This document shows positions 1 through 64,000 of a stretch of 64,000 nt of DNA, in pieces; the stretch's first letter is position 1; each line of letters starts with the position of its first letter. This DNA comes from an uncultured Candidatus Poseidoniales archaeon (GTDB taxonomy: Archaea; Thermoplasmatota; Poseidoniia; Poseidoniales; Poseidoniaceae): contig CACODE010000008.1 in NCBI GenBank assembly GCA_902625885.1, positions 1 through 64,000 of the forward strand. The letters run 5' to 3'. The translations under genes and the position numbers were made by a program. The notes below the pieces were generated by a model, which did no database searches, had not been told where the DNA came from, and was given only the letters and a program-made list of their open reading frames with translations.

Positions 1-947
1 AGCGCCTGAAGGCCGTCGGTGCGATTGCTCAGGCAATCTCAGCCGAAGTCCAGAAGGTCATTATCGGTAAGGCACACGTCATCGACAACGTGCTGATCAA
101 CATCCTGTCCAACGGGAACCTTCTGTTCGAAGACTACCCCGGACTGGCCAAGACGTTGATGACCAACACCTTCGCCGATGCGTTGGGTTGCGACTTCAAG
201 CGTGTTCAGTTCACGCCTGACTTGCTCCCTGCTGACATCACCGGTACCAACATCTACGACGCCAAGAAAGGTGAATTCACGTTCAAACCAGGTCCACTGT
301 TTTGCAATCTCCTCCTCGCTGACGAGATCAACCGTGCACCTCCGAAGACCCAAGCCGCACTGCTTGAGGCCATGCAGGAGAAGCAGGTGACCATCGGTAC
401 GGTCACGCACAAACTCCCTGCACCGTTCATTGTTATGGCAACACAAAACCCCGTTGAGCAAGAGGGTACCTACCCGCTTCCTGAAGCACAACTTGACCGA
501 TTTATGTTCAAGATGTCCGTGGGTTACCCCGACCGAGCTGACGAGGACGAAATCCTTGCACGGCGTATCAACCGTGGGAAAGATGCCGTGGACGTTGATG
601 TTATCACCGATCCGGCACGAGTCATCGCCATGCAGCAAGCATGCGAAGACGTCTATGTTGACCCAGCGCTTCGGATGTACATGGTCGAAGTCGTGTCGAG
701 AACCCGTGAAGACCCACGCGTCCTCGTCGGCTCTTCGCCTCGTGGTTCTCAGGCTCTGCTCAAGACCTCACGTGCCGCAGCAGCTCTTCGAGGTCGCGAC
801 TTCGTCACACCGGACGACGTCAAGGCCATCGCCGAACTCGCTATTGCTCACCGAATCATTCTGAAGCCAGAGCATCAAATCAAAGGCCTCGAGGCCGGAG
901 AGGTCATCCAGACCATCCTGCGTGAAGTGCCCGTGCCTACGGTTTGA
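1..947 (+). CDS. MoxR-family AAA+ ATPase (5' end outside window)
   Basis: The reading frame is open from base 3 (RLKAVGAIAQA...) and ends at TGA 947, so the first residues lie outside the window. MoxR hallmarks are visible: the modified Walker A EDYPGLAKT, the Walker B region LLADEINRAPPKTQAALLEAM, and the sensor segment MATQNPVEQEGTYPLPEAQLDRF. MoxR ATPases are cytoplasmic chaperone-like AAA+ proteins, usually encoded next to DUF58 or von Willebrand-type proteins that they act on. That arrangement holds here, with a DUF58 gene starting 33 bases downstream. The family call is firm. The client and process are unknown. Confidence 0.93.
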   Translation, partial: RLKAVGAIAQAISAEVQKVIIGKAHVIDNVLINILSNGNLLFEDYPGLAKTLMTNTFADALGCDFKRVQFTPDLLPADITGTNIYDAKKGEFTFKPGPLFCNLLLADEINRAPPKTQAALLEAMQEKQVTIGTVTHKLPAPFIVMATQNPVEQEGTYPLPEAQLDRFMFKMSVGYPDRADEDEILARRINRGKDAVDVDVITDPARVIAMQQACEDVYVDPALRMYMVEVVSRTREDPRVLVGSSPRGSQALLKTSRAAAALRGRDFVTPDDVKAIAELAIAHRIILKPEHQIKGLEAGEVIQTILREVPVPTV

Positions 948-980
948 ACTTGACCGCCAAAAGAACGAGGTGAATCAAAC

Positions 981-2294
981 ATGTGGAGTCGCAAGTCAGC
1001 CATGCTTGGCAGCCTAGCTGTTGCCATGTATCTGCTTGGCTTGACGCTCCGCAACACCCAACTCGTCACGATTGCCGTGGTAATCTTCGTGTTCCTTACA
1101 TGGGCTGCACTCCTTGGGAATCACGCAGATGTTGCATCGAGCGGACGTCGTGCCGAAGAATGGACTGGTGAAGAGGGCATAGCGCTTGGGAACGTTATCG
1201 CCATGCGAAAACTGTCCAGTGCCCGTATGTTTGAGGACGGCGAACTCAACGTGACCCTCCGCATGCAGAATTCCTCATCGCTTCCGAAGATCTTGGAAGT
1301 CCGTGACAGGGTTCCGGAAGTCATGCGAATCAAAGAAGGGGCCAATTACATCTTGATGGAGCTTGGACCCCGTCGTGAGACCTTCATCGAATACACCGTT
1401 GAATGCCCGCTTCGTGGTTTTTACAGCCTCGGTCCGGTCACCGTGCGAATTCAGGATGCGTTCGGTCTGTTTCACAAGGAAAAGGAATTGCATGTTTACA
1501 ACGACTTCCTCGTCTTCCCAAAAATGGAAGATTTGAAAGAAACGTTCGTCAAATCCCGCGTGCCGAAAATCTTCACGGGAGCCGTCAACATTCGCCAACC
1601 CGGTCCAGGTTCAGAGTTTTACTCGCTGCGTGAGTACTTTGACGGAGACTCCTTCAGGGCCATTAACTGGGCAGCCTACGCTCGGTCTGGAAAACTGATG
1701 GTCAACGAGCGCGAGCGCGATGCCGTTTCTGACGTCATTATCATCGTCGATTCCCGTGCCGTTTCGGAAACGGGACCGGTGTCTCGCAATGCGCTGGTTT
1801 ACTCCACCCGGGCTGCCGCTTCTCTTGCCAAGTATTTCCTCGGTCGGCGTGACTCCGTTGGCATCATCGTGTACGGTGATGAAGTGGTCAGCGTTGATCG
1901 CGACACCGGCAAGAAACAGTTGTACGTCATTTTGACCAAACTCGCCGGTGCTGTCGCTCGTGGGAACATCCCCTTACAGGTCGTCGTGAATCGTATTCTT
2001 CCGCACATCAACAAAGGAAGCCCCATCATTTTCCTTTCCAATCTTGAGGACGATCCGACGATCATCAATGCCTTGCGTGATTTCCGCGCTCGGAACTTCG
2101 ATGTAACCGTGTTGACACCGTCCTCTCTTGAGTTTGAATTCGACGCAAAACGAATCGACAGGACAGGCTATGAAGTGATGAAAACGGAAAGGGACGTTCT
2201 CATCGGTGAACTTCGTGGCCTTGGTGTGAACATCATGGATTGGGAACCCGACATGCTGCTTTCCACCGCCTTGGCAGGGGCAAGAGGATTTTGA
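981..2294 (+). CDS. DUF58 domain membrane protein
   Basis: This 437-residue protein has two hydrophobic N-terminal segments (about residues 10-28 and 31-45), a beta-rich middle, and the DUF58 signature around residues 210-240 (YSLREYFDGDSFRAINWAAYARSGKLMV). It then has a von Willebrand A-like fold with VIIIVDSRA as a possible metal-site strand. The start is an ATG preceded by GAGGTGA. It lies between a MoxR ATPase and a polytopic membrane protein. In known systems MoxR and DUF58 proteins form a pair acting on envelope or complex assembly. The specific role here is not deducible. Confidence 0.88.
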   Translation: MWSRKSAMLGSLAVAMYLLGLTLRNTQLVTIAVVIFVFLTWAALLGNHADVASSGRRAEEWTGEEGIALGNVIAMRKLSSARMFEDGELNVTLRMQNSSSLPKILEVRDRVPEVMRIKEGANYILMELGPRRETFIEYTVECPLRGFYSLGPVTVRIQDAFGLFHKEKELHVYNDFLVFPKMEDLKETFVKSRVPKIFTGAVNIRQPGPGSEFYSLREYFDGDSFRAINWAAYARSGKLMVNERERDAVSDVIIIVDSRAVSETGPVSRNALVYSTRAAASLAKYFLGRRDSVGIIVYGDEVVSVDRDTGKKQLYVILTKLAGAVARGNIPLQVVVNRILPHINKGSPIIFLSNLEDDPTIINALRDFRARNFDVTVLTPSSLEFEFDAKRIDRTGYEVMKTERDVLIGELRGLGVNIMDWEPDMLLSTALAGARGF

Positions 2295-2303
2295 GGTGAA
2301 ACC

Positions 2304-3227
2304 ATGGCCATCAATCGACCTACAGGCGACACATCCCACCTCTATGACGGAAAAACGGTCCGTTCCGCCGCCCCATCAAGGAAAAAGTTGGCCGGTCAGG
2401 TCGGAACAGGCACAAACATTCCCGAAGACGCCATTCCGTCGGTAGAAATCCCCAGTTTCATCGAAAGTTTGCTCGGCGGTCCTCTCGTTCCAAAGATGAA
2501 GTTCTTGCCCCCCGATAAAATGGTTCAGAACCTTCAGATCGCCGTATACGGGGTTCTTGTTGCGCTTGCGTTCTTGACGTACATCATCTCGCCGCCACAA
2601 GGCACTGTCTGGTACATCCTCACCGGCAGTTTGGGGCTTGCGAACATCCTTCAACTGGTCATCATCGCTAGCGCCACCGTTCTGGGCTTCATGGGGACGT
2701 TCAAGCGGGACGCTCGCCTTTCGTTGGGGAGCAACCTGCTGTTTATTTTGGCCATTCTCCGATTCGCCTCATCGAAAACCTCGCTGGCCAACGATTTGTT
2801 CAACCTCCAAGACAATCCTGCGATGCTATCCGTTCTTGTCGTGGTCTATGCCGTCCTTCTCATCATGTATTTCGAACTGAGCAACGGCGTCATTCGGTAC
2901 TCCATGCTCGACACCAGCATACGGACCAACGAGGTGTACGTGATGAACCCTAAGAAGATCGTCTCGAAATACCATCGTTCACTCGTCATCAACCCCATCT
3001 TGGCCACCCTTTTGGCCTGGTTTGTGCTCTCGGCCAACACGATCTTGCCGGCCATCGTCGGCATTTTTTCTGGCGATACGGCCACACGCATGAGGGAATC
3101 CGTAGAGCTAACTTCGGTTTACGGTGTTGCCTTGGGCACGTTGTTCGTCTTCATCACCGTCGGTATCCTCTTCGGGCTGAACTTGCCGACCCACCTGCAA
3201 CGCTACAGAGAGCGTCAAGCCGAATAA
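2304..3227 (+). CDS. Polytopic membrane protein, third gene of the MoxR-DUF58 cluster
   Basis: This 307-residue protein has a charged N-terminal region of about 70 residues followed by roughly six hydrophobic segments (from about residue 77 to residue 298). The ATG follows a GAGGTGA ribosome binding site 9 bases after the DUF58 stop, so the three genes very likely form one operon. I recognise no family. By position it may be the membrane partner of the MoxR/DUF58 pair. Its 3' end overlaps the convergent aspartate kinase gene by 13 bases. Confidence 0.75.
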   Translation: MAINRPTGDTSHLYDGKTVRSAAPSRKKLAGQVGTGTNIPEDAIPSVEIPSFIESLLGGPLVPKMKFLPPDKMVQNLQIAVYGVLVALAFLTYIISPPQGTVWYILTGSLGLANILQLVIIASATVLGFMGTFKRDARLSLGSNLLFILAILRFASSKTSLANDLFNLQDNPAMLSVLVVVYAVLLIMYFELSNGVIRYSMLDTSIRTNEVYVMNPKKIVSKYHRSLVINPILATLLAWFVLSANTILPAIVGIFSGDTATRMRESVELTSVYGVALGTLFVFITVGILFGLNLPTHLQRYRERQAE

Positions 3228-4537
3228 TCGCTGCTTGAGGAGATAAACGACATCATCTCGTCGAGCATACGTGAGATGTCCATTCGCTTTGTGAGCAGAT
3301 GAATGGATGACGACGATTCGTAGAGTTCTACCGGTTTGATGTCCTCTTGTCCGTTGAGCTGCTCTCGGAGATAGGCGATGTTTCTGCATCCAATGAACGA
3401 GAGCATGGCGGCGAAGTACTCGTAATTCACAACGCTTCGCCCCCGTTCAATGATTTGCACACAACGCGCCACCTCGTGCTGCGGAACGACGAACCGCCAT
3501 TGCGAGTTGGTTGTTTCAAACGAGCAAATGCGGATGTTGTCCTCGTTCAATTCCTGAAGCAAATCGCTCAATTCGAGAGCTGCATCCCTTGAATAACGGG
3601 CCTCTACATTGATGCAGGCCACGCGTTGAATGCACGCGATGCCCTTGATGTTCGGTTTGGTTTCAATGTCCGGGCCAATCACCGTTTTCATGCCGTTTTG
3701 TCGGTAGTTGGAAAGGTGGCGAATCTCAATAGGGATACCCATTTCGTACACCGGTTCAACAGTAGCGGGATGCAGGATTGTGGCGTCTGCGTTGGCGAAT
3801 TCAATGGCTTCAGAATAGCCGAGATAGGGTATAGGCGCTGACTGTATCCCCCAGCGAGGGTTGACCGGGTAAATACCCAACACGTCCTTCCAAAGGATCA
3901 CCCTTTGTGCGTGAAGCAGGGCTGCCAGAGCGGTGGCCGTGTGGTCGCTACCACCGCGTCCCAGCAGCGCAATGTTACCGTCTTTGCCGACACCAAACCA
4001 TCCGGTGACGACCGGTATGCCGTGGAAGACGGTTCGGTCGAGGTTCTGTTCCGAGGCCTTGATGTCCACACGAGAAGCGGTAATCTCGCCGTCCATTTGC
4101 AACCCGACGTCCTCGGCACCGACCGGATGCGCATCCAACCCTCGTATCGAGAGACCGTGAGCGATGACCAAGGCTGAAAGCCGTTCTCCAGAAGCCAGCA
4201 GTTGGTTGTAGGCCTCTTTGTCATCTCGATCGGTTGCCAGCGCTGTTAACGATTCCTCAATGCCTTCGAGGACGCGTTGGAACACGTCATACAGCGGCGA
4301 TTCGATAAGGGTGGGCGAGAATCTAAGGTGGTGGCTGGCAAGATCGTTCACCAGACGGCCTGCGTATCGAGGCTCTTGTGCGGCCCGCATGAGGCGATCT
4401 GTTGTGCCCCAGAGAGCAGAAACCACCACGATAACCGGTTGTTGCGCTTGGTTGAGGATGCCTGCGATTTTCTCCAGGTCCGAGGCGTCTCGAAGGCAGG
4501 AACCTCCAAACTTGTGAACTTCTAGAAGTTCATTCAC
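3215..4537 (-). CDS. Aspartate kinase
   Basis: This 440-residue protein phosphorylates L-aspartate to aspartyl phosphate, the first step towards aspartate semialdehyde, lysine, threonine and methionine. The N-terminal kinase motif VHKFGGSCLRDASDLEKIA and VVVVSALWGTTDRLM are diagnostic. GRGGSDHTATALAALL forms the nucleotide/aspartate site. The last ~150 residues fit a pair of ACT regulatory domains, suggesting allosteric control. It is the last gene of the shikimate cluster and overlaps the end of chorismate synthase by 8 bases. The archaeal pathway begins from aspartate semialdehyde, so this placement is meaningful. Function is confident; the inhibitor is unknown. Confidence 0.93.
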   Translation of the reverse strand: MNELLEVHKFGGSCLRDASDLEKIAGILNQAQQPVIVVVSALWGTTDRLMRAAQEPRYAGRLVNDLASHHLRFSPTLIESPLYDVFQRVLEGIEESLTALATDRDDKEAYNQLLASGERLSALVIAHGLSIRGLDAHPVGAEDVGLQMDGEITASRVDIKASEQNLDRTVFHGIPVVTGWFGVGKDGNIALLGRGGSDHTATALAALLHAQRVILWKDVLGIYPVNPRWGIQSAPIPYLGYSEAIEFANADATILHPATVEPVYEMGIPIEIRHLSNYRQNGMKTVIGPDIETKPNIKGIACIQRVACINVEARYSRDAALELSDLLQELNEDNIRICSFETTNSQWRFVVPQHEVARCVQIIERGRSVVNYEYFAAMLSFIGCRNIAYLREQLNGQEDIKPVELYESSSSIHLLTKRMDISRMLDEMMSFISSSSDYSA

Positions 4538-5612
4538 CGTGAAAACCTCCTCGCAACATCAAGTCAGAGACAACAAGCAGTGCCATCGCCTCGACCACCG
4601 CAACCGCCCGAGGTCCGAGTACAGGGTCGTGACGGCCTTTGACCACCAGAGGTTCCTGTTGGTTGTTCTTGATGTTCAGTGTGGTTTGGGATTGGGGGAT
4701 GCTCGAGGGTGGTTTAAACGCCGTACGAACGTGAATTGGAGAGCCTGTTGAGAGACCTGCGAGTGCACCATCAGGACGTTCACCCACCAAAACTGGATCT
4801 TCCGATGTACCGCCCCAAGGGCTGTTGTGTTCACTCCCTTGCATGGTTTGAACACCAAAACCATGGCCGAACTCCACGCCGCGAGCGGCTGGAATGGCCA
4901 TCATGGCCCGCGCAAGCGCCGGTTCCAACCCGTCAAACCATGGTTCGCCGAGACCGAGCGGCAGGCCTTCAATTTGCAAATCCACGCGAGAGCCTATGGA
5001 GTCAAGGGAGCGTCGGGTTTCGTTCACCAACCTCGCCATCTTTTCTGAGGCCTCGGGGTCCCTGCATCGCAGTTCCCTGCAGGTCTCATCCGCCCAGCGT
5101 TCAGGACACCGATTCATCGGTTGAGCTTCGACGTGACCGACAGCACCTAGATGCGCTTCAACAACGATGCCGCGAGATTTCAGCCACGGCCGCAAGACGG
5201 CGGAAATCGCCACCAGCGGCGCCGTCATTCGTGCGCTGGATGTTCCTCCACCCCTCAAGTCGGCTTCGCCCTTTGTGCGTATCATCATCACCATGTCTTG
5301 GTGACCTGGACGTGGGTGGTCCGGCAGGAAGCTGTAATCCTTCGTGCGGGCATCGCTGTTGGCAATGAAAACCTCAATCGGTTCTCCTGTTGTCTTGCCG
5401 TCTTCAACACCCGTTTTCCATTCGACGATGTCCGGCTCTTTTCGCTTACTGCTGAACGCGCCGCCCGTTTTCCGAAGCGCCATGGCTGCATTGATTTCCG
5501 CATCGTCAACAGTCAGTCCCTGCGGCATTCCTTCCACAAGGGCGCCTACGAAGGGTCCGTGGCTTGACCCACGTAGCGTGACTCGCAAGGACTCACCAAG
5601 ACGCATGTTCAT
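4530..5612 (-). CDS. aroC: Chorismate synthase
   Basis: This 360-residue enzyme converts EPSP to chorismate using reduced FMN. Diagnostic stretches are LRVTLRGSSHGPFVGALVEG near the N-terminus, the SDARTKDYSFLPDHPRPGHQD segment and RGGGTSSARMTAP at about residues 120-133. Length matches the family. It lies 42 bases after shikimate kinase and overlaps the start of aspartate kinase, inside a minus-strand cluster of aromatic biosynthesis genes. EPSP synthase, shikimate dehydrogenase and dehydroquinate dehydratase are not in this window and must be encoded elsewhere. Confidence 0.97.
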   Translation of the reverse strand: MNMRLGESLRVTLRGSSHGPFVGALVEGMPQGLTVDDAEINAAMALRKTGGAFSSKRKEPDIVEWKTGVEDGKTTGEPIEVFIANSDARTKDYSFLPDHPRPGHQDMVMMIRTKGEADLRGGGTSSARMTAPLVAISAVLRPWLKSRGIVVEAHLGAVGHVEAQPMNRCPERWADETCRELRCRDPEASEKMARLVNETRRSLDSIGSRVDLQIEGLPLGLGEPWFDGLEPALARAMMAIPAARGVEFGHGFGVQTMQGSEHNSPWGGTSEDPVLVGERPDGALAGLSTGSPIHVRTAFKPPSSIPQSQTTLNIKNNQQEPLVVKGRHDPVLGPRAVAVVEAMALLVVSDLMLRGGFHGE

Positions 5613-5654
5613 GTTCCAACGATGTGAGGACCCGATGGTCCCTTTAGAAGGTGT

Positions 5655-6548
5655 TCACTCCCCAGAATCGCCCTCAACAACGGAGAGAAACGATGTCTGG
5701 ACGATGGTTGCGTTCGGGTGTCTGCTGCCGTAAAACGACTTAATTCGTTCAACGGTGGGTACTTGCTGCTTGGGCACGACGATGACCAAGGCAGGTCCTG
5801 ACCCAGACACGCCGGCGGCTCGTGCGCTGTTCATGAACGAATCGTTTGCCATTTTCCGTCCCTCTATGTCCCGCAAAGCCGCAACCGTGCCTCTCCCGTT
5901 CCATGTCATGGCCACCAGTGGGTTCTTTTCTTGTAACGCTGAAAGGGCCTGTTGAAAGGCTGTTGCTTGAGACGCAAAGTCCTCCAGGCTGGGTTGCACT
6001 TCCCTAGGGCCTCGCAACACCAAAAGAACCGTCCAGTCCTCCGTGTCAAGCCCCGGTTCGTCCAACAACACCCCTTCCTCTATGGGCGCTTGCACGTCAA
6101 CGAGTTTCCATCCCGGGCTCATGCAGGCCCAGGCGTCGTCGATGGAGCCCGTGATGGAGACGCCAGCAGCGAGTTGGACCTCAGCGGTCATCCTCACCAT
6201 TTCATGTGGCTCAAGCGAAGTGTCGGTGGCATCGCACAGCGCTCGCAAGGCGGCGATGCACAAGGCAGAGGACGATTTGAGGCCTTGCTTTTTGGGAATT
6301 TCCGATTTAACCCCCCAATGAAGGTCCTCAATCTGGTATCCCTCCGGCAAGGGATATTTCGCCTCGACCCAAGCCTCGAGAAGACGCTGGAGCAAACCAT
6401 CATCGTCTTTGACGTCCCTTTTGCTTGGCCGATCGAGAAGACGAACCGTTATGGGCAAGTCCAGCGCAATGTTGGCGCCGTACCCCAGTGCAGCGGCGTG
6501 GAGAAGGCTGCAAGCACCGTGAGCGCTGCCCTTTCCTATCACTGCCAT
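5655..6548 (-). CDS. Shikimate kinase, archaeal GHMP type
   Basis: I chose ATG 6548, giving 297 residues that begin MAVIGKGSAHGACSLLHAAAL. The frame is open further upstream, but that would overlap the preceding gene and the extra residues do not look conserved. The GHMP phosphate-binding motif KKQGLKSSSALCIAALRAL is clear. Archaea phosphorylate shikimate with this GHMP-family enzyme, which is unrelated to bacterial AroK. It sits 4 bases after DHQ synthase II and before chorismate synthase, fully consistent with the assignment. Confidence 0.92.
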   Translation of the reverse strand: MAVIGKGSAHGACSLLHAAALGYGANIALDLPITVRLLDRPSKRDVKDDDGLLQRLLEAWVEAKYPLPEGYQIEDLHWGVKSEIPKKQGLKSSSALCIAALRALCDATDTSLEPHEMVRMTAEVQLAAGVSITGSIDDAWACMSPGWKLVDVQAPIEEGVLLDEPGLDTEDWTVLLVLRGPREVQPSLEDFASQATAFQQALSALQEKNPLVAMTWNGRGTVAALRDIEGRKMANDSFMNSARAAGVSGSGPALVIVVPKQQVPTVERIKSFYGSRHPNATIVQTSFLSVVEGDSGE

Positions 6549-6552
6549 GCGT

Positions 6553-7584
6553 TCAACGCTCCTCGATACCCCCGTCAACAGGCAGACCGACGTGCCGGGC
6601 ATCGTGTCCCTCCCAACCCAACACAAGGTCTCCCTGCTTGAGTTCGGTGATCGAGATGGCGGCTGACTCGCTGGTGATGAGGCGTACTGTTTCCGCTTGT
6701 TGCATAAAAACATGAGATAGATTAGCGTTTTGATGCGTTTTTCTTCGGTTTATACCCGTAATCTTCAACATTGGGCGTTGTTCAATCTTCACCCTACCCA
6801 GAACGACGCCCCTTGCGTCGCCGTTGGTCTTGACGGCGAGCAACACATCTCCAGATTCAAGTTCCGCCATGTATTTGGTGGTTCCATCTTCCATCAACAC
6901 GTAGGTGTGCGGTGCGCCAGCGTTGACTCGAAACGGACGGGTCGGCACGAATGTGGAGGGGATGGTTTCGCTGTGGACAAGGTAAAGCGAGGAAGCGCTT
7001 GACCCGACCAACACGCCCTCGCCAGGCTCGAACAGGGTCAAAAAGTCAAGGCAATATCGGTCGCCAACGCCTGCTTCCTGTATCTTTTCGACTTCAAGAA
7101 CACTCAAATCAAGCCGGGTCGTTCGTTGATCGCTTGGTGAGGGGACCTCAACCTTCCTTTCCATGCGTTGAATTTTGACGCTTTGCGCTGCATCTAGCAT
7201 GGATTCATCAGCGGAAATGACCAGAGCATCAACGCCTTCTTCGAGCGCAAATCCGGCGCCCTGTGCTTCAATTGGTCGAGAAATAACGGCAGCAATCTTG
7301 GTATGACTTCCGCGCCGATGGGCGATCAAATTTTCCAGTGGAATCATTGACCACGTTTCGCACTCGACGAGGATCCACTCCACGGTGCCGAGGTGTTCAA
7401 TACCCAAATTTTGGGTCTCTCCGTCCTTTACCCGAATGTAGGCTCCAATGACGTTTCCGTCATAGAGCAGCCTTTGGCCGTCGATGTTCAAGCGTGGCTG
7501 TTCTTGTTCATCACCGAAAATCCGGTCGTAATCTTCCACGTTGGTTGGCGCATCAGCCGTCGAGGTCCGCAGCCAAATTTCCAT
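6553..7584 (-). CDS. 3-dehydroquinate synthase II
   Basis: This 343-residue protein resembles the archaeal MJ1249-type enzyme, which converts 2-amino-3,7-dideoxy-D-threo-hept-6-ulosonate to 3-dehydroquinate with NAD. It replaces bacterial AroB. Conserved stretches include GTVEWILVECETWSMIPLENLIA, the segment GVGDRYCLDFLTLFEPGEGVLVGS and the C-terminal RPMLKITGIN. It lies 9 bases downstream of the ADH synthase gene, so the two steps that bypass DAHP are encoded side by side. Confidence 0.94.
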   Translation of the reverse strand: MEIWLRTSTADAPTNVEDYDRIFGDEQEQPRLNIDGQRLLYDGNVIGAYIRVKDGETQNLGIEHLGTVEWILVECETWSMIPLENLIAHRRGSHTKIAAVISRPIEAQGAGFALEEGVDALVISADESMLDAAQSVKIQRMERKVEVPSPSDQRTTRLDLSVLEVEKIQEAGVGDRYCLDFLTLFEPGEGVLVGSSASSLYLVHSETIPSTFVPTRPFRVNAGAPHTYVLMEDGTTKYMAELESGDVLLAVKTNGDARGVVLGRVKIEQRPMLKITGINRRKTHQNANLSHVFMQQAETVRLITSESAAISITELKQGDLVLGWEGHDARHVGLPVDGGIEER

Positions 7585-7593
7585 TGTATCAAC

Positions 7594-8391
7594 TCACAAG
7601 CCCACGCTGGAGATCGCCTGTTCGGCCGACACGCCATCATGGACCATCATGACCAGAGCCTTTGCCATGGCCACGGGGTCCGGGTGCGCAAACACCTGCC
7701 GACCCATGCAAACACCGCTAGCACCGGCGCCTAGGGCCTCTTCAACCATCTTCAGAACGCTCGATGCGTCTCCACCGGCTGGGCCTCCTGCGAGAAGCAG
7801 AGGAATTGGGGCGCTTTTTGCAACGATTGAGAAACTTTCTGCATCACCGGTCCAGACGCATTTCGCTGCGTCACAGCCCAGTTCAAAAGCCAGACGAACG
7901 GCGTGTGCTTGCGATTTGGTGGTGTCGTTTTCCTGATGATTCAGGTACGGACCTCGCGCATAAACCATGCCAAAGGCCGGCAGCTTTGCGTGCAGCGCTT
8001 GCCGGTTCAACTCGCCCATGCGTTCAACCATAACCGCTTCGTGTTCGCTTCCCATGTTGACTTGGCTGGAAACGCCGATACCTCCTCTCAACAGCGTTTC
8101 ATCGGCGTGGCCCACCATGGTTTTGTTGTTGACGTCGGGCCCTGCATGGCGGGTCGACACCGAATAATGGACCACCATGCTGGTCTTCGTGCCTTCGCAG
8201 AGGTGAGCGTATTTGCTTACCACGCCTTTTTGCGCAACGATGGCGTTAACACCAGCGGCGACCAGTCCACTGATGAGCGATTCAAGGTCTTGCAAGCCGG
8301 CGGTGGGGTAATCGGACGCGCCGTGGTCAATGGGTATCCAAACACCGCGGTTTTTGGGAAGGAGCTTCTGAAGCCGCTCTGCTTTGCCCAT
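7594..8391 (-). CDS. 2-amino-3,7-dideoxy-D-threo-hept-6-ulosonate synthase (ADH synthase)
   Basis: This 265-residue class I aldolase of the DeoC/FbaB superfamily is the MJ0400-type enzyme that opens the archaeal aromatic pathway. It joins aspartate semialdehyde to a deoxy-keto sugar phosphate. Visible features are IPIDHGASDYP near the N-terminus, MVYARGPY in the middle, the Schiff-base region CDAAKCVWTGD and the phosphate-binding LLAGGPAGG followed by GVCMGRQVF. Fructose-bisphosphate aldolase is a close relative, but the adjacent DHQ synthase II strongly favours ADH synthase. Confidence 0.9.
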   Translation of the reverse strand: MGKAERLQKLLPKNRGVWIPIDHGASDYPTAGLQDLESLISGLVAAGVNAIVAQKGVVSKYAHLCEGTKTSMVVHYSVSTRHAGPDVNNKTMVGHADETLLRGGIGVSSQVNMGSEHEAVMVERMGELNRQALHAKLPAFGMVYARGPYLNHQENDTTKSQAHAVRLAFELGCDAAKCVWTGDAESFSIVAKSAPIPLLLAGGPAGGDASSVLKMVEEALGAGASGVCMGRQVFAHPDPVAMAKALVMMVHDGVSAEQAISSVGL

Positions 8392-8443
8392 GGACCGGCG
8401 AGGTGGCCGCCTTCATCAAAGGTTTGTTTGGCATGTTGACCCG

Positions 8444-9076
8444 CTAAAGTTGGTCCCCAGCCCACACCAGAACCGCTTGTTCAGCGGACTGGAGGTGCTC
8501 TTGAAAGGTGGATCTTGCGATGCCCAAAATATCGGCGAGCGCTTGCATGGTGATGCCTTTGGGCTCCTTGTAGTAGCCGTGTTTCAAGGCGAGCGTGTAG
8601 CATTCATGTTGGCGTTGCGTCAGCGCTTCTTCAAGACCGTTTTCGTGCGCTCGAACATCGCTAACACGGATGTCAGCCGGTGGAAGAAACACCTTGGTGA
8701 GTTTGACAAAAGAGGCGATGGATTGCGGAATGCCCCGCACGGTGAGCATCAACGTACCGTCTTGGTACTCGCTGGGGGGCATCACGTGTATGTTCTCCGT
8801 CGTCGAGGCCAAACAAACCAGCGAATGGGTGTTCCAGATGATGAGGGCCTGCCCCTCTCGGTCGTTGAGGCGCTGTTCGACTTTGATGTACGGGATGCTG
8901 TCGAGGTCATCCACCGATTTTCCTTCTCTGTAGGTTGGCAAAACGATTTGCCGCACCCCTTCAGGCGTGATGAGGAGGTTGGCGAGGAAGGTGAGTTGGT
9001 GGACCACATCGTCAAGTTCGGATAGGTCGGTTTTTGAGAGCGACTCTCTCGTCCACGCCACCGAGACTTCGCGCAT
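8444..9076 (-). CDS. Bat-type helix-turn-helix transcription regulator (HTH_10)
   Basis: This 210-residue protein has a C-terminal HTH_10 domain: LTQRQHECYTLALKHGYYKEPKGITMQALADILGIARSTFQEHL at about residues 151-194. This DNA-binding domain is typical of archaeal Bat-like regulators. The N-terminal ~145 residues are probably a ligand or sensor domain that I do not recognise. It is the first gene of the minus-strand shikimate cluster, 52 bases before ADH synthase. Control of aromatic amino acid synthesis is therefore an attractive guess, but Bat-type regulators are diverse. Confidence 0.85.
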   Translation of the reverse strand: MREVSVAWTRESLSKTDLSELDDVVHQLTFLANLLITPEGVRQIVLPTYREGKSVDDLDSIPYIKVEQRLNDREGQALIIWNTHSLVCLASTTENIHVMPPSEYQDGTLMLTVRGIPQSIASFVKLTKVFLPPADIRVSDVRAHENGLEEALTQRQHECYTLALKHGYYKEPKGITMQALADILGIARSTFQEHLQSAEQAVLVWAGDQL

Positions 9077-9167
9077 GTAATCCCCTTGGGTACCAACTTG
9101 TTAGGCTCTTTGGCGTTGATGAAAGGGTCGTGGGAGGAGAAACGCATGTTTCAAGTGGTGGTTCGTT

Positions 9168-10931
9168 ATGGGCAATGACATGCCTTTGGCGGATTACGTG
9201 CTTACGGTTGCCCTCGGTGGCGCGTTCGCCGTAGGTCTCCTTTTCATCGTCATGCGGCGGGAAGCCCGGGTGAACCTGCAAAGCGGCATGACAGCCGAAG
9301 GCCTGCTCCAGCAACATTCCGGCATGGGCTTTGGAAAGGCGAAAAAGAACTTGGACAGGAAACTGGCGACAATCCAGGACCTTTTGAGGCAGCAAAATCA
9401 GGGCGATCGGCGCCTTGCTGAGGAGCGATTTAACCAACGCAGGCAACAGCAGCAGGAGGTTGAGGCTGCGGCGCAGCAAGAACGGGATGCCGAGGCCGCG
9501 CGTCGCCAATCAGAACTTGAGGAAGCCCGTCGTCGCGAAGAAGAAGAAGCCGCCAGAAGAGCGGCGGAAAGGGACGCTGAAGAGGCTCGGCTGGCAGCGG
9601 AATTGGAAGACCAACGTCAAAACGAGTTGGCGGAAGCCGAAGACCAGCGTCTGGCAGAGATAGAGGCCGCTCGAGAGCAGGAAATGCTCGAGTCAAGAAA
9701 TGCCGCACAACGAGCCATGTCCGAATTGCGTGCGCGCTTAGAGCGAGAGGGTGCGCAATCTTCAGACGTGCAGATTTCACTGATGTGGAACAACTACAAC
9801 GACCTTGATTTGCACGTCGTTTGTCCGTCTGGAGAGCGCTTGCACGGCGGGAATAAAAAGTCCGCTTGCGGTGGTGAATTGGACGTTGACGCCAACGTGC
9901 GGGCCGAAACCCGCAAACCCGTTGAAAACGTGTTTTGGCAGGAGGGTCAAGCGCCGGCGGGCCGATACCAAGTCTACGTCCACTACTACAAGAAGCACAA
10001 GAAACGACGGAGCAAAGACCCGACGAAATTCCAGGTGATTATCAACCAAGGCGGTGACCCGCGTGAATACAACGGCGAACTCTCGATGGGTGACCCCATC
10101 ATGCTCGTCGCTGAGTTTAGCCTCCCTTCCCCCGAGGAAAGGGCCGCTGCTAGAGCGGCTCTCGAAGAGGAATTGCGAGCGGCCGGCATGGATGTCCCAG
10201 AGACGCAAGCGGCCATCGCCGAAGTGGAGGAAACCCGACAAGCGGAAATGGAAGCCGCAGAAGCGCAGCGGCTTGCGGAGATTGAAGCCGCTCGTGAGCA
10301 GGAAGTGCTCGAAGCCAAGGAAGCCGCACAACGGGCCATGTCTGAATTGCAAGCGCGACTGGAACGTGAGGGTGCACAGTCTTCAGACGTTCAGATTTCG
10401 CTGATGTGGAACAACTACAACGACCTCGATTTGCATGTCGTTTGCCCGTCAGGAGAACGCATCCATGGCGGCAACAAGAAATCTGCCTGCGGTGGAGAAT
10501 TGGACGTTGACGCCAACGTGCGAGCCGAAACTCGCAAACCCGTTGAGAACGTGTTTTGGGAGGAGGGTAAGGCGCCTGCTGGAAAATACCAAGTGTACGT
10601 TCATCACTACAAGAAGCACCAAAAGCGCAAGAGCAAGGACCCCACGAAGTTCCAGGTGATCGTGACCCCGGGCGGCGACCCGTTGGAATACAACGGTGAA
10701 CTTTCAAGCGGCGACCCCATCATGCTCGTCGCTGAGTTTAGCTTACCATCTCCCGAGGAGAGGGAAGCGCGCCGCCTTGAGATCGAGGCTGAAATTCGAG
10801 AAGCCGCCAGAGGCCTTGAGGACGTCTCGGTTGAGCAGAAAACAGAGCCAGTTGAACAAGACGAGGTCGATAATGACGACGTTGATCTCCCAAGTGCGCC
10901 GGATCTCGACATTCTCACGGCCGAGGAATGA
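9168..10931 (+). CDS. Membrane-anchored coiled-coil protein with two DUF2135-like domains
   Basis: This 587-residue protein has one N-terminal membrane segment (about residues 8-26), followed by a Glu/Arg/Ala-rich coiled coil to about residue 180. Then come two near-identical modules, each holding a DUF2135/YfaP-like domain: YNDLDLHVVCPSGERLHGG, GGELDVDANV, PVENVFW and APAGRYQVYVHYY. A second coiled coil separates them, and an acidic tail ends the protein. The RREAR after the membrane segment suggests the bulk is cytoplasmic. It stands alone on the plus strand, divergent from the regulator. A short 10-codon frame with a good ribosome binding site (9146-9178) overlaps this start, so ATG 9168 is likely but not certain. 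Function is unknown. Confidence 0.8.
   Translation: MGNDMPLADYVLTVALGGAFAVGLLFIVMRREARVNLQSGMTAEGLLQQHSGMGFGKAKKNLDRKLATIQDLLRQQNQGDRRLAEERFNQRRQQQQEVEAAAQQERDAEAARRQSELEEARRREEEEAARRAAERDAEEARLAAELEDQRQNELAEAEDQRLAEIEAAREQEMLESRNAAQRAMSELRARLEREGAQSSDVQISLMWNNYNDLDLHVVCPSGERLHGGNKKSACGGELDVDANVRAETRKPVENVFWQEGQAPAGRYQVYVHYYKKHKKRRSKDPTKFQVIINQGGDPREYNGELSMGDPIMLVAEFSLPSPEERAAARAALEEELRAAGMDVPETQAAIAEVEETRQAEMEAAEAQRLAEIEAAREQEVLEAKEAAQRAMSELQARLEREGAQSSDVQISLMWNNYNDLDLHVVCPSGERIHGGNKKSACGGELDVDANVRAETRKPVENVFWEEGKAPAGKYQVYVHHYKKHQKRKSKDPTKFQVIVTPGGDPLEYNGELSSGDPIMLVAEFSLPSPEEREARRLEIEAEIREAARGLEDVSVEQKTEPVEQDEVDNDDVDLPSAPDLDILTAEE
9640..10758 (+). repeat. In-gene tandem duplication, period 621 bp
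   Basis: Two copies of about 500 bp (roughly 9640-10137 and 10261-10758) are offset by 621 bases. The equivalent CAGATTTC runs are at 9771 and 10392. They encode a coiled-coil stretch plus a DUF2135-like domain. The copies differ mainly at codon third positions and at conservative residue changes, so the duplication is established but still under protein-level constraint. Confidence 0.9.
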
Positions 10932-10934
10932 ACC

Positions 10935-12047
10935 TCAAGAAATAATCTCCTCAAGCCTGTCGGATTCCAGTGCTTTTCGAATGGAGCGAGCGATTCGGCG
11001 CCCGGTCGACATGAACGGTTCGTTGATGTCCGAATACGGTGAACCACCGATGAACGGGTTTGAGCCGGCCACGATACGAGCGCTGATTTCAAAAACCTTG
11101 AATTCGAGTTGGTCGGTCACGATGGTTTCGAGGCAAAAAGGTCCAAGCATGCCGCGAGAACCTTCCTCAAGATTGTAGGACGCCGCCACGGTGCCCTCTG
11201 CCATCTGAAACGCTCTGGGGAGAAGCGATTCCCGTATCACAACGGGTTGGTTGCCGGTGACCACGAAGGAGGGCTCAAGGGACATGTCCCTAAGGTCTCG
11301 CAAGGAACCAAGCTTGTAGAACTCGTCAACGTTGCTCTCGTCTCTTCTGTCCATCGACAACAACTCGAGCCGCCCGAGGTTTTTACCTGCATGCACCCCT
11401 CTGCCTTGAACTTGATAACCGTCTTCGGCGGTAGGGTCAAAGAAGAAGTGAAGGTAATACCTGCAGCCCAAAACGTATTCTTGAATCGTAAATTCTTCCT
11501 CAATGTCGACGTTTCTTCTGAAGTCCCGATAGTCCCGGGCAATGAAATAACCACGTCCACCTTTGGCACCCGCATATTTCACGATGACCGGGCCGTCAAT
11601 GTTGTGCGGGTCTTTGACAACTTTTGGCATGGTGCAACCGCCGTCCTCCAGCCATTGACGCTGGAGTTCTCGACTGCTCTCCCAGTGGAGGATGTTGCGG
11701 TTGCCGAAGGTGGGAACCTGGAGATTTCTGAAGTTGTTCGCACCAAGGTACTCCACCAGTGAGCCGTGAGGAACGATAATGACGTTTTTCTCGCGGAACC
11801 ACTCGGCGTGGTCGAGCATTTGTCGATAGTCTTCCAACATCAGCCATTCATCAGGGTCTGCGCCCGGGAAGGCTTTGTAGAAACGCCGGCGGTTTTCGCC
11901 TACAGCAATACCGAGTGTTCGGAACCCTTCCTGACGGGCTCCATGCAGAATTTGCAGGGATGAATGAGAGGCTACGACGCCGATGGTGATCGACTCGTTG
12001 TCGTAGTTTTGCAGCCATTCGTGCACGGTAGACTGCGGGACGCCCAT
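10935..12047 (-). CDS. purP: Formate-dependent FAICAR synthetase
   Basis: This 370-residue ATP-grasp enzyme, found in archaea, makes FAICAR from AICAR, formate and ATP in purine synthesis. Features include the N-terminal ITIGVVASHSSLQILHGARQEGF, the ATP-grasp loop GPVIVKYAGAKGGRGYFIA, YYLHFFFDP, and the C-terminal FEISARIVAGSNPFIGGSPY. Its 3' end is 3 bases from the convergent DUF2135 gene. Upstream it shares a divergent gap with tryptophan dioxygenase that carries an inverted repeat and a TATA-like element close to the start. Confidence 0.96.
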   Translation of the reverse strand: MGVPQSTVHEWLQNYDNESITIGVVASHSSLQILHGARQEGFRTLGIAVGENRRRFYKAFPGADPDEWLMLEDYRQMLDHAEWFREKNVIIVPHGSLVEYLGANNFRNLQVPTFGNRNILHWESSRELQRQWLEDGGCTMPKVVKDPHNIDGPVIVKYAGAKGGRGYFIARDYRDFRRNVDIEEEFTIQEYVLGCRYYLHFFFDPTAEDGYQVQGRGVHAGKNLGRLELLSMDRRDESNVDEFYKLGSLRDLRDMSLEPSFVVTGNQPVVIRESLLPRAFQMAEGTVAASYNLEEGSRGMLGPFCLETIVTDQLEFKVFEISARIVAGSNPFIGGSPYSDINEPFMSTGRRIARSIRKALESDRLEEIIS

Positions 12048-12076
12048 ATGGAGGGGTTTCGTACTCGCTCTATGAG

Positions 12077-12103
12077 TATTATGTCAAACGCCGTTGCATA
12101 ATA
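12077..12103. promoter_or_regulatory. Inverted repeat with TATA-like arms between purP and tryptophan dioxygenase
   Basis: TATTATG (12077-12083) is mirrored by CATAATA (12097-12103) with a 13-base spacer. Each arm reads as a TATA-like CATAATA on one strand. The left arm is about 30 bases from the purP start, fitting a near-leaderless purP transcript. The right arm would place a plus-strand start near 12127. It could be two promoters, an operator, or both. Confidence 0.45.
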
Positions 12104-12183
12104 GGCATGTTGGCCAGTGGGTTCTTCCGCAGGATTGTTCGCTCAGGCTCCACTTTAGCGCTCGCTGGGAGGGTGAAGGTTTC

Positions 12184-13317
12184 ATGGGGTGGCTTCACCT
12201 CCTTGTGTCCATGGCCGATACGTCGCCAACCGCTCGCATGACATACGGGGGCTATCTTCGTCTCGAAGAACTGCTTGCCCTGCAGGACGGACCGGAGGGG
12301 TATTCTCCTCTGCCTTCAAACGACGAGTTGCATTTTATCATCGTGCATCAGACCTTTGAGTTGTGGTTTAAGCTTATTTTGCGAGAATTGAAAGAAGCCA
12401 GAGCGTTGATGGAACTTGAGAAGATTGAGGAATCGGTCATTCCTATGGTCGTTCAACACTTGGAACGCGTCAGTGAAATCTTTCGCCTGCTCGCCGACCA
12501 GTGGAAAGTGATGGAGACCTTGTCTCCACAAGACTTTCTGGCCTTTCGCGACCGGTTGGGTACCTCATCGGGATTTGAATCGTGGCAGATGCGGGAACTT
12601 GAGGTTCTCATGGGGCTCAAGAACGAACAACGGATTGGGGGCATGGACCCGCTTGAACACATGAAGAAACTCGCCTCGCAAGGCAAAATTCCCGCTGCAG
12701 CTCTTGCCGGGTTTGAGGCGACGACCCAACAACCCTCGCTAAACGATGTCCTCACGCAGTGGTTGGGGCGCACGCCGATTCACGGTTCATTTCCAGGTCA
12801 CGATGGCGACGATGACGTCGTCCTGTCTTATGTGAGCAATCATCTTCAGGTCATGAAGGAGCACGGGGAGCGCGTCATTGAGCACATGGTGTCGATCGGT
12901 CACGGTGAGGAATCAACACTTCGGCCCCGCATCGAGGCGGGCATTGCAAGCGCTGAGCAGTTCCTTCTTGACGATGGGGAACCCGTTCGCCACCGTGCAG
13001 GCCTCTTGTTTATAGAATCGTACAGGGATTTGCCCTTGCTCTCTTGGCCGCGCCGACTGATCGACAGTTTTGTTGAACTTGAGCAGTCGATGCTGCTCTT
13101 CCGTTCTCACCACGCTCGTATGGTGGAACGCATGATCGGGCGCCGAATGGGCACCGGCGGTTCAAGCGGTGTTGACTACCTCGACGCCACCACAAAGTAC
13201 CGAGTGTTCGTGGACTTGTGGGCCGTTCGCACCCTCCTTGTGAGGAGAGATTCGCTACCGGAAGTTCTCGGAGCGGACTTCTACGGATTTGCGTCCGACA
13301 CGAGCGATTATTCGTGA
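12184..13317 (+). CDS. Tryptophan 2,3-dioxygenase
   Basis: This heme enzyme opens the indole ring of L-tryptophan to give N-formylkynurenine. The chosen ATG follows GGAGGG by about 10 bases and gives 377 residues. ATG 12211 ([16 protein letters not shown]) is a plausible alternative, since homology seems to begin at [12 protein letters not shown]. Conserved stretches include [42 protein letters not shown] and [22 protein letters not shown]. The protein is longer than most bacterial enzymes and nearer the animal length. Kynurenine-pathway genes are not adjacent. Its 3' end overlaps rpoK by 10 bases. Confidence 0.92.
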
Positions 13318-13565
13318 GGGTCGATGTCGATGGGAATCAAGTGGTTTTCGTATTCGTACAAAGCGATTTTCAACGGGTCGAGCACGAAACGAATGTTCGC
13401 TTCTTCAAGACCGTATAGCGAAATCAGTTCGTCCTTGAACTCCTTGCGAAGCACGTCTTCCGTTGCGTAAAGCGGGGCACCCATGCCTATCTGAAGGGCG
13501 CGAGCCCCGATGATTCTTGCGCGTTCAAAGCGTGTGTGTTGACGAGCAGGCTTGACCATTTGCAA
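13308..13565 (-). CDS. rpoK: DNA-directed RNA polymerase subunit K (RPB6/omega homologue)
   Basis: This 85-residue protein carries the RPB6 core [23 protein letters not shown], which matches the archaeal K/eukaryotic RPB6/bacterial omega family. The acidic C-terminus resembles RPB6. It helps assemble and stabilise RNA polymerase. It is 54 bases downstream of a thioredoxin-like gene on the same strand and convergent with tryptophan dioxygenase. Confidence 0.95.
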
Positions 13566-13619
13566 TCACGTGCGAGAGTTTCGCATGTGGCCGACATAGC
13601 GACTCTTTTTGAACCTACC

Positions 13620-14555
13620 TCACTCTTCGGAACCCAATTTGTCGCCTTGGACGCCTTTTGTGCCTCTGGTGAGGTTGATGTGGGTGATGATGGCGGGAAG
13701 AAGCGCCAACACCAGCAGAGCGCCAAGAAGTGCGGCAAACATGGATTCGGTTTGGGAAGCCGTTTTCTTGGCATCCTCGCGAACATCGCTGTTGAGGTCC
13801 ATTGAACCCGTCGGAGACAGGGACGCCACGGTCAGGTTTCTCACGCCTGCCGTCTCAAGGAGTACGACCAACGAAGTGCCGTTGAGCATGATTGACTCGT
13901 TCAAAACCAGTTCACCTGCTGAGGCGTTGGCTGTTTGGTGATGGTAGGCGACGGACGGGTGAACGACGCCCGAAGTCTCGTGAGGAACAGGCGCCACGTA
14001 CCACGCGCTTATCGTGCCGACCAGTGAGTTGTTCCACGTCAGTGTCCCGTTGGCCATCGTCATGGTTTGCAGACCGCTCCACTGGGTCTTTTTTCCGTCC
14101 ATGACGTCGTTCAGGTCCAAGGCTTGGCGCGTTCCTGTGAGCAGGTGTGTTCCGTCGACGACCAGGGAAGGGAGGAACAGGAGGCGGTAATCAGCATCGT
14201 TTCGTAGTTTTGAGGGCGAGAAGTAGGTCAGGTCCACCGGTGATGGATGGTGCTGTATGACGGCGATATGGCTTTCTGTCCCGTTGGTGCTGTTGCGCAA
14301 ATGGTCGCTCACTTGCACGCAAGGTTCGCACCAATCTGCGCTGAAGTACTCAATGAGGTGCGTCGGTCGTTCTGCTTCACAACTTTCGTTGACCATGCAG
14401 GCCGCGGAAAAAACAGCAACGTCGTGCAAGGCTCCCTCCCCGTTGTCGCTTGCCGCCCCGTGCTGGCCAGCGGCCACACCGGCTTGGCTCAGGAAGAGCA
14501 AGACTGCGAGGAACAGTGGCTTGGGGCGGTGACCCATGCCCGGGGGGCGAGGCAT
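13620..14555 (-). CDS. Secreted, membrane-anchored thioredoxin-like protein
   Basis: This 311-residue protein has a signal peptide (about residues 12-30), then a thioredoxin-like segment with the active-site pair in YFSADWCEPCVQ (Cys76, Cys79). A Thr/Asn-rich beta region follows, with a C-terminal membrane helix (about residues 270-292) and a charged cytoplasmic tail. It is divergent from heme A synthase with only 33 bases between the starts. A role in disulfide reduction or copper/heme delivery during cytochrome oxidase assembly is a reasonable inference. I see no further proof. Confidence 0.75.
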   Translation of the reverse strand: MPRPPGMGHRPKPLFLAVLLFLSQAGVAAGQHGAASDNGEGALHDVAVFSAACMVNESCEAERPTHLIEYFSADWCEPCVQVSDHLRNSTNGTESHIAVIQHHPSPVDLTYFSPSKLRNDADYRLLFLPSLVVDGTHLLTGTRQALDLNDVMDGKKTQWSGLQTMTMANGTLTWNNSLVGTISAWYVAPVPHETSGVVHPSVAYHHQTANASAGELVLNESIMLNGTSLVVLLETAGVRNLTVASLSPTGSMDLNSDVREDAKKTASQTESMFAALLGALLVLALLPAIITHINLTRGTKGVQGDKLGSEE

Positions 14556-14588
14556 TTGTTCAAAAGGGGTCTGCTCTCACCTTGACTT

Positions 14589-15665
14589 ATGGAACCCCCT
14601 TGGTGGCGACTTCCATCCGTGATTCCGTTGCTTCTGGCGGTATCGGCGCTCCTTATCGTCATCGTAGGAGGTTCCATCAGGATCAACGACGCTGGTGAGT
14701 CCTGCCCCGAGTGGCCGACTTGCTTCGGCACGTGGCATTTCATTGTCTCAGAGGAAGACCAAGGGGCCTATTGGGCTGAAAACCCAGACCAGATTGACTC
14801 GCGTGGGGAGGATCATCGCTACACCGTGTTCCAAATCTTCGTGGAGTGGTTCCACCGCATGCTCGTCGGTGTCATAGCGCTCCCAATCGTGTACAACGTC
14901 ATCGCTGCAAGAAAGGCCAGGGAGCGATACGGCCGTGGCGTGGAGCGGGCAGCGCAATTTTCTGCCGTCCTTCTCGTTGTTCAGGCGACGGCTGGCTACG
15001 TTACCGTCCGTTTCGACAACGCCGACTGGACGGTTGCGCTCCATTTGTCGCTGGCATGTCTTTTCATGGCGGGTTTGATTTGGCAGTACATGGCCATGCG
15101 CATTGAGGAAGGGGCGGATTGGGGCTTCCTTCAGGCACCACGAGACTTCGTGGAGGCGCATTCAAAACGCGTCTATTCCATGACGGCGGCTGTTGGTGTG
15201 TTGTTGGTCCTTGGCGCATGGGTCTCTTCATCTGCCGGAGGCCAGTATAATCAGAGTTGTTCTGTTGGTTTCCCAAACGGTTGGCCCAAATGTCAGGGCT
15301 CCATCCTTCCATCGCTTGACAGCCCGGGTATTTTCATTCAATTCATGCACCGTTCAGGAGCGCTTTTGGTCGGCTTGGTTCTGGTGTTGGGTGTTGTCAA
15401 CCTGAAATCAGCCTCGCAAGGTCAGCCCGGAACCTCACAAATCGTGCGTTTGGCTCTTCTCACCATGGCCATGTGGATGTTCAACGTCATGGTTGGAGCC
15501 TCTTACCTTATATTCGCGAAGGTCGGGGATTTTCCAGAATGGCTCTCATTGCTTCACCTGGTCGGCGGCGTCGCCGCCTTCCTCGCCGCTATGTTGCTTA
15601 CGTTTGCCATGAGGTTCTCTCGGTCCCATGACCGGGGTGCCCAACAACAAGGTGAGCAGGAATGA
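14589..15665 (+). CDS. ctaA: Heme A synthase (CtaA/Cox15 family)
   Basis: This 358-residue membrane protein oxidises the C-8 methyl of heme O to give heme A for heme-copper oxidases. It has about eight hydrophobic segments, the N-terminal GGSIRINDAGESCPEWPTCFG with a Cys pair in the first loop, and EWFHRMLVGVIALP with a heme-ligand His. FIQFMHRSGALLVGLVLV supplies the matching His of the second half. The gene overlaps ctaB by 4 bases (ATGA), showing tight coupling. Confidence 0.93.
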   Translation: MEPPWWRLPSVIPLLLAVSALLIVIVGGSIRINDAGESCPEWPTCFGTWHFIVSEEDQGAYWAENPDQIDSRGEDHRYTVFQIFVEWFHRMLVGVIALPIVYNVIAARKARERYGRGVERAAQFSAVLLVVQATAGYVTVRFDNADWTVALHLSLACLFMAGLIWQYMAMRIEEGADWGFLQAPRDFVEAHSKRVYSMTAAVGVLLVLGAWVSSSAGGQYNQSCSVGFPNGWPKCQGSILPSLDSPGIFIQFMHRSGALLVGLVLVLGVVNLKSASQGQPGTSQIVRLALLTMAMWMFNVMVGASYLIFAKVGDFPEWLSLLHLVGGVAAFLAAMLLTFAMRFSRSHDRGAQQQGEQE

Positions 15666-16675
15666 GCGAAGGACAACTTGCTCAAAACAACCCTCACCCG
15701 GGCCTGTTTAAGGTCATCACTCAACTGATGAAACTCCGAGTCATTGTCTTGTTGCAAATAACGGCCATTTGCGCTATTTTAATTCACGACACCCTCGCTC
15801 GTCAGGGTATCATGGACGTTGACAGAAGTTGGAGTCAAACGCTGTGGACCATGACCGTTACCGTCGTTGGAGGGACGCTCTCTGCGGGCGGTTCAAACGC
15901 CATCAACATGTGGTACGATGCAGATATCGACCCTCACATGCGCCGAACGATGAACAGGCCGATACCTCTTGGGCATACCACGCCTCGTTTTGCCCTGCTG
16001 TTCGGCACGTTTATTGCGATCGTCGGCTCGTGTTTGTTTCTCATCATCAGCGTTAAAGCTGCCTTTTGGTCTGTTTTTTCTGTCCTTTTCTATGTCTTTG
16101 TTTATTCCATTTGGCTGAAGCGACGGACGCCGCAAAACATTGTCATCGGGGGCATCGCTGGGTCGACACCGCCTTTGATTGGATGGGCTGCCGCAGCCGG
16201 TGATAGCATCCAAAACTGGAACATGTTTGACCTCGGTTCTCCCGTGCCTTGGATGCTATTTTTCCTCATTTTTCTCTGGACACCTCCCCACTTTTGGGCC
16301 CTTGCTCTGTACCGCTCCGGAGAATACGGTAAGGTGAACATCCCCATGATGAACGAGGTCAAGGGCGCCGAACACACGATATTTCAGTCAAAAGTGTACG
16401 TTGTGTGCTTGTTCATGTTGGGTTCCCTACCTTGTTTCTGGCCCGACGCTGGCGTGCCGTTGTTGTGGGCTTTTGTATCGGGCGGATTGACGCTGTGGTA
16501 CGCACAATCCGTGTGGGCCATTGACCCGCACGAGCCGTTTGACAGCAACGGCAGGATGCCCAAGGCTGCCAAATCGTTCTTCAGGAGCCTGTACTATCTG
16601 AGCTGGATGTTTCTCTCCTTCGTCCTCATCTCGTTCATCCCGGGGGAGTGGTTGGGCTTTTTTGGCCCCCTCTGA
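15662..16675 (+). CDS. ctaB: Protoheme IX farnesyltransferase (heme O synthase)
   Basis: This 337-residue UbiA-family prenyltransferase adds a farnesyl chain to heme B. The prenyl-diphosphate motif NMWYDADIDPHMRRTMNRPIP is at about residues 81-100, and the second motif region LWTPPHFWALALYRSGEYGKVNIPMM is characteristic of heme O synthases. It has eight to nine membrane helices. With CtaA it implies an aa3-type or related terminal oxidase and aerobic respiration. Confidence 0.95.
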   Translation: MSEGQLAQNNPHPGLFKVITQLMKLRVIVLLQITAICAILIHDTLARQGIMDVDRSWSQTLWTMTVTVVGGTLSAGGSNAINMWYDADIDPHMRRTMNRPIPLGHTTPRFALLFGTFIAIVGSCLFLIISVKAAFWSVFSVLFYVFVYSIWLKRRTPQNIVIGGIAGSTPPLIGWAAAAGDSIQNWNMFDLGSPVPWMLFFLIFLWTPPHFWALALYRSGEYGKVNIPMMNEVKGAEHTIFQSKVYVVCLFMLGSLPCFWPDAGVPLLWAFVSGGLTLWYAQSVWAIDPHEPFDSNGRMPKAAKSFFRSLYYLSWMFLSFVLISFIPGEWLGFFGPL

Positions 16676-16751
16676 GCGTCTATCTGCGGGTGTTCGATGA
16701 CGCCCCTCAACCGTCATGTTCATGTGAAGTTCCTCGGTCGCCGAGCATACA

Positions 16752-16838
16752 GCGACAGTCGCATAGCCTGGCCATTGCGCCGGATTGCTAATCCGGTGGT
16801 GTCTCACCTCGGGAGTTCAAATCTCCCCTGTCGCGCCA
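16752..16838 (+). tRNA. tRNA-Ser (anticodon GCT), CCA encoded
   Basis: I folded this by eye. The acceptor stem GCGACAG (16752-16758) pairs with CTGTCGC (16828-16834). The D arm is GCAT/TTGC with a GG in the loop. The anticodon stem is CCGGA/TCCGG around loop TTGCTAA (anticodon GCT, 16787-16789). The long type II variable arm has stem GGTG-TCT-CACC, and the T arm is GGGAG/CTCCC around TTCAAAT. G73 and CCA are encoded. The long variable arm and anticodon agree on serine. The next base begins the reverse-complement stop codon of the convergent surface protein. Confidence 0.95.
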
Positions 16839-19790
16839 TCACTCGAAGAAGTCGTCAAACTCGTCGTACATGTTGGCGCTGTTTCGCTTACGCGCCGCTA
16901 TGATGCGCTTGAGTCGCTTTCGTCGCTTGAATATCAGCGGCAGCAGAATGAAATTGAGGACGATAACACCGACCAAGACACCGAGCGAGAGCGTGAACTC
17001 GTCAACGGACATGGCGTCGTCGAGCTTCTGAAGCCAAGGGACGCCCAGCGGAGGCTCGGGAGGTTCTGGTTCTGGGGGAACGGTGTGTTGCCTGTAGTCC
17101 CACCACTGATCTTCGATGTACACCCGCTGTACGTTATCTGGTAAGTCCGCCACCATTTTTTCGTTACCAACGCTGTCGATTGGGGCGAGGATGTAATAGT
17201 AGGTTCTGTAGGGCCTTATGGCGTCGTCATCCATGCCCGACTGGGTAAAACTGGCCTGCTGTCCGGGGGTGCTCTCCAGACCGCTCTGAATCGGTTCAAT
17301 GAATTTCAGGTCGGTGGCGCTGTTGGGTTCGTGCGCCATGCGGTAGAGGTTCCAGGAGACGTTGCCCTGAACTTCATGGTCTGGCCAGGTCCACGTCAGG
17401 GTAACCGTGTAGCAGTGCGACCAGTCCAGTTCAGCCTCGTAGCATACGCTGTCGTTGGTGAATTCAGTGGTGCTGCTGAAATCCAAGACCGTGGTATCGG
17501 GCGGAACGGCGTCTCCACACAACTGTCCGGCGGCGTTGTTGACGCGCGTGATGTTGGCGTTCTGCAGGTTTGGGTTTCCTTCTCGGTCGACGGGTATGAT
17601 GGCGTAAGAGGCACAAATACCGGTTTCTAGAGCCGAGGGGTCCGTCCATTCCGTGTCTTCCAACGGCACCGTAGCGACGCGTGAGCCGAGGGTCAACTCT
17701 TCCCAAATATTTTCGTTGATACCGCTCAAGGTTTCCGGGAACACCGTTGTTCCCGAGATGCCTTGGATTTTGTAAATGTTCCAGCCGCCAACATAGGGAT
17801 TCGTCATGTCGCCAGACGACGACCAATTGAGGTGTATCTGGCCGGCTGAGCGCTGCGTCCAGTCAAAGTGATGAGCGATGACATCTGAGGCCGGCAGAAC
17901 GCCCACAAGAAGAAGAACGCCATCCTTGGTCATCGATACATCGAGTGTCCCTGCTTCGAGGTCAAGCGAATAGCTGTCAACGCCGTCGATGGCCGTCCAT
18001 TGCACGCTGTCTTTGTCCGGTAGGTAGCGCAGATCAACCGTGGTCAAGTTGATGTTTTCAGGGAGTATTTCGCTCAGGTTGAGCACCACGTCAACCGTTC
18101 GCAAGCCCGGGTCTTCACCGCTGGCCGTGTTGATGCCGATGTCGATCATCATCAGGGGAGATTTACCACCGCCGATGCCGTAATTTTTCCCGAGGTGCGG
18201 CAACAGCACTTCGTGTGAATGGCTCGCTTCAAGTTCCGTGATGGCGCTACCAACCATGATGGGTTCTACCGAGAGGTTGACGGCATTGAGAACATCGAAC
18301 TCGAAATAGGCGTATTCGGTTTCCCCCCACGGGTCGGTGACCTGCAAGGTGAGGTTGTGGTGGCCGAGACCAAAGTCGTCTCCCGTTTTGTTGAGTACCT
18401 GTTCGTTGCCCCAGATGTAGAAGCCTTCTCGCCAGGTGTAGGTTAACGGCTGAGAAGCGATCGAACTCGCCCTTGCAACCAACTCGACACCCTCGTCGGT
18501 GAGGTAGATGCCGCTTTCTGAATTGCTTTGGACGTAGGGGTTGATGGCGCCAACTTGAATGTTGGCGGTGAGTTGGTAGAGGTTGTCGCTCATTCGAACA
18601 TCTTCTCCCTCTTGGTAAATGGTCGGCATTTGGACACGAATGAGCCGGTTGTTGCCCGTTGTTGTCATGTTGAATTGGCAGGTCGCCGAACCCGCCGGGT
18701 GCATAACCGGTACCAGACAGTTTTCGTTCACTTCAAGTTCGTATTGCGGATTGTACACCTCGAACGAGATGCTCACGTTTTCCACGCTCATGTTGCCGAG
18801 GTTGGCGAACGTTGCAACGACTCGGTCTGAACCGTAGTAGAACAGCGACGCTTGAGCGTCGTGGCTCGGGTAGACGTCGATTACCTTCAGGTCAATGCTG
18901 TCGTTGAGCACCAGATTGTAGGTTGCAAGGTTGTTGTTTGGATTCAGGTCAGGGTAGGGGTTTCCAGTGCTTCCAAAGAGACCGTATTTGAGCAAGTAGC
19001 GGCCTTCTTGTCCGTAGCTAAACTCGGGGAGATTGATGTTGAACGGGTCGTATCCGCCCCAAGCCGGTAGGGTTTCAATGGTCCTGAAGGCTTCTTTGAG
19101 CATGACCGTTCCTTCTTCGTTCCAGAGTTGCCACCCAAATTCACCGGAGAAGATGCAAACGCCGCACACCGTTGATTGTCCTTTTGATTTGAACACGTAA
19201 GGCGTGTCGGTGTTGAGAACTTGCTCGCCGTCGTACACGGCCAGATAATCGATGTGGTCCAGAGGGTTGTGGTTGACATCGGCAATCACATCAACGAAAT
19301 CGTTGGTCAGGTTGATTGTAAAGCGAAACTCATCGTCGGTCGGCAACTGATCGTTCTGGCTGAAGGCGTAGACGATGGTGAACACGCCTTCGGCATTTTG
19401 GCCCGGAATCCACAGGTCAGACGACGCCACGTTGCTGGTTGACTGTCCTGGAATGTTCGCCAGGTTAAACTGCCCCGTATCATCGTACAGGGATTTGCAC
19501 TGTGAAATGGTGATGTCACCGTCGCAGGCGTACCATGTTAGGGTTCGGCTGGCGCCGGAAGGCGCCGCATAGAAGTTGGTCAACTCGGCCTCAAAGGCGA
19601 TGGTGTCAAACGAAGAGTACCAAGCGTCCGGCGCTGGTGAAACGCTTTGCGTGATGCCGATTGAGCCCGGTACGGCTGCGCTTGAACTCGGCACCGTGGC
19701 CAGTGCGCCCAAAGAGGACAGCAGCAACATCAAAACAAATCCAAGGCTTGCTTGACGCTTGGAGCTACTGCGTGGCTCACGCTCTGTCAT
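16839..19790 (-). CDS. Large secreted surface protein with C-terminal membrane anchor
   Basis: This 983-residue protein has a signal peptide (about residues 15-39), then a long Asn/Thr/Asp-rich beta region. That region includes CARDB-like segments (for example DLKVIDVYPSHDAQASLFYYG) and fibronectin III-like segments (LNWSSSGDMTNPYVGGWNIYK). A Pro/Glu linker (PPEPEPPEPP), a membrane helix near residue 935 and a basic cytoplasmic tail ending in acidic/aromatic residues complete it. It may be an adhesin or S-layer-associated protein. No catalytic motif was recognised. It ends exactly at the 3' end of the convergent tRNA-Ser gene. Confidence 0.82.
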   Translation of the reverse strand: MTEREPRSSSKRQASLGFVLMLLLSSLGALATVPSSSAAVPGSIGITQSVSPAPDAWYSSFDTIAFEAELTNFYAAPSGASRTLTWYACDGDITISQCKSLYDDTGQFNLANIPGQSTSNVASSDLWIPGQNAEGVFTIVYAFSQNDQLPTDDEFRFTINLTNDFVDVIADVNHNPLDHIDYLAVYDGEQVLNTDTPYVFKSKGQSTVCGVCIFSGEFGWQLWNEEGTVMLKEAFRTIETLPAWGGYDPFNINLPEFSYGQEGRYLLKYGLFGSTGNPYPDLNPNNNLATYNLVLNDSIDLKVIDVYPSHDAQASLFYYGSDRVVATFANLGNMSVENVSISFEVYNPQYELEVNENCLVPVMHPAGSATCQFNMTTTGNNRLIRVQMPTIYQEGEDVRMSDNLYQLTANIQVGAINPYVQSNSESGIYLTDEGVELVARASSIASQPLTYTWREGFYIWGNEQVLNKTGDDFGLGHHNLTLQVTDPWGETEYAYFEFDVLNAVNLSVEPIMVGSAITELEASHSHEVLLPHLGKNYGIGGGKSPLMMIDIGINTASGEDPGLRTVDVVLNLSEILPENINLTTVDLRYLPDKDSVQWTAIDGVDSYSLDLEAGTLDVSMTKDGVLLLVGVLPASDVIAHHFDWTQRSAGQIHLNWSSSGDMTNPYVGGWNIYKIQGISGTTVFPETLSGINENIWEELTLGSRVATVPLEDTEWTDPSALETGICASYAIIPVDREGNPNLQNANITRVNNAAGQLCGDAVPPDTTVLDFSSTTEFTNDSVCYEAELDWSHCYTVTLTWTWPDHEVQGNVSWNLYRMAHEPNSATDLKFIEPIQSGLESTPGQQASFTQSGMDDDAIRPYRTYYYILAPIDSVGNEKMVADLPDNVQRVYIEDQWWDYRQHTVPPEPEPPEPPLGVPWLQKLDDAMSVDEFTLSLGVLVGVIVLNFILLPLIFKRRKRLKRIIAARKRNSANMYDEFDDFFE

Positions 19791-19948
19791 TGACTGTTCG
19801 TTTCATCCGTGATTCAAAGACTCATCGCTTCTCAGGCCGATAATTTGGCCGAATCGTCGGTTTGACGCACGACGCATCAAACGAAGATTCACCCAATCGG
19901 GTCATGGCAAGGCGGCAACCTCTTGAATTGCCCCATCATGGTCATCCC

Positions 19949-21028
19949 ATGCGCCGGACCTTCGTTTCCAACGAGCGGAACGAAGGTGCGCTCACCGCTG
20001 TTATTGAGTTTCTCTCGGCCTTTACCCTCTTTCTGATGATCCTCACCGCTTTTCTCTCTCTGGCACAACTCCAAATGGGCTCCAACGACCCGGATGTGGA
20101 CCGCCTGGACCGTGCGGCTTCGCTCGGTTTGGACCGTTTAACCTCCGGAGAGGGGTGGTACGTCCCCATGGGGGATGGCTTGGACTACGCCAACTCCACC
20201 TCGGATTGGCACCACTATTCAGCCGAGGCCCTCCACGAAGGCCGAGTTCAACCTGGGCTTGTAATGAACCACCGTCTTGATGCGGATCGAATCCACGCCC
20301 TGCACAACATCACCGAAGAAGGCATGGCGGTAGGCCTCGGTCTCGATGCCGATATGAGCCTCCATCTGAGCATTCAGGTTGTTGAAAGTCAACAGGTCAA
20401 TCGAAGCCAAACCTACCTCTTTTACGGCGGGACGGAGCGAAGTTCTGCACCTTCAAGCTCAACCTCCTATCGGTCGTTTCAGCAAGACGGTGAACTGCTT
20501 CGAGTTGTCCTTGAAGTTCACGATGGCGGACGGAAAAATGCTGTGTTGCACTTGACAGAGGTTGTCTCGAGACCGTCACAATCCGGCCCGGAATGGATCG
20601 AAATGCGCAACCCCAACGATTTCGCCATCCCGCTCAAAGGGTGGTCGCTCAACCACACCTCAAGCGGACAAGCCACGAACATGCTGTTCCAATCGGGCGT
20701 CGTTTCTGGCCAATCCATTGCCCTGTTCACGGGGGACGCTTCTTCCCAAGAAGTTGGCAATGCGACACACATCGTCGATCTCGGACTGCGCGGTTTCTTG
20801 GGTGTTGGGCAACTCAGCGGTCTTGGCGACGGACAAGGGGTTTTGATTCTTAGGTACACCCAACTTGACGAGGTGACGCCTGCCGACGTTATGCGAGTGG
20901 AATGGGGCGGTGACACTGGAACGTTTCCGGTCACCGGACAATCGCTGAGTTGGGACGGTACAGACCGGTTCAGTGCAGATTCATGGCGTTTGGAGGACAA
21001 CCCGTCACCGGGTGCCGTGCCTTCCTGA
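19949..21028 (+). CDS. Pilin-like protein with lamin-tail domain
   Basis: The frame is open from TTG 19862, and ATG 19904 is also possible. I prefer ATG 19949 (MRRTFVSNERNEGALTAVIEF), which puts a type IV pilin-like N-terminus first: short basic leader, then one hydrophobic helix of about 20 residues. The ectodomain ends in a lamin-tail-like domain (LHLTEVVSRPSQSGPEWIEMRN, followed by PLKGWSLNH), a fold found in extracellular and nuclear-lamina proteins. It precedes three KaiC-like genes on the same strand. Function is probably a surface or pilus component. Start and class are uncertain. Confidence 0.65.
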   Translation: MRRTFVSNERNEGALTAVIEFLSAFTLFLMILTAFLSLAQLQMGSNDPDVDRLDRAASLGLDRLTSGEGWYVPMGDGLDYANSTSDWHHYSAEALHEGRVQPGLVMNHRLDADRIHALHNITEEGMAVGLGLDADMSLHLSIQVVESQQVNRSQTYLFYGGTERSSAPSSSTSYRSFQQDGELLRVVLEVHDGGRKNAVLHLTEVVSRPSQSGPEWIEMRNPNDFAIPLKGWSLNHTSSGQATNMLFQSGVVSGQSIALFTGDASSQEVGNATHIVDLGLRGFLGVGQLSGLGDGQGVLILRYTQLDEVTPADVMRVEWGGDTGTFPVTGQSLSWDGTDRFSADSWRLEDNPSPGAVPS

Positions 21029-21099
21029 TTCTGCTCGTCGGGGGTTGCTTCCGTCCAAACACTTCATCAACCCGGGGCTTTTCCTTCGGTACGTTCCCC

Positions 21100-21882
21100 A
21101 TGCAACCCACCAGCGTTTACACCCGAGACCGTTGCGTGACGGGTATCCACGGATTGGACGAAATTCTCAGGGGCGGTATCCCGTACGGTTCGACGGTTTT
21201 GGCAGCAGGAACCTGCGGCTCCGGTAAAACCACCTTAGGCATGGAATTTCTTGTTCGTGGTGCCTTGGCCGGTGAAGCATGCGCTCACTTTACGGCCACG
21301 GAGCCTTCCGTTAAGTTGCTAGAGAACATTCGGCAGTATGCGTTTTTCGACATGAACATGGTCGATACCGGCCTGATCAACGTTTTTGACATGGACGTGC
21401 TGTATTCATGGCTCGGGCTGGAGAAGGCGTCTTTTGATTTGGATGACGTGCACGCCCTCATCAAATCCATTGTTGATATTGTGAACACCATCGGGGTCAC
21501 CCGTCTGGTGATCGATTCGGTCACCACCTTGTGTTACAAAATCAAATCCGAGCAGCTGATACGGGATTTCCTTTTCACCTTGGGCAAGAAATTGGCAACA
21601 CTCGGCTGCACCACCATCCTCATCTCCGAAATCACATCGGCCACCGAAAACGCTCACTGGTCCTCCTTCGGTGTTGAAGAGGCCATCGCAGACGGCATCA
21701 TCGTCATGGGCGATTCCGAACGCATGGGGCACCTTCTGCGGTTCCTTCAGGTTGTCAAAATGCGAGGCACGGCTCACAGCCGTGCGAAACACGCCATTGA
21801 ATTGACGCCACTGGGCGTGATGCTCATCCCGATGCTGAAATGGGGCGCTTCGAACGATAACACAAACCGTTGGGGTGCCTAG
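21100..21882 (+). CDS. KaiC-like ATPase with intact P-loop
   Basis: ATG 21100 gives 260 residues beginning MQPTSVYTRDRCVTGIHGLDEILRGGIP, the typical N-terminus of single-domain KaiC/RadA-like ATPases. Walker A is GTCGSGKTT (Lys43). HFTATEPSVKLLENIRQYAF is the KaiC strand-2 region and RLVIDSVTTL is Walker B. Relatives include ArlH and archaeal signalling KaiCs. It is followed 2 bases later by a second RecA-fold gene, then a third, with no P-loop in either. This is probably the only ATP-binding member of the trio. Confidence 0.87.
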   Translation: MQPTSVYTRDRCVTGIHGLDEILRGGIPYGSTVLAAGTCGSGKTTLGMEFLVRGALAGEACAHFTATEPSVKLLENIRQYAFFDMNMVDTGLINVFDMDVLYSWLGLEKASFDLDDVHALIKSIVDIVNTIGVTRLVIDSVTTLCYKIKSEQLIRDFLFTLGKKLATLGCTTILISEITSATENAHWSSFGVEEAIADGIIVMGDSERMGHLLRFLQVVKMRGTAHSRAKHAIELTPLGVMLIPMLKWGASNDNTNRWGA

Positions 21883-21884
21883 AC

Positions 21885-22469
21885 ATGTTCGAACTTGACC
21901 AGCGTATCGCCGAACAACTCACGCAAGTTTCCCTCGGAAGTTCCGTTCAAGTGCGCATGAGTTCAGCGAATGCCTTTGCCGTCACGGCCAGCACCATGGT
22001 TCCCCTGATGCAAATGTTCGAGATGGGCGGTGTTTACATTTCTGCTAGCCGAGGCGCAGTAGAGATCATTCAGGCTTTCGAGGCCATCGGTGTTGACGTC
22101 TCGGGTATCCATTTCCTTGACCTGGTCTCCTCGGGCGTTTTGGGGGGAACCGATGTCCCCTACGCCAACATCACGTTTGTTGACAGCCCCATCATGCTGG
22201 AGAGCATCATGTTGCGAACGCTGTACACGCTTCGAACCGTGAACAACCAACGAAATTTCGTGTTTTTGGACAGCGTCAACGCCTTGGCCATTTACAACGA
22301 TGACAGGATGTTGGCAGAATACCTTCACACCTTCATCAACACCTTCCGTCAACGTGAGGTGCTCTCCGTTATTCTCAACGTTCCAGACCAGACCCCGCCG
22401 TTGGTTCTTGCGAACCTTGACACGTACTGCACGGATCTGGTCGACAGGGGACAAGTGGTTCTTCTTTGA
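21885..22469 (+). CDS. RecA-fold/KaiC-like protein without a P-loop
   Basis: ATG 21885 gives 194 residues. The strand pattern and Walker B-like RNFVFLDSVNALAIYN resemble KaiC-family ATPases. The expected P-loop position reads VRMSSANAFAVTAS, which lacks the Gly-x-x-x-x-Gly-Lys pattern, so ATP binding is unlikely. It begins 2 bases after the intact KaiC-like gene and ends 8 bases before the third family member. It is probably a structural partner in a hetero-oligomer. Homology is inferred from pattern, not from a search. Confidence 0.65.
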   Translation: MFELDQRIAEQLTQVSLGSSVQVRMSSANAFAVTASTMVPLMQMFEMGGVYISASRGAVEIIQAFEAIGVDVSGIHFLDLVSSGVLGGTDVPYANITFVDSPIMLESIMLRTLYTLRTVNNQRNFVFLDSVNALAIYNDDRMLAEYLHTFINTFRQREVLSVILNVPDQTPPLVLANLDTYCTDLVDRGQVVLL

Positions 22470-22477
22470 GGTGATGC

Positions 22478-23284
22478 ATGATGGAACGAAAGATGACCTT
22501 TGACCCAGAAGACGAGGAATTTTTTGGAACCGTCGGCTCGTTCGGCGTTCCAAAATTCGACAACGAAATGCGTGGTGGCGTCCCGCGCGGGTTTACGATG
22601 ATGGCGTTTACCGAAACGGGCTCGGGCAGCGAACTGTTTGCAAAGCAATTCACCTCGCCGGCTGAAGAACCTGAGAACACGCTCTACATCGCCACCGATG
22701 AAGGGCAACAAGAGATCATTCGCATCTTCAAGAAGTACGACTGGCCGCTCGATATCAACGTCAGGACGATTGGAGAAGAGTACAACGCCAACGTCTTGGA
22801 ACGGGAGTTGCTAGCGAGTCGCTATCGTTTGGAAGGGTTTCAACTGGCCGATATTCAACGCCTGGCGCAAACCCGATTTGTTGACGATAGCAACCAGGAT
22901 TACCTGACCGAGGTCACCAACGAAATCATGGGTCTAGGTCCATATTTCCGGGCGGTTCTCGACAACTTGGATTTCTTTTTGCAACGTGAAGACCCCGCCC
23001 GCGTCGTCTCCATGGTCAGAATGCTCCAAGCGCATGCTCAGATGGTTCGTGGCCTCCTGATGATCTCCGTCTCAAGCGACGGCTTGGACCCCTCCATCAA
23101 GCAAGAGCTTTCCTCAATCGCTGACATGGTTCTCTCGTTCAAGGTGCGAACCATCGGGTCCGATTTTGAAAATTCAATGATCGTCTCCAAGTTCAGAAAC
23201 GCCCCTGAAAACCTGAAAATTCTGGTGTTCAGGGTTACGCCAGAAGAAGGGATAACGCCCGAAACCGTCGAGCGCATCGCTTGA
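22478..23284 (+). CDS. KaiC-like protein with degraded P-loop
   Basis: This 268-residue protein starts after GAGGTGA; the second ATG at 22481 has slightly better spacing. The N-terminal GVPKFDNEMRGGVPRGFTMMAF aligns with the KaiC family, but Walker A reads TETGSGSEL with Lys and Thr replaced by Ser51 and Glu52. Later segments (LLMISVSSDGLDPSIKQELSSIADMVLSFKVR) match the KaiC C-terminal half. It closes a three-gene KaiC-like set. An ATP-free regulatory or scaffold subunit is likely. Confidence 0.72.
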   Translation: MMERKMTFDPEDEEFFGTVGSFGVPKFDNEMRGGVPRGFTMMAFTETGSGSELFAKQFTSPAEEPENTLYIATDEGQQEIIRIFKKYDWPLDINVRTIGEEYNANVLERELLASRYRLEGFQLADIQRLAQTRFVDDSNQDYLTEVTNEIMGLGPYFRAVLDNLDFFLQREDPARVVSMVRMLQAHAQMVRGLLMISVSSDGLDPSIKQELSSIADMVLSFKVRTIGSDFENSMIVSKFRNAPENLKILVFRVTPEEGITPETVERIA

Positions 23285-23306
23285 GGCGGCTTTCGGTCAA
23301 AACGAC

Positions 23307-24086
23307 ATGTCCAAAACGGTCGGGGGCGCAGGCCGCATCATGGGGAAGCGAGCAGCAACGGGTGGGTACGACCCCTCCGGAATTGACGCTGACGCTTGGG
23401 AAATCCTTGAGGGTCAACTGGAAGCCACCATCCCCGATTACGACCGTGTCAACAAATGGATGACATTCGGGCAGGACAAGCGATGGCGGCGAAATGTGCG
23501 CAACCACGCCACGCCGGGCATGAAGGTGCTGGAGGTGGGCTGCGGCCCCGGTTCGTTTGCCGAAGACCTCGTCGGTATGGACTTGACTTGCCTTGACCCC
23601 TCCCCTGAAATGCTCGCCACGGCCCAACCTCGTGTGGATGGCGCCCGATCAAGACGCGGTGAGGGCCCTGCCAAATACGTTCAAGCCATAGCCGAAGAGA
23701 TTCCCTTACCTGACAACACCTACGACATGGTGTTTTGCCTGTTCTCGTTCAGGGATTTCAAGGACAAAGCTCAGGGGCTGAGGGAAATCTATCGCGTTCT
23801 CAAGCCCGGTGGCAGACTGGTAATTTGCGATGCGGGAAAGGCCAACAAACTGCACGGTTTGTTTGGCTATTTGTGGATGAACAGCGTGGTGCAGGTCATG
23901 GCTCGGCTCATCACCAAGAAGAAAGACCATCCTTGGAAGGGCCTCGCCGCCAGTTATACGCACTACGGCACCAACGGATACTATCGAAAGATGATGAAAG
24001 ATGTTGGGTTTACCAACGTGCAAGGTCGACTGCTCTACCCGTTTGGCATGGCCAGCCGGTTTCGTGGCACGAAGCCTGAAAATTAA
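23307..24086 (+). CDS. Class I SAM methyltransferase, UbiE/MenG-like
   Basis: This 259-residue protein has SAM motif I VLEVGCGPGSFAEDL at about residues 74-88 and the UbiE-like region FCLFSFRDFKDKAQGLREIYRVLKPGGRLVICD. These features resemble demethylmenaquinone or ubiquinone methyltransferases, so quinone synthesis is the leading guess. A small-molecule or lipid methyltransferase cannot be excluded. ATG 23340 is an alternative start. It lies between the KaiC-like genes and the ATP synthase operon, with its own short gap on each side. Confidence 0.75.
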   Translation: MSKTVGGAGRIMGKRAATGGYDPSGIDADAWEILEGQLEATIPDYDRVNKWMTFGQDKRWRRNVRNHATPGMKVLEVGCGPGSFAEDLVGMDLTCLDPSPEMLATAQPRVDGARSRRGEGPAKYVQAIAEEIPLPDNTYDMVFCLFSFRDFKDKAQGLREIYRVLKPGGRLVICDAGKANKLHGLFGYLWMNSVVQVMARLITKKKDHPWKGLAASYTHYGTNGYYRKMMKDVGFTNVQGRLLYPFGMASRFRGTKPEN

Positions 24087-24110
24087 CCACAGAAGTCAAC
24101 CCCGTTAGAC

Positions 24111-24119
24111 TCTTAAACC
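24111..24119 (+). promoter_or_regulatory. Candidate TATA box of the ATP synthase operon
   Basis: TCTTAAACC lies 35-40 bases before the atpH start in a 65-base gap. It is the only A/T-rich core in that gap apart from a T tract at 24135-24139. It would place a transcript start near 24140. Assignment is by pattern only. Confidence 0.4.
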
Positions 24120-24151
24120 CCCTTTCGCTGGGATTTTTACTGGTGAAATCC

Positions 24152-24469
24152 ATGGGTATGTCAGAGGTTCTCCGAAGCATCAAGGCAGCCGAGCAAGACG
24201 CCGAAAAACGCCTTGTTGAAGCCCAGGAGGAAGCCTCAAAAATCCTATCGGACGCCCGAAGGAAATCTTCCGAGATGGTACAAGACGCCGCCGATGAAAC
24301 GGTTGTCATGACGCAGAAGATCTTGGACGATGCCCGGGCCAAAGCGCAAGGTGAGGCCGACCAAGTGAAAGCTGCCGGTGCTGGAGAAGTCGAGAAGATA
24401 GAGACAAACTCTGCAAGCAATCAAGACGCCGCTGTGAAAATGGTTGTCGATGCGTTGTCATCCGAATGA
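24152..24469 (+). CDS. atpH: A-type ATP synthase subunit H
   Basis: The protein has 105 residues from ATG 24152, chosen because GGTGA precedes it by 5 bases; GTG 24143 and ATG 24158 are alternatives. It is almost entirely coiled coil, rich in Ala, Glu and Lys, like subunit H/G, which pairs with subunit E to form the peripheral stalk. Position as first gene of the canonical H-I-K-E-C-F-A-B-D operon supports the call more than sequence does. Confidence 0.85.
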   Translation: MGMSEVLRSIKAAEQDAEKRLVEAQEEASKILSDARRKSSEMVQDAADETVVMTQKILDDARAKAQGEADQVKAAGAGEVEKIETNSASNQDAAVKMVVDALSSE

Positions 24470-24478
24470 GGCGATACC

Positions 24479-26524
24479 ATGTTTGACACGGTCGCCATGT
24501 CCCGCCTTACGGTCGCAGCACCTGTTGACCGCATGGCGGACGTGTTGCGCTCCTGCACGGAACTTGGCTGCGTTCACATTGAGTCCTACACCAATTTCGA
24601 GGACGGCGTGAACGTCGGCCATGCAAGCTCGTCAGAAGAAGCCAACCGCACCAGCGCCCTGCTCGCCAAAGTGAGGGCCGCTATATCGGCGTTCAAACCC
24701 GTCAACACCGAAGGGCCTGTACCTGTCCGCCGCGTTAAAGAACTCCTCGAAGGTTCGTTTGCTGACGAACTGCAAAAAGGCCTTGACCTGCTCGATACCC
24801 ACCGCGATGCAGAAGCCGAAATCGCCGCTTTAGACGAGCAGATTCACCTGCTTCGCAGACTCGCCCCTCTCAACATGGACTTGGAACTCCTCGCTGGCTC
24901 AGCCCGTGTCGAAGTCTACGTCGCCGAGACCAAAAAATCCAGCAAAGCAGCAAGCACGTTTGGTACGCTCATACAAAAGGTCGAACTCGCCACAGCACCG
25001 GGCATCGTCGCCGTAGCCTGCATGCCTTCCGAAGGCGCCGAAGTGCAGATGGCGCTTGGGGAACTTGGCGGTAAACCCATCCAGATTCCAAACATGGACG
25101 GCACCCCAGACGCGGCCCTGAAAAATCTCCTTGCCCAACGCAACGCCGCAGAAGGCACGATGTACTCGGCTTCCGAAGACGCAGAGCGGTGGGCGCGAAA
25201 CAACGGACGCAACATTCTCGCCATTCACGAGTACCTCTCCAAAGAAGACGAAATTCATACGGCACCGACCCAACTCGCTGTCTCCGGGCAAGCCTTCGCT
25301 CTTGATGCATGGGTGCCGACCTCAAAGGCCGACAAGGTCAAGACAGCGCTTCAAACAATGGCCTCCCACGTCGAAATTGAGGCGTTTGTTGACGACCACC
25401 ATCACCACGACGACGACCATGACGATCACCATCACGAGCCGGCTCCACCCGTCGCTTTGGAAAACGATGCGGTTTCAAGACCGTTTGAATTGCTCGTCGG
25501 GTTGGTCGGCCGCCCCGCATACGGCACGTTCGACCCGACGTTCTTCATGATGCTGACCTTCCCAATGATCTACGGTCTGATCCTCGGCGACTTTGGCTAC
25601 GGCTTCGTCATCTTCCTCATCGGGTTATGGATGGGGACGTTGCCCTTTGCCGCTGACCCTGTCGGAAAAAATGGTGTCACCATCCTCAAGTGGATGGGCG
25701 TGTGGTGCATGATATGGGGCTTCCTTTTCGCTGAAGGCTTTGGCTTTGTTTGGGACAATACAGGTCAAATGGGCGATGCATCCCCGCTCGCCGGCTTCTA
25801 CGCTTGGACATACGAGAACCTCACCTTCCCTGCCTTCGTCACCGACACCCTCGGCATGTCCTACACGCACATTCCTTTCCACCGAGCCACCAGTTCCATC
25901 ACGGAATACGTCCTTCTCTCGGTGTACCTTGGTGTGGCCCATCTAATGTTCGGCTTTATTTTGGGCTTCATCAACGTCGCTCGAGCGCACGGGGTTGTTG
26001 CAGCCTTCTTCGAGAAGGGCAGCTGGATCATCATCCTCACGGCTGGAACCTTGCACATCTACGGGTTCTTGACCACGGACCAAACCGTCCTCGACCTCAC
26101 TCCGTACGCCATCGCCCTTCTCGTCGGTGTCGTTTGCCTCGTTATTGGTTTGGCCATCTTTGAGAAATTTGGCTGGGCAGGAGGCGCCATCATGGGCCCC
26201 ATCGAAACGTTTGGTCTTCTGGCCAACACCCTCTCCTACCTCCGGGTCATGGGCGTGGGCGTGGCCGGCGTCAAAATCGCAGAAGTCTCCATCACGATGG
26301 GTTGGGACTTGATGTGGTCCGGTAGCGGCATCCTCTCCATAGTCCTCGGCCTCGTTCTTTTCGTGTTCATCCAGGCCTTCGCTTTGGCCTTGGGCCTCCT
26401 CTCACCCAGCATTCACGCTGCCCGTCTCCACTTCGTGGAATGGATGGGCAAGTTTTACGACGGCTCCGGTCGGGTTTTTACCCCGATTGGCGGTCGCACC
26501 CTCCACACGGAGGGGCAATCATAG
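24479..26524 (+). CDS. atpI: A-type ATP synthase subunit I (a)
   Basis: This 681-residue protein is the stator and ion-channel subunit. A cytoplasmic domain of about 325 residues is followed by a membrane half with seven to eight helices. GDFGYGFVIF and NTLSYLRVMGVGVAGVKIAE carry conserved residues of the channel region. A His/Asp-rich run (DDHHHHDDDHDDHHHEPAPP, about residues 305-324) sits at the junction between domains and is unusual. Ribosome binding site GAGGCGA is 4 bases upstream. It forms the torque-generating interface with the K ring. Confidence 0.95.
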   Translation: MFDTVAMSRLTVAAPVDRMADVLRSCTELGCVHIESYTNFEDGVNVGHASSSEEANRTSALLAKVRAAISAFKPVNTEGPVPVRRVKELLEGSFADELQKGLDLLDTHRDAEAEIAALDEQIHLLRRLAPLNMDLELLAGSARVEVYVAETKKSSKAASTFGTLIQKVELATAPGIVAVACMPSEGAEVQMALGELGGKPIQIPNMDGTPDAALKNLLAQRNAAEGTMYSASEDAERWARNNGRNILAIHEYLSKEDEIHTAPTQLAVSGQAFALDAWVPTSKADKVKTALQTMASHVEIEAFVDDHHHHDDDHDDHHHEPAPPVALENDAVSRPFELLVGLVGRPAYGTFDPTFFMMLTFPMIYGLILGDFGYGFVIFLIGLWMGTLPFAADPVGKNGVTILKWMGVWCMIWGFLFAEGFGFVWDNTGQMGDASPLAGFYAWTYENLTFPAFVTDTLGMSYTHIPFHRATSSITEYVLLSVYLGVAHLMFGFILGFINVARAHGVVAAFFEKGSWIIILTAGTLHIYGFLTTDQTVLDLTPYAIALLVGVVCLVIGLAIFEKFGWAGGAIMGPIETFGLLANTLSYLRVMGVGVAGVKIAEVSITMGWDLMWSGSGILSIVLGLVLFVFIQAFALALGLLSPSIHAARLHFVEWMGKFYDGSGRVFTPIGGRTLHTEGQS

Positions 26525-26552
26525 TCCCATGGACAACAAAGGAGGTAGAAAT

Positions 26553-26867
26553 ATGAACAAGAATACCCTGAAAACGAGCCTACGCACGCTGATTGTACTG
26601 TTGACCGTCGCCTTGGTCGCCCAAGGCGTCGCAGCAGCAGAAGAAACCACAGAATCGGGTGCAACTGACGGAATGACTGGCGACGTTGGTGTCGGTCTTG
26701 CCCTTGGCCTTGCAGCCATCGGTGCAGGATTCTCCCAAGCCGCCATCGGTAGCGCTGCCATCGGCATGATCGCCGAGGACGGCAGCAAATTCGGTTACGG
26801 CCTCATCTTCACGGCTCTCCCTGAATCCATCGTGATTCTGGGTGCGCTTCCGCTCTTCCTTCAGTGA
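26553..26867 (+). CDS. atpK: A-type ATP synthase subunit K (c, proteolipid)
   Basis: ATG 26553 follows a strong GGAGGT (26541-26546) and gives 104 residues. Residues 1-31 look like a cleavable signal peptide (ending AQGVAAAEE). The rest is a two-helix hairpin: GVGLALGLAAIGAGFSQAAIGSAAIG, the AEDGSKFGYG loop, then FTALPESIVILGALPLF. The ion-binding carboxylate is the Glu of ALPES. A Gln in helix 1 and the Ser after the Glu resemble sodium-binding rings, but that is only suggestive. Subunit I precedes it and subunit E follows. Confidence 0.94.
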   Translation: MNKNTLKTSLRTLIVLLTVALVAQGVAAAEETTESGATDGMTGDVGVGLALGLAAIGAGFSQAAIGSAAIGMIAEDGSKFGYGLIFTALPESIVILGALPLFLQ

Positions 26868-26924
26868 AGCCGGTGCAAGATGTGTGGGTTCTGCCCACGT
26901 TGACATGAATAAGGAGACGATACA

Positions 26925-27488
26925 ATGACGTTAGAAACATTAGCCAAAGACATCGCTGCCGCTGCAGAAACCGACGCAAAAGCCCTCGTGGCTGAAGCCA
27001 AAGCCGAAGCTGAACAACTGCTTGCAGAAGCTGAAGCCAAAGCAACAGTCTTGCGGGAAGAAGCGAAACAACGTGCCGATAAAGAGGCCACGCAAATCGC
27101 CAGAGAAACGGTAGCGAGCGCTCGACAGTCCAACCAAAAGGACATCCTCATCGCTCGAAGGAAGGTGCTCGATGCCACGTATGAAGCGGCAAAAGAGCAC
27201 ATCGCCGACCCCGGGATGAAAGGGCGAGCGGCGCTTCTCAAAACGCTCTTGTCGAAATCGAAAAAACTGGCCAAAGGAAAGTACGTGATCCTTCCTGTGG
27301 AAGTTGACCGTGCCGCCATCTCGAAACAAGCCGGCGACCGAAAAGTCGGCGAAAGCGTTGACGGCCTCGGCGGTTTTGTTCTTGAAGCCGAGGACGGTTC
27401 CATTTCGTTTGACATGCGATTTGACAACATGCTTGAACGCGCATGGTCCAGTAAACTCTCCGCTGTGAACGATACCCTGTTTGGATGA
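26925..27488 (+). CDS. atpE: A-type ATP synthase subunit E
   Basis: This 187-residue peripheral stalk subunit has a long N-terminal coiled coil (about residues 1-75) and a globular C-terminal domain containing KYVILPVEVDR and VDGLGGFVLEAEDGSISFDMRFDNMLE, which is the family signature. AAGGAGACG precedes the ATG. It should pair with subunit H and bind the A/B head. Confidence 0.95.
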   Translation: MTLETLAKDIAAAAETDAKALVAEAKAEAEQLLAEAEAKATVLREEAKQRADKEATQIARETVASARQSNQKDILIARRKVLDATYEAAKEHIADPGMKGRAALLKTLLSKSKKLAKGKYVILPVEVDRAAISKQAGDRKVGESVDGLGGFVLEAEDGSISFDMRFDNMLERAWSSKLSAVNDTLFG

Positions 27489-27501
27489 AGAAGGTGATTG
27501 C

Positions 27502-28542
27502 ATGATGCTCGGAAACACCCCTTACGTCGTCTCCCGCGCCAAAACGCGACGGCAGAAGTTGGCAGACCGAGCACGCCTGCGTCAACTCATCAACCAATCC
27601 GTTGAACAGTTGACCGTCGCCGTTGGCGACTTGGGATACCGTGCCGAAATTGACCTCTACGCCGGGAAACTCACCGGTGGCGACTTGGTTGAAGCGGCGC
27701 TTACTCACAACCTTGAGTCCGAGTTGACCCAGATGGTCAACATGTCGAACAAGTCCATTCGACCCCTGATCGAGATTTACACATCCAGGTTCGAATACCA
27801 AAACGCAAAAGCCGTGTTCCGTGCCATTCACAACGAAGTCTCCGTTGATGAAGTGGGCAACAGCATTTTGCCTGAAATCAACGACGTGAACACACCGTGG
27901 TTGAAAGTTGTGGAGAGTTGCGACGACATGCGGTCGGCTGCCGTTCTGATGCGGAGGAAGGCGTTTGGTCCTGCCCTAGCAAAGGTGCCAGAAGACGGGA
28001 CCCTTGCAGAGTATGAAGACGCCTTGGACCGTCATTACTACGCTGCTTCCCTCAAAGCCTTGGGCCAATCGAAAGGCGCACCTGTGCGTTTCCTTTCCCA
28101 ATTGTTCGCTGCAGAAATCGATCATAAAAACATCGTCAACATCCTCGAAGCGAGTGCTGTCGGCATCGATAACGAACGCCTTGTATCGCTCCTCATACCC
28201 GGAGGTCGATTGGTGCCAAAGCGAGCGTTCTCCGCGATCGCGACTGGAGGAAAAGACGCAATGCTTGACATGCTCAGAAGCGCTAACAAATTTGATTATG
28301 CAGCCTTTGAGGGTGTTCTGGAAGAAGCTGAAACCACCAGAAGCCTTGATCCAGTCGTTACTTGGATGAAGGCTAGGGAGCACGACATGATGAAGCGGAT
28401 GAGCTACCTCCATCCGGTCTCAGCGCTCCCGATTATCTTCTACATTACGATGAAAGTTCAGGAAGTGTCTGACCTGCGTTTGATTGTGCGCGGGCGACTT
28501 GCTGGGCTGTCTGCAGCCGTGCTTGAGGCGCACTTGCTTTGA
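27502..28542 (+). CDS. atpC: A-type ATP synthase subunit C (d)
   Basis: This 346-residue central-stalk socket subunit links the rotor ring to subunits D and F. Sequence features include YVVSRAKTRRQKLADRARLRQLI at the N-terminus, LTGGDLVEAALTHNLESELTQM, HPVSALPIIFYITMKVQEVSDLRLIVRGRLAGL at the end. ATG 27502 and 27505 are both possible; GGTGA lies 4 or 7 bases away. It starts 13 bases after atpE. Confidence 0.93.
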   Translation: MMLGNTPYVVSRAKTRRQKLADRARLRQLINQSVEQLTVAVGDLGYRAEIDLYAGKLTGGDLVEAALTHNLESELTQMVNMSNKSIRPLIEIYTSRFEYQNAKAVFRAIHNEVSVDEVGNSILPEINDVNTPWLKVVESCDDMRSAAVLMRRKAFGPALAKVPEDGTLAEYEDALDRHYYAASLKALGQSKGAPVRFLSQLFAAEIDHKNIVNILEASAVGIDNERLVSLLIPGGRLVPKRAFSAIATGGKDAMLDMLRSANKFDYAAFEGVLEEAETTRSLDPVVTWMKAREHDMMKRMSYLHPVSALPIIFYITMKVQEVSDLRLIVRGRLAGLSAAVLEAHLL

Positions 28543-28551
28543 GGTGATATC

Positions 28552-28851
28552 ATGGAGATTGCAGTCGTCGGTTCCCCCGCCTTCACGTTGGGTTTCCAAC
28601 TTGCAGGGCTGTCAAGTCTCTACAATCCAGATGGCGAAGAAGCGTTGCACTCAACCCTTCGCACCCTACTCAACAACAAATCCGTTGGTATCATGGTGGT
28701 CGACTCCGCCATGATGGCTACGCTACCCGAACGATTGCGCGACCAATTGTCGGGGTCCGTCTCCCCCACCGTTCTAGGTATCGGTACGGAGGAAGACACC
28801 ACCTTGCGGGACACCATCCGCAAGGCCATAGGAGTCGATCTTTGGAAGTGA
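28552..28851 (+). CDS. atpF: A-type ATP synthase subunit F
   Basis: This 99-residue Rossmann-like central stalk subunit shows EIAVVGSPAFTLGFQLAGL at the N-terminus and VGIMVVDSAMMATLPERLR, both typical. It is preceded by GAGGTGAT and lies 9 bases after subunit C. It binds subunit D and modulates rotation. Confidence 0.94.
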   Translation: MEIAVVGSPAFTLGFQLAGLSSLYNPDGEEALHSTLRTLLNNKSVGIMVVDSAMMATLPERLRDQLSGSVSPTVLGIGTEEDTTLRDTIRKAIGVDLWK

Positions 28852-28881
28852 TGTTCCAACCAACACAAGGAGGAAGAAAAT

Positions 28882-30621
28882 ATGAGCAATGAAGGAGTAA
28901 TTTACCGAATTTCAGGTCCCGTCGTGACGGCGATTGGCATGAACGCAGCGATGTACGACGTCGTTCGTGTTGGGCACGAAGGATTGATGGGCGAAGTGAT
29001 TGAACTGCACGGCGAAAAAGCCGTTATCCAAGTCTACGAAGACACCTCGGGTATTCGCCCGGGCGAACCGGTTCTCAACACCGAGGAAACCTTGTCCGTT
29101 TCCTTGGGTCCTGGCCTCCTGACCCAAATCTACGACGGTATTCAGCGCCCGCTCGCCTCACTCGAGGAAGTGATGGGTGTGTTCATCACCCGTGGTGTTG
29201 ACGCTGACGCTTTTGACATGGAAAAGACGTGGACGTTTGAACCACAGGTTGCCAAAGGCGACGAGTTGGTGAGCGGTCAAGTCTTTGGACACGTGCAGGA
29301 AACCGAGACCATCATTCACAAAATCATGGTCCCGCCCGGCAAAGGCGGGAAAGTGAAGTCCATTGAGTCTGGCGATTTCAACAACACGCAAACGGTTTGT
29401 GTCCTTGAAGACGGTACGGAACTTCAGATGATGCAGAAGTGGCCCGTACGGTCGCCAAGACCGTTCACTCAGAAGTACGCACCCGACACACCCTTGGTCA
29501 CCGGCATGCGGATTCTTGACTTCCTTTTCCCACTCGCCAAAGGCGGCGCGGCCGGTATTCCCGGCCCGTTCGGCTCCGGAAAGACCGTCACCCAACAATC
29601 GCTTGCGAAGTACTCCGACGCTCAGCTCGTGGTCTACATCGGCTGTGGGGAGCGGGGCAACGAGATGACGGAAGTGCTGGACGAATTCCCTCACCTCATC
29701 GACCCGAACACGGGCAAGCCCTTGATGAACCGGACCGTCATGATCGCCAACACGTCAAACATGCCCGTCGCCGCAAGAGAAGCATCGGTGTACACCGGCA
29801 TCACCATCGCAGAATATTTCCGAGACATGGGCTACGACGTGGCTTTGATGGCCGATTCCACCTCGCGATGGGCTGAAGCCATGCGTGAGATTTCGTCCCG
29901 TTTGGAAGAAATGCCCGGTGAGGAAGGCTACCCCGCCTACCTGTCCTCCCGTATTGCAGAGTTCTACGAGCGTGCCGGCCGTGTGGAAACGCTCAACGGC
30001 GACGACGGGTCAGTGACCGTCATCGGGGCCGTGTCGCCTCCGGGCGGTGATATCTCCGAACCCGTGTCCCAAGGTACCCTTCGTATCGTGAAGGTGTTTT
30101 GGGGTCTTGATGCAGGATTGGCTCGTCAGCGCCACTTCCCCGCCATCAACTGGCTCAACTCGTATTCGCTTTATCCACAAAGCCTTGACCAGTGGTTCCG
30201 CGACAACATCGCTCAAGATTTCCCAGAAATTCGCACCCAGATCAGCGGTCTGCTCCAAATCGAGGCCGAGTTGCAAGAAATCGTCCAGTTGGTGGGTTCA
30301 GACGCATTGCCTGTCGACCAGCAATTGACACTGGAGGTTGCTCGAATGATTCGTGAGTTCTTCCTGCAACAAAACGGCTTTGACCCGGTTGATGCTTACT
30401 GCGACATCAAGTTGCAATACGAAATGGCAAAAGCCATTCTCTCGTTCCAAGAAGCTGCCAAAACGGCCATGGCTGACGGTGCGCTGCTCAACGATGTCGT
30501 CAACGTGCCGGCCCGCTCCAACCTGATGCGTGGCCGCTTTGAGGAAGGCTACATCGAACGAATTGAAGCGATGGTCAAGGAGATGAACGAACAAATCGCC
30601 GACGCCGTGGAGGCCAACTGA
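28882..30621 (+). CDS. atpA: A-type ATP synthase catalytic subunit A
   Basis: This 579-residue catalytic subunit has the N-terminal barrel [16 protein letters not shown], the A-subunit insertion, Walker [10 protein letters not shown] (about residue 231), [12 protein letters not shown] with the catalytic Glu, [16 protein letters not shown], and [20 protein letters not shown]. Length is normal, so no intein is present. It is preceded by AAGGAGGAAG. It forms the head hexamer with subunit B. Confidence 0.97.
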
Positions 30622-30634
30622 GGAGGGGAAGAAG

Positions 30635-32014
30635 ATGACAGGAAAAGAATACAGAACCATTACCGACGTGAAAGGCCCGCTGGTCTTTTTGAACAAGACC
30701 GAACCCGTAGCGTTTGGTGAAATCGTAACCCTCCGTCTCTCCAACGGTGAAATCAAGAATGGACAAGTGCTTGACACCTCTGACGATCTCGTGATTGTTC
30801 AGGTGTTTGAAGGCACGGCCAAAATCAACCGAGACACGGGTGTCACCTTCATGGGTGACGTGTTCAAGCTCCCTGTGAGCACCGACCTGGTCGGTCGCAT
30901 TCTCGATGGTGCAGGTCGTCCCCGTGATGGCGGACCGGAAATCGTTGCTGACGAAAAGGCCGACATCATCGGTGCGGCCATCAACCCGTACAGCCGACAA
31001 TCGCCTCACGATTTCATCCAAACGGGTATTTCCGCTATCGACTGCTGCACGACGCTGGTACGTGGGCAAAAACTGCCCATTTTCTCTGCATCGGGTTTGC
31101 CCCATAACGACATCGCTCTGCAAATCGCTCGACAGGCCAAACTCAAGGATTCCGATGAAGAGTTCATTGTGGTGTTCTGCGCCATGGGTATCACGGCTGA
31201 AGAATACAACTTCTTCCGTTCCGATTTGGAGCGCACGGGTGCTTTGGAAAACGCTGTGCTGTTCGTCAACCTCGCCGACGACCCGGCGGTCGAGCGAATC
31301 ATCACTCCACGTCTCGCTTTGACGGCCGCAGAGTACCTGGCGTTCGAGAAAGACTACCACGTGCTGGTCATCTACACGGACATGACGAACTATTGCGATG
31401 CGCTGCGACAAATCGGCGCAGCTCGTGAAGAAGTTCCAGGACGACGTGGCTACCCGGGGTACATGTACACCGACCTGGCCATGCTCTACGAACGTGCAGG
31501 TATCGTGAAGGGCAAGAAAGGCTCCATCACGCAATTCCCGATCCTTACCATGCCCGGGGACGACATCACACACCCGATTCCCGATTTGTCCGGATACATC
31601 ACCGAAGGCCAGATTGTTATCAGTCGTGAATTGCACCAGCAGGGCATTTACCCGCCGATCAACGTGCTGCCTTCCCTCTCTCGTCTGATGGGGTCCTGCA
31701 TTGGTGAGAAAACCACCCGAGACGACCACAAGAAAGTCAGCGACCAGATGTACGCTGCCTATGCACAAGGTCGTGAGCTCCGTGGGCTGGTCGCCATCGT
31801 CGGTGAAGACGCATTGAACGAGCGTGATAAGCAACTTCTGGACTTTTCCGGCGTGTTTGAGGACCAATTCCTGCGACAATCTCGCGACGAGGACAGAACC
31901 ATCGATGAAACCTTGGACTTGTGCTGGCAATTGATGGCCAACATCGATACGAAGTACCTTGTTCGTCTTGATGAAGAACTCATCAAGAAGTATCATCCGG
32001 AAAACAGAGCGTGA
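30635..32014 (+). CDS. atpB: A-type ATP synthase regulatory subunit B
   Basis: This 459-residue non-catalytic head subunit has no P-loop, as expected: the site reads [19 protein letters not shown]. Other markers are [54 protein letters not shown] and [29 protein letters not shown] precedes the start, 13 bases after subunit A. The protein is standard in length and sequence. Confidence 0.97.
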
Positions 32015-32051
32015 ATTGTTCCCAAGACACAAAGCGAGGAGGTGAGAACGT

Positions 32052-32669
32052 ATGGCACTTGACATCAAGCCAACACGAAGCGAACTCATCAAGCTGAAAG
32101 GCCGCATCAAGCAAACAAAAAACGGCTACAAACTTCTCAAGATGAAGCGAGACGGGTTGTTTCACGAATTCCGCACGCTTCTCTCCGAGATGATCAAAGC
32201 CAAGCGAGATCTGACCGACGCTTACCGTCTGGCAAAAACGCGAATCGACCTCGCCAACGCCATTGAGGGAGGCCTCGCCGTTCGAGCGGCGGCCATCGCC
32301 AACTCGGCGCACCCGGAGGTCGAGGTCGAGCGGAGGAACATCATGGGTGTCGTGGTTCCAAGCGTAAGCGGTACCAACCTCAAGTCCACCTTTGCCGAGA
32401 GGGGTATCGGTTTTATCGGCTCTTCGCCCTACATCGATGAAGCCAGCGATTCCTTCAGCGAACTCATTGAAAAAATCGTCAAGGCCTCTGAAATGGAAGC
32501 CACACTGAAGCGCTTGCTGGCCGAAATCGAAGCGACGAAACGACGTGTCAACGCTCTCGAGTTCAAAGTCATCCCCGAATTGGAAGAAGCGAAAGTCTTC
32601 ATTCAACTCCGATTGGAGGAAATGGAGCGCGAAGAAACGTTCCGTTTGAAGCGATTCAAGAACAAATGA
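32052..32669 (+). CDS. atpD: A-type ATP synthase subunit D
   Basis: This 205-residue coiled-coil rotor shaft has the family N-terminus LDIKPTRSELIKLKGRIKQTKNGYKLLKMKRDGL and the C-terminal KRRVNALEFKVIPELEEAKVFIQLRLEEMEREE. GAGGTGAG precedes the start. It ends the operon. A large membrane protein gene follows after 67 bases. Confidence 0.96.
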   Translation: MALDIKPTRSELIKLKGRIKQTKNGYKLLKMKRDGLFHEFRTLLSEMIKAKRDLTDAYRLAKTRIDLANAIEGGLAVRAAAIANSAHPEVEVERRNIMGVVVPSVSGTNLKSTFAERGIGFIGSSPYIDEASDSFSELIEKIVKASEMEATLKRLLAEIEATKRRVNALEFKVIPELEEAKVFIQLRLEEMEREETFRLKRFKNK

Positions 32670-32736
32670 GGGCTGAACCTCTTCAACGAGGGATTCATGG
32701 AGGATGGGCCTCACGCCAAACCAAAGGGGGGAGCCC

Positions 32737-35268
32737 ATGGAAGACACGCAAGCCAACATCGAAACGGGTTTGCCCCACCAAAAGAAGGCATGGTCTCAAC
32801 ATGACCTGCTTGAATCAGCGCTCGGAGAGTACCTCCATGTGATTCAGAAAAACGGGGGCCGATGGCCCTCATGGAAAGTTTCTCCGGCAAGCGACGACAT
32901 CCACGACGACCTCGTTCGTTTGAACACCCACCTCGAAAGACTGGGTTGGATGGGGAAACTGACGCAGGAAGAAGAGTGGGTGGTCACCGTTTTCCCAGCG
33001 CCGGAACGGCAGTTTCCACAATCAAAAACCGTGCTGATGTTTTGGGTGTTGTCGTTTTTCACAATAACATTGGCTGGCGACCATTGGATGTCAAACGCAC
33101 GTCCCTCGGGAGGATGGTTTCACGCATCCTCGCTGATTGATGCCCTCCTTGGTTTCACGCTCCCCATCATGTTGGTGTTGGTTGCCGCCTCGTACATCCA
33201 ACGGCATGTCTCTTCTCGCTACGGGGTGCGCAGCGGGCACTTGATGCCGGTCCCTGATTTCACCATCGCTCTCTATGCGCTGGGTCTTTTTCCATCGTCC
33301 TGGCTTTTTTGGCCGTTTGGGCTGCTGTTGATTCCAACCATGCCTCGCATGGATGCTCGCCCATGGCCCAACAGAGCCTCCCTGGGCTTTACTGCACTCA
33401 CCGTTCCGCTCGTGCTGGGTGTCTCGGGTGTCATTTTGATGGTTGCCGGGCTGCTCATGACACCCGAATACCTGCCTTCATCCCGTATGCCCTTGGCGTC
33501 CTATCCGCCCCTGTTCCTGTCTCTGTTTCTTGACCAGCTCATCGGCAACGATAGCTACGTTCGCCTGTTGTGGGCGAACCCATGGACTCACGCTGGCGGT
33601 ATGTTGATGCTCTTTGCATGGGTTTCCGTTTTGCCGATTCCGACCTTCCCCGGCGGCAGGTTGTTGATCGCTCGAATCGGCCTTATCGATGCGCGAAGTT
33701 CCGGAACGCAGAGTTTGATCATGGTTACGCTCTTGTTTTGCGCTTACGTGTTTGGCGTCTTCGAACAATTTTCATTGTGGTTCCTGATTTTCGCCTTGCT
33801 CCTCCCGCTCTTGTTTTTCTTCGGCAACGATTTGCGAATCCCGCTTATCCTTGACGAAACCGAGGGTTTGAGCGAAGCCGATCACGGTCGGATGGGTCTG
33901 CTTCTCCTGCTCGTGTTTTTGTTCCTTCTTCCAGCGGCGCAACCGGTTCTCCACGAAACCACTTGGGACGACCCAATGACGCACGAGTTGAAGTCCCCTT
34001 CTTTCGCTGAGGAAAAAGAGGACGGCACATGGCTCTCCACCACGAAAATCCAAATCACCAACCCTTCGGCCTTGATGAAGCCCTTTGCCATCGCTGCTTT
34101 CCTTGAAAACCCCAACGAAGGGTGGTCCATTTCGTGGGACTGTGACGGCGAAGACACCTACAACCTTGGCGGCCAAGGGTGCGGCTCGGATTTGCTACCA
34201 AAGCGCACGGCTTTCTTTTGGATGAACCTCACTTGGGACAAGGCCACCAAACCCACCATGGCCAACCTGAGCTACGTTGTGGAGATGAACGGCGACTACG
34301 TTGTCGAAGCCTTCGCGGTCCGCCCGGCCCTCGAAATCGTCCCCGGTACGCAGTGGTACGATGTTCAGGCTGGCTCTTACACGCACAGGTGCGTGGACCT
34401 TGACGGGAGTTTGATCGATTCGCCGTGGCTGAACCTCAGCGTGAGCGGCTCAAACCTTGATGGGCTTCAAACAACTCTGGTCAACATCGCTGGTCAAAGC
34501 GGTTTGAACACCAACCTCAGCAGTGTACCGGATCGGTTTTGCCTTGAGGGCCTCGACCCGCTCGTTTTCGAACCCCAAATGGCCACCCTCACCATCAACA
34601 ACGATACCTTTGCGCCGTTGTTGCCTCAGAAGCGGCCTTTGACGGCCTACGTCCCGGAAAACGGGTGGGTTATCCACGGGGAGGACGGTTTCTCATGGGA
34701 AGCTTTGCTCGGTACGGGCATCTTGTTGTTGGAAGCTCCCCATTGCCCCATCAACGCCAGCATCGCCATGCCCGTCCGTCCAAAGGGTGGGGGCGATTGG
34801 AAGTGGGACATGAACGTGCGAACCTTGGGAGAGACGCCCAGCGTTGTAGGTGACGAGGTACTTACACTTCTTGTTCCACCCGGCAAAAATCTGTCGCGTT
34901 GCGACGGGACATACAACCCCTATCCATCGACGGTTTTCACTTCTGTCGAGGGACCAGAACTGCTGACCACCTGGATGAACACCACCTCGCGTTTCTGGAC
35001 AACACCGTGGGCCATCGCCACGAACGGGACTTCCCTCAACACCAACATGACCTCGTTTACGATTCACAATCCGAGCAACGTCAGCGTCCCAATCCGACTT
35101 GAGCGCGGGGGAAGTTTCGGCGACGATTGGGCGCACAATTGGGATGGCGGCCCCCTCGCTCCGGGCGATACAGTGTTTGAGTTGACGCCACCAAACGCTC
35201 CCTTGGCGACAATGTACATTTCGTTTGAATCCGGCTCGGTTGTGCTTCACTTGGCGAGCTACCAATGA
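32737..35268 (+). CDS. Site-2-protease-like (M50) membrane protein lacking catalytic residues, with large C-terminal ectodomain
   Basis: ATG 32737 follows GGGGGGAG and gives 843 residues; ATG 32704 is possible. After a soluble N-terminal domain (1-95), six or more helices follow the layout of archaeal site-2 proteases. TLPIMLVLVAASYIQRHVSSRYG aligns with the active-site helix, but HExxH reads A151-S-Y-I-Q155. Then come IPTMPRMDARPWPNRASLGFTALT and NPWTHAGGMLMLFAWVSVLP with PGGR (305-308) in place of the usual Asp-Gly-Gly. Residues from about 405 to the end are an extracytoplasmic beta-rich region. It is probably a pseudoprotease. It follows the ATP synthase operon on the same strand. Confidence 0.7.
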   Translation: MEDTQANIETGLPHQKKAWSQHDLLESALGEYLHVIQKNGGRWPSWKVSPASDDIHDDLVRLNTHLERLGWMGKLTQEEEWVVTVFPAPERQFPQSKTVLMFWVLSFFTITLAGDHWMSNARPSGGWFHASSLIDALLGFTLPIMLVLVAASYIQRHVSSRYGVRSGHLMPVPDFTIALYALGLFPSSWLFWPFGLLLIPTMPRMDARPWPNRASLGFTALTVPLVLGVSGVILMVAGLLMTPEYLPSSRMPLASYPPLFLSLFLDQLIGNDSYVRLLWANPWTHAGGMLMLFAWVSVLPIPTFPGGRLLIARIGLIDARSSGTQSLIMVTLLFCAYVFGVFEQFSLWFLIFALLLPLLFFFGNDLRIPLILDETEGLSEADHGRMGLLLLLVFLFLLPAAQPVLHETTWDDPMTHELKSPSFAEEKEDGTWLSTTKIQITNPSALMKPFAIAAFLENPNEGWSISWDCDGEDTYNLGGQGCGSDLLPKRTAFFWMNLTWDKATKPTMANLSYVVEMNGDYVVEAFAVRPALEIVPGTQWYDVQAGSYTHRCVDLDGSLIDSPWLNLSVSGSNLDGLQTTLVNIAGQSGLNTNLSSVPDRFCLEGLDPLVFEPQMATLTINNDTFAPLLPQKRPLTAYVPENGWVIHGEDGFSWEALLGTGILLLEAPHCPINASIAMPVRPKGGGDWKWDMNVRTLGETPSVVGDEVLTLLVPPGKNLSRCDGTYNPYPSTVFTSVEGPELLTTWMNTTSRFWTTPWAIATNGTSLNTNMTSFTIHNPSNVSVPIRLERGGSFGDDWAHNWDGGPLAPGDTVFELTPPNAPLATMYISFESGSVVLHLASYQ

Positions 35269-35277
35269 GGTGAAAGC

Positions 35278-36207
35278 ATGCGAATTTCAATTCTCGGCGT
35301 GGGGTCGATGGGCAGCGTGGTCGCTGCTTCTCTGGCTCCAACCGATGCCGAGGTTCATCTTCATGTTCGCGGTGAAAGCGGCGCCGCACGAATGCTTGAA
35401 GGACTCAGGATTCGAGGTGAAAAGAGCATCCGGGTTGAACCAACCCGATTCATGTTCTCTTGCGAAGAAATGCCTGCTGAGGACCGTTTGACCCACGGCT
35501 CCGACATCGTGCTTTTGGCTTGCAAATCGTATGACGTCGCCGACCTTGCAAAGAAAGCGGCCGCCTTCCTGAAACCAGATGGTTTGGTCATGGCCCTCTC
35601 AAACGGACTGGGCCATGTAGAAACATTGTGCCGGATTCATGGCCCTGAGCGCGTGGTGGCCATGATCACGACTCACGGGGCGTATTCTCAAGAAGACGGT
35701 GGCGTGGTCTGGGCCGGTCAAGGTGAGATTGGGATGGCCTCACCGCCGCTTGGTCCTTCACCGGCCAGGATGGAGGGTTTGGTGGTCCTTTTCGAGGAGG
35801 CCAACTTGAATCCGAAGCTTCACGAAAACGCTTCTGAGTTGGTTTGGGAAAAGGTCCTGCTCAACCTCGCCATCAACCCAATCGCGGCGTTAGCCGGTCT
35901 GAAAAACGGTGAACTCCTCGCCAGCGAACTTTTCAACGCTTCAATGATGGTGTACAGAGAAGCGGTTCTTGTGGCCAAGATGAGAGGGCTTTCGCTCTCC
36001 GATGAATTCACGTTTGAAACCCGGTTGCGCACGGTTTTGGAAAAGACCGGTGAGAACACGTGCAGCATGCTTCAGGACGTGAAGGCAGGTAGGACAACCG
36101 AAATTGGTGCTCTCAATCAGGTGATTGTGGAGATGGCCGAGTCGTCAGGCATCGCCGTACCGGTCAACCAGATGCTGACGGCTCTGGTTCGCGCTTGTCA
36201 TCCGTGA
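35278..36207 (+). CDS. panE: 2-dehydropantoate 2-reductase (ketopantoate reductase)
   Basis: This 309-residue NAD(P)H enzyme of coenzyme A synthesis has the N-terminal dinucleotide fold MRISILGVGSMGSVVAASL, the conserved DIVLLACKSYD and ALSNGLGHVETL, and the substrate-binding KVLLNLAINPIAALAGLKNGELL with the catalytic Lys. ENTCSMLQDVKAGRTTEIGALNQ is typical of PanE. GAGGTGA precedes the start, 9 bases after the pseudo-protease gene. Its last 44 bases overlap nadB on the opposite strand. Confidence 0.93.
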   Translation: MRISILGVGSMGSVVAASLAPTDAEVHLHVRGESGAARMLEGLRIRGEKSIRVEPTRFMFSCEEMPAEDRLTHGSDIVLLACKSYDVADLAKKAAAFLKPDGLVMALSNGLGHVETLCRIHGPERVVAMITTHGAYSQEDGGVVWAGQGEIGMASPPLGPSPARMEGLVVLFEEANLNPKLHENASELVWEKVLLNLAINPIAALAGLKNGELLASELFNASMMVYREAVLVAKMRGLSLSDEFTFETRLRTVLEKTGENTCSMLQDVKAGRTTEIGALNQVIVEMAESSGIAVPVNQMLTALVRACHP

Positions 36208-37819
36208 TGAGGTCCACGTTGTAGTGCAAACCTCTGTTCTCCGACTGGCTGAGGGCGTTCTCGACGACCAGTTGCCCGATAAGGCACAGGTTTCGCAACT
36301 CAACGATTTCTCTTGTTGGCACGGACGTCTTCCACATCATTTCCACATCGGACTGCAACAGATCGACCCGTCGTTTGGCTCGTTTGAGTCGTTGATTTGA
36401 GCGAACGATGCCCACTTCCTCGGACATGGTCCTCACCAAACTTGTCCTGTCGTTGATGATAGGCCCGTGCTCTCGCAGTGCATCCAGCCCTTCCGAGCGC
36501 CATGCGGGATGGTTTCCTTCGTAGGTATTTGGCGGGTTGAGAATGAGGTGTTGAGCCACACGCTCGGCGAAAACAACCGCCTCAAGAAGGCTGTTGGACG
36601 CCAAACGGTTGGCGCCGTGCATGCCCGTACAAGCCACTTCGCCTATGGCATAGAGATGAGGCACAGGGCTTTCGGTGTCGCGGAGGAAGGCACGACCGAT
36701 GTTGTCAACACGGACACCGCCCACCATGTAGTGGGCGGCAGGGACCACCGGTATCGGGTCTTTTCCAAGAACCAAACCTTCTTGCTCAAGCCTACGAGAG
36801 ATGTTTGGGAATTTCTTGCTGAACGGGAGGTCGAGATGCGAAGTGATGAGGTAAACGCACGACGTTCCGTGTTTTTTCATCTGCTGGTCAATGGCACGAG
36901 CCACGATGTCTCTGGTGGCCAACGAGCCATCTGGTGTGTACCGCAACGTGAAGGAGTAAGGGTTTGGCGAGGGAGGTTCTTCATCGGCAGATTTGGCATC
37001 TTCACAGGCCGCTTTCCACGCCTCCAAACCAAGGTCGTCCAACAAAACGGCACCGACGCCCCGCACCGCCTCAGAGATCAAGAACGGGCGCTCCGCAGGT
37101 GAGAAAAGGGCGGTTGGGTGGAACTGAATGAACGCCATATTTTTGATGCAGGCGCCTGTTCTATAGGCCATGGCCAAACCGTCGCCGGTAGCCACGCTTG
37201 GGTTGGTCGTTTCCTTCCAAAGTTGCCCAACACCACCCGTCGCCAAAATCACGGCGTCGGCTTCCAACGTCAACACCTCTTGTGTGTCCTGGTCCAGGCA
37301 CCAAACCCCCGCTACCCCTTGCGACGGTTGACCATGACGCCGCTGAATCAAATCGATGGCAAGCGTGTTGGGTTTCATGGCAATGTTGGCGTGGCTGTCG
37401 GCGTAGGACGTCAAGGCTCGCTCGATCTCTCTGCCCGTGGCGTCCTTGGCGTGCAAGATGCGTTCCGTGGAATGCCCCCCCTCTCTGATCAGAGCATACG
37501 TGCCGTCTTTGTGTTTTTCAAACTCAACACCGATGTTGATGAGGTCAACGATGCGCTCGCCGGCTTCGGAAATGATTGAACGGACCACGTCCTCATCGCA
37601 TGCACCATCGCCAGATTTCAGGGTGTCTTGGACATGAGATTCCATGCCGTCTTCGTTTGTTTTGTCCAGAATTGCTGCGATACCGCCCTGTGCCCAGTTG
37701 GTTGAGGAGTCCTTGGGCCGTTGCTTGGTCACGACGGTGACCTCGTGCCCGGCATCGGCGAGTTTGCACGCCGTGAACAAGCCCGCAATGCCGCTGCCGA
37801 TGATGACGACATGTGCCAT
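36164..37819 (-). CDS. nadB: L-aspartate oxidase
   Basis: This 551-residue FAD enzyme makes iminoaspartate for NAD synthesis. The Rossmann motif [21 protein letters not shown] is at the N-terminus. [37 protein letters not shown] and the C-terminal region with [23 protein letters not shown]-type residues (ending [13 protein letters not shown]) define NadB rather than succinate dehydrogenase. NadA and NadC are not in the window. It is convergent with panE and divergent from a small membrane protein. Confidence 0.96.
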   Translation of the reverse strand: [551 protein letters not shown]

Positions 37820-37943
37820 TGTTCATCCCTGCCTCAACTTGCCCTCGTCCTCCCCCTTCTTGACCATGATGGAGGCGGAGCAGAATTCATCGGCTCGCAA
37901 TGCCTATCAATCAGCGTCCGTTAGGCCACTTGGGGACCATAGA

Positions 37944-38711
37944 ATGCTTGGATTATCGCTGAGGAAAATCTTGACCCTCTTCGGCGGGGCCCTGATGCTC
38001 TTCGTGTTCTTCAACGTTCAATTCGGTAGCGTGGCTCCTTTGGTCATTGACGGTGCAGAAGGTTACAAACTTGACGCATTGTTGATGTTCGAACCGAGTT
38101 GTTCTTTCGACCTTGTCGAGGAGGAATTGCGGGCGAGTGGGACGTCGTATTGCTTGGGTGAAGTTGGGCAGTGGTCCGGTGCTGATGTGCTGATGCTGAT
38201 GGAAGGCCTGTTTTTGTTTGTTTACGGATTTGAGCTGCCCCAAAACAAGGGCTGGGCACGCCGCTTGCGAAAAATTGGGTTCATCATGGGGGCGACGCTG
38301 TGTTCGTTGGCTCTCCTTGACAGGTTTTCGTTGCTCCCTTCCTCGGCAAGCTCGGAAGGTTTGGCAACCTTGTTTCCTTTTCCGGTCCAGCCGTGGGTGG
38401 TACAGATCATGTTTGCCGTGTTCGGCGTCATCATGATGCGCGGGCCAAAATATTGGGAGGCGGAAGCGGTAGAGCAAACCCGAGATAAACTTGAACGGCG
38501 ACGGCAAAAAGCCGGCGATTTTCGCTCTTCGTTCTTTGACAAATCCAAGCACAACGATAACGCTCTCGATCGGGTCGAACGGTCCCGATTTTTGCGGGCC
38601 GACAAGGACCTCACCATGTCCCGCAGACGTAGCAAATTGCTCGTGATGGCGACCTGTCCGTACTGCCAAGGCGGTGGTTGCAAAAAGTGCAACAATGCAG
38701 GCGTGTTTTGA
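37944..38711 (+). CDS. Membrane protein with C-terminal zinc-ribbon-like tail
   Basis: ATG 37944 (MLGLSLRKILTLFGG) gives 255 residues. The frame is open much further upstream, but that region is antisense to nadB. There are four hydrophobic segments (about 8-28, 86-100, 115-133, 152-170) and a basic cytoplasmic region. The last 20 residues hold CPYCQGGGCKKCNN, a DnaJ-like Cys knuckle that could bind zinc. No family was recognised. Confidence 0.7.
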   Translation: MLGLSLRKILTLFGGALMLFVFFNVQFGSVAPLVIDGAEGYKLDALLMFEPSCSFDLVEEELRASGTSYCLGEVGQWSGADVLMLMEGLFLFVYGFELPQNKGWARRLRKIGFIMGATLCSLALLDRFSLLPSSASSEGLATLFPFPVQPWVVQIMFAVFGVIMMRGPKYWEAEAVEQTRDKLERRRQKAGDFRSSFFDKSKHNDNALDRVERSRFLRADKDLTMSRRRSKLLVMATCPYCQGGGCKKCNNAGVF

Positions 38712-38775
38712 GACCTCTCGGCATTTCCTTTTCCCCTACGAAAACCGAGGCACTGAGGCTTGTTTCTTCGGATTG

Positions 38776-38782
38776 TTTAAAA
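38776..38782 (+). promoter_or_regulatory. Candidate TATA box for the smc operon
   Basis: TTTAAAA is the only A/T-rich core in the 134-base gap before smc, about 65 bases from the ATG. It would give a leader of about 40 bases that includes the purine-rich GAGGGAAAAGGG ribosome binding region. Pattern-based only. Confidence 0.4.
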
Positions 38783-38845
38783 CCTGTAAAGAGCGGGTCT
38801 GGTGAAAGTGATGAGAACAAAGTTCCATCACACGAGGGAAAAGGG

Positions 38846-41800
38846 ATGTACCTAAAGTCACTTGAAGTGCTGAATTTCAAATCGTTCAAAGGTGAAGTTA
38901 CCGTACCGCTCGACCGAGGATTCACCGCCATAACCGGGCCAAACGGCTCAGGAAAATCCAACTGTGGGGACGCCATTCAATTCGTTTTAGGGCCCAAATC
39001 AAATCGAGTGATACGTGCTCAGAACTCAACGGATTTGATTTTCAACGGTGGAAAAAACTCGAAACCGGCCAGAAATTGTTCCGTAACGCTTGTTTTCGCC
39101 AACCCCGTGATGAGCAACGGTCGACGGCGATTGCCCCTTGACAAAGAAGAGATTCGGATGTCCAGGAGCATCCGATTGACGTCCTCGAACAACCCGGTGA
39201 CCACCTACAAACTCAATGGAGAAGACAGTACACAGAAGGTATTTCATCGCTTGCTCGGCGCCGCCAATGCCCGTCCCGACGGTTACAACATCGTCCTTCA
39301 GGGTGACGTGACGAGCCTCGCCAAAATGACGGCGAACGAGCGACGAAAAGTGCTTGACAACGTGGCCGGCGTGACCTCCTACGACGATGAAATTCGAAAG
39401 GCTGGCAAGCAAAAGGACATGGTTGAGAACTACCTCGATCGCATTGGACTGCTCGAAAAAGAGCAACTTGAACGGCTCTCGACTTTGGCCAAAGAACGCC
39501 ACGTTGCGCAAAAGGCGAAAGAGGTGACCGACGCCATACAGACCACCAACGCCATGTTGCTCCAATCTCGCTATGTGACGCTGAAAAACGAGTTGGCCTT
39601 CCACGTCGACGAGCGACAAAAATACCTTGATGGGAGCGACCGTCTGTTGGACGAACACAAGGCCACCGAAAAGGAACTGCTTGTTTTGGACGACAAAATC
39701 GCAGAGATTCAAGAAGAAATCAACCGATTGACTGGAGGCGAGACATCGGAACTTGGACGGGCCATACGTGACCTTCAGGTCGCCATTGAACTCAACAACG
39801 ATCGGCTTGCTGAGGCCGCAAAAGACGAAGAGAAAGAAGCGGAAGAAACCGAGTTGACCGAGCAGCAACTCGCCGATGCTCGTGAAGAACTTCAGGCGTT
39901 CGTCGTGAGTTTGGAAACCGCCAACGAAGCCCTTCTCGAAGCGCAGGGGCAACTCCAAGAGGCTCAGGACGAGGAAGCTAGGATTCGCGAAGCCTTGGCG
40001 ACGGCTGGCCAGCAAAATCAACAACTGAGCGAAGCCGTTGAGGCTGCAGAACACCACCGGGAACGGCAAGAAACACATCGCAGGGATGCACAATCGGAAG
40101 TTGACAAGTTGGCGGTAGAAGCCGACTTGGTGAGCGAACAAATGGCCAATGCTCAACAAGAAGCCGAGGCAATTCGGCTCGCCCTTGGCGAGCTCGACAT
40201 TCGTTTGCAAGAACTCAAGGAAGATGCCCCAGAGTACGATCGTGAAGCCCTCGCCAAGCAATTAAACGACGCACAGCGCGCTGAATCACAGCTGACCGAG
40301 GACCGAACGAGAATCGAGGTCCGTCTTCGTGAAGCCGAGCGAGCGCTGACCCTCGCCAAAGCCGAAATGGAGCAAAAATCAGGAGCGAAGGGCCTTGCTG
40401 GTGGCGCCAGTGCTGTTTTGGGTGCCCGGGACAGTCAGGAGTTGAACGGCATCATCGGCACCGTCGCTGAGCTTTGTGCCCCCAAAGATGCAGAACACGA
40501 GGTGGCTTTGGCCACGGCCATCGGCGCTGGCATGGCTTCCGTGGTTGTTGAGACGGACCAAGACGCCGCCAACGCCATCAGGTGGCTGGCGGAGAACCGA
40601 GCAGGCCGGGCAACCTTCCTGCCGCTTAATCGGTTGAGCACCTCAAGAGCCGGTGGAAAAACCGTTATGACCGCCCGAAAAGAAGGCGTTCTTGGGTTTG
40701 CTCACGAGATGTTGGATTACGACCCTCGCATCGATGTCGCTGTTAAGTTCGCCCTGCGAAACACCTTGATCGTTCAAAACCTCAACATCGCCCGTCAGTA
40801 CATGGGCGGTACCAGATTTGTGACCCTTCGGGGAGACGTTATCGAATCAGGAGGCGCCATGGTTGGCGGTTCCAAGCGCAAAATGAGCATCTCCTTCGGA
40901 GGAAGGATCCAAGGGGCCACGGAAGTCGAAAAATACACTGCAGAGGTTGCGAAATATCAACTGATGGAGCAGACGGTGAACGAAGCGCTGCGCGAAGCGA
41001 GGTCCAATCAACAAGAACTGCGCAACAAGATCAACGCCATGGTTGACGATTCCTATGCTACGTCGTTGCGGGATGTCAACGCTGAAAAGAAGCAGGTAGG
41101 TCAAGCGCACAAAAAAGCCGTCGAGGTTGTCGCAGGTTTGAACGACAAACTTGACGAAATCCGCCTAAGCGCTCAGGAGTCGTTGAGGGCGCTTGATGCG
41201 GCAGACCGTGTACTCGCTGAGGCCAATCAGGCGTTTGAGGCCGCTAAAGAAGCCCTTGAAGCCGCCAGTCCCGAGCACCTGAAGGAGCGCATGCACGCCG
41301 CTGACTTGTTGCGCGTGAGCGCTACCGGGGCGAAGGAAAAAGCGCAGGAGATTCTTAACAGCGGTGCAGGGCAAAAGGCCCTCCTTCAGCGACGGGTTGA
41401 TGAAACCGAGCGTCGCCTTTCTGACCTTCAAGACAACAAAGAGAAGCGCATTGAACGCATTGACGAACTCGAAGCCACGCTGGCAACGGACAGGATCGCT
41501 CTCAAGGAAAAGAAAGACGAGCAGGCGGTTTACCTTGAGGAGAACCAGGGGTTGGAACAGGAGCGGCAGGAACTCACCGACCAGCGCGCCACCCTGCGCG
41601 TGAGAAATGAAGAACGGCTCGAGAAAGCCCAGAATCACCGCCGAATGGCGCAGGAATTGATGCGGACGATTTCTGAAAAAGAAGCCGAGGTTCAACTGAT
41701 GGGGCAAGAGTTGATCGATGCGAACCTTTCGCTCAATCAGTTGCCTGACGACCTCAAGAACGTCGGGGAACTTGAGCGTGATCTTCGAAAATTGCAACGG

Positions 41801-42748
41801 CGCATGGAGAATTTCGGCAACGTCAACATGATGGCGATACAGCAATACGACGAATGTCAAGCCAGGTTGGATTTAATGAAGGACGAGTTCGCAACGCTCC
41901 AGACCCGACGCCAACACTTGATTGAGGTCACCGACCAACTCGAATCCCAACGAAAAGAACGGCTGGTCAACGTTCTGGAAAAAGTCAACGAGAATTTCAA
42001 GAAATCCTACAATGAACTCTCCGATGGCGGTCGCGGCGAACTTTTCCTCGAAAATCCAGACGAGCCGTTCAAAGGCGGTCTCGAACTTTGGGCTCAACCA
42101 CGCGGTAAATCATCCAAAGTGAGCCGACAACAACTCTCAGGTGGGGAGCAATCGATGGCGGCCTTGGCGCTGATTTTTGCCATCCAAGATTACGATCCCA
42201 GTCCGTTTTACTACTTTGACGAGGTCGATCAAAACCTCGATGCTTACAACGCCGAACGCATCGCAAAGATGTGCCGCAAGCGAAGCGAGCGAGCTCAATT
42301 CATCATGGTCACGTTGCGTAAAGTGTCCCTCAAACTTGCCGACCACCACATCGGCATCACCCACGGCGGTGACGGTTGCAGCCGACGAATCCTTGACTTT
42401 GACAGGGAACGCGCCATCGCTCTGGGCGAAGCCGCCCTGAAAGAAGCGCAGAAGGATGCTGACAAGAACGAGAGCCGCATTATGGACGCCGTGGTTGCCG
42501 CACAAGACATGCCGACGGTGCCCGAAGCGCTCGGTGTCCCCCGGAGTCTCGGAGGGTTACTTACCCACATGCACGATGATGCAGGCGAGGAGGCCAGTCT
42601 AGGTGGTTTGGTGGAGCGTACGCAGGAATTGACGGAGGACATCAACGAACGGGCGCAAGTCGTCGCTAAACTTGCCGAGATTGACCCGTCCACAGATGGC
42701 AGGGTTTCAACCCCTGTTGAACCGGTTTTAGAGGCCGACGAAGAGTGA
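38846..42748 (+). CDS. smc: Chromosome segregation protein SMC
   Basis: ATG 38846, after GAGGGAAAAGGG, gives 1300 residues. The N-terminal ATPase half has Walker A GPNGSGKSNCGDAIQF. Two long coiled coils flank a hinge (about residues 530-680, including GIIGTVAELCAPKDAEHEVALATAIGAGM). The C-terminal half has the signature QLSGGEQSMAALALIFA and Walker B PFYYFDEVDQNLD. About 130 residues follow the ATPase core (from about residue 1170), acidic and predicted helical, which is longer than usual. With ScpA and ScpB directly downstream it forms the condensin complex. Confidence 0.97.
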   Translation: MYLKSLEVLNFKSFKGEVTVPLDRGFTAITGPNGSGKSNCGDAIQFVLGPKSNRVIRAQNSTDLIFNGGKNSKPARNCSVTLVFANPVMSNGRRRLPLDKEEIRMSRSIRLTSSNNPVTTYKLNGEDSTQKVFHRLLGAANARPDGYNIVLQGDVTSLAKMTANERRKVLDNVAGVTSYDDEIRKAGKQKDMVENYLDRIGLLEKEQLERLSTLAKERHVAQKAKEVTDAIQTTNAMLLQSRYVTLKNELAFHVDERQKYLDGSDRLLDEHKATEKELLVLDDKIAEIQEEINRLTGGETSELGRAIRDLQVAIELNNDRLAEAAKDEEKEAEETELTEQQLADAREELQAFVVSLETANEALLEAQGQLQEAQDEEARIREALATAGQQNQQLSEAVEAAEHHRERQETHRRDAQSEVDKLAVEADLVSEQMANAQQEAEAIRLALGELDIRLQELKEDAPEYDREALAKQLNDAQRAESQLTEDRTRIEVRLREAERALTLAKAEMEQKSGAKGLAGGASAVLGARDSQELNGIIGTVAELCAPKDAEHEVALATAIGAGMASVVVETDQDAANAIRWLAENRAGRATFLPLNRLSTSRAGGKTVMTARKEGVLGFAHEMLDYDPRIDVAVKFALRNTLIVQNLNIARQYMGGTRFVTLRGDVIESGGAMVGGSKRKMSISFGGRIQGATEVEKYTAEVAKYQLMEQTVNEALREARSNQQELRNKINAMVDDSYATSLRDVNAEKKQVGQAHKKAVEVVAGLNDKLDEIRLSAQESLRALDAADRVLAEANQAFEAAKEALEAASPEHLKERMHAADLLRVSATGAKEKAQEILNSGAGQKALLQRRVDETERRLSDLQDNKEKRIERIDELEATLATDRIALKEKKDEQAVYLEENQGLEQERQELTDQRATLRVRNEERLEKAQNHRRMAQELMRTISEKEAEVQLMGQELIDANLSLNQLPDDLKNVGELERDLRKLQRRMENFGNVNMMAIQQYDECQARLDLMKDEFATLQTRRQHLIEVTDQLESQRKERLVNVLEKVNENFKKSYNELSDGGRGELFLENPDEPFKGGLELWAQPRGKSSKVSRQQLSGGEQSMAALALIFAIQDYDPSPFYYFDEVDQNLDAYNAERIAKMCRKRSERAQFIMVTLRKVSLKLADHHIGITHGGDGCSRRILDFDRERAIALGEAALKEAQKDADKNESRIMDAVVAAQDMPTVPEALGVPRSLGGLLTHMHDDAGEEASLGGLVERTQELTEDINERAQVVAKLAEIDPSTDGRVSTPVEPVLEADEE

Positions 42749-42757
42749 TGTGAAAAC

Positions 42758-43981
42758 ATGGTAGAACAGCAGAGCGTCCTCGATCGATGGTTCCTCCAGC
42801 AGGAGGTCATCGAGCAACTCCTCGGCCAAGGGGAGGACCGAGAAGACGCCGAGCAATTCGGAAAGCGCATTGCGAGCATTGCGGCAACCGAAGAGGCGGA
42901 ACACCAAAGCCTGCACGATCCGTTCGACCGTTCCGTGGCCCTCGTCCTTTCTCTGGTTAGGGAGGAGGCCTTCAATCCGTGGGACGTGGACCTGTCCGCC
43001 TTTCTCAGCGTGTTCGCTGAGCGTGTAAAGGAGGGTGAAAACCTCGATTTACCTGCTTGCGGGAGGCTCATTCGCTTGTCCTGGGAGGTGCTCCACCACC
43101 AATCAGCGGACCTCTTTGAAAAAATCCAACCTGTTGAGGAAGAAACATGGGACGAAGGTCCTGCCTTCGGCTGGGAAAGCGATTATGACGATGAAGCTTT
43201 TTTCTTCACCCAATCGGTTCTGGACGGCAACGCAGACGATGTCCTCAACACCCTGTTTGACGAGCGTGTTCGTCGGGATGAAGGGCGGCCCGTAACGCTC
43301 GCCGAACTGCTTTCGGCGTTCAAAGATGCGGCAGATGATGCAGAGGCGCTCAAGCAGAGAGAAATCAATCGTCTTGAGCATGAGCGTGAGTTGAGTGAAT
43401 ACCTGGAAAACGTCGGCGGGCGCATGCACAACGAGGATCTTGAAGGGGACATTGAACGCTGTTGGAACGCCCTAAAATCGGCCTGCGAAGAGCAGCAGGC
43501 TCGCATCGTGCCATTGGTGAGCGTGATTGGAAAACTCAAGCCGATGTTGCTCGCAACGTTCGGGACTTCGTTTGAAGATCCCGACAGCGAGGCTTTCGTC
43601 GCCTCGTTTATTGCGGGCCTCTTTCTCACGCATCGACGCATGGCCAGCATCACGCAAGAAGGTGAAGCGGTGGCCAACATCATGATCGAGGATTTGTGGC
43701 CCAACGTGAACGACTTCGCGGAAGTCTTGGCGTCTGTTGAATCCTTGATGGCAGAAGACGCCGAAGCCTTGACGGGACAGGCCACCGGCTACCAGCATCG
43801 CATGGAGGCCATTGCGCACAGGGCCCGTGTTGCTGAAGAGAAAGAAGCCAGACGTCAAGCAAGGTTGGCAGCAAAGGCCGCCAAAGAGGAGGGGGTAGCA
43901 GAACCCCCTGCTCACGATGAAGAACCAGCGGTGCCGGACGCATCTCGGTTGCTGGATGAACACGATTGGCTGGTGGAGTGA
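42758..43981 (+). CDS. scpA: Segregation and condensation protein A (kleisin)
   Basis: This 407-residue protein starts 9 bases after smc. The N-terminal kleisin region DRSVALVLSLVREEAFNPWDVDLSAFLSVFAERV and DLPACGRLIRLSWEVLHHQSADL match ScpA. The rest is acidic and helical, with a C-terminal winged-helix region hard to define by eye (around VANIMIEDLWPNVNDFAEVLASVESL) and a charged tail. It is longer than most ScpA proteins (about 250 residues). It bridges the SMC heads. Confidence 0.88.
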   Translation: MVEQQSVLDRWFLQQEVIEQLLGQGEDREDAEQFGKRIASIAATEEAEHQSLHDPFDRSVALVLSLVREEAFNPWDVDLSAFLSVFAERVKEGENLDLPACGRLIRLSWEVLHHQSADLFEKIQPVEEETWDEGPAFGWESDYDDEAFFFTQSVLDGNADDVLNTLFDERVRRDEGRPVTLAELLSAFKDAADDAEALKQREINRLEHERELSEYLENVGGRMHNEDLEGDIERCWNALKSACEEQQARIVPLVSVIGKLKPMLLATFGTSFEDPDSEAFVASFIAGLFLTHRRMASITQEGEAVANIMIEDLWPNVNDFAEVLASVESLMAEDAEALTGQATGYQHRMEAIAHRARVAEEKEARRQARLAAKAAKEEGVAEPPAHDEEPAVPDASRLLDEHDWLVE

Positions 43982-43990
43982 GGGAGAAAG

Positions 43991-44614
43991 ATGGCAGAAC
44001 TTCCACTTGAATCTCTCATTGAAGCGACCTTGTTCAGTTCGGGGAAATCGATGTCCGTTGAGGAGTTGTCGACGGTGCTCGGTTACGATGAGGACGAGAT
44101 GTTGGACTCCCTTGGTTCATTGCAGGCCACTCTTAAACGTCGCAAAGGCGGCGCCCTTCAATTGGCTGAAGTGGGTGATCGTTGGGCCCTTGAAGTAAAA
44201 CCCGCCATCGCCTCGCACCTCCCTCGGGGAACAAAAACGGACATGCCGCCCAAACTCCTCAAAGCGGCAGCGCTCATCGCTTACCATCAGCCTATGCCGC
44301 AATCGAGGCTTGTTGAGTTGTTGGGTCAGAAGGCTTACGATTACGTTCGAGAACTCGCCCAACACGGGATGATCGATCGCCGAAAAGACGGTAACACCCG
44401 GCGACTTGCCACAACAAGAAGGTTCTCTGAGGCCTTTGGATGCCCCCACACGGACCGGAAGAAAGTGAAGGCTTGGTTCCGAGAACAGGTCCAATCCAGC
44501 GGTCTGCTCGACGAACTCGGGGATCGGCAGGAAATCCTGCGGGAAGACTCGGTGTCAGAAGGTACCGTCCAATCTTCGTTGCCTGTTGAGGACGGCGGTG
44601 TCGATCAACCTTGA
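43991..44614 (+). CDS. scpB: Segregation and condensation protein B
   Basis: This 207-residue protein has two winged-helix domains: LESLIEATLFSSGKSMSVEELSTVLGYDEDEM and LLKAAALIAYHQPMPQSRLVELLGQKAYDYVRELAQHGMIDRRKDG, typical of ScpB. It follows scpA by 9 bases and completes smc-scpA-scpB. Its final 10 bases overlap HMG-CoA reductase on the other strand. Confidence 0.93.
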   Translation: MAELPLESLIEATLFSSGKSMSVEELSTVLGYDEDEMLDSLGSLQATLKRRKGGALQLAEVGDRWALEVKPAIASHLPRGTKTDMPPKLLKAAALIAYHQPMPQSRLVELLGQKAYDYVRELAQHGMIDRRKDGNTRRLATTRRFSEAFGCPHTDRKKVKAWFREQVQSSGLLDELGDRQEILREDSVSEGTVQSSLPVEDGGVDQP

Positions 44615-45903
44615 CGCATTTCTTCAAGCCACGTCTCAACGAGGCTTTGTGTGCGGTGCCCTTCGTGAGCCTGAAGACGAGAGGCAAGGGCTTCGATTTC
44701 ATCGCCCACGGCACCAGCGCTAACGGCCATGTTCTTTGCGTGCAGTTTCATGTGCCCTGCCTGGATGCCCTTGGTGGAAAGCGCACGCAAGGCTCCTAGA
44801 TTTTGAGCGAGTCCAGCGCACAGCATGATGCCCGCCAGTTCTTGTGCGGTTTCAACACCGAGAATGGCGAGGTTGGCCCTTGCGGCCGGGTGGACTTTGG
44901 AAGCACCACCAACAATGCCGACCGCCATCGGGAGCACCATGGAACCCACAAGGTTCCCTTGACTGTCCTTCCTCCAATCCGACATCGACGTGTAGCGTCC
45001 ATCGGCCATGGTTGTCCATGCGTGGCAACCGGCCTCCACCGCCCGCCAGTCCTGTCCGCACGCCAAAGCGACGCTGCTGATGGCGTTCATCACGCCTTTG
45101 TTGTGGGTGGTGGCGCGGTAGGGATCTTCCACGGCGAACGCATGCGCTTCGAGGATGCCGTCAATAACGTCTGCACCATCTGCCGCCGAGCCGTTTGAGG
45201 CCATCTCTTCGGGTGTAAACACGGCCCGAACACGGGCCAACCTGTGGCCGGCCAGGTTGGAAAGGATGCGGAGGTGAGCCCTCCCGCCGCTCAATTCTTC
45301 GAGCTTTGGGGCCACGCGCTCAGCCATCGTGTTGACGGCGTTGGCCCCCATGGCGTCTCGACAATCAACGATCAAGTGGACGATGAGCATGGTCCCTAGG
45401 GCAGTGTTGAGTCGCCGAACCTCAATGTTTTTGCATCCTCCACCCAGCGCAATCATACGCGATGGGACATCGTTGCAAAAGGCCACCAATTCGTCCGTTG
45501 AGTCAACAATACGTGATTCTGCTGCCTCGATATCGTCCACTTCAAGGAGTTGGACTTGACCAATCATCAACGGCTGGTCGTTGTCGGTTTGAAACCCGCC
45601 GTGTTGAAGGCATCGCTTCGCCATGTTTGAGGCCGCAGCGACCACGCTTGACTCTTCCAGGCAAAACGGAATGAGGTAGGGCTTGCCGTCGATGACGAAA
45701 TTGGTGGCCACGCCCACGGGCAGCGACATCGTTCCAATCACGTTCTCAATCATGCGGTCGGCAGCGGTTTCGTCCAATTCACCATGGGCCGCAAGGGCGT
45801 TGACCTGCTCTTCTGTGAGGTCGGCCGCTTTCGCCACCAGTTTCCTGCGTTCTTCGACGGACAAGTTGTACAATCCTTTGATGCGACTGTTCTCGACCGG
45901 CAT
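44605..45903 (-). CDS. Hydroxymethylglutaryl-CoA reductase, class II (bacterial type)
   Basis: ATG 45903 is chosen over TTG 45942 because GGGAG precedes it; it gives 432 residues. The enzyme reduces HMG-CoA to mevalonate for archaeal lipid synthesis. Class II features are ENVIGTMSLPVGVATNFVIDG, YLIPFCLEESSVVAAASN, DCRDAMGANAVNTMAE, the catalytic Lys in TTHNKGVMNAISSVALA and the C-terminal His in GHMKLHAKN. Most archaea carry class I. Class II is thought to have been acquired from bacteria in some Euryarchaeota such as Archaeoglobus and Thermoplasmatales. Confidence 0.93.
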   Translation of the reverse strand: MPVENSRIKGLYNLSVEERRKLVAKAADLTEEQVNALAAHGELDETAADRMIENVIGTMSLPVGVATNFVIDGKPYLIPFCLEESSVVAAASNMAKRCLQHGGFQTDNDQPLMIGQVQLLEVDDIEAAESRIVDSTDELVAFCNDVPSRMIALGGGCKNIEVRRLNTALGTMLIVHLIVDCRDAMGANAVNTMAERVAPKLEELSGGRAHLRILSNLAGHRLARVRAVFTPEEMASNGSAADGADVIDGILEAHAFAVEDPYRATTHNKGVMNAISSVALACGQDWRAVEAGCHAWTTMADGRYTSMSDWRKDSQGNLVGSMVLPMAVGIVGGASKVHPAARANLAILGVETAQELAGIMLCAGLAQNLGALRALSTKGIQAGHMKLHAKNMAVSAGAVGDEIEALASRLQAHEGHRTQSLVETWLEEMRQG

Positions 45904-45977
45904 GGGGCTCCCGTGCAAAGGGTAGCGGAAACTTCCTTTCAATCAATCGCTAAAAAGCGCCTTTTCTCCGCCTCTTC

Positions 45978-46080
45978 TAACGCGTCTAACGCTAAAATTA
46001 ACGCGTTAAATTGCCGTTATTCTCGTGTTAAACATGCCGAAATACCTCTGCCCGTGACACGGTTAACGGTTCGTAACGGT
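45978..46080. repeat. Cluster of TAACG repeats with a 12-bp palindrome
   Basis: TAACGCG (45978), TAACGCT (45987), the perfect palindrome TTAACGCGTTAA (45998-46009), an inverted CCGTTAT (46014-46020), TAACGGT (46064) and TAACGGT (46074) lie in the 234-base divergent gap, the largest in the window. Local spacings are 9-12 bases, about one helical turn. This looks like a multi-site protein-binding region: regulator operator, or origin-like repeats beside an ORC-like gene. Confidence 0.55.
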
Positions 46081-46110
46081 CGTCCTGAACACCACGAGTG
46101 TATGAAACAT

Positions 46111-46117
46111 CATATAC
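46111..46117 (+). promoter_or_regulatory. TATA box for the ORC-like ATPase operon (leaderless start)
   Basis: CATATAC lies 21-27 bases before ATG 46138, the distance expected between an archaeal TATA box and the transcript start. The transcript would therefore begin at or next to the start codon. This supports ATG 46138 over ATG 46102, which lies upstream of the box. Confidence 0.55.
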
Positions 46118-46137
46118 TTGGAAAGAATTGTTCGGGC

Positions 46138-47970
46138 ATGGTTCGGGAAACCCACGCTTACGGATTGCCCACACTTGAGGAGAACCCGTTTTCAATACGC
46201 CCGCTCGAAGCCGGTGAGTCGGGCAAACTCATCGGGCGAGACGACGTGTTCAACCGCTTGCAGAACTACCTGAGGCTGCGTTCAGCGAGGCGGGTCATGC
46301 TCGTCGGACCTCTCGGGTCGGGCCGAACCTCCCTTGCTCGTTGCCTGAGGGTCTACTCCGGAGCCTACGCCACCATCGACCACCTGCCAGCACAATCACC
46401 AGCCACCGCCCTCCTGAGGATGTGCTATCAACAGATGATTGGTGGCGAACCGCCCCACGACAGAATGGAACTGGTCAACGATTTGGTTAACGAGATGTAC
46501 AGTTTTAACGACAAATTGCCGATGATCGTCATCGACATGCCAGCAAGCGACCTTTCTGTCCTCGATGTTGCGCTTCGAGATGCACACTCTTCGCTTGAAC
46601 GGCTGAATGCCCTGTTGGTGCTGGTCTGCGATGTCAAGGAACGGCATCAACTCCCGTCGACGGTGATTGACGCCTTCGAAACCTACCGCTTGTCGCCGTT
46701 TACCGCTGGGGACGTGGTTGGCTTGGTTCGTCAACGGTTGGCGTCGATAGGCGTTATGGACAGCGAATTTTCCATGGCCGACGCTACCAAGATTCTCGAG
46801 GAGTGCGACGGTTATCCGGCCTCCGTTATCACCATCTTGCGGGATGCCGTGGACGTTATCCGCATGCGACAATCCAACGAACCGTCCGCGCCCTACCTTG
46901 ATTCATCGGCGAAGATACAACCTCGAGACGAGCCCGAATCGCTCCGTCGTTTGATGGGGGCGCCGGAAGAACCTGGTTTCAGTGCCGCTGAACCCGTTGC
47001 AACCAAACTGGGTGAAGAAGCGCATGAAGACCATGCACTGACCGGCGAGGTGATTGACGCCTCGACGCCTTGGCAACATCGCGACAACATAGAACAAAAA
47101 ACGCGAGCCACTGTGCCGCAAGACGAACCAGCCATGGGCTTCGACCTTGACTTTGGAGAACTGGAAGAGGCCAAAGAAAACGATGAACCGCTCCATCCGA
47201 CGCCGTTCGATACCCCCATCATTGACGCAAGCGCCACTTTAGGGAGCTCCTATGCGCCGGTAGAAGGCACATTTGGAAACCTGGCCCGCCGGAACAAGGA
47301 TGCGAAATTGGCGAGCGACCCCGTGAAGGAGCCAACGAGCACGAACAGCCACGAGCTGGTTGACGACGCAGACGAGTATCAGTATTGGGTGAACGAACCC
47401 GTGAACACCATCGACGAAACGGCAAGCGTGCCGGACGCTGAATCTTCGGTGTTGTTGCACGACGAGGTCGGCTTTGTGGAGGATTCACCAGCCCCGTTCG
47501 AAGAGGACCACGCAATCGGTATCGGTCCAGACCCGACAACACCGTTTAGCGCGATCACCGATGCATCGGTCAAAGACACACTCTCCCAGCTGTTGGCGTT
47601 GCTTCAGAGCCCAGCGCCCTCGCCCTCTCATCACGCTGGGTTGTTGGCCTTTTTCCGGGAGCGTTATCATGAGCGGCCGGGCAAGAACGAATCCTTTGCG
47701 TTGAACAAAATCGCCCTAAGTTCCTTGAACCCCTCTGAAAGCTACGTCATTTCGGTGGCTCACCTGCGCCATTTCTCCCCGTCGGACGAGAGTATGCTCG
47801 ACCATCTTAGCATCAAACGGGCCCGTTTATCCCAGATCAGTAACCGACTTCTCAAAAACGGTATTCTTCAGGTAAGGAGGGTCGGAAAGAAAAGAAAGTA
47901 TTCACTTACTCAGGCCGCAAGAGCCCAACTGATAGCCTGGGGGGCCATCACTGGAGGTGAGGTAGTATGA
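46138..47970 (+). CDS. ORC/STAND-like AAA ATPase with altered Walker motifs and C-terminal winged helix
   Basis: The protein has 610 residues from ATG 46138. An N-terminal AAA-type domain (about 30-250) begins GKLIGRDDVFNRLQNYL. Walker A is GPLGSGRTS with Arg63 replacing Lys, and Walker B is MIVIDMP with Met in place of the catalytic Glu. A long acidic linker (about 250-480) leads to a winged-helix domain (SDESMLDHLSIKRARLSQISNRLLKNGILQVRRVGKKRKYSLT). It resembles an ORC-like or MarR-linked ATPase that binds DNA but probably hydrolyses ATP poorly. It overlaps the next gene by 4 bases. Confidence 0.68.
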   Translation: MVRETHAYGLPTLEENPFSIRPLEAGESGKLIGRDDVFNRLQNYLRLRSARRVMLVGPLGSGRTSLARCLRVYSGAYATIDHLPAQSPATALLRMCYQQMIGGEPPHDRMELVNDLVNEMYSFNDKLPMIVIDMPASDLSVLDVALRDAHSSLERLNALLVLVCDVKERHQLPSTVIDAFETYRLSPFTAGDVVGLVRQRLASIGVMDSEFSMADATKILEECDGYPASVITILRDAVDVIRMRQSNEPSAPYLDSSAKIQPRDEPESLRRLMGAPEEPGFSAAEPVATKLGEEAHEDHALTGEVIDASTPWQHRDNIEQKTRATVPQDEPAMGFDLDFGELEEAKENDEPLHPTPFDTPIIDASATLGSSYAPVEGTFGNLARRNKDAKLASDPVKEPTSTNSHELVDDADEYQYWVNEPVNTIDETASVPDAESSVLLHDEVGFVEDSPAPFEEDHAIGIGPDPTTPFSAITDASVKDTLSQLLALLQSPAPSPSHHAGLLAFFRERYHERPGKNESFALNKIALSSLNPSESYVISVAHLRHFSPSDESMLDHLSIKRARLSQISNRLLKNGILQVRRVGKKRKYSLTQAARAQLIAWGAITGGEVV

Positions 47971-49019
47971 CCTGGAACATTGCGTGGTCCTGGCAAGCCG
48001 ATGCCAGAATCGCCACGATAGCAGCGGTAGAAGGGGGTATTTTGGTGAGTTCAGGTCTTCAACTGCAATTGCTAGAGGCCAATGGAAAAGTTCGCTGGGA
48101 CGTGGAGGTGCCGTTCAAAGTGCATGCAGCAAAAGCATCGCATGGAACCATCGGCCTTCTGGCTGCCCATGGTTTCTATCTGATGAACACGGCAGACGGC
48201 AGCATGGTTAACGAAGGGCGCAGTGCACCTGGTGGCTTCAGCGATCTCTGCTCACGGCCGGGTGGCGGTTGGGCACTGGCCGGCAGGCGAGGCGAAATAC
48301 ATCTTTTCTCGCAACACGGTAGGGGCATCCGTCGCGTTGACAGCGGTCCCGTTCGCCGACTCATTGGTTGGCTTGACAGAGAACACCTCCTCTGGCAGGA
48401 CCCCAGCGGCCTGTTGTGGTGCGGTCGTTTGACGGGCGACGATCGAAAGCGGAAACTGGAAGACCGGTCGTGGAGTTGGTGTTCGAACCTGGAAGAAGGA
48501 CGGTTGTTGCTACAAAGCAGCGACGGCGCTCTCTGGGAGGGTGTTCCGCACCCGTTCGGTTGGGACATGCTCAACCGACTTGAAAGCGACAGCATGGAGC
48601 CCATGAACGCCGTTCGAAGCGGCGACGGTTGGTGGGTTCTGGGTATCGAAGGTCATCTTGTATCCATGACCGAGCGAACACCCGAAGAGAGCGAACAGAC
48701 GGCGCTGACCCAAAGCATGAACCTCGGTGATTTGATTGTCCTTTGCACTCCGGATGCGATGGCCACAGCGACCCGAGAGGGCTTGGTACGAAGATGGACG
48801 GCACCCCACCTCGCCGACGCTGAACGGGAAGGCCGCTACAAAGCGGCTGCGGAGGCAGCCATGGCCAGAAATTGGGAAGAGCGTCGTCAGATGTTTCTGC
48901 GGGCTCAGGAAGCCGAAGACCTTGGGAAATTATCGCTCGCCATTGAACTCTACGAGGCGCTCGGTCGGACAGAAGACGCTCGCCGCCTGTTGGTGAGGCA
49001 AAAGGAGGGTGGAGAGTGA
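47967..49019 (+). CDS. Beta-propeller-like protein with C-terminal helical repeat
   Basis: This 350-residue protein begins inside the stop of the ATPase gene (ATGA). About 280 residues form repeated beta units with Trp/Gly spacing (for example GGILVSSGLQLQLLEANGKVRWDVEV, then GGGWALAGRRGEIHLFSQHG) like a PQQ or WD propeller. The last ~65 residues are helical and TPR-like (LGKLSLAIELYEALGRTEDARRLL). No signal peptide is visible, so it is cytoplasmic. It probably works with the ATPase. Function is unknown. Confidence 0.65.
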   Translation: MTWNIAWSWQADARIATIAAVEGGILVSSGLQLQLLEANGKVRWDVEVPFKVHAAKASHGTIGLLAAHGFYLMNTADGSMVNEGRSAPGGFSDLCSRPGGGWALAGRRGEIHLFSQHGRGIRRVDSGPVRRLIGWLDREHLLWQDPSGLLWCGRLTGDDRKRKLEDRSWSWCSNLEEGRLLLQSSDGALWEGVPHPFGWDMLNRLESDSMEPMNAVRSGDGWWVLGIEGHLVSMTERTPEESEQTALTQSMNLGDLIVLCTPDAMATATREGLVRRWTAPHLADAEREGRYKAAAEAAMARNWEERRQMFLRAQEAEDLGKLSLAIELYEALGRTEDARRLLVRQKEGGE

Positions 49020-49315
49020 ATCCTGAATTGACCACGCTGACCGTTGAACGTGTTGCTTCTTATCTGGACATCACACGACGTGCAAGAAAAAAAGCAACAC
49101 CCCTGGTGGAAGAGGGTTCACCAGAGGAAGGGCAGCTCAACACCATGTTGCGAATGGCAGACGATTACGCTGCTGATGCTCAGTATTTCCTTGAAAACGG
49201 GGATCTTGTTCGTTCGTTTGGGGCCATCAATTACGCACACGCATGGATTGATGCAGGTGTGAAAATTGGTTGGCTAAACGGGCACGAAGACGACGTTCTT
49301 TTCACGCTACCTTGA
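49016..49315 (+). CDS. DUF357 protein
   Basis: This 99-residue protein starts with GTG overlapping the preceding stop. The DUF357 signature is clear: ADDYAADAQYFLENGDLVRSFGAINYAHAWIDAGVKIGWL, a small helical archaeal family of unknown function, often found near translation or replication genes. It is the third gene of the ATPase operon and ends 5 bases before a convergent PIN-domain gene. Confidence 0.88.
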   Translation: MNPELTTLTVERVASYLDITRRARKKATPLVEEGSPEEGQLNTMLRMADDYAADAQYFLENGDLVRSFGAINYAHAWIDAGVKIGWLNGHEDDVLFTLP

Positions 49316-49320
49316 CGGCT

Positions 49321-49698
49321 CTATAGAGAATCGACAAGGTAGAGGTGGCTGTTTTGCCTGACCTCAACAATTCGCAAATTGGCTTCATAGAGCCGACGCT
49401 TCAGTGCTGTGTCGACCGTCAGGGTCGCCCACTGGTTGTCAAGTGCGCATCGAAACAGGTCGTCGTCCGCATGTTTGCTGTTGAACCTCCGGTTGGTGAC
49501 GGATTTTGCCCTCAACAGGTCGAGAAGGAGCGGTTTGCTCTTCTTTCGGTTGGCTTCCAACCGTTCAAGTTCCTTCTCTACACTCTCCAACAAGACCCAA
49601 ACGCACGGACCGAGGAGAGCTTCCAATTCCCGTTCCGTGTTGAGGTTGGCGTCAATACATGCCACCCATCCGCACGCATCGATAAGCACGTGCTGCAT
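49321..49698 (-). CDS. PIN-domain protein (FCF1/VapC9-like)
   Basis: ATG 49698 follows GAGGGGAA and gives 125 residues. The open frame continues upstream into aIF2-gamma and those residues should be ignored. PIN acidic residues are visible: Asp7 in VLIDACG, Glu40 in LLESVEKELERL, HADDDL and TVDTALKRRL. This archaeal PIN subfamily is related to rRNA-processing nucleases and lacks a toxin-antitoxin partner here. It starts 10 bases after the aIF2-gamma stop, so co-transcription with translation genes suggests an RNA-processing role. Confidence 0.86.
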   Translation of the reverse strand: MQHVLIDACGWVACIDANLNTERELEALLGPCVWVLLESVEKELERLEANRKKSKPLLLDLLRAKSVTNRRFNSKHADDDLFRCALDNQWATLTVDTALKRRLYEANLRIVEVRQNSHLYLVDSL

Positions 49699-49708
49699 CG
49701 AATTCCCC

Positions 49709-50947
49709 TCAGACGATGGTGCCGTATCCAATGAGGCGCCATCTTGAACCAACACGGCGGGAGAGCGAAATTCGTTGGCCTTTGTCAGCGCAAATTGGGA
49801 GACGTAAATCGAGGTCAGTCTTGGTTTTCTCAGCGTTTCGGGTGACGCCAACAGATGTGGCGGTGGCGACGTTGAGCATGAGCATCTCGTTGTTTCTCAA
49901 GGGTTGAATTTTTTCTGGTGAAGCGTCGTCACCGGCAACCATGTGCGACATGAGATGGACATTGATGGACACGCTGGTGTGCACTTCCGGGAGGTCGCCC
50001 TTTCTGGCCACCACTTGGCCGGAAAGGTTGTCGGCCGTGGTGATTGACGGATCGAGGAAGGTGGCCATCCCGCAGAGACCACCGGCGTGCATCGTGTCAA
50101 GGGTAAGGCCACCGCCTTGCATGCTTGATACCACGGCTTCGATGGGTTCCCAGGTTGATTTGTTTCCCTTCTCAATTTTTCGACCGGGACCGATGATGAT
50201 TTCATCACCTTCGGAGAATTCCCCTTCGACAATGCTTCCACCGATCACGCCACCGCGAAGCTTCGACGGCCTTGTTCCGGGGCGGTTGATGTCGAAAGAG
50301 CGAGCCACGTGCATGATGGAGCGTTTGTCCTCGGAACGATCGGGTGTCGGAATGGTGGATTGGATGGCTTGAATGAGCACGTCCAGATTCACGTCGTGGT
50401 GCGCAGAGACGGGTATGATTGGGGCGTTTTCAGCGATCGTGCCCTTGAGAAAGTCCTTGATTTCAGCATGAGACTCCATGGCCCTCTCCTTTGACACCAA
50501 ATCGATCTTGTTCTGAACGATAACGATGTTTTCAATGCCGGCGATTTCCAACGCCATGAGGTGTTCCCGAGTTTGCGGTTGTGGGCACGTGTCGTTGGCC
50601 GCCACCATCAACATCGCACCGTCCATGATGGAGGCGCCGGTGATCATGATCGCCATCAGCGTCTCGTGGCCTGGAGCATCCACGAAAGAAACGACACGTT
50701 CGAGTTCCGAGGCGACATCCTCACCGCCATCAGGGCGTTTGCCCGTGGCGTAATACGTCCCCTCGTCGTCTTTGTAGAACGCCGTGTCGGCATAGCCCAG
50801 TTTGATGGAAATTCCACGCTTTCGTTCTTCCGAGTGCGTGTCGGTCCAGATACCGGAGAGGGCTTGCGTGAGCGTTGTCTTTCCGTGGTCAACGTGTCCA
50901 ACAAGACCGATGTTGACCTCTGGTTGGGCGGGAAGCTTTCGTGCCAT
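49709..50947 (-). CDS. Translation initiation factor aIF2 subunit gamma
   Basis: ATG 50947 (MARKLPAQPEVNIGLVGHVDHG) gives 412 residues; an upstream in-frame GTG at 50956 is possible. G1 GHVDHGKTTL, DAPGHETLM and QNKIDLVSKERAM are intact. The protein delivers Met-tRNAi to the small subunit. The usual Cys-rich zinc knuckle after GYADTAFY is missing; the segment reads KDDEGTYYATGKRPDGG with no Cys. It lies 40 bases downstream of S6e, a common archaeal pairing. Confidence 0.96.
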   Translation of the reverse strand: MARKLPAQPEVNIGLVGHVDHGKTTLTQALSGIWTDTHSEERKRGISIKLGYADTAFYKDDEGTYYATGKRPDGGEDVASELERVVSFVDAPGHETLMAIMITGASIMDGAMLMVAANDTCPQPQTREHLMALEIAGIENIVIVQNKIDLVSKERAMESHAEIKDFLKGTIAENAPIIPVSAHHDVNLDVLIQAIQSTIPTPDRSEDKRSIMHVARSFDINRPGTRPSKLRGGVIGGSIVEGEFSEGDEIIIGPGRKIEKGNKSTWEPIEAVVSSMQGGGLTLDTMHAGGLCGMATFLDPSITTADNLSGQVVARKGDLPEVHTSVSINVHLMSHMVAGDDASPEKIQPLRNNEMLMLNVATATSVGVTRNAEKTKTDLDLRLPICADKGQRISLSRRVGSRWRLIGYGTIV

Positions 50948-50987
50948 GCTTCCCACTTCCTATGTTCTCCGATGGCCCTCTCGGGTT

Positions 50988-51509
50988 TCACTCCGATGCT
51001 TCCTCGCCCTCGGCCCCGAGGATGGTGGCGAGGGGCTTTTTGCCGGATTCGACCACTTTTAGATTGATTTGTCGCGTGTCTTGCGTGATGGTGTTCCCGC
51101 GGAAATTCCGTCGCTTTCGAAGGCCGTCGGGTTTGTATCGGAAACGCTTCTTGTCGCCTCCTTTCTTCTTGTGAACGATGACTTCACCCTTGTATCCAGT
51201 GGATTGAGTGACCAGGATGGATTGGCGGTTTCCGCCCTCTAGGTCTCGACGCATGGGCGTTCCTGTCTTGTCAGAACCGCCCGTGATTTCGAGTTTGTAG
51301 CCGTTGAGGGTCTTGTCGCCCTCGCCCACAAAGAGCCCGTCCACGACATCACCAATTCGCTTGCCCAGCATTTGAGCGTGGTTGTTTCCGGTGATTTTGA
51401 GGGAGTAGGCCTTGCCGCCGGTTCTCGATTTACCGCTCTTGTCCGTGTGATTGAAACTGGCGTCGGTATCGTTGACCACCGCAATGAATTCAGCATCGTT
51501 TCCTGCCAT
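50988..51509 (-). CDS. Ribosomal protein S6e
   Basis: This 173-residue small-subunit protein of archaea and eukaryotes contains AYSLKITGNNHAQMLGKRIGD, the signature GGSDKTGTPMRRDLEGGNRQ and basic GGDKKRFRYKPDGLRKRRNFRGNTI. The C-terminal extension is short, as is usual in archaea. It is followed by aIF2-gamma and preceded by Cdc6 in the same orientation. Confidence 0.96.
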   Translation of the reverse strand: MAGNDAEFIAVVNDTDASFNHTDKSGKSRTGGKAYSLKITGNNHAQMLGKRIGDVVDGLFVGEGDKTLNGYKLEITGGSDKTGTPMRRDLEGGNRQSILVTQSTGYKGEVIVHKKKGGDKKRFRYKPDGLRKRRNFRGNTITQDTRQINLKVVESGKKPLATILGAEGEEASE

Positions 51510-51576
51510 GAGAACACCTCTAGGGATTTGTCCGACAAATGACCCGTATTTAGCCCCATCGTCTCTGTTTCAGCCG

Positions 51577-52782
51577 TCAAGAACGACGAAGTCGCTTTGG
51601 TAGAAGCAATTCAAGGCGGCTGGCGATGTCTGCAGGCAGGAAGTGTGGCATGCTCAGGTGCGTCGTTCTCCCCCGTCCGCCGGGAACGGTCGCCACTCGT
51701 GTGGCGATGATGCCTTCGCGTTCAATTTGTTTCGCATATTTCCACAACGTTGTGTGGCTTTTCGGCTTCTGTTCATACTCCTCGCAAACGACGGCATACA
51801 GTCGTTCAACATCGCCCATCGTCATGGTTTCTTCGGTGCGAAGGCGACGACAGATGGCCAACAAAACGAGCATGCCTTGAGGAAGAAGATCGTCGACAAC
51901 CTCAAGGCGGCTTGCGGTGTCCAAAGCAACGTTGTCGCTCATGGCATGAATGTCTTCGATGGTGATGGATCGCTCACCGTGCCCGTCCTGCCGAAATTCG
52001 CAGCGCTCGGCGGCGGCACTAAGGTACTCGATGACGCGTCGCGCATCGCCACCCGATGCGGCTCTTTCTGCCAACAAACGAACCGTAGCGTCGGTCCACG
52101 TACCGGGAACTAGCGCCAGTTCGGCTCGCTGGCGGGCGATGGCCTCCAAGCCGTCGACGGTGTAAGACGGGATACGAAGGTGGTTGGATTGGCCAAACTT
52201 CGACAGCACGGCTGTTTCCAAGACGTCCAAAACCTGTTCCTGGCTGATGAGGATGAGCGAGAGGGTCCCAGTACCGTCCTGATCTTCGTCGATACGGAGC
52301 AGTTGGTACAGCAACTCATCTCCAGAACGCCGCAGCATGTGGTCCACTTCGTCGAGCACGACGATGAGGTGCGTTGAGGTTCTGCGCAGCATTTTTCGCA
52401 GACTGAGAAGCATCTCACCAAGCGAAAGCCCTCGGTCAGGATGGCCCGGGTCAAAGAGGTGGAGGATGCGCTGAGCGACCCGCATGCTGGTTGATGCGTT
52501 GCGGCAGTTCACGTGCGCAATCTTGAGTTCCCGTTTGCCGGAAAGGTGACGCTGCAAATCCCGGCAGAAGGTCTTGGCGAGCACCGTTTTCCCGCTTCCC
52601 ACCGGTCCTGTAATCACTGCACGAGCGGCGCCTTCCGGGGAGGCGATGTTGGAGAATTTTGAGGCGAGTTCGTGCTGAATGCTTTCGCGACCGACCAATG
52701 TTTCCGGCACATAGTCAAAGTCCAACCTCTCTGGGTGAGCGATGATGAAGCCAGCGCCAATCCGGTCCAGATACCCTGTCAT
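51577..52782 (-). CDS. cdc6: Orc1/Cdc6 replication initiator
   Basis: This 401-residue AAA+ origin-binding protein has Walker A ITGPVGSGKTVLAKTF and Walker B LIVVLDEVDHML, both intact, sensor SLILISQEQVLDVL, and GGDARRVIEYLSAAAE (sensor 2/lid). The C-terminal winged helix contains KSHTTLWKYAKQIEREGIIATRV. It should recognise origin boxes and load MCM. I saw no clear origin box in the 89-base upstream gap. A TATA-like element lies about 31 bases before the start. Confidence 0.94.
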   Translation of the reverse strand: MTGYLDRIGAGFIIAHPERLDFDYVPETLVGRESIQHELASKFSNIASPEGAARAVITGPVGSGKTVLAKTFCRDLQRHLSGKRELKIAHVNCRNASTSMRVAQRILHLFDPGHPDRGLSLGEMLLSLRKMLRRTSTHLIVVLDEVDHMLRRSGDELLYQLLRIDEDQDGTGTLSLILISQEQVLDVLETAVLSKFGQSNHLRIPSYTVDGLEAIARQRAELALVPGTWTDATVRLLAERAASGGDARRVIEYLSAAAERCEFRQDGHGERSITIEDIHAMSDNVALDTASRLEVVDDLLPQGMLVLLAICRRLRTEETMTMGDVERLYAVVCEEYEQKPKSHTTLWKYAKQIEREGIIATRVATVPGGRGRTTHLSMPHFLPADIASRLELLLPKRLRRS

Positions 52783-52808
52783 ATCAAGTGAATGCTGATG
52801 TCAACCGT

Positions 52809-52816
52809 TCTAAAAG
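52809..52816 (-). promoter_or_regulatory. Candidate TATA box of cdc6
   Basis: On the minus strand CTTTTAGA lies about 27-34 bases before the cdc6 start, which would give an almost leaderless message. Pattern-based only. Confidence 0.4.
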
Positions 52817-52871
52817 ATGTGGTCCTATGACCAAACACAGCAAGGGCTTTCTTGAACGGAAAGCGGTGGCT

Positions 52872-53978
52872 TCAATGGATTTGGTCGAACTTGTAACCGT
52901 TCTCCCACTTCTTCTCGCCCAGAACGACCTGAAGCTCGTAAGGCGTGATCATTGGTTTGGCGTACTTCACAGCGTCGTCAATGGCGATTCGCGGGCAAGC
53001 GGTGTTGACGAACACGTCGACAGGGTAGAAGTCGATCAGTTCGGGTCCGACGTGCTCCATGGCCAGAAGGAAGCCTTTTTTCCCCTTCTTTTCGAGCTTT
53101 CTTTTCATTCTCAAAGCAAGGTTTCGTCGCATTTGACCCGGTTTTGCTCCGATCAGTATACCGAACCTGTCCTTGTCCATCGACGACATAATCAAACCTG
53201 ACCGCTGCCTCAATATTCTCTCAATGCGTTCCCTTCCCATCTCTCTGGCTTCCCCGGAATAGGGGTCCAACATCGCCAAAGGCTTGCCCGTATGCAGGAC
53301 CAGCCCAATCGGGTGGAAATCTCCGCTACCGAGGAACACGTAGTGCCCAACCGTTGGGTCGTCGCCGGAGTAGTTGCAACCGAGGACTTGCCCGGGGAAA
53401 GAAAGCCGTGCCCCACCGATAGGAATGGTGACATCAAAGCCGGCTTCTTCAAAATGTTTCTTGAAGGTCGGCAGCAAGTGCAGGTGCTGAATGCTGCCCA
53501 CCAGGCCGAGTTTCGTGTCCGTGAGGGGTGCAACCCTTCCGACCATGTCTTCGAACCGGTCCAGCGCTTCAAGTTCCGAAAGAACAGGTCCCGAGGCGTC
53601 GTTCATGCGGCTTCTGGCGATTTCTCGGTGAGCGTGGAGGTACGGGAGAACCGGAGCGATTTCTGGATTCCCGTAGTAGGTGACGGGGATGAATTCGGTG
53701 GGCATTCCGGAATCGATGTTCATCTGAGAGTGGCCCATGTGGGCGACAAGTTCCACACCAATGTTTTGCATCTTGTCGTGCACGAGGTCGCAGGCACCGT
53801 AGCACGGGTCAGCGGAAAGAACGACCCTGGCGGAGGTCGCCGTTTCAATTTCGTCCATCATTTCCAACGCTTGCATTTTCAGCCCTTCTGGAACTTGGAG
53901 GGCGACCAGCTTGAGGTCGTTGGCTTTGATTCGCTCGACCAGTTCGTCCAGTTTGAAATCGTGCCTGCCCAAATCCAC
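52872..53978 (-). CDS. dph2: Diphthamide synthase Dph2 (3-amino-3-carboxypropyl transferase)
   Basis: This 368-residue radical-type iron-sulfur enzyme starts diphthamide formation on the elongation factor 2 histidine. The three cluster Cys are in SADPCYGACD (Cys59; Cys63 is extra), LGCNYSGDD and VNTACPRIAIDD. FLGSGDFHPIGL is also typical. Archaea use a homodimer of this one protein. It is upstream of cdc6 on the same strand. Confidence 0.95.
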   Translation of the reverse strand: MDLGRHDFKLDELVERIKANDLKLVALQVPEGLKMQALEMMDEIETATSARVVLSADPCYGACDLVHDKMQNIGVELVAHMGHSQMNIDSGMPTEFIPVTYYGNPEIAPVLPYLHAHREIARSRMNDASGPVLSELEALDRFEDMVGRVAPLTDTKLGLVGSIQHLHLLPTFKKHFEEAGFDVTIPIGGARLSFPGQVLGCNYSGDDPTVGHYVFLGSGDFHPIGLVLHTGKPLAMLDPYSGEAREMGRERIERILRQRSGLIMSSMDKDRFGILIGAKPGQMRRNLALRMKRKLEKKGKKGFLLAMEHVGPELIDFYPVDVFVNTACPRIAIDDAVKYAKPMITPYELQVVLGEKKWENGYKFDQIH

Positions 53979-54075
53979 CGTTTCACCACCTGCACGCTGC
54001 GCTTGTCACACTGGTCCCCGTGGTCCCCCGTCCGGCCTCTCCTTGATGAATCCACCCATTGAATTCGGGAACAGT

Positions 54076-54651
54076 TTACCCATCCAGCAGGACGATGCTC
54101 TCCCCGTCCATTTCCAACTTCACCAGGGATTGAATGCGTATGTCAGGATAGAGACCTTGGAGCCGTTCGAGCCCTTCGCCTTTTTCGACAACGGCCAGCA
54201 CGTTGGTCACCCTCGCCTTTGCTCTGTGCACGCCCTCTATCACCGCTTCCGCGGTACCCCCGGTGGAAAGCACGTCGTCAACGATGGCCACACGTTCGCC
54301 TTCTTTGAGATTATTAAGGTACATGGATCCTTTTGAGTAGCCGGTGGATTGGTCGATTTTTACTTCCCCTTCCAAGCCGTAAGCACGCTTTCTTGCCACA
54401 ACCAACGGCAACCCGGTCGATATGCTGACAGGAGCCGAAAGCGGTAGGCCCATGGCTTCAATGCCGAGGAGAAGGTCGACTTCGCTCCAGTCGATTCGCT
54501 GAACGACAAGCTCGATGATCGATTCAAGGACCTCTGGATGCATCCGAGGAACGCCGTCGGTGATGGGGTGAATGAAATACGGATAATCCCCCTTCCAGAT
54601 AACGGGCGCCGATTTTAGGCTCTGGCGCAGGTTTTCCATGGCGTCGGCCAT
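54076..54651 (-). CDS. Purine phosphoribosyltransferase, archaeal hypoxanthine/guanine type
   Basis: This 191-residue enzyme has the PRPP-binding motif VAIVDDVLSTGGTAEAVI at about residues 121-138 and the archaeal Hpt marker GDYPYFIHPITDGVP. It would salvage hypoxanthine, guanine or adenine to nucleotides. GIEAMGLPLSAPVSISTGLPLVVARKR is also typical. The exact base specificity cannot be told from sequence by eye. Upstream is a GcvH-like gene and downstream is dph2, all on the minus strand. Confidence 0.88.
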   Translation of the reverse strand: MADAMENLRQSLKSAPVIWKGDYPYFIHPITDGVPRMHPEVLESIIELVVQRIDWSEVDLLLGIEAMGLPLSAPVSISTGLPLVVARKRAYGLEGEVKIDQSTGYSKGSMYLNNLKEGERVAIVDDVLSTGGTAEAVIEGVHRAKARVTNVLAVVEKGEGLERLQGLYPDIRIQSLVKLEMDGESIVLLDG

Positions 54652-54716
54652 GCCAGCGGGTCAGCGCTTGAGTTAATCATCGTTGAGGACCGTTTGGCGG
54701 CCTCAGGCAGAACTCG

Positions 54717-55142
54717 TCAAAGTTCGGCGAGGTATTCGACGTATTCGTTGTGTTCCATCAAATTCTCAAGAAGCTGCTTATCGTCAGGATTCAACTGGAG
54801 TTCGTGGGGCTCAAGCAGGATAATCCACCCGTCGTTGTAGGCAGAATCGTTGACCAGGTCTGGACTGATTTCCACTTCTCCGTTGACGTCAGAGATAACC
54901 CCCGAGAACGGCGAAGTCAAGGAGATTTTCTCATCGGCGGTCCACAGAGAGAACAGGCTGCCGCCCTCGTCAACTTCGGTTTCGGCTTGCGGGAGAATAA
55001 CCCGCAAGACGTCGCCTATTTCCACGCGAAGAAACTCGCTGACGCCAATCATCAATTTCTGGTCTTTCTGCTGGAACCAAAGGTGCTCCATCGAGTATTT
55101 CCTGTCTTGGGCAATCACGAATTCAATGATATCGTCATCCAC
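54717..55142 (-). CDS. GcvH-like (glycine cleavage H) protein
   Basis: This 141-residue protein has the H-protein fold: KYSMEHLWFQQKDQKLMIGVSEFLRVEIGDVLRVILP at the start and VNDSAYNDGWIILLEP at the end. In true GcvH a lipoyl-Lys lies 11 residues before the SPxSG glycine. Here the only nearby Lys (Lys72, in TADEKISLTSPFSG) is two residues too close. The protein may be lipoylated at a shifted site or have a non-glycine-cleavage role. No other glycine cleavage genes are adjacent. Confidence 0.78.
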   Translation of the reverse strand: MDDDIIEFVIAQDRKYSMEHLWFQQKDQKLMIGVSEFLRVEIGDVLRVILPQAETEVDEGGSLFSLWTADEKISLTSPFSGVISDVNGEVEISPDLVNDSAYNDGWIILLEPHELQLNPDDKQLLENLMEHNEYVEYLAEL

Positions 55143-55175
55143 ATTGTTCGCCTCGTATCGCGCCTTTCACAGGTG

Positions 55176-55182
55176 GTATATG
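55176..55182 (+). promoter_or_regulatory. TATA box of the acyl-CoA dehydrogenase gene
   Basis: GTATATG in the divergent gap would place the plus-strand transcript start near 55205, inside the spacer of the following inverted repeat. The leader would be about 55 bases. Pattern-based only. Confidence 0.5.
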
Positions 55183-55195
55183 AAGAGTGAGGGTC

Positions 55196-55224
55196 AATCC
55201 GTTTTCCGACAGAACAAACGGATT
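55196..55224. promoter_or_regulatory. Operator-like inverted repeat before acyl-CoA dehydrogenase
   Basis: AATCCGTTT (55196-55204) and AAACGGATT (55216-55224) are perfect 9-base inverted arms around an 11-base spacer, so arm centres are two helical turns apart. The repeat overlaps the predicted transcript start, which is the usual position of an archaeal repressor site. It lies between the gcvH-like gene and the acyl-CoA dehydrogenase gene. Confidence 0.6.
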
Positions 55225-55259
55225 AAGAAACACCCCATGTTGGGAGTATTGGTGGCGGC

Positions 55260-56429
55260 GTGAACTTTGGAGAAAGCGATGAACAGCAAATGATTCGTGA
55301 ACTGGTGAGAGAATTCGCAGAAACGGTGCTTGCGCCGACGGTGGAGCACCGAGATCAGAACCAAATCCCGCCTGCAGAGGAATGGCAAGCGTTCCTCGAA
55401 TACGGTCTCCACGGGGTCACTATTCCCGAAGCGTATGGTGGTTCTCCCATTGACGATGTTTCCGAAGCCATCATCGTTGAGGAACTTGCCCGGGTTGACC
55501 CCTCCTTCGCCGTAATGTACTGTGTCCATGTTGGGCTCTGCTCGATGACGATTGCTCTCCACGGGGACGAGCAGCAGAAAAAAGCATGGCTTCCCAGGCT
55601 CGCAGCCGGCGAAGTAGGTGCCTACTCACTCTCAGAAGCCGGAGCCGGTACGGATGCGGCCGCCATGACGTGCAAGGCGAAACTTTCCGAAGATGGAAAG
55701 CACTACCTCCTGAACGGCGAGAAGATGTGGGTGACCAACGGTGCGCAGGCTCAAATTCTTGTCCTGTTCGCAAAGGACGTTGACCATCCCGACTACGGCG
55801 TCAAGAAACACGGTGGCACCACGGCCTTCATTGTCGATGCCGATTACGAAGGCTTCTCGGTCGGGAAGAAGGAAGACAAACTCGGCATTCGCTCCTCCGA
55901 CACCTGCACCCTCGTTCTGAACAACTGCAAGGTGCCTGTTGAGAACATCTTGAAAGGGGTCGGCAACGGTTTCCCTATCGCTATGAACGCCCTGGACAAC
56001 AGCCGTATCGGCATCGCTGCGCAGGCTCTCGGCATCGCCCAGGGTGCGTATGAATCCGCCCTCAAATACGCCCACGAGCGGGAAGCCTTTGGCAAACCCA
56101 TTGCTTTCCATCAGATGATCATGGCCTACCTTGCCGACATGGCTACACAGATTGAAGCCGCTCGTTTGTTGGTTTACAAAGCCGCTTGGACCAAAGAACA
56201 GCACTACCACGCCGATGGTCAGCGTCACTCAAAGGAAGCAAGCATGGCCAAGCTTTTCGCTGGCGACACAGCGATGTGGGTCTCGGAGCGGGCGATACAG
56301 GTCCTTGGTGGCTATGGCTACACGAAGGAATTCCCCGTCGAACGCTTCTTCCGAGATGCTAAAATCACGCAAATTTACGAAGGCACGCAAGAGGTTCAGC
56401 GAATCGTGATCGCTCGAGCGTTGAAGTGA
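55260..56429 (+). CDS. Acyl-CoA dehydrogenase
   Basis: This 389-residue flavoenzyme (GTG start) oxidises acyl-CoA at the alpha-beta bond. YSLSEAGAGTDAAAM and KMWVTNGAQA are FAD/substrate motifs. The catalytic Glu lies in ITQIYEGTQEVQRIVIARAL near the C-terminus, as in short- and medium-chain enzymes. The substrate could be a fatty or branched-chain acyl-CoA. It has its own promoter region with an inverted repeat, suggesting substrate-dependent control. Confidence 0.95.
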   Translation: MNFGESDEQQMIRELVREFAETVLAPTVEHRDQNQIPPAEEWQAFLEYGLHGVTIPEAYGGSPIDDVSEAIIVEELARVDPSFAVMYCVHVGLCSMTIALHGDEQQKKAWLPRLAAGEVGAYSLSEAGAGTDAAAMTCKAKLSEDGKHYLLNGEKMWVTNGAQAQILVLFAKDVDHPDYGVKKHGGTTAFIVDADYEGFSVGKKEDKLGIRSSDTCTLVLNNCKVPVENILKGVGNGFPIAMNALDNSRIGIAAQALGIAQGAYESALKYAHEREAFGKPIAFHQMIMAYLADMATQIEAARLLVYKAAWTKEQHYHADGQRHSKEASMAKLFAGDTAMWVSERAIQVLGGYGYTKEFPVERFFRDAKITQIYEGTQEVQRIVIARALK

Positions 56430-57488
56430 TTACGCTTCCAAGCAAATGGCCTGTTTGAGGGCGACATCCCAGTCGTGCATCAAAACACCCCCGTCAAACC
56501 TGTCTCCGGCAGCGGGTGGTTGTTCGCACGGTTTTAGCATAACTCGGAAGGAATAGCCCTCCTCGGCCGTGCAGTGCAGTGTGTATCCGTTCCTGTACAA
56601 GCCCGTGCCGAGCAATGTACGGGAAACCGAGCTGACGGTTGAACTAACGATGAAGGCGGGTGCATCAGCCATGAGGCCTTGGGCTTCGCTTCTCAACTTC
56701 GCCGCCTCCAAGGTTTGAATAAAACCTTCAATCCCATCCACGGTCTCTATTTCTTCTTCCACGGCTTCCTGCTCCACGACCTCGATGGGCGATGGTTCGT
56801 TCACCTCGGCGATTTCTTCTATTTGCGGCAGAACCGAGATGTCGTGTGTATCCAGCCGGGCCCCAAGATGAATCAGCTGCAAAACGTAGTTGCCCTCGTT
56901 GGGGATTGTGAGTTCAAATTCGTCAAAATTCGGTCGGTCCATGTCGGTCGCAGCAACGTCTTGGGTCAGAGCGACTTGGTTGCTGTCTCGGTCCGTGATC
57001 ACGATTTGGTAAGCGTCAACATCGGTGTTGAACGAAACGGTTACGGAAAACGGTGAGCCAGCCTCAACTTCGTTTTCCAGCACAGCCACCGTGCCGGTTA
57101 CCTCGATTTTTTGTTGAAACAATTCGTCGGGGATAACCAGGCCGCTGGCGGCAAGGAACGCCATCCAGTCGTCAAGCGGCATCCCTCTTTTTGCATCGGC
57201 GTCGACAAAAGAAAACACGAGTTCAACAACCCATTCCGGCGGCCTTTCGCCGGTCATTCTGCCGAGCAAATTGCCAAATTCATCGCCCGAAATAATGCCG
57301 TCTTCGTTGGCATCAAGTTCCTTTGTCAGTTTAATGGGTGACATGGAAGATTTGCTCAACCATTTCTTGAAATTGTTGTTCAGCAACATCGCCATGGTGT
57401 TGCCCTGCGTGATGCCGTCGATGCGAGCCTGCAGGTCTTGCACCCTCTGGTCAAACACCTGTTTTTCCGGCAGTTCAATGGTCGCCAT
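56430..57488 (-). CDS. EF-hand protein of unknown function
   Basis: This 352-residue protein has a canonical EF-hand loop, Asp59-Ala-Asn-Glu-Asp-Gly-Ile-Ile-Ser-Gly-Asp-Glu70, with ligand positions 1, 3, 5, 9 and 12 filled, and a second degraded loop (FVDADAKRGMPLDDW). A beta-sandwich-like region (about 130-225) and an acidic linker (EVVEQEAVEEEIETVDG) precede a C-terminal domain. No signal peptide is seen. It may be a calcium-responsive cytoplasmic protein. It abuts the convergent acyl-CoA dehydrogenase with no spacer. Confidence 0.75.
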   Translation of the reverse strand: MATIELPEKQVFDQRVQDLQARIDGITQGNTMAMLLNNNFKKWLSKSSMSPIKLTKELDANEDGIISGDEFGNLLGRMTGERPPEWVVELVFSFVDADAKRGMPLDDWMAFLAASGLVIPDELFQQKIEVTGTVAVLENEVEAGSPFSVTVSFNTDVDAYQIVITDRDSNQVALTQDVAATDMDRPNFDEFELTIPNEGNYVLQLIHLGARLDTHDISVLPQIEEIAEVNEPSPIEVVEQEAVEEEIETVDGIEGFIQTLEAAKLRSEAQGLMADAPAFIVSSTVSSVSRTLLGTGLYRNGYTLHCTAEEGYSFRVMLKPCEQPPAAGDRFDGGVLMHDWDVALKQAICLEA

Positions 57489-57532
57489 GAACCTCCCAAG
57501 GCCTTCATCCCCATCAAATTGATGCCGACGAA

Positions 57533-58897
57533 TCAGGGAAACACGGGTTGAGGCCAGTCTTCGTGAGCGCCGTGTTCGTACGGCAGCCGACTCAAGACCG
57601 CTTCCATCGCTGCGGGCTCATTGATGCTTTCTTCAATTTGTATTCGATGAAGCCACTGCTTGAGTCGGCCCAACCTCACGCCCTCAATGTCGCCGGTGCG
57701 GGCCATGATCCAATGCCCGTCGACAAGGCATGCTCGGTGACCTTCACCGTCCTTCAGGTCTTGCCATAACCTAAGCAGTGCGTCGATTTCATGGCCGCCT
57801 ACTTTGAGACCGGTGTGGACATTGACTGCACGATTATGCATCGCTTTTTGGATGGAAAGGTGTGCGCCTGCGTCCTTTCTCATGACGTGATGAAACACGC
57901 GCATTTCGCTCGCAACATCGGTGGGCAAATGACCCAGTTGCTCATGAAAAACCGCTGTCTTTCGTTGCAGTTCCCTCGACGTTCGCAGACGTTGAAGTTG
58001 ATGAACGACCCCTTTCGTTGGATGTTCTATCGTAAGCAACGCCAACCTTTGGTGCAGCAAGAGGTCGTTGAGTTCATTCTCGTCAAGCAACTTGAAAAGC
58101 GCCTCGTTGAACACCGTCATGTCCTCAAAAACATGACGAAGCACGCCCTGCTCCTGCATGCGCCCAAGAATTTCTCCGGGGCGGTCACCCTCCAGTATTT
58201 TTCGCATCTCCATCCATCGGCGTTCTATGGCAACCAAGGTCAACCGAAGGCCGTGCTCTGAAACGGCTGAAGCGAGCGAGGGTTCCATACGCCACAGAGC
58301 GCCGCCATCCCTGCGCAGGAACCTGTACGCTCGCAGGATTCGGAGAGCATCCTCTTCGCATCGCAACCTCGCATCTCCGACGGCACGGACGGTTCGATGG
58401 CGGAGGTCAATCGCTCCTTGAAACGGGTCGTAGAGAAGCTGGCGAGCCACGTCAACGGCCATGCTGTTGAAGGTGAAATCTCGACGACTGAGATCCTCGC
58501 GAAGTGACGATCCCCACTGGACGTGCTCTGGTCGCCTGCCGTCCCTGTACATTGATTCCGTTCTCAGGGTTGTCACCTCGTAGTGCCTGCCTTCTCCTTT
58601 GACCGTCACCGTCCCGTAATCAACGCCGGTTGGAATGGCCTTCTCACCGAACAAAGTGAGCATACGATCGGGCGGGCACGTCGTGCACACATCGATGTCT
58701 GATGAGGGATCGCCAAGCCACGCATCCCTCACGCACCCACCGACCAGCCAAGCACCAGCGCCATCGTTGGCCAGGGTCTGCAGGACGGTCAGCAAGTCGT
58801 TTGGAAGCGTGCCGAGCCACCGAAGAAGCATCGGTGGGCACGGGTTCCCTGCCATGTCGGCTTCAAGGCCCGGCGTCAGATTTTTGGTGCTCGACAT
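57533..58897 (-). CDS. tRNA nucleotidyltransferase / poly(A) polymerase family, class II (bacterial type)
   Basis: This 454-residue protein has the class II signature GAWLVGGCVRDAWLGDPSSDIDVCT (catalytic Asp pair DID), LSRRDFTFNSMAVD and EEDALRILRAYRFLRR. This is the bacterial/eukaryotic architecture, whereas archaea normally use a class I CCA enzyme. It could add or repair CCA ends, or polyadenylate RNA. Its C-terminal half holds helical RNA-binding segments. It is divergent from a SerK-like gene. Confidence 0.85.
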   Translation of the reverse strand: MSSTKNLTPGLEADMAGNPCPPMLLRWLGTLPNDLLTVLQTLANDGAGAWLVGGCVRDAWLGDPSSDIDVCTTCPPDRMLTLFGEKAIPTGVDYGTVTVKGEGRHYEVTTLRTESMYRDGRRPEHVQWGSSLREDLSRRDFTFNSMAVDVARQLLYDPFQGAIDLRHRTVRAVGDARLRCEEDALRILRAYRFLRRDGGALWRMEPSLASAVSEHGLRLTLVAIERRWMEMRKILEGDRPGEILGRMQEQGVLRHVFEDMTVFNEALFKLLDENELNDLLLHQRLALLTIEHPTKGVVHQLQRLRTSRELQRKTAVFHEQLGHLPTDVASEMRVFHHVMRKDAGAHLSIQKAMHNRAVNVHTGLKVGGHEIDALLRLWQDLKDGEGHRACLVDGHWIMARTGDIEGVRLGRLKQWLHRIQIEESINEPAAMEAVLSRLPYEHGAHEDWPQPVFP

Positions 58898-58971
58898 GAT
58901 TGACGCCTCCTGTTGTTGCCGTGCGCTCTTTGTGAAAAAGCATTATGTGACGGTTGCCGCAGGAGTGGTCA

Positions 58972-59415
58972 ATGTCGTGGAGAGAAGAGGACGTCCAACT
59001 GGTGCCGTTATCGTGGCTCAAGCCCCACGAAGAGATTAAAGAAAAAAACCGCGATCGACTTTTGGACATGACAAAGCGGTGGGGAGGCTACACCAAACCT
59101 CTCATCGTTGACCGAAAGACCGGAGCTATCCTCGACGGGCACCACCGACACTCAATCGCCACCGTTCTTTCGCTTAAGCGCGTGCCGGCCATATGCGTGG
59201 ATTACCTCTCGAACGATGCCATTGAACTTGGCGTCTGGCCAGGTTGCGGTCGATCGTCTCTTGAGAAGCAAGATGTGATCGACATGGCCCTGTCAGGTCA
59301 ACTTTACCCGCCAAAAACAAGCCGTCACTCGCTCCCCGAAGAGACACCGCCGATCTATGTGCCGTTGGAGACCCTGATGAAGCATCCACCGTTCAACGGT
59401 CCTGACGGGTCTTGA
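58972..59415 (+). CDS. SerK-like (ParB-fold) protein, possible ADP-dependent serine kinase
   Basis: ATG 58972 follows AGGAG and gives 147 residues. WLKPHEEIKEKNRDRL, AILDGHHRHSIATVLSL and LYPPKTSRHSLP match the archaeal SerK family (ParB/Srx fold) known in Thermococcus to phosphorylate free serine with ADP. The glutamate after PHE and the Asp of DGHHR match the catalytic positions. This copy is shorter because the middle insert of the Thermococcus protein is absent. Another ParB-fold role is possible. Confidence 0.75.
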   Translation: MSWREEDVQLVPLSWLKPHEEIKEKNRDRLLDMTKRWGGYTKPLIVDRKTGAILDGHHRHSIATVLSLKRVPAICVDYLSNDAIELGVWPGCGRSSLEKQDVIDMALSGQLYPPKTSRHSLPEETPPIYVPLETLMKHPPFNGPDGS

Positions 59416-61204
59416 GCCAGGCTTTCCAGCGCTCGTTTCCTTTGCCTTTGAGCGAAACACCGTGCTGAGGAGAGGGCGGCAGCACAAGCGAGACGGTGTT
59501 CAATATCCCTTCGTGCGTTATGTCGAGTTTGATCTCTTGACCGGTGCGTCCAGCAATGAGTTTCTTGAGGTGATTGACGGATTTGACCCGCACACCGTCA
59601 ACAGCGAGCAGTTCGTCGCCAACCTGAGAGAGCGTCCTCAGCGGCGAACCAGCATGATACGTGGTGATTTTAACGCGGCCTGAGGCTTCCTTCAGGCCGA
59701 CACCCAACCACCCTTTCCCTTCTTTATCCGAGGCGTGGGGGACGAGTTTCAGGCGAAAGGTTGAGAGGGCACGCTGAATGTTTGGAAGGTTCCGATGGCG
59801 GACCAATCGGTCAAGATAGGGACCCATGGATGAACCGCCTGGGCATGTCTTCAACGTGTCCCTTATGTCCTTGTAATCAACACCGAGTTGCTCCGCTTCA
59901 TCGGAATGAATGGCGTATTTCCTCACCAGTTCCGCCATCAGGTCGCATGCGCCGAATGTGTGGTCGTTTCTTCTCCGCATTTCCGTGTCCAGGCACATCA
60001 GGGCCAATTCGCCTTCGAGGTAATACGATATTTGATTCTCTCTTGTGTATGGGCCGCTTCTATAGAGGTGTATCCACGCATCGTGGCTCGATTCTGCGAG
60101 TGATTCTCGAAGCATACCGTTGTTGGCGGTGTGGCGTTTCATCTTGCGCTCAAAATCCAGCCGCCAATCCTCCTCGCTCCAAGCGCCCGATCGCACACAA
60201 ATCATGTCTCCTAGCCACGATGTGGCTCCTTCAAACCACCAGAGCAAATCGGTGTGGGTCTCGGACTGTAAATCATAGTTGAGAAAGGATTTCGGCCGAA
60301 GCCGTTTGACGTTCCACTGGTGAAGGTACTCGTGCGAAAACAGGCTTACAAGGTCCCTGTATTCATCAGGGTGGTCTGGAAACAAACACGAGCGCGGCAT
60401 CATCGAGGTTTGGGAATTCATGTGTTCCAATCCGCCACGGCCGGTGTCCGTGAGGTGAAGGACGGTGGTGTAATCCGGCCAATCCGGCACTCCAAAAAGG
60501 GCGAAATGTTCTCTGGCGATTCGCTCAATGTCATCTTGGAAGGCCTGCAAACGTTCGGGATCGGGTTGATGCCCGCCGCTGTCCCACCACTTCAGATGGT
60601 GCATGCGGCCCTCGATCTCGTGCGAAATGCACGGGTTTGGGTTCACTTCGATGATGCTGTCAAGCAGCATGTCCCGACCGGTGGTCGAAAACGTCCAACA
60701 CCTGTCCCCACCGTCAAGGCTTTTTTCTTCAAGAAGGTCAAGCTGGGTTGCGGGTGTCCAGGTGGCCGGCGACGTGATTTGCACCTGGTGCGTCATTTCC
60801 AATCGGTCCGCTGAAACGCCTCGCTCAGGCCAGAACCATGTAAAGGGCGGCATCAAGTGAAGGTGCGTATCGTCAAGGTGGTTCGACCGCACCGTGAGTT
60901 CACGAGCCAACAGGGTGTACCGTATCGAGAGCATTGTTGACGTTTTTTTCAAGCGGACCGATATGCCATCGACGCCCACGCGTTTCCATTTCAAATCTGC
61001 GCCGTTTTCGTCTTTTGCCGAGAAATCAAACATGTGCTGGATGGGTTCTCGTAGAAAGTACGAGCCTGGAACCCAGCGAGGAAACCTGAAGACGACTTGT
61101 GTTGACGTGAAAGGTCCTTGGACATCAAGACCTGCATGCAGGTGATGTTGCGAGCCGTTCAGGGCGTCAGCGAAAAAGCACAAACCGGAGGACGACTGGC
61201 TCAT
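59393..61204 (-). CDS. M61 family peptidase with C-terminal PDZ domain
   Basis: This 603-residue metalloprotease has no signal peptide and appears cytoplasmic. GGLEHMNS (257-264), the zinc site H291-E-Y-L-H295 followed by QWNVKRLRP, and WWFEGATSW (Glu325) are M61 (glycyl aminopeptidase) hallmarks. A PDZ domain (about 500-575, around GWLGVGLKEASGRVKITTYHAGSPL) follows. It likely trims small or aromatic-containing peptides. The gene overlaps the convergent SerK-like gene by 23 bases. Confidence 0.92.
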   Translation of the reverse strand: MSQSSSGLCFFADALNGSQHHLHAGLDVQGPFTSTQVVFRFPRWVPGSYFLREPIQHMFDFSAKDENGADLKWKRVGVDGISVRLKKTSTMLSIRYTLLARELTVRSNHLDDTHLHLMPPFTWFWPERGVSADRLEMTHQVQITSPATWTPATQLDLLEEKSLDGGDRCWTFSTTGRDMLLDSIIEVNPNPCISHEIEGRMHHLKWWDSGGHQPDPERLQAFQDDIERIAREHFALFGVPDWPDYTTVLHLTDTGRGGLEHMNSQTSMMPRSCLFPDHPDEYRDLVSLFSHEYLHQWNVKRLRPKSFLNYDLQSETHTDLLWWFEGATSWLGDMICVRSGAWSEEDWRLDFERKMKRHTANNGMLRESLAESSHDAWIHLYRSGPYTRENQISYYLEGELALMCLDTEMRRRNDHTFGACDLMAELVRKYAIHSDEAEQLGVDYKDIRDTLKTCPGGSSMGPYLDRLVRHRNLPNIQRALSTFRLKLVPHASDKEGKGWLGVGLKEASGRVKITTYHAGSPLRTLSQVGDELLAVDGVRVKSVNHLKKLIAGRTGQEIKLDITHEGILNTVSLVLPPSPQHGVSLKGKGNERWKAWLKTRQDR

Positions 61205-62193
61205 GAGTCCAGTTCAGATGCGGCGGTTGATAGGTTCTCGCACGCCACCTTGAGCAGTTCTTCGTCCGTTATCTCAAGCAAGCGTTTTGCTCTTTCGATG
61301 ATCTCGGGCTCATCCGCTCGCCCGATCAATCGCTCCAAGAGTTTGCTTCGCTCAATGACGTTAAGCCGACTATCGTTGATGAGGTTCCATCGCAGAACAT
61401 CTTCAGAAGCGCCCAGCCTTATCACCCAACGGGCAACAGGCTCCAGCATGCCAGCCTCGAGGAGGTGAACAAGCAAAGGATCGTTGCTGTCCATGACCTC
61501 TTCACGGAGGTAATCGCTGAGTTCCTTCATGTCTTTTTTCTGGAGTTGAGCGGTGAGTTCTTGCAAACGGTCGGGCTCGTTTTTTGCCACCCATATGAGA
61601 ATTTTTACCGTTTGCTGGCGGCGCTTCAAAAAAGGCATCAACGCCTCCATGTCAACAGGAACATCGTGTTTGAGCACGCCTTCAAGCGCAGCCTCACGAA
61701 CACCTGCATGAGGATCGTTCAAACCCACGAGAAGGGCGCCTCCTCCAATGGTGGGGTGTTGCATGCCGGTCATTCGGACGGTGTCGTTTTGATGCTGTAT
61801 CAGGCGCTCGACCACTTCGTCATCGTCGAACATCAGCAGGGCCTTGGCTGCTTTTTTTTGCACCACAGCGTCGGTGTCGGTCAATGCTTCGAAAGCCAGA
61901 GATTTGCCAGGTTGGCCAAGCGGTATCAGAAGGTTGGCGCCCGCTCTGCGAACGTCCAAGTTCTTGTGGCGAAGCAAGGTTGCAACGGCTTCAACACCAG
62001 CCGTTATTCCCCACATTCTATAGGCATCTAGGGCCTTGGAGACAAACCACGGATCTTTGTCATCCAACAGGGGTTTGAAGGCCTCAAGAACCGTTGGGTC
62101 GTCTTGCTCAAACAAGGTACGCACAGCGCGTCTCCTCGTGCGGATGTCCCGATGCTTGAGCCGGGCCATGGCTCGCCCGATATCGCTGGCCAT
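61201..62193 (-). CDS. HEAT-repeat protein
   Basis: This 330-residue protein is built of helical repeats with the Asp-Asp pattern (for example DDPTVLEAFKPLLDDKDPWFVSKALDAYR and LNDPHAGVREAALEGVLKHD). HEAT or PBS-lyase repeat proteins act as protein-binding scaffolds. It overlaps the M61 peptidase start by 4 bases, so it is co-transcribed and may be a partner of it. No catalytic motif was seen. Confidence 0.8.
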   Translation of the reverse strand: MASDIGRAMARLKHRDIRTRRRAVRTLFEQDDPTVLEAFKPLLDDKDPWFVSKALDAYRMWGITAGVEAVATLLRHKNLDVRRAGANLLIPLGQPGKSLAFEALTDTDAVVQKKAAKALLMFDDDEVVERLIQHQNDTVRMTGMQHPTIGGGALLVGLNDPHAGVREAALEGVLKHDVPVDMEALMPFLKRRQQTVKILIWVAKNEPDRLQELTAQLQKKDMKELSDYLREEVMDSNDPLLVHLLEAGMLEPVARWVIRLGASEDVLRWNLINDSRLNVIERSKLLERLIGRADEPEIIERAKRLLEITDEELLKVACENLSTAASELDS

Positions 62194-62236
62194 GATTCAT
62201 GCACAAGCCTCTCCCTCATAGCCTGTTGCGTTGGTT

Positions 62237-62869
62237 TCAGCGCATGTCGAGCCAGGCAAAGAACAGGATGATGGGCAGGAGATAGAACAGACGGCGGTGC
62301 ATGCGGTGGGTTGCTTCCATGTGCTCGATGACGGATGGAGGCAGGACTTCAACAGATGATGAGGTTCTGCGGCGTCGATTCAAGGCCACGTGCTCTTCGA
62401 TATAACCCAAAACGGTGCCCCGCAACTGAGGGTCCCTGCTCCTCGTTTCGCCCCGTCCTACAATGTAGCGAATCGGATGCTCTTCGGCGAGCTCTAAGGT
62501 GGCGGCGACGATGGTAAGCGGTTGGGTGGAGTTGTGCAAATCGATGCGTACGGTTCGTCCATCACTGCGAACATGGCTCAACACGCGCCACTTTCCTTGC
62601 CCCTCGTTGTAGGGCTCCAGCCTGCGCCGTAGCTCATCGATAGGGTCAACGTTGGACACGACGGGCGCCCTTCTCAGGGCCAAAAAAGGACCCAACAACA
62701 GGGCGCAGGCCAACGGCGTGATGCACATGAGTTGGACGAGTCGTTTGAGCGCATCGGGGTCGGTGAGCGATGAAACCACGGCAAGAGAGAAGCCGAGAAA
62801 CAGACCGATGAAACCCCCTGCCTGCAGCCCTGTTTTCAACCCGATTCGGGGTCGGTCTTCCACGGCCAT
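62237..62869 (-). CDS. Membrane protein of unknown function
   Basis: This 210-residue protein has two N-terminal helices (about residues 12-32 and 40-65), a soluble central domain of about 115 residues (around KWRVLSHVRSDGRTVRIDLHN), and a C-terminal helix (LFYLLPIILFFAWL). It lies 43 bases upstream of the HEAT-repeat gene on the same strand and is probably co-transcribed. I recognise no family. Confidence 0.65.
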   Translation of the reverse strand: MAVEDRPRIGLKTGLQAGGFIGLFLGFSLAVVSSLTDPDALKRLVQLMCITPLACALLLGPFLALRRAPVVSNVDPIDELRRRLEPYNEGQGKWRVLSHVRSDGRTVRIDLHNSTQPLTIVAATLELAEEHPIRYIVGRGETRSRDPQLRGTVLGYIEEHVALNRRRRTSSSVEVLPPSVIEHMEATHRMHRRLFYLLPIILFFAWLDMR

Positions 62870-62976
62870 GGTTCGCCTTTGTGGGCGAGGGAATTGAAGC
62901 CTTGGTTCGTCAGGAAAACAATCAAGTGTTTCATCGCTTTCTTCTGATTATGGAACGGAACGGTTTACCGGACCGT

Positions 62977-63711
62977 ATGAAAGAGGCTAAAGTCGGCCGT
63001 TGGGTCATGGGCGTTTGCGGTTTTTTCCTTGTGTCTTTCTTTTTGGCACCGATGACGGTTGAAGCCGGATCGGTTGGTCCTTTGGAAGGCAGGGCAAACG
63101 CCATTGATTACTACAGCGAAGACGGTTTCGGTTCTTACGGAAATCAAAACGCCGTTCCAGAGAACGAAAGCGGCAAGTGCTGTCCGGCCTTCGCATGGTC
63201 CGAGGTCAATTTCTACGCCGCCATTATTTACGGGTTTGGCGACGTCAATTGCCATCAAAAAGCAGAACGTTCATGGGAAGTAAACAACAACCAACTTCCT
63301 GTATGCACTCGAGATGTTGGCATCTTTTGCGGGCTTTTCATCGGTGGTGTCGTGTTTTCCCGCAGGGGTTGGAACCGCTGGACGGTGCGCGACACGTGCC
63401 TCTCCCTGCTTCCGGAAAGAATGCTCCACGACGTCTATGCACAAAACCGCCGAACGCTGCTTTGGCTAGGGTGTGGCCTGTTGTTGTGTTTGCCGTTGAT
63501 CTTCGACGGTTTTCTTCAACTGCTCACCAGCTACGAATCAAATAACATCAAGCGAATCTTGACCGGTATACCGTTCGGTTTTGGTATCGGGGTTCTCCTG
63601 TGTGCGATGTTTTCTGCTCGAGCAGAGGCTTTCCGTGGTGCTGGAGAGGTTCTTCTGCCGGGTAATGCAAAGTTCACCCTTGCGAAGGAAGAGGCTCAAG
63701 AATCCGAGTGA
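62977..63711 (+). CDS. DUF2085 membrane protein
   Basis: The DUF2085 core is CHQKAERSWEVNNNQLPVCTRDVGIFCGLFIGG, a small membrane family of unknown function. I chose ATG 62977 (MKEAKVGRWVMGVCGFF), giving 244 residues with a leading hydrophobic segment. ATG 62950 and GTG 62881 are alternatives, and no ribosome binding site decides. Three more helices follow the core. Several conserved Cys and His could bind metal or heme, which is speculative. Confidence 0.75.
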   Translation: MKEAKVGRWVMGVCGFFLVSFFLAPMTVEAGSVGPLEGRANAIDYYSEDGFGSYGNQNAVPENESGKCCPAFAWSEVNFYAAIIYGFGDVNCHQKAERSWEVNNNQLPVCTRDVGIFCGLFIGGVVFSRRGWNRWTVRDTCLSLLPERMLHDVYAQNRRTLLWLGCGLLLCLPLIFDGFLQLLTSYESNNIKRILTGIPFGFGIGVLLCAMFSARAEAFRGAGEVLLPGNAKFTLAKEEAQESE

Positions 63712-64000
63712 TTTGGCGGTTGCATGGACCACCAGACGGCCAGCTCTGCGGCGTCGGTCGGTATCGGGCAACCATCGTGACCGCTCGTGAGCACACCGAG
63801 GCGTTCGTGGATGTCCGCCACTGCCTTTTGCAAGGTTGAGGGTATGGACCGACCTTCGTCAACTGCAAAGATATCGTGAATCGCCTCTGACCAGTCTTTT
63901 TCGGGGTGCGTTCTGCGCCAGGAGGCCAAATTGCTTCGGAGGGGCCACATGGCGAGCGTAAGACGGGCAAACCCAAGCCGTTCGTCGCGAAGTTTGAACA
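63696..64000 (-). CDS. Partial gene of unknown function (5' end outside window)
   Basis: The frame is open to the window edge, reading FKLRDERLGFARLTLAMWPLRS from the last bases. The visible 101 residues are soluble and Trp-rich and end NHSDS. I recognise no family. The stop overlaps the DUF2085 gene by 16 bases, following the pattern of other convergent pairs in this region. Confidence 0.55.
   Translation of the reverse strand, partial: FKLRDERLGFARLTLAMWPLRSNLASWRRTHPEKDWSEAIHDIFAVDEGRSIPSTLQKAVADIHERLGVLTSGHDGCPIPTDAAELAVWWSMQPPNHSDS

Follow-up and report, generated by a model that had tools for sequence, protein, structure and literature searches.

Poseidoniales include some of the most abundant archaea in surface ocean waters, and the 64,000-nucleotide stretch of one uncultured member's DNA analysed here (the window) carries three consecutive genes for KaiC-like proteins downstream of a gene for a pilin-like protein. 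The best-known KaiC-like switches, KaiC and ArlH, are both homomeric. What would three different KaiC-like proteins, only one of them with an intact P-loop, do together, and does the pilin-like gene point to the structure that they serve?

The locus and its KaiC-like proteins

We refer to the three KaiC-like proteins as K1, K2 and K3 and to the pilin-like lamin-tail protein as LTD (Table 1). The genes of the trio are closely packed, with 2 bases between K1 and K2 and 8 between K2 and K3. The initial annotation had described three adjacent genes with an intact, an absent and a degraded P-loop and a pilin-like lamin-tail gene upstream, and both coordinates and sequence agree with it; LTD precedes K1 in 96/96 Poseidoniales loci.

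Table 1. Features of the locus, in window coordinates
Feature	Position	Strand	Details
Surface protein, secreted and C-terminally anchored as judged by eye	16839..19790	-	983 aa; divergent conserved neighbour of the block
LTD, pilin-like N-terminus and lamin-tail domain	19949..21028	+	359 aa; ATG at 19949
K1, predicted catalytically complete KaiC-like ATPase	21100..21882	+	260 aa; PF06745 177.9 bits
Walker A motif of K1, GTCGSGKTT	21208..21234	+	sequence; G-x-C-G-x-G-K-T-T in 22/22
K-M-R finger of K1	21757..21765	+	HMMER alignments; invariant 22/22
K2, KaiC-fold, without P-loop, C-terminus shortened	21885..22469	+	194 aa; AlphaFold2 pLDDT 82.6
K3, KaiC-fold pseudo-ATPase with helical insert at about residues 98-151	22478..23284	+	268 aa; AlphaFold2 pLDDT 79.9
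Degenerate Walker A of K3, TETGSGSEL	22610..22636	+	sequence; Lys missing in 25/25 Poseidoniales orthologues
K-x-R-N finger of K3, retained	23189..23200	+	alignment to KaiC finger

K1 and K3 (58.8 bits) both scored above the curated cut-off of the Pfam KaiC family PF06745. K2 of the window fell below it (21.4 bits, cut-off 26.6), while K2 of locus L240 exceeded it (33.1 bits). The predicted structure of K2 resembled 2w0m and 2dr3 (VIA Z 16.6 for both; 2w0m with rmsd 2.5 over 165 aligned residues), and the top-ranked solved relatives of the K3 model were KaiC (7s65, VIA Z 21.2, rmsd 3.0 over 203 residues) and ArlH (4yds, VIA Z 20.7). Profile-profile comparison with hhalign linked K3 to K1 at 86.8% probability; it gave no usable match of K2 to K1 or K3 (Neff about 1.7), and K2 profiles run against PDB sequences returned no convincing match and one weak, unrelated one. 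K2 and K3 are thus modelled as KaiC/ArlH-like folds and K1 is assigned by its sequence, so that a common fold, on which the initial annotation had staked its reading in advance, was recovered for all three. LTD scored 29.8 bits against the lamin-tail profile PF00932 (cut-off 34.3), its homologue in L239, a locus of another Thermoplasmatota family, reached 44.3 bits with the lamin-tail profile, and its core A-V-x-E-F-L is invariant across 17 aligned orthologues. The 983-aa surface protein matched no Pfam family at or above cut-off.

The state of the P-loop is constant within each family (22/22 K1, 23/23 K2 and 25/25 K3 aligned orthologues). K1 keeps Walker A, the Walker B Asp and K-M-R in every one of its orthologues, the last in register with the KLR (CI) and KMR (CII) fingers of KaiC, and judged from these residues is the sole member of the trio predicted to act as a normal ATPase. 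K2 retains only the Walker B Asp, the P-loop being absent throughout and the finger strand missing. K3 has the Walker B Asp and the finger and has lost the Walker A Lys and Thr, the former replaced in Poseidoniales by Ser, Ala, Met or Ile and the latter by Glu or Asp; in a sister family (f3) the Lys is kept and the Thr is Glu. Within the K3 finger K238, N241 and P243 are invariant in 17/17 sequences from across the phylum, and R240 is Lys in some. Between orthologue pairs dN was low (0.02-0.16) and dS saturated or near-saturated; every K3 pair and part of the remaining pairs were saturated, and LTD pairs gave no computable values. Because of the low dN relative to dS, together with the constant P-loop states, we ruled out that K2 and K3 are decaying pseudogenes.

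Conservation and age of the trio

Among the Poseidoniales loci that hold K3 and could be scored, two loci without K3 being set aside, K2 was found in 101/101, K1 in 98/98 and LTD in 96/96, and every scorable locus kept the order K1-K2-K3. The module is not limited to Poseidoniales, since K2 was found in 211 of 389 Thermoplasmatota genomes. In f3 all ten fetched loci carry the trio but no lamin-tail gene. The full trio is present in 14 of 20 loci from other Thermoplasmatota families, with K3 lost to a contig end in one of the 20. In a tree K1, K2 and K3 formed separate clades (values 0.979, 0.998 and 1.0), and the trio is therefore old. Plasmid records yielded only distant KaiC-like matches to K1 (204 records, all <60% identity) and none to K2.

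The divergent gene for a surface protein of the 983-aa type lies upstream in 77 of the 79 Poseidoniales loci with enough flank, missing in L058 and L059. We rejected the downstream methyltransferase and A-type ATPase genes as fixed parts of the block; of the 90 Poseidoniales loci whose flank was long enough, 73 have the methyltransferase on the same strand, and in other genera it is placed elsewhere. Linkage of the four genes, the other point staked beforehand, is thus kept across Poseidoniales, and f3 has the trio without LTD.

Association with type IV pili

Type IV pili are hair-like surface fibres, and several lineages have a type IV pilin gene directly after the trio. A PF07790 pilin gene is linked to it in 8 of 90 Poseidoniales loci (genera g9, g16 and g18) and in 9 of the 20 loci from other Thermoplasmatota families; eight of these nine were checked in Pfam and all were above cut-off. 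In g14 and g16 a prepilin-peptidase-like gene adjoins the block. Three observations about neighbours count against an accessory of pili: no pilin gene adjoins the trio in the window or in 82 of 90 Poseidoniales loci, the PilB locus of the window's genome is on a different contig, and in f3 the trio instead adjoins genes for an OPT transporter and for a protein of 141 aa.

Searches for pilus genes covered genomes inside the class, and that for K2 the 389 genomes of the phylum. Across 145 Poseidoniales genomes in 21 genera, K3 was found in 84, K2 in 85 and Pilin_N in 88. All three occur in the same 14 genera and are absent together from the other seven, a pattern that may reflect a few shared losses. 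The f3 genomes likewise have T2SSF (20/21), Pilin_N (20/21) and K2 (19/21). PilB3-like and Tad-like pilus loci, neither of them archaellum loci, both co-occur with the trio, and either may be its partner.

We rejected the archaellum as the main partner because in g13 and g20 ArlH and a single T2SSF gene occur without the trio or archaeal pilin genes, whereas g16 and the single g21 genome combine the trio and pilus genes with no strong ArlH match. The proposed link to surface-structure assembly is therefore strongly supported by co-distribution and pilin linkage, and it points to type IV pili rather than the archaellum. By its linkage to or co-distribution with genes for pilins, the assembly ATPase and the platform, the trio is a predicted component of the archaeal type IV pilus system.

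A model for the trio and its alternatives

The trio is probably a regulator or a motor accessory of type IV pili. As a more specific reading, which we rate at an even chance, it would be a heteromeric KaiC-fold accessory with one catalytic and two non-catalytic members, working in the manner of ArlH. Folds, residues, conserved order, co-distribution and gene linkage are its direct basis; from them we infer a physical complex, its stoichiometry, contact with PilB and the direction of control. An old set of paralogues would cooperate in the cytoplasm, with K1 as the only subunit to bind and hydrolyse ATP normally. K3, its own site lost, has kept its K-x-R finger and could therefore, as a neighbour of K1, complete the K1 active site or gate it; in the four loci that lack K3, K1 has lost its finger Arg. 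The P-loop-less K2 would serve as an adaptor or have a structural part. PilB and PilC, the assembly ATPase and platform, would be the targets of the mixed complex, as ArlI is of ArlH, so that assembly of filaments with pilin and pilin-like lamin-tail subunits is switched or timed. More tentatively, and with slightly less confidence, we suggest that the three paralogues make a hetero-hexameric KaiC ring in Thermoplasmatota that would do for non-archaellum type IV pili what ArlH does for the archaellum, with K3 offering its finger to K1 in trans, in parallel with the mixed RecA-fold ring of Elp456.

K1 and the inactivated K2 and K3 might instead be a signalling hub that senses state and controls pilus expression or number from outside the motor, an arrangement we hold possible and somewhat unlikely. 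Parallels are CirA, which acts on the archaellum in Haloferax, and GvpD, which acts on gas vesicles. K2 and K3 resemble the haloarchaeal DUF7090, DUF7125, DUF7504 and GvpD profiles, and KaiC homologues regulate motility according to an excerpt of PMC13286277. In loci L237 and L239 a further gene separates K2 from K3; that of L239 reached 24.6 bits with MetOD1 (Methanogen output domain, cut-off 23.8), no single stretch passing. A Pfam search of the trio, however, returned no DNA-binding or receiver domain, and the close linkage of structural pilins in the other families also speaks against such a hub. An unlikely arrangement is a K1 homohexamer with K2 and K3 as separate binding partners and no mixed ring. 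It would suit the presence of every catalytic motif, finger included, in K1 alone and the short C-terminus of K2 with its missing finger strand. Yet the order and one-to-one conservation of the trio hold phylum-wide, the K3 finger would be usable only against a neighbour, and K1 motifs are degraded where K3 is absent: in other Thermoplasmatota families the K1 finger is K-M/V-R in 15 loci with K3 and KMK or KMA in four without it, which may be one lineage.

We consider it improbable that the trio has a housekeeping role in DNA repair, or in RNA modification like Elongator Elp456, with a merely historical link to pilins, since trio and pilins are missing together in seven of 21 genera. RadA, RadB and RecA are among the RecA-fold relatives, and K3 of two f3 loci exceeded the cut-off of Pfam PAXNEB (Elp4), at 33.2 and 30.9 bits. 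This match is not specific because generic KaiC-like proteins also reach 20-22 bits, and with no Elp entry among the best 60 of 115 PDB matches a specific kinship with Elongator is unsupported; that no Elp chain is among the 50 matches listed in the K2 and K3 structure comparisons excludes nothing. Least credible by far is a light or day-night timer in the style of cyanobacterial KaiC. The host belongs to the surface ocean and an excerpt of PMC6769238 mentions diel transcripts of MGII, but K1 is one KaiC domain of 260 aa without a tandem second domain and the K2 family extends to many further families of the phylum.

The heteromeric reading predicts that the K3 finger matters for the ATPase activity of K1. 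If one active and two inactivated members stay together across a phylum, division of labour within the KaiC family would be something that archaea evolved, and the trio would give a handle on how archaea turn their adhesion pili, as distinct from the archaellum, on and off.

Comparison with known systems

ArlH (FlaH), the KaiC-like regulator of the archaellum motor, shares the KaiC fold and serves a motor related to type IV pili. It differs in being one protein of the archaellum operon, whereas the trio is three proteins, is absent from archaellum-only genera and is found in g16 and g21, where ArlH has no strong match. The trio also lies outside the archaellum operon of its own genome, whose ArlH is at G000:C27 (L004) beside archaellin-like genes and an ATPase. 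K1 (34.9 bits) and K3 (50.5 bits) fell below the 215-bit cut-off of the NCBIfam ArlH equivalog, a cut-off reached in none of the 145 genomes, the true ArlH of this one scoring 128.8 bits. Inactivated KaiC homologues (iKaiC) are reportedly signalling hubs, as put forward by Makarova in mBio in 2017 (cited in PMC5847659), with degenerate KaiC domains acting alongside active ones, as they would in the trio. The cyanobacterial clock protein has tandem CI-CII domains, while K1, K2 and K3 are single domains.

In the available excerpts, ArlH is a hexamer that binds ArlI (PMC8978795), and Elp4, Elp5 and Elp6 of Elongator, which differ from one another but all have the RecA fold and degenerate P-loops, assemble into a single hetero-hexamer (PMC11050213). 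Elongator is eukaryotic and modifies tRNA, whereas the trio is archaeal and no specific sequence link between them was found. The initial annotation knew of no described system with this layout. That holds in part: excerpts of earlier work already report ATPases of the KaiC family, proposed as regulators, next to type IV pilus loci in archaea (Makarova 2016, PMC4858521) and name inactivated KaiC domains (PMC5847659). As excerpted, the former describes KaiC families or a pair of KaiC and a DEATH-like protein, and the trio, with its two degenerate members, would be a variant not yet described.

A conserved block of one pilin-like and three KaiC-like genes

Re-reading of the window returned the lamin-tail protein gene (LTD) and the three KaiC-like genes (K1, K2 and K3, together the trio) at exactly the positions that the initial annotation had assigned. 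LTD begins, by eye, with a short basic leader followed by a hydrophobic helix whose core reads G-x-L-T-A-V-I-E-F-L, which we take to be a likeness to type IV pilin-type proteins; a lamin-tail domain lies C-terminal to the helix (Pfam, 29.8 bits, below cut-off). By sequence K1 is a typical KaiC-like ATPase with a single domain (177.9 bits to KaiC in Pfam; sequence match to KaiC, E 1e-39), K2 a marginal KaiC match (21.4 bits vs a cut-off of 26.6) and K3 a clear though degenerate one (58.8 bits). AlphaFold2 models of K2 and K3, built from orthologue alignments (K1 was placed by sequence), had pLDDT values of 82.6 and 79.9. Counting rows with Z within 1 as tied, both predicted folds match KaiC-like proteins: the K2 model best resembled SSO2452 and PH0284 (Z 16.6), with KaiC at 16.0 and Methanocaldococcus ArlH at 15.3, and the K3 model resembled KaiC (21.2) and Sulfolobus ArlH (20.7).

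Linkage was assessed in 105 loci, 25 from the genome set and 80 from database records titled Poseidonia, Poseidoniaceae, Poseidoniales or Euryarchaeota. Counts take loci holding K3 with enough flank and set aside two K3-less contig-end loci, which are misses in the raw linkage count. K2 (101/101) and K1 (98/98) were in order, and LTD was present in 96/96. A divergent gene of the 983-aa type accompanied 77 of 79 Poseidoniales loci, and its product is likely a surface partner of the block. A type IV pilin was the next gene downstream in 8 of the 90 loci with downstream flank, all from genera g9, g16 and g18; the three checked all passed PF07790, the archaeal type IV pilin N-terminus (Pilin_N). 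A prepilin-peptidase-like gene precedes LTD in g16 (L058, L059; in L059 PF06847 scores 26.7 bits, below the cut-off of 29.9) and follows K3 on the opposite strand in g14 (L063; 30.4 bits, above cut-off). In one genome K2 is in two pieces, a frameshift or assembly error.

Coordinates of the features discussed
Feature	Location	Strand	Remark
LTD	19949-21028		window
K1	21100-21882		window
K2	21885-22469		window
K3	22478-23284		window
983-aa secreted, C-terminally anchored protein	16839-19790	-	window; no Pfam family; divergent beside trio block
Neighbours of trio, sister family	L216: 6089-6514 and 3903-6032		example locus
Extra gene between K2 and K3	L239:8294-9397, L237:3751-4875		
K2 in two pieces	G089:C97:15091-15770		
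Giant frames with PF07790	G144:C9:18273, G121:C12:49109, G025:C2:116356, G077:C40:83258, G030:C22:24960		above cut-off
Tad-like locus	L076:7607-10164 + neighbours		two small T2SSF-type proteins adjoined by 412-aa protein

Active-site residues of the trio

All 22 aligned Poseidoniales K1 sequences keep G-x-C-G-x-G-K-T-T, the Walker B Asp, E68 and K-M-R. The P-loop is absent from 23/23 aligned K2 proteins, which retain the Walker B Asp; K2 also has its own signature, S-P-x-M/V-L-E (S101, P102, L105, E106 and D129 invariant in 18/18). Poseidoniales K3 is missing the Lys in 25/25, with Glu or Asp replacing Thr, and F-R-N is still present despite these losses. In the sister family f3 the K3 Lys is still there, with Glu in place of Thr, as in the incomplete K3 of L238, a locus outside the class. 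Across the phylum, K238, N241 and P243 of K3 are invariant (17/17), with R240 replaced by Lys in some.

HMMER aligned K-M-R of K1 onto KaiC K-L-R (CI) and K-M-R (CII), and K-x-R of K3 onto the CII K-M-R. In KaiC, this Lys-Arg pair reaches the nucleotide of the neighbouring subunit. At four loci without K3 (L243, L246, L252, L255), K1 has K-M-K or K-M-A and is without the F/Y-G-V-E-E stretch; K-M/V-R is retained in K1 of all 15 loci with K3, counting one at a contig end. This co-variation hints that the trio members work together, and the four loci may be one lineage, hence one or few events.

The trio is distributed with pilins

K3, K2 and Pilin_N were found in 84, 85 and 88 of 145 Poseidoniales genomes, and the pilus platform family T2SSF and a relative of the pilus ATPase PilB in 101 and 102. 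The same 14 of 21 genera hold K2, K3 and Pilin_N: the whole of family f1 (ten genera) plus g14, g16, g18 and g21 of f2. K2 or K3 occurs in 72/72 f1 genomes and 14/16 in those four f2 genera, where the two genomes without either (G131, G143) are 78% and 75% complete. None of the three was found in the 57 genomes of the other seven f2 genera. Of these 57, 13, all in g13 and g20, have a strong match (E < 1e-40) to the archaellum regulator ArlH, so having an archaellum is not enough for the trio to be present; the four g16 genomes and the one g21 genome carry trio and pilus genes with no strong ArlH match. A close relative of one genome's PilB (G000:C6) is present in 16/16 genomes of the four f2 genera and, counting partial frames, 65/72 of f1; in the archaellum-only genera the PilB search finds just the archaellum ATPase ArlI, ~35% identical. 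The genera are not independent, and shared absence may represent few losses. Because a second, Tad-like locus (with two uncharacterised upstream proteins and a pilin-type gene farther along) also occurs in these genomes in addition to the PilB-type pilus, the pilus served by the trio may be either one.

Two observations concern the pilus genes themselves. PF07790 also lies within giant open frames of ~4500-5100 aa in many Poseidoniales genomes, possibly pilin-anchored adhesins. The PilB-type gene has one internal TAG in three genomes (G031:C47, G045:C14, G007:C102), which may be sequencing error, decay or recoding.

The trio outside Poseidoniales

A K2 profile matched 184/292 genomes of the class, including 19/21 of f3, which is probably Marine Group III, and 211/389 genomes and 90/155 genera of the phylum. 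All ten f3 loci fetched hold K1-K2-K3 in order, with no LTD match; there (L216-L225) the trio lies downstream of an OPT oligopeptide transporter, identified by Pfam in the f3 locus scanned, L216, and a conserved 141-aa protein of no Pfam family. T2SSF and Pilin_N each occur in 20/21 f3 genomes, and the archaellum check there, for a ~600-aa frame of the platform type ArlJ, found none.

Of 20 loci from families outside the class, 14 have the complete trio in order, one has K3 ended by the contig end, four have K1-K2 without K3 and one has K2 alone. A pilin gene lies directly downstream in nine (eight above the Pfam cut-off; L255 called by motif), and L239 has an upstream LTD protein above cut-off. 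The extra gene of L239 matches the Methanogen output domain MetOD1 (24.6 bits vs cut-off 23.8) and is possibly a sensor feeding the trio. In a FastTree phylogeny of 57 proteins (including 17 K1, 18 K2 and 18 K3; K1 of K3-less loci left out), K1, K2 and K3 each form a single clade (support 0.979, 0.998 and 1.0). These separate clades make the trio ancestral for the families sampled and not the product of local duplication repeated in each.

Proposed function and comparison with known systems

We propose that the trio plays an ArlH-like role in a type IV pilus system and divides the labour among its three proteins: K1 would hydrolyse ATP, K3 would complete the K1 active site from the adjacent position, and K2 would be a catalytically dead adaptor. 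The analysis shows fold, residues, gene order, distribution and linkage; the mixed ring, contact with the pilus and direction of control are inferences.

The available part of Makarova et al., 2016 (PMC4858521) names KaiC-family ATPases as likely regulators tied to archaeal type IV pili, and that of PMC5847659, citing a 2017 paper on KaiC-like hubs, names inactivated KaiC domains. Archaellum genes are reported for all Poseidoniaceae and for half of the Thalassarchaeaceae genera in the part of PMC6461757 available, with no mention of a type IV pilus system found there. A search of the open literature, excluding subscription papers and supplements, found no paper describing three KaiC genes grouped with pilins.

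Among known systems ArlH provides the nearest working model. The available text of PMC8978795 describes it as a hexamer of KaiC fold which binds ArlI and, in its ATP-bound state, stimulates ArlI; ArlH serves the archaellum motor, whereas the trio would serve a type IV pilus. For a mixed ring such as the trio may form, Elp4-Elp5-Elp6 offers a precedent in which three degenerate RecA folds come together, as described in the accessible part of PMC11050213.

Follow-up and report, generated by a model that had tools for sequence, protein, structure and literature searches.

The question raised by this locus is whether a multi-helix membrane protein that carries other residues at the catalytic positions of a site-2 protease (S2P) is an S2P homologue at all, and what such a protein might do in place of cutting. 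Its gene lies in the window analyzed here, a stretch of 64,000 nucleotides from a contig of an uncultured Candidatus Poseidoniales archaeon. A first-pass annotation of the window had described the product as a catalytically dead S2P fused to a large ectodomain.

The open reading frame at positions 32737–35265 of the forward strand encodes 843 residues when the stop codon is left out. A further in-frame ATG is present upstream, at 32704, but translation probably begins at the ATG at 32737, because it is preceded by a GGGGGG run and because the starts of the homologues coincide with it. Translation bore out the reading frame and coordinates of the first-pass annotation, as well as the segments quoted there (IPTMPRMDARPWPNRASL, residues 199–216, and NPWTHAGGMLMLFAWVSVLP, residues 281–300), the sequence ASYIQ at residues 151–155, and Pro-305 in front of Gly-306 and Gly-307. 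An artefact of assembly or gene decay was ruled out, since the reading frame is intact in genomes obtained independently, among them a record that assembles a whole chromosome (L120) and the record of isolate AG-333-I22 (L154). The features of the locus are collected in Table 1.

Table 1. Features of the S2P homologue and its neighbors, in positions of the window
Feature	Position	Strand	Basis
atpA, A-type ATPase subunit A, conserved neighbor	28882..30621	+	
atpB, A-type ATPase subunit B, conserved neighbor	30635..32014	+	
atpD, A-type ATPase subunit D, directly upstream in every locus with readable flanks	32052..32669	+	
Shine-Dalgarno-like run GGGGGG, 5' of ATG 32737	32726..32731	+	Read from sequence
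Homologue of EGY-type S2Ps, almost certainly dead; complete gene, 843 aa plus stop	32737..35268	+	Open reading frame and translation
N-terminal cytoplasmic alpha/beta domain, residues 19–90, common to active EGY-type S2Ps	32791..33006	+	hhalign from column 15; AF2 pLDDT about 85–93
Helix equivalent to the HExxH helix of active S2Ps, residues 132–161	33130..33219	+	AF2 helix; alignment
Former HExxH, A151-S152-Y153-I154-Q155	33187..33201	+	Aligned with HEMGH of sister-order homologues; column counts
WPFG, membrane-associated beta-hairpin and PNR segment, residues 192–213	33310..33375	+	hhalign
Broken helix equivalent to the S2P Asp-ligand helix, residues 282–318	33580..33690	+	AF2 helices 282–297 and 305–318; alignment
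Former LDGG, now F304-P305-G306-G307, with Pro in place of the Asp that is the third zinc ligand	33646..33657	+	Aligned with LDGG
Extracytoplasmic ectodomain, all-beta Ig-like tandem, residues 405–843	33949..35265	+	AF2, Foldseek, Cys, sequons
panE-like ketopantoate reductase, conserved neighbor at a distance of 9 bp on the downstream side	35278..36207	+	Name from sequence appearance

When used as a single sequence, the 843-residue protein has no match in Pfam or the Protein Data Bank, and in NCBIfam it reaches only exosortase TIGR04178 below the cut-off (E = 0.007, 2 of 29 members), a match that was rejected as a chance hydrophobic likeness. A family profile was made from an alignment of 29 sequences in which both Poseidoniales families are included. 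Using hhalign, this profile matches the active EGY-type S2Ps of Thermoplasmatota with E = 8.7e-26 over some 410 columns (columns 15–462), and the homologues from the sister order with E = 2.5e-18. As controls, the reversed profile gave 0.23 and five block-shuffled profiles gave 0.035–0.22; the PDZ-type M50 paralogue gave 0.21. The active EGY-type family in turn matches Pfam M50 at 2.8e-20, and its profile, through which the Poseidoniales family is linked to MjS2P (3b4r), the solved archaeal S2P, matches that protein with E = 5.2e-8, placing HExxH on HELGH and LDGG on MDGG. MjS2P is an active zinc protease that has neither the N-terminal nor a large C-terminal domain. The homology to the active EGY-type S2Ps takes in the N-terminal domain and reaches the start of the ectodomain, to about residue 470. 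The rhomboid families in Pfam are matched by neither the protein nor the family, and the homology is to M50. The M50/S2P likeness of the membrane half, proposed at first pass from the protein alone, is thus borne out by a match that is significant at the profile level; the homology of the family is solid, although it is transitive.

In the alignment with the sister-order homologues, HEMGH falls letter for letter on ASYIQ, and the LDGGH of active homologues falls on FPGGR, with the Asp on Pro-305, so that both replacements read from the single sequence were confirmed. Column counts were made over 101 distinct family sequences from Marine Group II. Position 151 is Ala in 94 of these and otherwise Ser, Thr, Val, Gly, or a gap; position 152 is Ser in 90 and never Glu; position 155 is Gln in 84 (Arg in 13, Lys in 2, His in 1, and a gap in 1); and position 305 is Pro in 100, Ala in 1, and never Asp. 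None of the 101 has H-E-x-x-H in the HExxH column, and none has the H-E-H-D set at the four catalytic and zinc columns. The single Ala at position 305 belongs to a protein of genus g5 (L036, genome G033, contig C12) that reads LAGG instead of FPGG and is the nearest member to Pfam M50. The counts indicate that the Poseidoniales family lacks all four catalytic and zinc-binding residues: the two His and the Glu of HExxH as well as the LDG Asp. By what is established for M50 enzymes, their loss rules out a zinc-dependent peptidase, and the protein therefore cannot be a zinc protease.

Two other identities for the protein were considered. A multi-pass membrane protein of other descent that resembles M50 by chance would explain why the protein on its own finds no Pfam, NCBIfam, or PDB match. 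It would also explain why searches of the PDB with Foldseek found no S2P for either AlphaFold model, searches that used models from one-family alignments and had no positive control. The profile E-values of 1e-18 to 1e-26, however, lie far below those of the reversed and block-shuffled controls, which are near 0.1, and for this reason the likeness is not due to chance. One family member reaches Pfam M50 by itself (PF02163, E = 1.2e-5), and the inclusion of the N-terminal domain in the homology also speaks against coincidence, which we regard as extremely improbable. A residual hydrolase, with another metal site or a different chemistry, is scarcely more credible. A few ligand-type residues in the membrane half are conserved among the 101 sequences (His-168 in 89%, Asp-206 in 90%, His-281 in 98%, and Glu-374 in 88%) and could be taken for such a site. 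However, His-281, the only strongly conserved His, is Asn in the 843-residue protein itself, His-168 and Asp-206 are restricted to part of the Poseidoniales in the alignments displayed, these two form no HExxH-like cluster, and the active relatives have no equivalent set. The column counts rule out an alternative zinc site, since they show no conserved substitute ligands anywhere in the membrane half, and the zinc ligands were not found to have moved elsewhere in the fold. The protein is almost certainly a dead EGY-type S2P.

Homologues are present in 58 of 59 close relatives and, across the class, in 313 of 340 genomes. The dead form, counted from the genomes listed, occurs in 306 of 319 Poseidoniales genomes; it is single-copy and near-universal in the order. 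The named records that carry it are Candidatus Poseidonia and Poseidoniales, which correspond to Marine Group II. Among the few fairly complete Poseidoniales genomes that yielded no member is one of family f2 (G050, 90% complete), through either true loss or an assembly gap. The class also contains a sister order, in which homologues were found in 7 of 21 genomes; all are active enzymes that keep HE(M/F)(G/A)H and LDGGH.

A sister-order profile was then searched against 390 genomes of the phylum. Outside the Poseidoniales, strong EGY-type matches were obtained (about 1e-38 to 1e-293), and HExxH is present in all 30 of the sequences read. Within the Poseidoniales, no active EGY-type gene was detected: matches are either absent or weak (7e-4 to 4e-17), about as strong as the dead family itself should give, so that an active EGY-type copy kept beside the dead one is not supported. 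An active EGY-type gene was likewise not detected in a one-contig Poseidoniales genome of 96% completeness (G113). The other M50 genes read in the order belong to a PDZ type and a short type, and HExxH is intact in each. The source genome has this usual set as two intact proteases, one with HEYGH and a PDZ-like segment (L001, C2:123190-124116) and one of about 320 aa with HEIGH (L002, C3:54383-54844).

In the phylogenetic tree, the dead proteins form one clade (support 95) that is sister to the active EGY-type clade (support 99) and stands apart from the two active M50 paralogues. The stem branch to the dead clade is long, and its exact place among the active EGY-type genes is uncertain. The tree and the hhalign value of 0.21 rule out an origin from the PDZ-type paralogue and place the family in the EGY-type clade of archaeal S2Ps rather than with PDZ-type M50. 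In the Poseidoniales, the dead form replaces the active EGY-type gene that the rest of the phylum keeps. The simplest reading is that activity was lost once, in or before the ancestor of the Poseidoniales.

The active EGY-type S2Ps of Thermoplasmatota share with the dead family the domain order, the N-terminal domain, the membrane core, the PNR and HP..AG motifs, and an extracytoplasmic C-terminal domain. The dead family differs from these HExxH- and LDGGH-containing enzymes in that it has none of the zinc and catalytic residues, in an enlarged ectodomain, which spans about 440 residues and has six cysteines that are conserved, and in the position of its gene next to those of the A-type ATPase. 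Residues 192–213 match the segment (P)FGTFGAFIS.REPIPNR of the active enzymes in the hhalign alignment. Among 52 Poseidoniaceae sequences, Ala-151, Pro-305, Trp-192, Pro-193, Phe-194, and Gly-195 are invariant. The loop after the dead helix carries an 11-residue insertion, PDFTIALYALG (residues 173–183, positions 33253–33285), which is found in some Poseidoniaceae genera only and is absent from the other Poseidoniales family. The median dN/dS, calculated by the Nei-Gojobori method for 64 pairs, is 0.055 for the membrane half and 0.093 for the ectodomain. Strong purifying selection thus acts on the dead membrane half, and the family is so well preserved that it must have another job. The AlphaFold models, built from alignments that contained neither the other Poseidoniales family nor the active relatives, have a pTM of 0.68 for the full-length protein and 0.83 for residues 18–408. 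The order of helices and hairpin fits the S2P layout, but neither model brought up an S2P in the Foldseek searches of the PDB. Parts of the transmembrane region have a pLDDT of 50–70.

Beyond the last predicted transmembrane helix there are about 439 residues, in agreement with the extracytoplasmic domain of about 440 residues given by the first-pass annotation. The strands predicted for it have pLDDT values mostly above 85 (about 85–93), and Foldseek matches it to tandem Ig-like proteins with low TM-scores. Its six cysteines (469, 482, 552, 602, 670, and 722) are 98–100% conserved across the 101 sequences. It contains a mean of 10.7 N-x-S/T sequons, compared with 4.3 in shuffled sequences and 1.2 in the membrane half. 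The predicted number of transmembrane helices is odd, which fits an outside location, and the C-terminal half is a real extracytoplasmic domain. The description of this domain as a fusion did not hold, since in active relatives LDG is already followed by a C-terminal ectodomain of about 85–443 residues. Because of this, and because the homology runs into its start, the ectodomain is an enlarged ancestral domain and not a new fusion.

The order atpA-atpB-atpD-gene-panE was found in all loci with readable flanks, about 80 in number and from both Poseidoniales families. The S2P homologue begins about 70 bp downstream of atpD, and the spacing from it to panE has a median of 9 bp. In six other Thermoplasmatota examined, no S2P gene follows atpD. 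To our knowledge, panE has no role in the ATPase. Because panE is an equally constant neighbor, the link of the S2P homologue to the A-ATPase is suggestive only. One record deposited as an uncultured Rhodobiaceae bacterium (L167, CALDQY010000135.1) carries both the family and the Poseidoniales gene order, and looks like a mis-binned archaeal contig.

For the role of the dead protein, we lean toward a membrane scaffold or chaperone that binds clients without cutting them, by analogy with other pseudoproteases. The EGY-type S2P of the Poseidoniales would have turned into a pseudoprotease no later than in the last ancestor common to the order, with its N-terminal cytoplasmic domain, S2P-like multi-helix membrane core, and C-terminal ectodomain kept. 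Transmembrane segments of clients may be bound or held by the former substrate cleft and the beta-hairpin, and the putatively glycosylated, disulphide-linked ectodomain may engage partners outside as a second contact. A candidate client would be the A-ATPase encoded just upstream. According to a study on RseP, the beta-hairpin close to the active site of S2Ps takes part in recognizing substrates (PMC4597795); taken with the invariant WPFG segment of the dead family, this was counted in favor of client binding.

It is also conceivable, but rather unlikely, that the degenerate core is a mere anchor that displays an Ig-like glycosylated ectodomain, in which the function would reside. The size of the ectodomain, its six conserved cysteines, its excess of sequons, and its likeness to Ig-like folds of surface and adhesion proteins would all suit such an anchor, as would purifying selection taken by itself. 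The membrane half, however, is more constrained than the ectodomain, and this speaks against a plain anchor. The residues of the former active site and hairpin are nearly invariant, whereas drift would be expected in a plain anchor. A factor dedicated to the assembly, stability, or tethering of the A-type ATP synthase, encoded in an apparent operon with it, would account for the constant gene order in both families, the short distance to atpD, and the lack of an S2P behind atpD in the six other Thermoplasmatota. Since panE is just as constant and even closer, the synteny may be plain order-wide conservation, and we consider a dedicated factor improbable. Equally doubtful is the fuller proposal that the Poseidoniales hold the first prokaryotic S2P pseudoprotease, its gene having moved into the ATP synthase operon and its product now helping, in the membrane, with assembly or quality control of the complex. 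Client binding by a pseudoprotease remains the favored account.

The closest known parallel is plant EGY3, an S2P homologue without HExxH that acts as a chloroplast pseudoprotease and stabilizes other proteins without proteolysis (PMC10978774, PMC9355673). A 2022 paper presented it as the sole pseudoenzyme with homology to the S2P family and as confined to plants (PMC9355673). Compared by descriptions, EGY3 and the Poseidoniales form are both S2P homologues without HExxH that are conserved across a large lineage. In contrast to EGY3, a plant thylakoid protein that exists beside the active paralogues EGY1 and EGY2, the Poseidoniales form is single-copy and replaces its active counterpart; it is also archaeal, has a large ectodomain, and has lost the Asp of LDG. 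Since the enzyme is active elsewhere in the phylum, the two losses of activity are likely independent. Among the rhomboids, pseudoproteases are well known. The iRhoms bind the transmembrane domains of their clients, and iRhoms and derlins follow the same logic of an inactive intramembrane protease retained for client binding (PMC6451368), although they differ in fold and protease class and offer an analogy only.

The literature searched, which took in few subscription journals, yielded no account of an archaeal S2P that is dead, and plant EGY3 is the only S2P pseudoprotease described in it. Conserved across its lineage under selection without HExxH, the Poseidoniales family has the characteristics of an S2P pseudoprotease, and it would be the second such case beside EGY3, probably of independent origin. 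In the surface ocean, Marine Group II ranks among the most abundant archaea. The dead form stands in for the active enzyme and not beside it, and because it is near-universal and strongly constrained in that place, it offers a natural way to test what else the S2P core does besides cutting.
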